DNA of 17,559 nt, taken from NCBI GenBank assembly GCA_937876695.1, contig CALFHW010000008.1, forward strand, positions 1 to 17,559. Direction: 5' to 3'. Of the stretch, positions 1 through 17,559 are shown piece by piece (positions within the stretch are counted from its first letter, which is position 1; every line of letters begins with the position of its first letter). The DNA is from an uncultured bacterium. Its GTDB lineage: Bacteria > Patescibacteriota > Dojkabacteria > CALFHW01. The position numbers were made by a program, and so were the translations under genes. The notes beneath the pieces were generated by a model. That model ran no database searches. It was not told where the DNA came from and saw only the letters and a program-made list of their open reading frames with translations.

Positions 1-357
1 ATCCAATGCAACGGTTACGCGCAAGCGGGAATTTTTACCCAGCCAGCGTGCCAAGTCATCTATGTTCACCTGATCGAGGCTGGTGTAGCGGGCCTCGGCT
101 GCCTTGAAACTCCCCTCAACTTTCAGACCTGGCTCGTCAAATGACTGCCCGCTCCAGAAAAGTAGCCTGACGCAGTTTTTCAAGACGCTGTAACCGGCCA
201 CTGGATTGCCTTCGATAAACCAGACAGGACTTCCGTGCCACTTTTTGTTCTCAGCTTGTGGCAGATTGCGGTCAATTTCAGCAGCCAAAAGCTCGCAGAT
301 CTCTTTATTGGCGGCGGTTTGCGCACTATTATATTCAATTATTTCTTGGTTGATCAT
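1..357 (-). CDS. DUF1801 (YdhG-like) domain protein, 3' end cut by window edge
   Basis: The reverse strand reads open from an ATG at 357 to the window edge, giving 119 residues without a stop; the C-terminus lies outside. The translated core (KKWHGSPVWFIEGNPVAGYS, then RLLFWSGQSFDE, then EGSFKAAEARYTS) matches the pattern I know for DUF1801 proteins, small soluble proteins related to YdhG. Their biochemical role is not established, so none is assigned. The start lies 5 nt after the stop of the upstream ATP-grasp gene. There is no clear Shine-Dalgarno sequence and no leaderless-type promoter like those of the neighbouring genes, so it is probably co-transcribed with the ATP-grasp gene. The family call is from memory of the motif pattern; the reading frame itself is clear. 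Confidence 0.72.
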   Translation of the reverse strand, partial: MINQEIIEYNSAQTAANKEICELLAAEIDRNLPQAENKKWHGSPVWFIEGNPVAGYSVLKNCVRLLFWSGQSFDEPGLKVEGSFKAAEARYTSLDQVNIDDLARWLGKNSRLRVTVALD

Positions 358-362
358 GTTCT

Positions 363-1472
363 CTATGAATTAATTAAAAACTGCTCGAAATCTGTGCTCA
401 GAAACTTATCTAACTTAGCTTTATCATCGGTCTTGAAGTAAGTAATTGCGAAAACTGGGTTAACTTTGTGATCCATTTCGATGTATTCTAGTAGTCCGTC
501 GCCCAAGTGCGCTTTAATCGCCTGATGATCGGGAGTCTGCTTGCCATCCTGGAAACTCTTAGGCTTGTAGAACAGGAACATCCCGCCGTAGTTGTCGCCA
601 AGTCTGTCTGTTAGCCGCTGCTGGCTGACGCCTTTGCCCTCGAAAAAATGCTCAAAAGGATTGATACCAAAGATATGATAAGCGATGTCGCCAAACCCAA
701 AGCCGCCGAATCTAGCCACATTAAATTCAATTGGAACCAATTTATCCTGCGCCAGCATAAACTCGGCGTGGATCGCCAAATTCTTAATCTGCAGGCCCTC
801 ATTGAACCTAGTAAATAGATTCATCAGCTCGGCATAATAAGTGTCGATAATTTGCTTACTGGTGTAGTGCAAAACGAAGAAATAGTCTTTATTTACAGGG
901 ATTGGGTGGTACTGGATATCAGTGATCACCGGCTGGCCCTCGCCGTCATAATACATATCTACCGCGAACTCCTCTTGGCCATCGATCAGCTCTTCAATAA
1001 TGACCTCATCCAACGTGATGACGCTATCTGAGAAGTTCTCTGCGCCGCTGCCAAGCTCGCTCGTCAGCTCTGACTGGATTCTTTTGAGCTGATCTTGTGC
1101 CATCAGCTTTTTCACGCCGGTGTTGAAAAACCCTTTTCTGGGTTTTACAATGTACTTCTTAGAAAAATCCAGCTCTACTTCACCCAATTTATCTAGTTTC
1201 ACCTTGGTAAAGAAGAAATCTGGGTAGAAACTGGCCAGAACCTGACGGCATTTGTACTTGTCTTTGATAGTGGTGATTTCGGACTTTCTTTTCTCGGAAT
1301 CAATTTGCGGCAGCACAAACTCCAAAGACGTCTCGTTGGGGATATATAGCTTGTCATCATACCCAAAACGCACGCCACTCCCCGCTAAGTCGGTGTCGCT
1401 GATTATCTGCACGTCTTTGAGCTGGGTAAATAGTGAGGAATTATAGTTCTGCCCGGTTATTATGTAGTTCAT
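363..1472 (-). CDS. ATP-grasp superfamily ligase, substrate unknown
   Basis: A 369-residue soluble protein with the layout of an ATP-grasp carboxylate-amine/thiol ligase, a fold that activates a carboxylate through an acyl-phosphate. Visible elements: an ATP-binding lysine in KKYIVKPRKGFF (K110), the hinge and adenine-binding strand VIIEELIDGQEEFAVD (about 157-172, acidic E160/E161), and the metal/phosphate motif IHAEFML followed by VPIEFNVARFGGFG (E237, E249, N251). The N-terminal 90 residues look like the usual pre-ATP-grasp domain. The substrate cannot be deduced; related families include carbamoyl-phosphate-synthase-like, PurK-like and peptide ligases. A dedicated promoter (TGGTATAAT, 5 nt, then ATG) supports the start at 1472, with the mRNA probably beginning at the ATG itself. 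The DUF1801 gene follows 5 nt after its stop. Confidence 0.85.
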   Translation of the reverse strand: MNYIITGQNYNSSLFTQLKDVQIISDTDLAGSGVRFGYDDKLYIPNETSLEFVLPQIDSEKRKSEITTIKDKYKCRQVLASFYPDFFFTKVKLDKLGEVELDFSKKYIVKPRKGFFNTGVKKLMAQDQLKRIQSELTSELGSGAENFSDSVITLDEVIIEELIDGQEEFAVDMYYDGEGQPVITDIQYHPIPVNKDYFFVLHYTSKQIIDTYYAELMNLFTRFNEGLQIKNLAIHAEFMLAQDKLVPIEFNVARFGGFGFGDIAYHIFGINPFEHFFEGKGVSQQRLTDRLGDNYGGMFLFYKPKSFQDGKQTPDHQAIKAHLGDGLLEYIEMDHKVNPVFAITYFKTDDKAKLDKFLSTDFEQFLINS

Positions 1473-1477
1473 AGCGA

Positions 1478-1486
1478 ATTATACCA
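1478..1486 (-). promoter_or_regulatory. Extended -10 promoter, leaderless, for ATP-grasp gene
   Basis: The minus strand reads TGGTATAAT, then 5 nt (TCGCT), then the ATG at 1472. A TGN extension plus a perfect -10 hexamer places the transcription start at the A of the ATG. It lies in the 24-nt gap after the GNAT gene. Confidence 0.7.
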
Positions 1487-1496
1487 GCTTTATATT

Positions 1497-2048
1497 TTAG
1501 GTAGCTGCACTGCCAAACTCCTCTGCCAACATCGAATAAACCGCCATATCCAGATACTCTCCCTCTGCTAGCTTATTACCAGCACGTTCTATACCTTCGA
1601 AATGGAAGTTCAATCTCTCGGCTAAGCCTCGACTGGGCTTATTCTCAACTGCGGCTTGTATTCCTATTCTCTTCAAGCCTAGATCCTTGAAGCCATAATT
1701 TAGAATTGCTTTAACAGAACTAGACATGATTCCCTTGCCTTGCATGTTACTTCTCAGCCAGTAGCCAATCGTGCTCTTGTTATGGCCTTTATCTATTTTG
1801 TGCAGATCCACCAAGCCGACTAACTCATTCTGGAAGTAGATCGCGAACGCACCGGATTTGTCATCTAGATGTCTGGCTTCGTTGTTGGTCAGGAAGTTTA
1901 ACATATGACTTGCTTCAGTTGTCTTGGGCACCCAGTTCAGGAACTTGCCCAAATAATCGCGGTCAGCCTCTACCAATGCAAATAACTCTTCCTCAATGCC
2001 GGGTTTAGCAATCTCTAGATAATGGTTTTCAGCAATTTCAATTCGCAT
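1497..2048 (-). CDS. GNAT-family N-acetyltransferase, RimJ/RimL-like
   Basis: A 183-residue acetyl-CoA-dependent N-acetyltransferase. The acetyl-CoA pyrophosphate loop is visible as NMQGKGIMSSS (about 101-111, Q-x-x-G-x-G/A type), preceded by the strand STIGYWL and followed by AILNYGFKDLGLKRI. The C-terminal segment AAVENKPSRGLAERLNFHFEG (about 132-152) is the signature seen in RimL/RimJ ribosomal-protein acetyltransferases and in SpeG-like or antibiotic-tailoring relatives. Length is typical. The acceptor substrate cannot be told from sequence; a ribosomal protein or small amine is possible. Its first 11 nt overlap the end of the upstream SGNH hydrolase gene (2038-2048), so the two are translationally coupled. 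There is no promoter or Shine-Dalgarno signal of its own. Confidence 0.88.
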   Translation of the reverse strand: MRIEIAENHYLEIAKPGIEEELFALVEADRDYLGKFLNWVPKTTEASHMLNFLTNNEARHLDDKSGAFAIYFQNELVGLVDLHKIDKGHNKSTIGYWLRSNMQGKGIMSSSVKAILNYGFKDLGLKRIGIQAAVENKPSRGLAERLNFHFEGIERAGNKLAEGEYLDMAVYSMLAEEFGSAAT

Positions 2049-2697
2049 TTGGATACTGACCCGTGATTAAACTCGCAAGCTCTTGAGCCACTTTAGTCTG
2101 TGCATCTGCATCCAAGTGGTAACCGTCGCCTTTGCTCGGCTGAACCAGTACAGAAAGATCGATAAATTTTGCCTGATGCTTCTCGGCAACCTTACTGTAA
2201 AGGCTGCCAAGCAATTTTGATTTAGCTTCCGCTCCTTTGTATCTTTCCTGTGTTGTCTCTACGCTTTCATCTACTAGCGGTGGTGACATGACAATCACCT
2301 CCGGCTGGAAACTTTGGTTCTCTTGGAATCTCTCCAGCGCCCTCTGTAGTAATTTATCCAAATTACTGGCGATCTGCTCTGCAGATAAATCATATTTTTC
2401 TTTTAGGTCATTGGTACCGAGACAAACTACCAAGAAATCAATTGGGATATGGCTCTCTATGCAAGGTAATAGGTAGTTAAGCCCATTTCTGTCGAGATTT
2501 TCTGGGTCTTCAATCATTGTGTTACGGCCGCCCAATCCCTCCTCAATAACCTCATAATCCTCCCCTAGGCTATTTTGTAACACACCTGTCCAGCGGACGT
2601 TTGCGGGGAACCTTAGCCTCTCCGGGCCTGGAACGCGTCCATAGGTGTTGGAATCGCCAAAACATAGAATTCTTTTTGCGTTTGGGTTAGTGTTCAT
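2038..2697 (-). CDS. SGNH/GDSL-family hydrolase (esterase/arylesterase-like)
   Basis: A 219-residue serine hydrolase of the SGNH superfamily. All four blocks are present: the nucleophile Ser16 in CFGDSNTYG (GDSN rather than GDSL, common in the arylesterase branch), oxyanion-hole Gly54 in EEGLGGRNT, Asn96 in VVCLGTNDLK, and the Asp-x-x-His pair in GDGYHLD (D191, H194). There is no signal peptide, so it is expected in the cytoplasm; likely substrates are small acyl or aryl esters or deacetylation targets. The start at 2697 is supported by TGCTATAAT placed 5 nt upstream of the ATG. The GNAT gene overlaps its 3' end by 11 nt, forming a two-gene unit. Pairing of an acetyltransferase with an esterase suggests, without proving, acetylation and deacetylation of a common type of substrate. 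Confidence 0.9.
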   Translation of the reverse strand: MNTNPNAKRILCFGDSNTYGRVPGPERLRFPANVRWTGVLQNSLGEDYEVIEEGLGGRNTMIEDPENLDRNGLNYLLPCIESHIPIDFLVVCLGTNDLKEKYDLSAEQIASNLDKLLQRALERFQENQSFQPEVIVMSPPLVDESVETTQERYKGAEAKSKLLGSLYSKVAEKHQAKFIDLSVLVQPSKGDGYHLDADAQTKVAQELASLITGQYPNAN

Positions 2698-2702
2698 AGA
2701 AA

Positions 2703-2711
2703 ATTATAGCA
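2703..2711 (-). promoter_or_regulatory. Extended -10 promoter, leaderless, for SGNH hydrolase gene
   Basis: TGCTATAAT on the minus strand, 5 nt (TTTCT), then the ATG at 2697. Same spacing as at 1478, 3284, 3777 and 4682, predicting initiation at the start codon. Confidence 0.75.
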
Positions 2712-2747
2712 TTTGATCTCAGTAGACTTCTGTGCTCATTTATGACT

Positions 2748-3278
2748 TTACCTGCCAGCCATATATACACCCAGCGCGCTTAGAAATCCCATGTCTTTGA
2801 TCTGCCCATCTGCGACCATGGCTTTAATTTCCTCCAAAGTTTTGAGCTCGAAGCTAATGGCTTCGTCATCTCCCAATTCCTGAGCCGTGGTCTCTGTTTC
2901 GTCGAATCTCAAGATCACTATATAAGCCTTCATCGAGCAGAAACTAGGCTGAGGATACAATTCATGAACTTCATCGCCCTTCCCGCTGTATCCTGTCTCC
3001 TCTTTGAGCTCCCTGAGGGCAGCCTGCAATGGACTCTCACCCTTGTCAATCCAACCCGCTGGCAACTCATAGACCATGTCATCAACTCCTCTACGGTACT
3101 GCTTCTCTATGACGATTCTATTTTTATCACTAATAGCCAAGATCAACACATAATCTGGTCTACTCATATGGTAGTAGCCCTCTCGCACCTCGCCATTGGG
3201 TAGCTCATAGGTGTTATCGTGTAATGCGATAAATGGCGATTCGAAAATTGGTTTAGAGGATTTTAATTTCCACTTCAT
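2748..3278 (-). CDS. Nudix hydrolase, ADP-ribose pyrophosphatase-like
   Basis: A 176-residue Nudix hydrolase with a complete Nudix box from G75 to Y97 (GWIDKGE, then SPLQAAL, then RELKEETGY), with metal-binding glutamates E93/E94 and helix glutamate E90. The upstream segment (FESPFIALHDNTYELPNGE, then VLILAISDKNRIVIEKQYRRGV, then YELPAG) follows the pattern of the ADP-ribose/NDP-sugar pyrophosphatase branch (NudF/YjhB type), which splits nucleoside diphosphate-X to NMP plus phospho-X. Exact substrate is uncertain. The start is fixed by TGCTATAAT-5 nt-ATG. This promoter lies inside the last codons and stop of the preceding Nudix gene, so the two are adjacent but can be initiated independently. 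Confidence 0.9.
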   Translation of the reverse strand: MKWKLKSSKPIFESPFIALHDNTYELPNGEVREGYYHMSRPDYVLILAISDKNRIVIEKQYRRGVDDMVYELPAGWIDKGESPLQAALRELKEETGYSGKGDEVHELYPQPSFCSMKAYIVILRFDETETTAQELGDDEAISFELKTLEEIKAMVADGQIKDMGFLSALGVYMAGR

Positions 3279-3279
3279 A

Positions 3280-3771
3280 CTAGATTATAGCAGGCTGCAA
3301 ATAGCCCAGTCTGGTAAATAGCTCTATACTGGGGGGAGTTAATCGAGCTCCAGATAATTCGCTGATATCAAACCACCTGAGCTCTACCAACTCATCCGTG
3401 GGCGCTAGTGTCATCTGGTCGGCAGTTTTAGTTAGTTTTACTGAATAGACATTGAAATTCATGTGGCACCATACTTTCTCGCCAGTGTCTTTTAGGGTCT
3501 TTTCTGTGGCACCCCTGCCTAGATCGTCGATTAACTCAATTTCAGCATCAGCGATATCAATATTCGTCTCCTCCAAAACTTCCCTTTGCAATGTCGTTAG
3601 ATTGTCTTCACCGTCATCAACCCCACCACCTGGGATATGCCAGGCATCGGCGTAAACACCGCCTTGTGCAGGGTCTTTCTTGCCCATCAGGAGTTTGCCG
3701 TCGCTGGAAAGAATCACGCCCGACACTATCTCCCGTGTTATCTCTCTTAGGTTACGGGGATTTTGCTTCAT
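3280..3771 (-). CDS. Nudix hydrolase (MutT-like)
   Basis: A 163-residue Nudix protein. After a short N-terminal segment, strand SGVILSSDGKLLMGKKD leads to AWHIPGGGVDDGE and QREVLEETNI, which is the Nudix box at about 49-71. Catalytic R63/E64 and metal ligands E67/E68 are intact, but the usual Gly near the end of the box is Asn70. This is the MutT/8-oxo-dGTPase-like or general NTP-sanitising type; the substrate is unknown. An upstream in-frame TTG (3789) and ATG (3786) exist, but ATG 3771 is preferred because TGCTAAAAT sits exactly 5 nt upstream, as at neighbouring leaderless genes. The last codons hold the promoter of the next Nudix gene. A strong palindrome lies just upstream of the expected -35 region and may regulate it. 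Confidence 0.85.
   Translation of the reverse strand: MKQNPRNLREITREIVSGVILSSDGKLLMGKKDPAQGGVYADAWHIPGGGVDDGEDNLTTLQREVLEETNIDIADAEIELIDDLGRGATEKTLKDTGEKVWCHMNFNVYSVKLTKTADQMTLAPTDELVELRWFDISELSGARLTPPSIELFTRLGYLQPAII
3284..3292 (-). promoter_or_regulatory. Extended -10 promoter, leaderless, embedded in the upstream gene's 3' end
   Basis: TGCTATAAT, 5 nt (CTAGT), then the ATG at 3278. The element overlaps the codons for the last residues (Ala-Ile-Ile) and lies just before the stop of the Nudix gene ending at 3280, so one stretch is both coding and promoter. Confidence 0.75.
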
Positions 3772-3776
3772 GTCAG

Positions 3777-3785
3777 ATTTTAGCA
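3777..3785 (-). promoter_or_regulatory. Extended -10 promoter, leaderless, deciding the Nudix start at 3771
   Basis: TGCTAAAAT, 5 nt (CTGAC), then ATG at 3771. Its spacing equals that of the other minus-strand genes and argues against the longer reading frames starting at 3786 or 3789, which would begin inside or upstream of the -10 element. Confidence 0.65.
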
Positions 3786-3805
3786 TCAAAGTGATTTAAT
3801 TTCAG

Positions 3806-3826
3806 CTGTCGACAAATTGTCGACAG
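3806..3826 (-). promoter_or_regulatory. Perfect 10-bp inverted repeat, candidate operator
   Basis: Arms CTGTCGACAA and TTGTCGACAG flank a single central A, a 21-bp perfect palindrome with two SalI-like GTCGAC cores. It lies about 35-55 bp upstream of the inferred transcription start of the Nudix gene at 3771, next to the expected -35 position, and 40 nt past the stop of the triosephosphate isomerase homologue. No T-run follows on either strand, so an intrinsic terminator is unlikely; a dimeric regulator's binding site fits better. The cognate protein is not identified. Confidence 0.55.
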
Positions 3827-3866
3827 TTCAACTCCTTCGTCAGACTTACTTCCCCTGCCCAGTTTT

Positions 3867-4676
3867 CTATCGATTAATTAATGTAGAAAACTTATAGATA
3901 TCGGTTAAAGGCGGCGAGACTACGATCTGGAAGGTGCTGTCCAGATTCCTCATGGCCTCGACAAACTGCTCGTCGCTATCTGCCCTATTAAACGCCTTCA
4001 TATTCACATGCATGATCTTAAGCTTATCTGGCGCGCCTGTCTTCATAGCACGGGCAATATCCTTAAATTTTGCTACTGTGTTTGTCGCTGAACCGAGGAT
4101 TAACCCATCCACTGAGTCTAGTTTAATTAGGCTCTCTGCCCTTTCAGGTGTCGTCATCCCTCCAAAAATATACTTAATACTGCCGGCGACCTCCAGACCA
4201 TACTTCTCAGATAGAAATTTGTTAATGGCCTTATTGCAGGTATCAACAAGTTCCACAGAAGCTGGCTCTGCTCCAGACTGTCCGCTGCCTCTAGTGCCCC
4301 ATTTAGGTTCGTAACCCACAAATATTCCTTGAACTAAACTGCCGTCCACTCCGGAAAAGATCATTTCCGCTCTGTTCACCACATTTTTGGCAACCTCAGA
4401 GTGCGGCAACTGATAGTATTCTTCCCAAGTTTCTCCAATCAGAATTGTGGAATGCTTTAGACAATCAGGCCCTAACAGCTTTCGTCTGCTCTGTAGCGTC
4501 AGCAGCTTCTGATTGATCGTCTCCGAGCTATCGCCGACCTCTGAATGGCCGAAAATCACGCCTTGCGCACCGGCATTATGCAGGAGTTCAATGCTCACAG
4601 ACCCAGTTCGGGCGAACAAGTCTTGGCCATCGTTTTCGAAAATGTTGAAATTGGGCGCCGAAAGGATAATTTGCAT
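3867..4676 (-). CDS. Triosephosphate isomerase homologue with circularly permuted order
   Basis: Residues 1-212 align with triosephosphate isomerase (dihydroxyacetone phosphate to glyceraldehyde 3-phosphate) from strand 3 to the C-terminus: TGSVSIELLHNAGAQGVIFG with GHSE (H44, E46, equivalent to catalytic His95 and Glu97), ILIGET, GYEPKWGTRGSG (E123, the catalytic base and loop 6), KYIFGGMTTPERAESL, and VDGLILGSATN. The usual N-terminal strand 1-helix 1-strand 2, carrying the catalytic lysine, is absent there. A matching segment is at the C-terminus instead: KIMHVNMKAFN (K227 aligning with Lys12 of GNWKMN), then EQFVEAMRNLD and QIVVSPPLTDIY, which mirrors the canonical VxVVxAPPFTYL. All catalytic residues are thus present in permuted order, as expected for a TIM barrel whose ends meet. 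269 residues, slightly longer than the usual 250. The start is supported by TGCTATAAT-5 nt-ATG, and only 85 bp separate it from the divergent gene, leaving no room for a normal N-terminus. Activity is inferred. Confidence 0.8.
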   Translation of the reverse strand: MQIILSAPNFNIFENDGQDLFARTGSVSIELLHNAGAQGVIFGHSEVGDSSETINQKLLTLQSRRKLLGPDCLKHSTILIGETWEEYYQLPHSEVAKNVVNRAEMIFSGVDGSLVQGIFVGYEPKWGTRGSGQSGAEPASVELVDTCNKAINKFLSEKYGLEVAGSIKYIFGGMTTPERAESLIKLDSVDGLILGSATNTVAKFKDIARAMKTGAPDKLKIMHVNMKAFNRADSDEQFVEAMRNLDSTFQIVVSPPLTDIYKFSTLINR

Positions 4677-4681
4677 AGGAA

Positions 4682-4690
4682 ATTATAGCA
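4682..4690 (-). promoter_or_regulatory. Extended -10 promoter, leaderless, for the permuted TPI gene
   Basis: TGCTATAAT, 5 nt (TTCCT), then ATG at 4676. The position 17 bp further upstream holds no recognisable -35 hexamer, consistent with an extended -10 promoter. It faces the divergent promoter at 4744. Confidence 0.75.
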
Positions 4691-4743
4691 CCGAATCTAG
4701 CCAATAGATTAGCCTGCCCTAACCTGATTTAATCCCGAATTGG

Positions 4744-4752
4744 TGCTAGAAT
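4744..4752 (+). promoter_or_regulatory. Extended -10 promoter for EEP hydrolase gene
   Basis: TGCTAGAAT followed after 9 nt by the ATG at 4762, so the predicted leader is only about 3-4 nt. Divergent from the promoter at 4682. Confidence 0.6.
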
Positions 4753-4761
4753 TCGTAGTAT

Positions 4762-5559
4762 ATGAGACTAAGAGTAGTTTTCGCAAACATTTATCAAGGA
4801 CTACATTTCGCTGGCGAAAAGGACGGCGAGGATGTGTTTTTCGGATTTAAACCTCAGCTTTATGGTGAACTTTTCAAGAACTTAAACCCAGATATTTTAT
4901 GCCTGGCAGAGATGCCTTTTGATACTGAAGATGGGCAGGGTCAGTTTATCACAATGTTGCAGGACGAATTGGGCTTTGCTAGCCATGAAAGCTATGTCAG
5001 CAATAAATCCTGGATTGTCGAAGGTAAATTTTACGGGAGTGCGATTTTTAGTAAACACAAAATTGTCGATTACGCCGTAACCACATTACCGAATCCAAAG
5101 CTTGAAGTGATCAGGTCAGACGGGTCGCATTGGGTAATGCATGACAAAGCCCTACAAAAAGCGGTGATTTCAATCGGCCAGAAAAGACTTAACGTCTTCA
5201 ACTTACATTACTTTCCATTTCATCATTTCGGCAGGTCATTGATGGAACCTGAATTTGCAGTGATTCGTCAACAACTAGCCGATTTAGTCAACCCGTCTAA
5301 GGGCGAAATATCCCTGGTGACGGGCGATTTCAACAATAAAGCAGTTAAGCTGGATGCGGCTTTCCCGGAATTGCTGGCAACCGGGATTTTTACCGAAGCC
5401 ATTGAGTATAATCGCCTCGAAAAAGAAAAATACTACCAAGGAGATGGCATCCAGGTCGACCACATATTATTTAGTTCAGGATTGAAGCGAATACTTGCTG
5501 AGGTTGAAGACAATTACTCCGACCACCCTACCCTAATTGCAGATTTTGAAGTTGAATAA
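4762..5559 (+). CDS. Endonuclease/exonuclease/phosphatase (EEP) superfamily hydrolase
   Basis: A 265-residue DNase I/ExoIII-like metal-dependent phosphodiesterase. The full catalytic set is visible: N9 in VVFANIYQG, metal-binding E50 in ILCLAEMPF, H149 in VFNLHYFPF, D189/N191 in VTGDFNN, and the D-H pairs in VDHILFSS (D233/H234) and YSDHPTLIADF (D254/H255). Members cut DNA, RNA, phosphoinositides or nucleotide phosphoesters; the target here is not evident. No signal peptide or membrane segment is seen, so it is probably cytoplasmic. The winged-helix/Nudix gene begins 4 nt after its stop, indicating a two-gene operon. The start is supported by the upstream promoter and by the normal beginning of the fold. 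Confidence 0.88.
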   Translation: MRLRVVFANIYQGLHFAGEKDGEDVFFGFKPQLYGELFKNLNPDILCLAEMPFDTEDGQGQFITMLQDELGFASHESYVSNKSWIVEGKFYGSAIFSKHKIVDYAVTTLPNPKLEVIRSDGSHWVMHDKALQKAVISIGQKRLNVFNLHYFPFHHFGRSLMEPEFAVIRQQLADLVNPSKGEISLVTGDFNNKAVKLDAAFPELLATGIFTEAIEYNRLEKEKYYQGDGIQVDHILFSSGLKRILAEVEDNYSDHPTLIADFEVE

Positions 5560-5563
5560 GCCA

Positions 5564-6268
5564 ATGCTTTCATACGTTCAAAACCTAATCCTTACCAAAT
5601 TTCTAAAGGCTGAAAAGCTAAAATATTCTGAATGCATTCCCGAAGGGCTGGATAAGGATTTGTTTAACTATCATTTCAAGTTCCTAAAGGAAAAATCATA
5701 CATCCTTAAGGATGAAGAATGTTACTCTTTGACCCATTTAGGCAAAAAATACGTTCAAAGACTAGACGCACTCGGAGTTTATAAGGACTACTTCCGTGTT
5801 TCTGTGTTAGTTTACTTAGTGATAGCAGATGCCGGCCAACAGAGAATCCTCTTACACAGAAGACTGAGACATCCATACTACGGCGACATTGGAGTGATTT
5901 CAGGAAAAGTACAGTATGGCGAAAAAATTGCGGCTGCTGCCCAGAGGAAGTTTAAAGAGGAGACTGGACTCAATATAGACCCGCCACGCCTGATTGGTGT
6001 GCATCGTAAAACCAGACATGACAAGGATGGTGAAATAATTGAAGACACGCTTTACCACTGTTGTCTGGCTTCGAGTTATAAAGGCGAGCTTAAAACAAAA
6101 ACAGAGTTTGGCGAAAACTTTTGGGCAAGTTTAGACGATGCGAAGAACTATGAGTCTCAAAATATCGCCGGTAGTAAAGGTGGGATTGCAGTACTAGAGA
6201 AAATCAAAAGTAACGATTTGAGCGAACTTTTCTACCTTGAAGAGGAACAAACTTTGACTCAGTACTAA
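5564..6268 (+). CDS. Winged-helix plus Nudix domain protein
   Basis: A 234-residue two-domain protein. Residues about 1-70 (KYSECIPEGLDKDLFNYHFK, then EECYSLTHLGKKYVQRL) look like a winged helix-turn-helix, with a typical wing SLTxxGKxYV. Residues about 78-200 are a Nudix domain: VLVYLVIADAGQQRILLHRR, then a Nudix box from G114 to L136. In the box the glutamate after the conserved Arg is lysine (R128-K129-F-K-E132-E133), while the metal-binding EE pair remains. Either a nucleotide-sensing transcription regulator or a hydrolase with an accessory domain is possible. The domain order is reversed relative to NrtR (Nudix then winged helix). Start: an in-frame TTG at 5537 lies inside the EEP gene; ATG 5564, 4 nt after that gene's stop, is preferred. 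No Shine-Dalgarno sequence is clear. Confidence 0.83.
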   Translation: MLSYVQNLILTKFLKAEKLKYSECIPEGLDKDLFNYHFKFLKEKSYILKDEECYSLTHLGKKYVQRLDALGVYKDYFRVSVLVYLVIADAGQQRILLHRRLRHPYYGDIGVISGKVQYGEKIAAAAQRKFKEETGLNIDPPRLIGVHRKTRHDKDGEIIEDTLYHCCLASSYKGELKTKTEFGENFWASLDDAKNYESQNIAGSKGGIAVLEKIKSNDLSELFYLEEEQTLTQY

Positions 6269-6274
6269 ACTCCT

Positions 6275-7234
6275 CTACAATATTACCTCAGTTGGTAACC
6301 AACGTCGATTCTCCTCCACTCTACTGATGGTATCAGTATGCTGCTCAATAATATTGATTAAACTTTCGGAAGTAAGTGATATAAGAGGTTCGGTTATAGA
6401 CTGATGCTTTCCATCTTGTACTAATGCCAATTCCCCTGTAGGCAAAACCAGGAAATAAGCATTTTCAGCCACACTATGAGGACGTCCAACCACATTAATG
6501 TCAGTGAACCTTGATCCAATCTGTGCGGCTATATTATTAAACGTAGCCTCTCCAATCTCATAGATGTGTCTATTGTCATAACCTTCTTCCACAGGTGAAA
6601 ATTGGAATAACCGCCATATTACTAAGTTAAATGGCGTTTCTGCCCACCATTTCTGTATTTCAGCGCCAATGTCTGCTATACCATTTTCATTCACAGACGA
6701 CACCACGGTACCTATCTTAACTGCTTTCTCTGGCATTTCAATAGATATTTGTCTGATAAGCTCGCGGTTTGCTTCATAATGGCGTTCTACTCGACCCATT
6801 TGGACGTTCGATTCGGTGTTAGCCCCGTCAAATGAGAGTCCGAATACATCAACTAAACCGTATAGTGTCTGCCTTAGCTCAGTATCTAGGGAAAGAATTA
6901 GTGCATTGGTGGAGATGTAAACAAGCGCTGGTTCTTCCTTAGACTTGATATGCTTTAAGATTTCTACCAAGTCCCTCCGCAAAGTTGGCTCGCCACCACC
7001 TATGTTAAATGATCTGACACCAATTGTATAAAGCGAATCAATTATGGTTTTCCACTGTTCAGTAGACATCTCTAGTCTATGATTTTGATAGATAGGCACC
7101 CCATTCTCGCTAGCATTTGGCTTTCTGGCACCATAACAAAAGGGACAGGCTTCATTGCATTTACCCGTAAGCATCAAATCTACTGTTAAGTTGCGATTAC
7201 CTACCATTAGGAGTGGATTATATGCCATGAGCAC
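6275..7234 (-). CDS. Radical SAM enzyme, viperin/MoaA-like
   Basis: A 319-residue radical SAM protein. The 4Fe-4S cluster cysteines are C26, C30 and C33 in GKCNEACPFCYGA; the SAM-binding GGGEPTL follows at 79-85 and a strand-4 type motif YISTNA at 106-111. Several later segments resemble viperin as I remember it: LSFDGANTESNVQMGR (human viperin has a CDSFDEEVNVLIGR-type segment), VKIGTVVSSVN (FKINSVINRFN), IWRLFQF (RWKVFQCL) and EIGEATF (VIGDEEF). Viperins make ddh-nucleotides from NTPs in antiviral defence; MoaA-type or peptide-modifying enzymes are the alternatives. No SPASM cysteines occur near the C-terminus. No nucleotide kinase, a frequent prokaryotic viperin neighbour, is adjacent. Start: GTG 7234 or ATG 7228; a TAGAAA hexamer 6 nt upstream slightly favours the GTG. 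It ends 6 nt from the convergent Nudix gene. Confidence 0.78.
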   Translation of the reverse strand: MLMAYNPLLMVGNRNLTVDLMLTGKCNEACPFCYGARKPNASENGVPIYQNHRLEMSTEQWKTIIDSLYTIGVRSFNIGGGEPTLRRDLVEILKHIKSKEEPALVYISTNALILSLDTELRQTLYGLVDVFGLSFDGANTESNVQMGRVERHYEANRELIRQISIEMPEKAVKIGTVVSSVNENGIADIGAEIQKWWAETPFNLVIWRLFQFSPVEEGYDNRHIYEIGEATFNNIAAQIGSRFTDINVVGRPHSVAENAYFLVLPTGELALVQDGKHQSITEPLISLTSESLINIIEQHTDTISRVEENRRWLPTEVIL

Positions 7235-7318
7235 ACATGATTTCTAGTGAGTATGTACTAACCTACTAAAAAACATTATGAAATACAGCAAACTCGAAGA
7301 ACTCGCAATTGGAGTTAC

Positions 7319-7340
7319 GGTGAGCTATCGTAGCTCAACC
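7319..7340 (-). repeat. Hairpin spanning the stop of the RBBP9-like gene
   Basis: Inverted repeat TGAGCTA–TCG–TAGCTCA, extended by GGT/ACC with one bulged A. The minus-strand stop codon (TGA, 7335-7337) lies in one arm. There is no U-tract after it on either strand, so it is not a classical terminator; it could be an mRNA 3'-end stabiliser or processing site. Confidence 0.45.
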
Positions 7341-7910
7341 CAAAATCTCTCCTAGCAATTCAGGGAATTCCACTGTCTTCATATCGGATAAACAGAAATG
7401 GCCATAATTGTGAAACTCTTTGTATTGGACGCCTTTAACTTCTGTTCTTATTATCTCTACTGACTTATGGATCGATTCCTCATCGTTATTTGAGTGGAAT
7501 ATTGTAACTCCTGCAGTCCGGCTCCCCAGTTCCGGATCAATTTTAAACTCAAAAAAATCTGCAGTGTCAGAACGCGGATTGTTTTCAGGGTTGAGCCAGG
7601 GTGCAACCAAAATAACTTTATTTACTTCCCTTTCTTTGTTCTCACTTAACCAACGCACCAGGAAGCCAGCGCCACAGCTATGACCGACCAATATTGTCTC
7701 TGATATTATGTCAAACCTCTCGAATTCCTTTTTCCACAGGTCATATCTCGGTTGCCAGGGGGTAGGCATTTCAATGGCGACGGCAAAAATATCATTTATT
7801 TGAAGCTGTTTCGAAAGCCAAGGAAACCAATGGTTATTACTATTGGTAGGGAATTCTGGGTTGTAGTACTCATCCTTATCGGGTCTTCCAGGAACTAAGA
7901 TTGCATTCAT
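7335..7910 (-). CDS. Alpha/beta hydrolase, RBBP9/YdeN family
   Basis: A 191-residue small serine hydrolase. It starts with the family's first strand (NAILVPGRP), and has the nucleophile Ser78 in TILVGHSCGAGFLVRW, acidic D143 in FHSNNDEESI, and His171 in YGHFCL, preceded by the typical VILVAPW strand. This is the RBBP9/YdeN layout without the lid domain of larger lipases. Substrate unknown; family members act on small esters or amides. It starts 29 nt downstream of the tRNA-Ile gene on the same strand, with no convincing promoter between, so it may be transcribed through from the tRNA. Its stop codon sits within a hairpin at 7319-7340. Confidence 0.87.
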   Translation of the reverse strand: MNAILVPGRPDKDEYYNPEFPTNSNNHWFPWLSKQLQINDIFAVAIEMPTPWQPRYDLWKKEFERFDIISETILVGHSCGAGFLVRWLSENKEREVNKVILVAPWLNPENNPRSDTADFFEFKIDPELGSRTAGVTIFHSNNDEESIHKSVEIIRTEVKGVQYKEFHNYGHFCLSDMKTVEFPELLGEILG

Positions 7911-7939
7911 CTCGCTATTTGCTTGAGCCAGTTTATATA

Positions 7940-8013
7940 TGGGCCAGGATGGACTCGAACCATCGACCCCGGCTTTATAAGAACCGTGCTCTAACCACCT
8001 GAGCTACTGGCCC
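7940..8013 (-). tRNA. tRNA-Ile(UAU)
   Basis: A complete cloverleaf can be drawn by hand on the minus strand: acceptor GGGCCAG paired perfectly with CTGGCCC, D-arm GCTC/GAGC, anticodon stem CGGTT/AGCCG (one G-U pair) around loop CTTATAA giving anticodon UAU, a 5-nt variable loop, and T-arm GATGG/CCATC with loop TTCGAGT. Discriminator base is A; the CCA end is not encoded. UAU reads AUA (Ile) directly, whereas most bacteria use a CAU tRNA modified to lysidine by TilS. The overall sequence resembles other tRNA-Ile genes, which supports isoleucine identity. Confidence 0.9.
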
Positions 8014-8055
8014 GTTAACAGGCTCAGAACGTAAGTTAGGCACCAAATGTCCGCC

Positions 8056-8073
8056 AATCTGCACGCGCAGATT
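8056..8073. repeat. Inverted repeat upstream of tRNA-Ile
   Basis: AATCTGC–ACGC–GCAGATT, a perfect 7-bp stem with a 4-nt loop, inside the 237-nt gap between the tRNA and the next gene. No T-run follows. Function unknown; possibly a regulatory or processing hairpin in the tRNA transcript. The rest of the gap (8014-8250) shows no long reading frame and no recognisable repeat. Confidence 0.4.
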
Positions 8074-8239
8074 CCGCCATGGAGTCACTGGTTGATTTTA
8101 CACTATATTGACCGGTTGTAGATAGGGTGTGTAATTTAGCAGGCAACTGCAGAACTCATGCTTGTTATTAAACCCTTTTTCCTAAATTTCCAGAAAATGG
8201 CGATGTAATTTATACATAGCATTTCATAAGCATCTGAGA

Positions 8240-8245
8240 TATAAT
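8240..8245 (+). promoter_or_regulatory. TATAAT promoter, leaderless, for the 422-aa gene
   Basis: A perfect TATAAT lies exactly 5 nt before ATG 8251 (2 nt before the alternative ATG 8248). It lacks the TGN extension found at other promoters here, and no clear -35 hexamer is seen. The spacing argues for the start at 8251. Confidence 0.6.
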
Positions 8246-8250
8246 AAATG

Positions 8251-9519
8251 ATGCTTGAGAAATTAGGCTACTGGCCAAAAGAACTGCATACAGGGGCGTT
8301 TATCATCGGGGAGGAGTATGCGTTATCGCCGTATTTCCATGAAATGACTGAACATTTGCTTCCTCATGAAAAAGCATCAATATTGCAAATGTTAAGGACA
8401 CAAGCTCACGCCTCAACTCAAATGCACACAAACTTCGGTATCCTGCCTTGTAAGAATCCCGATTCTATGCCAATGGTAAATGGATTAATACCAAGCCGGG
8501 AGGAATTACTAAGCCCAGCTGGGATGATAACACATACAACTGGTAGACTTTACTATCTTTCCGACTCTAGCGGATCTGAGATCAACTTAAGACCGCCGAG
8601 TGAATATTATCCTAGTGATCTGCCGGTATCTATTGGTGCAAAATGCACTGGATCCAATAGAATCGTTCAAAATGGCAACACACCTCTATCGGTACATTTC
8701 GAAGATGGGATTATGCTCGAAGGGCTTGGAAGTATTTCACCCGAAGATTTCTGGGTGCCAATTGCTTTAAATAATTACAGGATGGAAACGGGGTTTCAAT
8801 GTGTCGATACTGATGGGGAACGGCTAGATTGGAAGCTTATACCAGGTAGGCTACCTATTATTTCATTCCCAATCGAAGGGCTAGTGACCCCCCATACAAT
8901 ACTGGAACTCAAAAATTTTAACCCCCTTATACCGCTAGGTTCGGGTGAAAATCAATTGCACGTGACATTCTATCTAAATCCGCTTCCCATAACATTTTCT
9001 GATTTGGGACACGCAATTAACCTCCAAGGCAGTATTGATTCCAAACGTCAACATGTGATTGGATCCGGTGCAAAAATACTGACGGTACTCAGTAAACTAG
9101 ACCAATTCAAGCATGTCGAGACAAACAGCAGATATAATAGCGAGTTAACAGCACTATGGAACCCAATTCTTTCACATTGGTTACGCAGAAGCTATCTTGA
9201 TTGCCAGCTTATTTGTAACCTAATGCAGCCGAAATACCGGCACTTACAAAATACCACTCCCATCGGCATGACAGATTTCGAGAAGTGGATTTGGAGCCTT
9301 GTGCGGGACGAAGGGAGATATAGGGTTTCTCTGGCACACCACTTTAATGCGGAGGCTCTCGATATTATTTATTTTCTGAAAACTTTCGGAAAAATCTGTG
9401 ACAAAAGCGAAAAACGCTCGATCTTTCTTTCACTCAAAGATAAATATCCTACGGGACTTGCATTTGGCAGCGTTGAGAGATGGCAAAAGAATTTAGCTAG
9501 CGCTTTAGCTCTAGATTAG
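8251..9519 (+). CDS. Unrecognised protein, 422 residues
   Basis: I do not recognise this family. The protein is soluble by eye: no signal peptide, transmembrane helix or low-complexity tract. The first half is rich in turns and aromatic/proline residues (YYPSDLPVSIGAKC, VHFEDGIMLEGLGS, DFWVPIALNNYRM), suggesting a beta-rich domain. The C-terminal 130 residues look helical and basic (HWLRRSYLDCQLICNLMQ, FEKWIWSLVRDEGRYRVSLA), possibly an alpha-helical domain. It may be restricted to its lineage. It stands alone between the tRNA-Ile gene and the convergent ATPase gene, 2 nt from the latter's stop. ATG 8251 is preferred over 8248 from the 5-nt promoter spacing. The position beside a tRNA could mean acquisition by integration, but no integrase or att repeat is visible. 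Confidence 0.75.
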   Translation: MLEKLGYWPKELHTGAFIIGEEYALSPYFHEMTEHLLPHEKASILQMLRTQAHASTQMHTNFGILPCKNPDSMPMVNGLIPSREELLSPAGMITHTTGRLYYLSDSSGSEINLRPPSEYYPSDLPVSIGAKCTGSNRIVQNGNTPLSVHFEDGIMLEGLGSISPEDFWVPIALNNYRMETGFQCVDTDGERLDWKLIPGRLPIISFPIEGLVTPHTILELKNFNPLIPLGSGENQLHVTFYLNPLPITFSDLGHAINLQGSIDSKRQHVIGSGAKILTVLSKLDQFKHVETNSRYNSELTALWNPILSHWLRRSYLDCQLICNLMQPKYRHLQNTTPIGMTDFEKWIWSLVRDEGRYRVSLAHHFNAEALDIIYFLKTFGKICDKSEKRSIFLSLKDKYPTGLAFGSVERWQKNLASALALD

Positions 9520-9521
9520 TG

Positions 9522-12131
9522 TTAGATGGTCCCCCCAGCTGGGCTCATGCCGGGGAAGGCAGGTGGGGCCCCGAAGTCTGGCATACCGCCGACCGCTGTG
9601 CTGCCAGCTGATCCTGCGTCTCCTGCTGCCCCGTCGGGCTTTGTCTCCGCTGCCTTCAAGGGCGTCTGGAAGCCGCCCATGCCGCCAGCTGGCTTAGCGT
9701 CGTCCTCTCCGCCCAGGTTCATCTCCGACCGACGGGTGATCTCGGCCTCAACCATGCCGCGATCGCGGCCATAGCGCAGTCTAGAGAGTTCGCGCACCAT
9801 CTCTCCTACTTTATCGTACTTAGGGAACTTCTCGGGGTCATAAGGCACTTTGGCGGAGAATGGCGATGGATACTCGCCATCGACCAGCATTTTCATATAG
9901 ATATTGTAGTTCTCTAAGTTGATCAGGTCGTTCTGGTCAAAAACTGGGTGGAACTCATTTTGCAAATAACTGGCATCATTGACGCCCACCTTGAAACTGA
10001 CCATGCTACCCACATTACCGAAGACAGCATCTCTGACTTTTTCATCGATCTGGGCGATGTACTGGTTGGCAACAATTAGATTTAGCCTATACTTTCGAGC
10101 CTCAGACAAAATCTGGGCAAAGTCATCAGTAGCGAAGTTCTGGAACTCGTCCACGTACAAGAAGAAGTCTTTACGTTCGGCTTCAGGGATATCCGCCCTA
10201 CTCATCGCCGCGTTTAGAATCTTAGGCACCATAAGTAGACCAAGAAATTGCGAATTCTCTTCTCCAATTAATCCTTTTGATAAATTAATCAGCAGAATCT
10301 TGCGGTTATCCATCACTTCTCTGACGTCAAAGCCCGATTTAGACTGGGCAATGATGTTACGCATCAGCTTATTGGTCACGAATTTCTCGAACTTTGAAGT
10401 GATGTGTCCCAAAATCTCGGACTTATGGAAGTCCTGCGTATTGGCGACCTGCTCTGTCCAATACCTCTTCACCACGTCATCCTTAAGGTAAGGGAAAAAG
10501 CGCTTTGCGAATTTATCATCAGTAATGATACGCACCACCTCCACTAGCGAAGTACCGGGAACCGACATAGCCGTAAGCATGGCGTTACGCACCGACTGTT
10601 GGAAACGCGGGCCAGTGATACCTTGGTTGTGCGGGTCAAACATCTTGTTCATCAAGCCCAGGAAGGACTCTACTATTCTGTATTTCTCGTTCTCACTGGT
10701 GTATTCCATGATATTAAAGCCAATAGGGCGATCGGTATCAGCCGGGTTGAAATAGATGACGTCCTCTGCCCTCTCTGGTGGAATTCGGTCCAGAATATGC
10801 TCCGCAGCGTCCCCGTGAGGGTCTAAGAAAGCTAGGCCATGGCCGTTGTAGATGTCTTGCAGGATCATGCGCTGGATGAAAGTTGTTTTTCCAGAACCTG
10901 TCTTACCTACGGTGTAAAGATGCCTACGGCGGTCATTGAGCTTGAGGTAGATCTTTTTGACGGTGTCGCGGTAGGTGGAGGTTGCCACGTGCACTGCGCC
11001 TTCGGTGTAGTTGGCGGTGACTTCAGGGCCGGCGGGCGCGCGCTTAGATAATAGCCAGTTGATGTGCGGCGTGCGCACCGATTGGTTTGGGAAGTGGAAG
11101 ATGGTAGACAGCTCGGCAGTATTGAGAATGGTAGTTTCCTTAGGGATGCGGTAGACGAAATCTTTGACGAATTCTTTGCCAACCGATTGCTTTTTGAATT
11201 CATTGGAGCCCTCTAGGCGAAATTGATCTAGCGAGCTGACCATGGCAGTTAGATTTGCATCGGCCTGGTCTTTTTCCTTGGCCACCGAAACTATTCTAAT
11301 ATCAGTAAAAAAGCCCGTCTTCTCGGTCTTCTTCTCGATATGGCCTAGCACTTCATCATCCACATTGATTTTCTTTTTTTCTGGGTCGGAGTTATTGTCA
11401 CGCACCTTGCTGACGAATTTCTTGCCGGTATTGCGCCAATCAGATCCCGCAGGGGTGATAATCAACTGATACGCCAGTGCCTCGCCTTTGGCAAGTTTAC
11501 TCATTGAGCCGGTGACAACTGACATCGAGTCTGTATTTAGCTCCTCGTAGGTTTTAATTGGTTTGTAACTGTCATCTGCCAGACCCAATGAGGCAAACGA
11601 TACCTTTGAGCCTTCTGGGAAGATGTTGTAGTCCTTAGTAGGAGTAACCTCGGCATCTGGATAGGCTGCATTGATTTGTTTTTCAACTAGCGAGGCAATT
11701 TTCTTGGGTGCCACCACGTAGAAGCGGATATTCTCTGGGAAGGCCACGATTTCAAAGCTGACAAAGTTGCGGGCTGCAAAGAATGCTTTGAATTTGCCCA
11801 TTTTACCAGCAATCCCACTTAAACCTGTGTATAGTTGATCCGCTGCTGAAATCTCGGTCTCATTTGATTGCGGCAATCTAACTTGGAATACCACCGTCTC
11901 CAGTGATAATCTTTCCCAAGAGGTGGTTTTGATCTTCCTAGCTAGCCATTTGATAAAGAAAAATAGCGACGCAATCATAAGCAGCAAAGCTATCAAAGAC
12001 ACCACTACCGAAATAACTTCGAAAGATATGTTATCTGCCGCTGTATTTGTTCCGGCTGTTGTTGCGGCACCTGCTACACGTTCAAAAGTCTCTCTACGTG
12101 CGGCTTGGGCCAAAAAGTATAGTTGTTCCAC
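9522..12131 (-). CDS. Membrane-anchored VirD4/TraG-like ATPase
   Basis: An 869-residue HerA/VirD4-type P-loop ATPase. An N-terminal transmembrane helix (about 37-61, SVVVSLIALLLMIASLFFFI core) precedes a largely beta/alpha cytoplasmic domain of about 330 residues, then the motor: Walker A VGKTGSGKTT (408-417), LAFLDPHGD, GFNIMEY, Walker B FFLYVDEFQN (656-665), and the glutamine-bearing motif LIVANQY (685-691). The last 80 residues are Gly/Ala/Pro-rich. Such proteins couple ATP hydrolysis to DNA or protein movement across a membrane (type IV coupling proteins). No relaxase, VirB channel or pilin genes are in the window, so secretion or DNA uptake cannot be separated. Start is GTG 12131, with TGCTAGAAT 6 nt upstream. 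It is the last gene of the operon from 15654. Confidence 0.85.
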   Translation of the reverse strand: MEQLYFLAQAARRETFERVAGAATTAGTNTAADNISFEVISVVVSLIALLLMIASLFFFIKWLARKIKTTSWERLSLETVVFQVRLPQSNETEISAADQLYTGLSGIAGKMGKFKAFFAARNFVSFEIVAFPENIRFYVVAPKKIASLVEKQINAAYPDAEVTPTKDYNIFPEGSKVSFASLGLADDSYKPIKTYEELNTDSMSVVTGSMSKLAKGEALAYQLIITPAGSDWRNTGKKFVSKVRDNNSDPEKKKINVDDEVLGHIEKKTEKTGFFTDIRIVSVAKEKDQADANLTAMVSSLDQFRLEGSNEFKKQSVGKEFVKDFVYRIPKETTILNTAELSTIFHFPNQSVRTPHINWLLSKRAPAGPEVTANYTEGAVHVATSTYRDTVKKIYLKLNDRRRHLYTVGKTGSGKTTFIQRMILQDIYNGHGLAFLDPHGDAAEHILDRIPPERAEDVIYFNPADTDRPIGFNIMEYTSENEKYRIVESFLGLMNKMFDPHNQGITGPRFQQSVRNAMLTAMSVPGTSLVEVVRIITDDKFAKRFFPYLKDDVVKRYWTEQVANTQDFHKSEILGHITSKFEKFVTNKLMRNIIAQSKSGFDVREVMDNRKILLINLSKGLIGEENSQFLGLLMVPKILNAAMSRADIPEAERKDFFLYVDEFQNFATDDFAQILSEARKYRLNLIVANQYIAQIDEKVRDAVFGNVGSMVSFKVGVNDASYLQNEFHPVFDQNDLINLENYNIYMKMLVDGEYPSPFSAKVPYDPEKFPKYDKVGEMVRELSRLRYGRDRGMVEAEITRRSEMNLGGEDDAKPAGGMGGFQTPLKAAETKPDGAAGDAGSAGSTAVGGMPDFGAPPAFPGMSPAGGTI

Positions 12132-12137
12132 AACTTT

Positions 12138-12146
12138 ATTCTAGCA
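12138..12146 (-). promoter_or_regulatory. Extended -10 promoter upstream of the VirD4-like gene
   Basis: TGCTAGAAT, 6 nt (AAAGTT), then GTG 12131. It lies in the 26-nt gap after the Pro/Gln-rich gene, so the ATPase can be transcribed on its own as well as from upstream. Confidence 0.55.
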
Positions 12147-12157
12147 TGCTGGAAACC

Positions 12158-12670
12158 TTAGAGTGAGTGTTTCTTTAGGAGTCTGTCTATCATGGTTACC
12201 AGCCAGGTATCACTGTCGTGTTCACTACCTTTGCCTTGCTTGCTGCGAACGTGCTCAAAGTCACTGGCCCACTTGGGTGCTTTGTAACCGAAGAATGAAG
12301 GCCCGACTGGCGCAAGCTCCGGGATATTAGGTGCTTGGGCGGCTGGTTGCGCAGGTTGTGCAGGCTGTTGGCCGTTCCCAGCTGGTTGCGCACCCGGTGC
12401 AACTGGCAGCCCGCCAGACTGCTGGCTGGGCGTGGTGGTTGGCTGTTGGATTCCCCCCTCTGGTTGAGCAACAATACCCGATTTCTGATTGGAATATACA
12501 GGCAATGACTCTCTTACCGGCTCTGGGACCGCCGGTTGCCCAACTGGTACTGCTTGCCCAGCCGCTGCCGGCTCACTGCCCTGCTGCACTGCAGCGCCAC
12601 CTTGCACCGCCCCAATATCCTGTGATGGAGAGGCTGGAGCCAGCGGTGATTGATTGAGATTGTCTGCCAT
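12158..12670 (-). CDS. Pro/Gln/Ala-rich disordered protein with short C-terminal domain
   Basis: A 170-residue protein whose first about 118 residues are low-complexity (repeated QPA, PAQ and GGI-type segments) and surely disordered. The last about 50 residues (FFGYKAPKWASDFEHV, then DTWLVTMIDRLLKKHSL) look like a compact amphipathic helical tail and are the only part likely to fold or bind. No signal peptide or membrane segment. It lies between smpB (19 nt upstream) and the VirD4-like ATPase (26 nt downstream), so a role as linker or adaptor for the ATPase is possible but unproven. An AAGGAT sequence 2 nt before the ATG supports this start. Family not recognised. Confidence 0.7.
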   Translation of the reverse strand: MADNLNQSPLAPASPSQDIGAVQGGAAVQQGSEPAAAGQAVPVGQPAVPEPVRESLPVYSNQKSGIVAQPEGGIQQPTTTPSQQSGGLPVAPGAQPAGNGQQPAQPAQPAAQAPNIPELAPVGPSFFGYKAPKWASDFEHVRSKQGKGSEHDSDTWLVTMIDRLLKKHSL

Positions 12671-12672
12671 AT

Positions 12673-12678
12673 ATCCTT
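12673..12678 (-). promoter_or_regulatory. Shine-Dalgarno sequence for the Pro/Gln-rich gene
   Basis: AAGGAT on the minus strand, 2 nt before the ATG at 12670. It is the clearest Shine-Dalgarno-like signal in the window and contrasts with the leaderless starts of promoter-proximal genes. Confidence 0.5.
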
Positions 12679-12689
12679 AATATTAGCAA

Positions 12690-13142
12690 TTAAAAGTACT
12701 TACTGGAAATTTCAGCTTTTAATTCTTTTTGCTGATCCCTCGCTAGTACCCGTTTGCGTTTATCGTACTCTTTTTTACCCTTACCTAGAGCTATTTCTAC
12801 CTTGATCAGACCTCTTTCCAATCCCATAATAGTTGGTACCAATGTTAGTCCTTTGGTCTTTAACTTAGTAGAGATTTTCTTTAGCTCCTGCTTATTGAGT
12901 AGTAGCTTAATCTCGCTGGGCGCGTGCTTGCGGTCATATTCGCTCATGCCTTGCCAGAAAGAGATTTGGGCACCTTTTAGAAAGCACTCTCCTCTATTCA
13001 AATAGGCAAAGGCCTCGTTTAGACTAGCGTTGCCTGCTTTGATTGACTTGACTTGCCAACCCTTGAGCACCATTCCAGCCTCAAACCTATCTAGAAGTTC
13101 ATAGTTAAAACTAGCTTTTCTATTTTTGCTAATAATTTTCAT
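12690..13142 (-). CDS. smpB: SsrA-binding protein SmpB
   Basis: A 150-residue SmpB, partner of tmRNA in trans-translation, which frees ribosomes stalled on broken mRNAs and tags the nascent chain for decay. The family pattern is complete: NRKASFNYELLDRFEAGMVL, then GWQVKSIKAG, ECFLKGAQISFW, HAPSEIKLLLNKQELKKI, TKGLTLVPTIMGLERGLIKV, and the basic C-terminal tail with GKGKKEYDKRKRVLARDQQK, which enters the mRNA channel. Length is normal. The start lies 4 nt after the stop of the pseudo-PP2C gene and a weak AGGT precedes it, so it is co-transcribed. The tmRNA gene is not in this window. Its position in a membrane/ATPase operon is unusual. Confidence 0.96.
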   Translation of the reverse strand: MKIISKNRKASFNYELLDRFEAGMVLKGWQVKSIKAGNASLNEAFAYLNRGECFLKGAQISFWQGMSEYDRKHAPSEIKLLLNKQELKKISTKLKTKGLTLVPTIMGLERGLIKVEIALGKGKKEYDKRKRVLARDQQKELKAEISSKYF

Positions 13143-13146
13143 CTAC

Positions 13147-15654
13147 CTAGATCTCGGTGCGGTTAAACGAGTAGATTTTACTCGAATCAGACAGGAATAC
13201 CAAGCCTTTTGCCTTGTCGGCCACAACCTGGTTGATATTGCCAGAAATTGCGGAGATATCGATCTGAGCTACGAAGTCCGAAATAGGCTGACCTGCGCGG
13301 TTAATGTTGAACACTAGTAGCCTCTTGCCAGCATCATCCACGATGTATAGGTAATCCTCGTCATAACCAAACACGCTGGCGTTCTGGGCAGCTGTGAGCA
13401 CATCGCTAAAGGCTTCTAGTTTAGCGCCATCAGTGCCAACTCTGACAATTCCTTTGCCGGCAACTAGTGCAAATACCTGTTTGTTTACGATTTTCACGTC
13501 GCGAATCTCACTACCTTCGGGCTCGGCGTAGCGGACATTTGGCATGGAATAGTTTTTGCCAACTCTGTTTAATTGCTGAACCTTGCTATCGCTAGCTGCC
13601 ACTGCGTAAAGTGCGTTGGTGGTATCGTATAGTGCCAACCTTTTGACGCCGGGTAGATTATTAACTGAAATGCCTGCGACACCACTTAGGGTGTTGTTCA
13701 CAGGGTTGTAGATTGCTACTACGTTGTCGGCGCCGGCATTGTAGATCACCAGATTGCCGCTGCCGTCTGCCACTATTGCCTGGGGATTATCAAGTCCTGA
13801 GAAGGCTTCCTGCGCCGTGCTCCCATTGATCGGCTGGCGGTAGATTTTCCCGTTTTCGCGGTCGAGTGCAAACAGATTTTCCCCGCTGCGAGTCATATCA
13901 GCGATACTGCCAGCGAAAATTGCGCCACTATCCAGGACCAGGTTTAATGAAGGTTTACGGACCTTTAGAGCCTTCTGCCTAAGGGCAGCTACCGAGGATT
14001 TGGCGGCATCGACATCTCCCTGAGGCAACAATGCTAGATTATCTGTGAATTTGGCCTCAAGAGTCTCAATCTCGGTAAGCAGCTTTTGTCTTTGCGGGAT
14101 ATCAGCTGAAGACCTAGAGTTTAAAACTGGACTAGCCTCAATCTCGGCAATATCTTGTTTGATCAACGTCAGACTATCCCTCGCCGCCAGCAGTTGGTTT
14201 GATCTCTCCCGCTCTGCCCCGATTGAGCTGATGGCTGAGTAAACTAGCACCACCAATACCACCGCAGCCAAAACCAACAATGCATTCTGATTAAGTCTAA
14301 TTGCAAAGATTTTGACAAAGACCTTGCCCCCGGGGTCCCTTCCAAACTGGAACGGCTTGTTCTGGTTAACTCTAAGCACGTCATAAAGCACAAAATCACG
14401 TAAACGAGCGAGTCTCTGGCCTATTCTGGCTAGCAATAACTGAATTGTGGTCATTTGGGCTGCGCCCTCAATTGGAGCAGAACTATTTCCCAACCTGCCT
14501 TCAGTGGGCTGCCTGCTCATTGCCGATTGCCTATCAATAGTTGGCCCTTGACCACGTTCCCTAATACGCTGGAGTCTAGCGAGTTTTTGAGCTTCGATAA
14601 ATCCACCTACCTTTTTGCGGGTGTTGCGCACGAATCTCATGAACGTGCTTTCAGCCGGCGGCTGGTACTGGTCGCCCATTGTGGTTGCCTCAACACCAAC
14701 AGAGGAATCAATCCCACTCACTGGGTCAACTCCCATGTCCTGGCCATCAACGCCAATACTTGGATCTATTGTTTCAGTAGTTATTCCGGGATCTAACAAA
14801 GTATCTGTTGCCTGGTCTGCAGAAACTGAGGCATCAACTCCAGCTGTCAATTCTTCTGTTCCAACAGCGCCTATCGTGCCTATGTCTGTATCATCCTCGC
14901 CACTCCCGTTGGTTTCAAAAGTTCCACCGGTATTTTCTACTTCCCCAACGGCGCCTTCGGCAAAAGCAGGTTCTTCCTCTGGTAACACTTCGCTTTCCTC
15001 ACGCAAATCCACTCCGATCAATAGACAAGCCACCTCTTCCGGATTTGCGTACTCATGATTTTTCAAACGCAGGTCAGAAAAAGTGCGCATAGTTGGCAGC
15101 AAGTTCTCCTCTCCAAATTGGCTAGCAAAATTCTTGGTAGACAAGATAAATCTCTGGTCTGGTTGCAAGAAAGAGGACCCGACTTTGATGATACCTTTGC
15201 CGAATTGGTCGCGCAACGAGCTTGTAATGTCTATTATCTCCTCTAAATGTTGATCTGGAAGTACCATTATTTTGCTATCGCCGAAGGACGCGAAATAGAT
15301 TTCCTCGCCCCGCACTGTGATTGCAGCCATATCAAACTCCACGCCAGCGCTTGCCACCTCTTCCTCGTTCACCAGGAGTTCGGTCAATCTATCTCTTACA
15401 GCGCCAATCGCCACTTCCAGACTGGCAATCACCGACTCTTTTTTGCTCTCAAAGTACTGCTCGTGGAAGTAATCGATCAATAAATTCCCCGCGGTGGCGG
15501 AATTGAAGCCTTCAGGGGCAAATAAAGAAAACACTGCAAACACCTCACCCTTCTGCTCGAGAATTTCGGCAGATTGAGGCTTATAATTGTAGACGCTAAC
15601 CCACTTGTGAGGCAGGCTATCACCAATAAAGTATTTGAAGTTAATCTTCGCCAT
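13147..15654 (-). CDS. Pseudo-PP2C domain, transmembrane helix and beta-propeller protein
   Basis: An 835-residue protein in four parts. Residues 1-215 resemble a PP2C phosphatase (strand AAITVRGEEIYFASFGDSKI at 110-129; RFILSTKNF at 168-176; PEEVACLLIGV at 205-215), but the metal-ligand motifs are lost: the DGMGGH loop reads FSLFAPEGF, SDG reads STK and DN reads EE, so it is probably catalytically dead. Residues 216-335 are an acidic, Gly/Asp/Thr-rich linker; 336-455 are basic and helical. A transmembrane helix runs about 457-474 (LLVLAAVVLVVLVYSAI), with positive charges before it favouring a cytoplasmic N-terminus. A coiled-coil stretch (480-565) leads to a C-terminal repeat domain (575-835, blades such as GSGNLVIYNAGADNVV) resembling an NHL/YncE-like propeller outside the cell. 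It may sense an external ligand. It heads the operon ahead of smpB. Confidence 0.75.
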   Translation of the reverse strand: MAKINFKYFIGDSLPHKWVSVYNYKPQSAEILEQKGEVFAVFSLFAPEGFNSATAGNLLIDYFHEQYFESKKESVIASLEVAIGAVRDRLTELLVNEEEVASAGVEFDMAAITVRGEEIYFASFGDSKIMVLPDQHLEEIIDITSSLRDQFGKGIIKVGSSFLQPDQRFILSTKNFASQFGEENLLPTMRTFSDLRLKNHEYANPEEVACLLIGVDLREESEVLPEEEPAFAEGAVGEVENTGGTFETNGSGEDDTDIGTIGAVGTEELTAGVDASVSADQATDTLLDPGITTETIDPSIGVDGQDMGVDPVSGIDSSVGVEATTMGDQYQPPAESTFMRFVRNTRKKVGGFIEAQKLARLQRIRERGQGPTIDRQSAMSRQPTEGRLGNSSAPIEGAAQMTTIQLLLARIGQRLARLRDFVLYDVLRVNQNKPFQFGRDPGGKVFVKIFAIRLNQNALLVLAAVVLVVLVYSAISSIGAERERSNQLLAARDSLTLIKQDIAEIEASPVLNSRSSADIPQRQKLLTEIETLEAKFTDNLALLPQGDVDAAKSSVAALRQKALKVRKPSLNLVLDSGAIFAGSIADMTRSGENLFALDRENGKIYRQPINGSTAQEAFSGLDNPQAIVADGSGNLVIYNAGADNVVAIYNPVNNTLSGVAGISVNNLPGVKRLALYDTTNALYAVAASDSKVQQLNRVGKNYSMPNVRYAEPEGSEIRDVKIVNKQVFALVAGKGIVRVGTDGAKLEAFSDVLTAAQNASVFGYDEDYLYIVDDAGKRLLVFNINRAGQPISDFVAQIDISAISGNINQVVADKAKGLVFLSDSSKIYSFNRTEI

Positions 15655-15707
15655 GATCTATAACATAATAGCTTATTGACGGCCAGACAGAAAGCACTTG
15701 CATTTGT

Positions 15708-15716
15708 TGGTATAAT
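15708..15716 (+). promoter_or_regulatory. Extended -10 promoter for the 198-aa gene
   Basis: TGGTATAAT on the plus strand, predicting initiation near 15722 and a leader of about 26 nt before ATG 15748. It lies in the divergent gap with the pseudo-PP2C gene. On the minus strand the start at 15654 has only weak candidates (TATTAT ending 10 nt before the ATG, or TGTTAT ending 5 nt before). Confidence 0.55.
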
Positions 15717-15747
15717 CAACTGTATTAAACTATTACTATTTGCTAGT

Positions 15748-16344
15748 ATGAGTAAGTACCCTCCCATCGAAACAACCCCAGATGCACATGGGCCAGAACA
15801 ATTGGATGGATCCGCCAGGCATTATATTGAACTGAAAGTAAGGAGTCTCAATCTATTTTTGGGCTGTGTGGAACATGCTCGATCTCAAGCAGGAGATAAT
15901 ACAGACGGAACAACTAAATCCAATTACCTAACTTTCGGGCTAATTGAAAATACTATCGCAGCGAAATTAACTGCTGCAACAGAGGCAAACGATAAGACTT
16001 TAGCAAATCTATTTAAGGGTGTTAGAAACCATTTTTCTGCTGAAATATCATTATTGAGTTGTGACGATGGCCAAGGGGATGTGGATTACACACCTCAACA
16101 ACAACAGGAATGCCTGCCGGGACTTTTTGTCGACATGTATGACGTAATTGATGGCCCAGAGGGTATGGCACCATTTGAAACTCTTTTAGCAGATGCATCT
16201 AAACAAGTTATTAAGGAGGAGATGGAAGCTATTCTTGCAGGAAAAAGACACTCTGAAATAGTGATTGCCTCAATTCCAAGGAATCTAGACCCCAATGAGT
16301 CACTCCCAAACTTTACGCTGAATCTAATTACAATCAAGGAATAG
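15748..16344 (+). CDS. Unrecognised soluble protein, 198 residues
   Basis: Family not recognised. The chain is acidic and mostly helical by eye (HYIELKVRSLNLFLGCVEHA; GLIENTIAAKLTAATEANDK; AKQVIKEEMEAILAGKR-type helices), with no signal peptide or transmembrane segment. The reading frame is open further upstream to 15676, but the promoter at 15708 and the lack of a start codon after the predicted transcription start make ATG 15748 the best choice. There is no clear Shine-Dalgarno. It diverges from the pseudo-PP2C operon and converges with mreB; both stops lie within the palindrome TAGTTATAACTA (16342-16353). Function unknown. Confidence 0.7.
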   Translation: MSKYPPIETTPDAHGPEQLDGSARHYIELKVRSLNLFLGCVEHARSQAGDNTDGTTKSNYLTFGLIENTIAAKLTAATEANDKTLANLFKGVRNHFSAEISLLSCDDGQGDVDYTPQQQQECLPGLFVDMYDVIDGPEGMAPFETLLADASKQVIKEEMEAILAGKRHSEIVIASIPRNLDPNESLPNFTLNLITIKE

Positions 16345-16350
16345 TTATAA

Positions 16351-17352
16351 CTACGCTACTTTCATCGACCGACGCAGGATGTCGACGTGGGTGAGGGCGA
16401 TGCCTAAACCCCGGATGACTGCCAGGATTGGCTCGTCTACTACGTGGGCTGGTACTCCGGTCTGCTGGGTAAATAGCTCGTCTATATTTGCTAGGGCTGC
16501 GGTGCCGCCACTGAGAACCATCCCTCTATCTATGATATCCGACGCTAGCTCAGGCGGCGTGGCCTCCAGCACCTGCTTAATGGCACCCACGATGTCTAAG
16601 AGCACCTCTTGGATAGGCTCGACGATGTCGTTGGAGGTGAGAACTAGAGTGGCTGGTAGGGCGGTATTAGCGTCGCGGCCGCGAATCTCCATCTCGGCGG
16701 GAGCTGGCACCATAATTGCAGAGCCTATTTCGATCTTGATCTTCTCAGACATCTGCTCTCCGATAAGTAGGCCAAATTTGCGTCTGATGTAGGCCGCGAT
16801 GGCATCGTTGATGGCGTCACCCGCCACTCGCTTGGACTGGAAAGTCACGATGCCGTTGAGCGAGATTACCGCGATTTCAGAAGTACCGCCGCCCATGTTG
16901 ACGATCATATTGCCCGCAGAGGTGCTAATTGGTAGCTGCGCGCCGATAGCTGCGGCGATTGGCTCGGGGATCAAATATACTTTTCCTGCTCCAGCTGCCA
17001 CCGCAGCCTCCACTACCGCTCTCTCTTCCACCGAGGTAAGTCCTGCTGGCACGCTGATCATCACCTCAGGCTTAAAAAACCGCGAGTAGCCAGCAGTTTT
17101 TGCCAGTAAAGCCTTCAGAAGAGCCTCTGTCAGCTTGTAACTAGCGATCACGCCTTGCTTCAACGGCCTTCTAGCCACTATATTTCCCGGTACTTTGCCT
17201 AGCATCTCCTTTGCCTCTAGTCCGATAGCCAAGACCTTCCTATCATCAAGTGAGACAGCCACTACCGTAGGTTCAGAGAGCACTATCCCCTTCCCCTTGA
17301 TGAGCACCAAGGAATTTGCGGTTCCTAAATCTATTGCAATCTTTTTTGCCAT
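16351..17352 (-). CDS. mreB: Rod-shape-determining actin homologue MreB
   Basis: A 333-residue bacterial actin that polymerises under the membrane and guides peptidoglycan synthesis in cell elongation. Visible motifs: phosphate-1 AIDLGTANSLV (6-16), SVPAGLTSVEERAV, PEPIAAAIGA, the phosphate-2 loop NMGGGTSEIAVIS (152-164), KIKIEIGSA, and the adenosine motif GMVLSGGTAAL. Two positions depart from the usual form: the Asp before the phosphate-2 GGGT is Asn152 (canonical VDIGGGT), and the AGDEMDEA segment reads AGDAINDA. These could weaken nucleotide hydrolysis. An upstream in-frame start at 17412 is rejected because MAKKIAIDLG is the normal N-terminus. No mreC or mreD follows in the window. Confidence 0.93.
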   Translation of the reverse strand: MAKKIAIDLGTANSLVLIKGKGIVLSEPTVVAVSLDDRKVLAIGLEAKEMLGKVPGNIVARRPLKQGVIASYKLTEALLKALLAKTAGYSRFFKPEVMISVPAGLTSVEERAVVEAAVAAGAGKVYLIPEPIAAAIGAQLPISTSAGNMIVNMGGGTSEIAVISLNGIVTFQSKRVAGDAINDAIAAYIRRKFGLLIGEQMSEKIKIEIGSAIMVPAPAEMEIRGRDANTALPATLVLTSNDIVEPIQEVLLDIVGAIKQVLEATPPELASDIIDRGMVLSGGTAALANIDELFTQQTGVPAHVVDEPILAVIRGLGIALTHVDILRRSMKVA

Positions 17353-17355
17353 AAC

Positions 17356-17364
17356 TGATATAAT
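17356..17364 (+). promoter_or_regulatory. Overlapping divergent promoters, mreB and membrane gene
   Basis: TGATATAAT on the plus strand, 8 nt before ATG 17373, predicts a 2-3 nt leader. On the minus strand TAAAAT (17363-17368) overlaps it and ends 10 nt before the mreB ATG. Both starts share about 20 bp, so the two polymerases should exclude each other. Confidence 0.5.
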
Positions 17365-17372
17365 TTTAACTG

Positions 17373-17559
17373 ATGGAAGCAAATAAACCGAATCAATTAG
17401 CTGAAAAACCAAAACGTAAGCTCCTAAACAAGGAGGTTCGCAAGAATTTAGGAGTACTGGTGCTGGTTTTGGGGATATTCATTCTAATTGCAATCTTAAG
17501 TACCCTAGCAATTATGATTGCCCGCGGCGAGCGTCCCACTCGTTCTGGGATCGTCTCCA
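17373..17559 (+). CDS. Single-pass membrane protein, 3' end cut by window edge
   Basis: The plus strand is open from ATG 17373 to the edge (62 residues). The N-terminus is short and basic (KPKRKLLNKEVRKN), followed by a transmembrane helix at about 28-50 (LVLVLGIFILIAILSTLAIM), with Arg/Gly/Glu after it. The charge pattern predicts a cytoplasmic N-terminus and an external C-terminal region beyond the window. The family cannot be told from this segment; its position opposite mreB suggests, but does not show, an envelope role. Start supported by TGATATAAT just upstream. Confidence 0.6.
   Translation, partial: MEANKPNQLAEKPKRKLLNKEVRKNLGVLVLVLGIFILIAILSTLAIMIARGERPTRSGIVS

Follow-up and report, generated by a model that had tools for sequence, protein, structure and literature searches.

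A predicted natural circular permutation within the triosephosphate isomerase family of Patescibacteria and DPANN archaea

Triosephosphate isomerase (TIM) is the namesake of a very common enzyme fold and the usual example of an enzyme that is highly evolved. The locus described here, found in a stretch of 17,559 nucleotides from an uncultured bacterium of the Patescibacteriota (contig CALFHW010000008.1; the whole stretch is called the window), raises the question of whether a member of this family can exist in nature with its chain circularly permuted, as the first-pass annotation had claimed for one gene, and, if so, what such a protein does.

Gene layout and order of the chain

The gene of the circularly permuted TIM (cpTIM) and the elements near its start are arranged as follows:

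3867–4676, minus strand: cpTIM gene, 269 amino acids, ATG start, stop codon at 3867–3869 (ORF list, Pfam, rotation scan, AlphaFold model)
4038–4676, minus strand: residues 1–213, matching TIM strands 3 to 8 with helix 8, now N-terminal
3870–4037, minus strand: residues 214–269, a linker, then TIM strand 1, helix 1, strand 2 and helix 2, now C-terminal (Pfam profile positions 3–51; hhalign of 140 tails; model strands E220-225 and E249-254)
4682–4690, minus strand: extended −10-like element TGCTATAAT, with its end 5 bases 5′ of the cpTIM ATG, by consensus resemblance only
4744–4752, plus strand: extended −10-like element TGCTAGAAT, 9 bases before the start codon of the divergent gene, by consensus resemblance

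The Pfam search with the native protein retrieved TIM (PF00121) alone, in two stretches and with 79.8 bits (curated cut-off 20.1), the better stretch placing residues 22–210 on profile positions 69–244. With the C-terminal ~50 residues put first, a single match was obtained, covering residues 2–259 on profile positions 3–244 with 91.5 bits. In a scan of all 269 rotations against a canonical profile—made from 54 ORFs with the expected motifs, taken from the 69 loci L010–L078, some of which are cp loci—the best cuts fell at residues 213–217 (99.7 bits; native order 81.1), and a control with shuffled tails (n = 500) reached at most 91.2 bits versus 99.4 with the real tail. Taken by itself, the tail of 49 residues matches just the beginning of the profile, positions 3–51, and weakly so (15.8 bits, E 0.01, under the cut-off), whereas the profile of 140 cpTIM tails aligns with the canonical TIM N-terminus by hhalign with a probability of 94% and E 1.4e-7 (template 2–54). 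The identification of this tail with the TIM N-terminus, made earlier from a single sequence, is borne out by the family profile and the position of the rotation peak, and weakly by the single tail.

The AlphaFold model is confident (pTM 0.93) and has eight strands; when its residues 1 to ~217 are superposed on canonical TIM, they match it from strand 3 on, as had been claimed for the N-terminal part, and sequential aligners cover only that part. One cut-and-rejoin makes the full-length protein collinear with TIM, as seen by the profile, the rotations and the tail alignment, the strands following the order 3-8-1-2 and not the canonical order 1 to 8.

The search for homologues with the same order, proposed together with the permutation, yielded a family alignment of 140 out of 144 proteins, the window protein included and with P0089, P0114 and P0115 (truncated or fused) and P0137 (242 aa) left aside. 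The permuted order is the same throughout these 140 members, and re-permutation raises the score in 139 of them (mean from 87.6 to 102.8 bits; smallest change 0.0). The permutation itself, with the ends between helix 2 and strand 3, stands, and it is no lone oddity, since the family numbers at least 140 distinct proteins. What these results show is the order of the chain, the conservation of that order and a confident fold model, and the product of 3867–4676 (minus strand), as judged from these sequences and the model, is taken to be a natural circular permutant of the TIM family. A natural circularly permuted TIM-family isomerase is the best explanation as a whole, and we hold it to be very likely correct.

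It could be objected that the gene codes for a normal TPI and looks permuted only because its start was mis-called or because of a frameshift or a rearrangement in the assembly. An in-frame TAA lies, however, three codons 5′ of the cpTIM ATG, so no normal TIM N-terminus is hidden upstream, and the gap to the divergent neighbour gene is only 85 bp (4677–4761), too small to hold one, both as the earlier reading of the start had maintained. It should be noted that 120 of the 140 aligned proteins have just 2–4 residues ahead of the residue-3 column, and that one copy (L001) comes from a record titled complete genome. The order shared by 140/140 members refutes this explanation, nothing was found in its favour, and its probability is practically negligible.

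Two divergent promoters had also been placed in the 85-bp gap, a proposal that holds only in part: the strict −35/−10 scan (3700–4900) gave 3 sites versus 1.9 expected, while TGCTATAAT and TGCTAGAAT are readable before both start codons. The promoter/terminator scan over the same range detected no terminator around the cpTIM gene, and no obvious ribosome-binding site was seen by eye between TGCTATAAT and the cpTIM ATG. The position of the two elements, 5 and 9 bases before the divergent starts, suggests that both transcripts may be leaderless.

Active site and the coupled substitution

The residues and the loop that define the putative active site are listed below, with the usual roles and numbering of the TIM residues mapped onto cpTIM.

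4545–4547, minus strand: H44, catalytic His95, invariant (140/140)
4542–4544, minus strand: S45, Ser96; Ser in 130/140 and Pro in 10/140, Pro exactly where residue 123 is Asp
4539–4541, minus strand: E46, Glu97, invariant (140/140)
4308–4310, minus strand: E123, catalytic base Glu165; Glu in 130/140, Asp in 10/140
4281–4304, minus strand: loop 6, residues 125–132, KWGTRGSG, one residue longer than VWAIGTG; Arg at the R129 position in 124/140
4002–4004, minus strand: N225, Asn11, invariant (140/140)
3996–3998, minus strand: K227, catalytic Lys13 (also numbered Lys12), invariant (140/140)

The catalytic signature of TPI—Asn11, Lys13, His95, Glu97 and Glu165 in context—is thus present as N225, K227, H44, E46 and E123. 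The family alignment and the tail hhalign agree with the contexts previously given for H44, E46, E123 and K227, and N225 can be added to them. Thr75 (T24) and both glycines of loop 7 are likewise invariant in all 140 proteins. In the dimers or tetramers of TIM, loop 3 enters the active site of the adjoining subunit; cpTIM keeps the Thr75 equivalent, but its loop 3 is longer.

The loops present a different picture. The loop lengths were read from 19 aligned proteins, 11 cp and 8 canonical: loop 3 exceeds its canonical counterpart by about five residues and contains an invariant RTG, loop 4 falls short by about four, with Arg98 replaced in 140/140, and loop 6 is one residue longer and of the xWGxRGSG type. 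The equivalent of Ser211 is Arg in 106 proteins, Met in 5 (including the window protein), Lys in 3 and Thr in 1, the Ser being kept in 25 (n = 140), and that of Gly233 is Ser in every member. Instead of the canonical phosphate loops (PxWAIGTG, YGGS and GG), the window protein has PKWGTRGSG, FGGM and LGS. Because loops 3, 4, 6, 7 and 8 have diverged, TPI activity of cpTIM can only be presumed.

Asp at the Glu165 position and Pro at the Ser96 position occur in the same 10 of the 140 cpTIMs, with zero exceptions, so that the coupling of E/S and D/P is established, and it provides separate support for the residue mapping. Quick trees require no fewer than four changes to account for the D/P pair, whether the two columns are kept or removed; the second of the coupling trees, from which the two trait columns were removed, also leaves out 29 of the 140 proteins, namely a remote clade plus three long branches. 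A tree holding the ten D/P proteins together was rejected (p-AU 3e-5). The sign test over four independent D/P-versus-E/S pairs gave p 0.125, four pairs being unable to reach significance. One D/P protein and the E/S protein closest to it, P0128 and P0070, share 78% identity. In a canonical-order control, aligned by profile alone and setting aside 25 cp ORFs as well as L020 (an ORF without a residue at the Lys13 column), Ser96 is found in 55/55 distinct ORFs and Glu165 in 52, being unaligned in 3.

The same two positions are known from laboratory work on cTIM: E165D lowers kcat/Km 420-fold, a loss of 3.6 kcal/mol, of which S96P, when added to E165D, recovers 1.8 kcal/mol, and S96P alone lowers kcat/Km 27-fold (PMC12874384). 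The open-licence literature yielded no report of an E165D/S96P pair in nature. The coupling is a sign of proton-transfer geometry under selection, albeit the pair could also have spread by transfer of gene segments between lineages. Nature may have taken the compensated route found in the laboratory (E165D plus S96P) at least four times. The natural D/P pairs offer a test of this classic compensatory-mutation result, as the kinetics of E/S and D/P cpTIMs would reveal whether evolution outdid the laboratory.

Distribution and origin of the family

The first protein search gave 115 proteins, 112 of which were used after leaving out P0089, P0114 and P0115; the wider search gave 175 proteins at E 1e-30 or better. 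Two of those left out look like products of truncation, fusion or frameshift: P0115, from a 756-base contig, is a 157-aa protein with the cpTIM start joined to a stretch annotated as PF13023, and P0089 (351 aa) is a cpTIM running into unrelated sequence. Among the matches listed (the best 120 of the 175, plus the 115), the named carriers are Patescibacteria (Beckwith-, Roizman-, Peregrini- and Saccharibacteria, Paceibacterota), DPANN archaea (Woese- and Aenigmarchaeota) or plain archaeon. Their source names, where given, are ‘triosephosphate isomerase’, ‘triose-phosphate isomerase’ or hypothetical and never mention the permutation, so that the wrong enzyme may be counted when the metabolism of Patescibacteria and DPANN archaea is reconstructed. 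TIM has been counted in genomes of the CPR (PMC7143001, PMC8406219).

Three peptide patterns taken from the family alignment, applied to one genome per species (84,980 species), revealed nine cpTIM carriers (L001–L009). The other 23 pattern loci comprise 21 canonical-order TIM ORFs, the above-mentioned L020 and the remaining locus L032. Full-order matches in five whole-genome samples, which overlap in part and contain genomes as assembled, numbered 1/379, 2/156, 1/245, 2/239 and 1/371, all of them already among the nine carriers. A single-sequence scan of genome contigs gave 19 pattern matches and no cpTIM relative, and none of the 82 stretches of viral contigs that matched a pattern encodes one. 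For plasmids, the best 5 of 45 matching records are annotated tpiA genes that align with query residues 2 to 203–220, so that none runs beyond the beginning of the moved tail. Among Patescibacteria and the DPANN archaea the family is sparse and patchy, and it is usually the second TIM of its genome.

The origin tree contains 34 of 142 cp proteins (those that are named or share <60% identity with the others). All 34 lie on one side of one branch (100/97), beside the bacterial-type canonical TIMs and far from the three archaeal-type ones; the permutation thus has a single origin and is sister to the bacterial-type TIMs. Archaeal and bacterial carriers are interleaved in the cpTIM tree, which suggests that the gene may have moved between the domains.

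Carrier genomes, possible function and relation to known systems

A second TIM, of canonical order, is found in seven of the nine carrier genomes: four are of the bacterial type (L033–L036) and three group as the archaeal type (L037, L038 and L048, the last with a partial Pfam TIM match only). Two of the archaeal-type ones occur in CPR bacteria, namely L038 in Peregrinibacteria (G003) and L048 (1501 onward, minus strand) in Beckwithbacteria (G001). PGK is present in eight of the nine carriers and so is GAPDH. As to the TPI equivalog model TIGR00419 (cut-off 130.6 bits), L033, L034 and L038 pass it (scores of 156.7, 173.9 and 180.4 bits among them), while the window protein misses it in both the native (44) and re-permuted (51.4) form. 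The cut-offs of the other TPI models are missed by these canonical partners too, except for the archaeal subfamily model NF003302 in the case of L038 (251 bits); hence only TIGR00419 discriminates. No consistently shared neighbour was seen among 20 neighbours in the nine carriers (for L005 upstream genes only, the contig ending after cpTIM) and 10 in the window. The latter encode three NUDIX hydrolases, GNAT, a GDSL hydrolase, ATP-grasp, radical SAM and an endonuclease/phosphatase-family protein. The three NUDIX genes lie close to the cpTIM gene, in a span of 3.5 kb that includes it (2748–3789, minus strand; 5537–6268, plus strand), and codirectional GDSL hydrolase, GNAT and ATP-grasp genes come after two of them on the minus strand. 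A 423-aa protein encoded at 8248–9519 (plus strand) has no Pfam match at E 1e-4.

With an annotation or assembly artefact set aside, two alternative explanations concern function. TIM homologues of tetritol catabolism isomerise other small phosphorylated sugars, and cpTIM could similarly be a specialised paralogue acting on a different small phosphorylated sugar, with the canonical TIM of the same cell serving glycolysis. The co-occurrence of the two in 7/9 genomes fits this, as do the canonical copy of G002, located ~1.5 kb from GAPDH on the same contig, the longer loops 3 and 6 with changed phosphate-loop residues, and the failure to pass TIGR00419 even when re-permuted. Moreover, in G006, as assembled, cpTIM is present and no PGK, GAPDH or other TIM was found; with a canonical TIM in most carriers, cpTIM need not be the glycolytic TPI, and G006 adds that a glycolytic role is not required. 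Against the paralogue stand G007, which has PGK and GAPDH with cpTIM as the sole detected TIM, the lack of a conserved gene neighbourhood pointing to another pathway, and the D/P pair, which mirrors a coupling measured on GAP isomerisation (PMC12874384). We regard the paralogue as a serious possibility, albeit on the doubtful side of even.

The other explanation supposes that catalysis has been lost, the TIM residues being kept by descent in a ligand binder or regulator. The patchy distribution, the second copy and the altered phosphate loops would agree with it; but N225, K227, H44 and E46 are invariant in 140/140 and Asp at the catalytic base never occurs without Pro at the Ser96 position, neither of which a non-enzyme would need, which makes it improbable. 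A TIM-type isomerase is accordingly the reading that the sequences and the model make highly probable. Regarding its substrate, GAP/DHAP may be given an even chance, another small phosphorylated sugar a somewhat smaller one, and a lack of any isomerase activity only a slight one. The joint claim—a specialised second isomerase in some Patescibacteria and DPANN archaea, an ancient permutant of single origin, with at least four natural E165D+S96P swaps—is put forward tentatively, at somewhat less than an even chance.

As for how a cpTIM isomerase would work, the old termini would be joined via the short linker after helix 8, and the chain would be open instead between helix 2 and strand 3, at the barrel face away from the active site, so that a closed (beta/alpha)8 barrel could re-form with the chain order 3-4-5-6-7-8-1-2. 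N225/K227, H44/S45/E46 and E123 would then reassemble as Asn11/Lys13, His95/Ser96/Glu97 and Glu165, E123 would act on a small phosphorylated aldose or ketose by shuttling a proton between its C1 and C2, and H44 together with K227 would stabilise the enediolate. Barrel closure, activity, oligomeric state and substrate are what we infer here. The family lends itself to asking whether the native termini are required for folding order, for oligomerisation and for catalysis.

The first-pass annotation knew of no described natural TPI permutant, and no earlier description was found in the open-licence literature, either; since subscription papers lie outside this scope, the novelty is bounded by it. 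Among the matches listed, the nearest solved structures are TIMs. With the bacterial-type TIM (PF00121), cpTIM shares the predicted fold, the catalytic Asn/Lys, His, Glu97 and Glu165, the loop-6 Trp and the loop-7 GG; it differs in having strands 3–8 before 1–2, in loop 3 (about +5), loop 4 (about −4, without Arg98) and loop 6 (+1, with a frequent Arg), and in Ser211 being mostly Arg (Met in the window) and Gly233 being Ser. The archaeal-type TIM (NF003302, PRK04302) belongs to the same family and is the canonical-order partner in three carriers, but retains the canonical order and is far from cpTIM in the tree (only L038 having been scored on the model). Circular permutants have also been made among designed TIM barrels, for instance sTIM11; these too are (beta/alpha)8-type barrels but not TPI (PMC13105402), and general remarks on designed barrels are found in PMC13105402 and PMC8250049. 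Finally, the laboratory pseudorevertant E165D/S96P of cTIM (PMC12874384) carries the same paired substitutions as 10 of the 140 cpTIMs, whereas the cpTIM pair is natural, sits on a permuted backbone and appears in at least four separate places of the quick trees.
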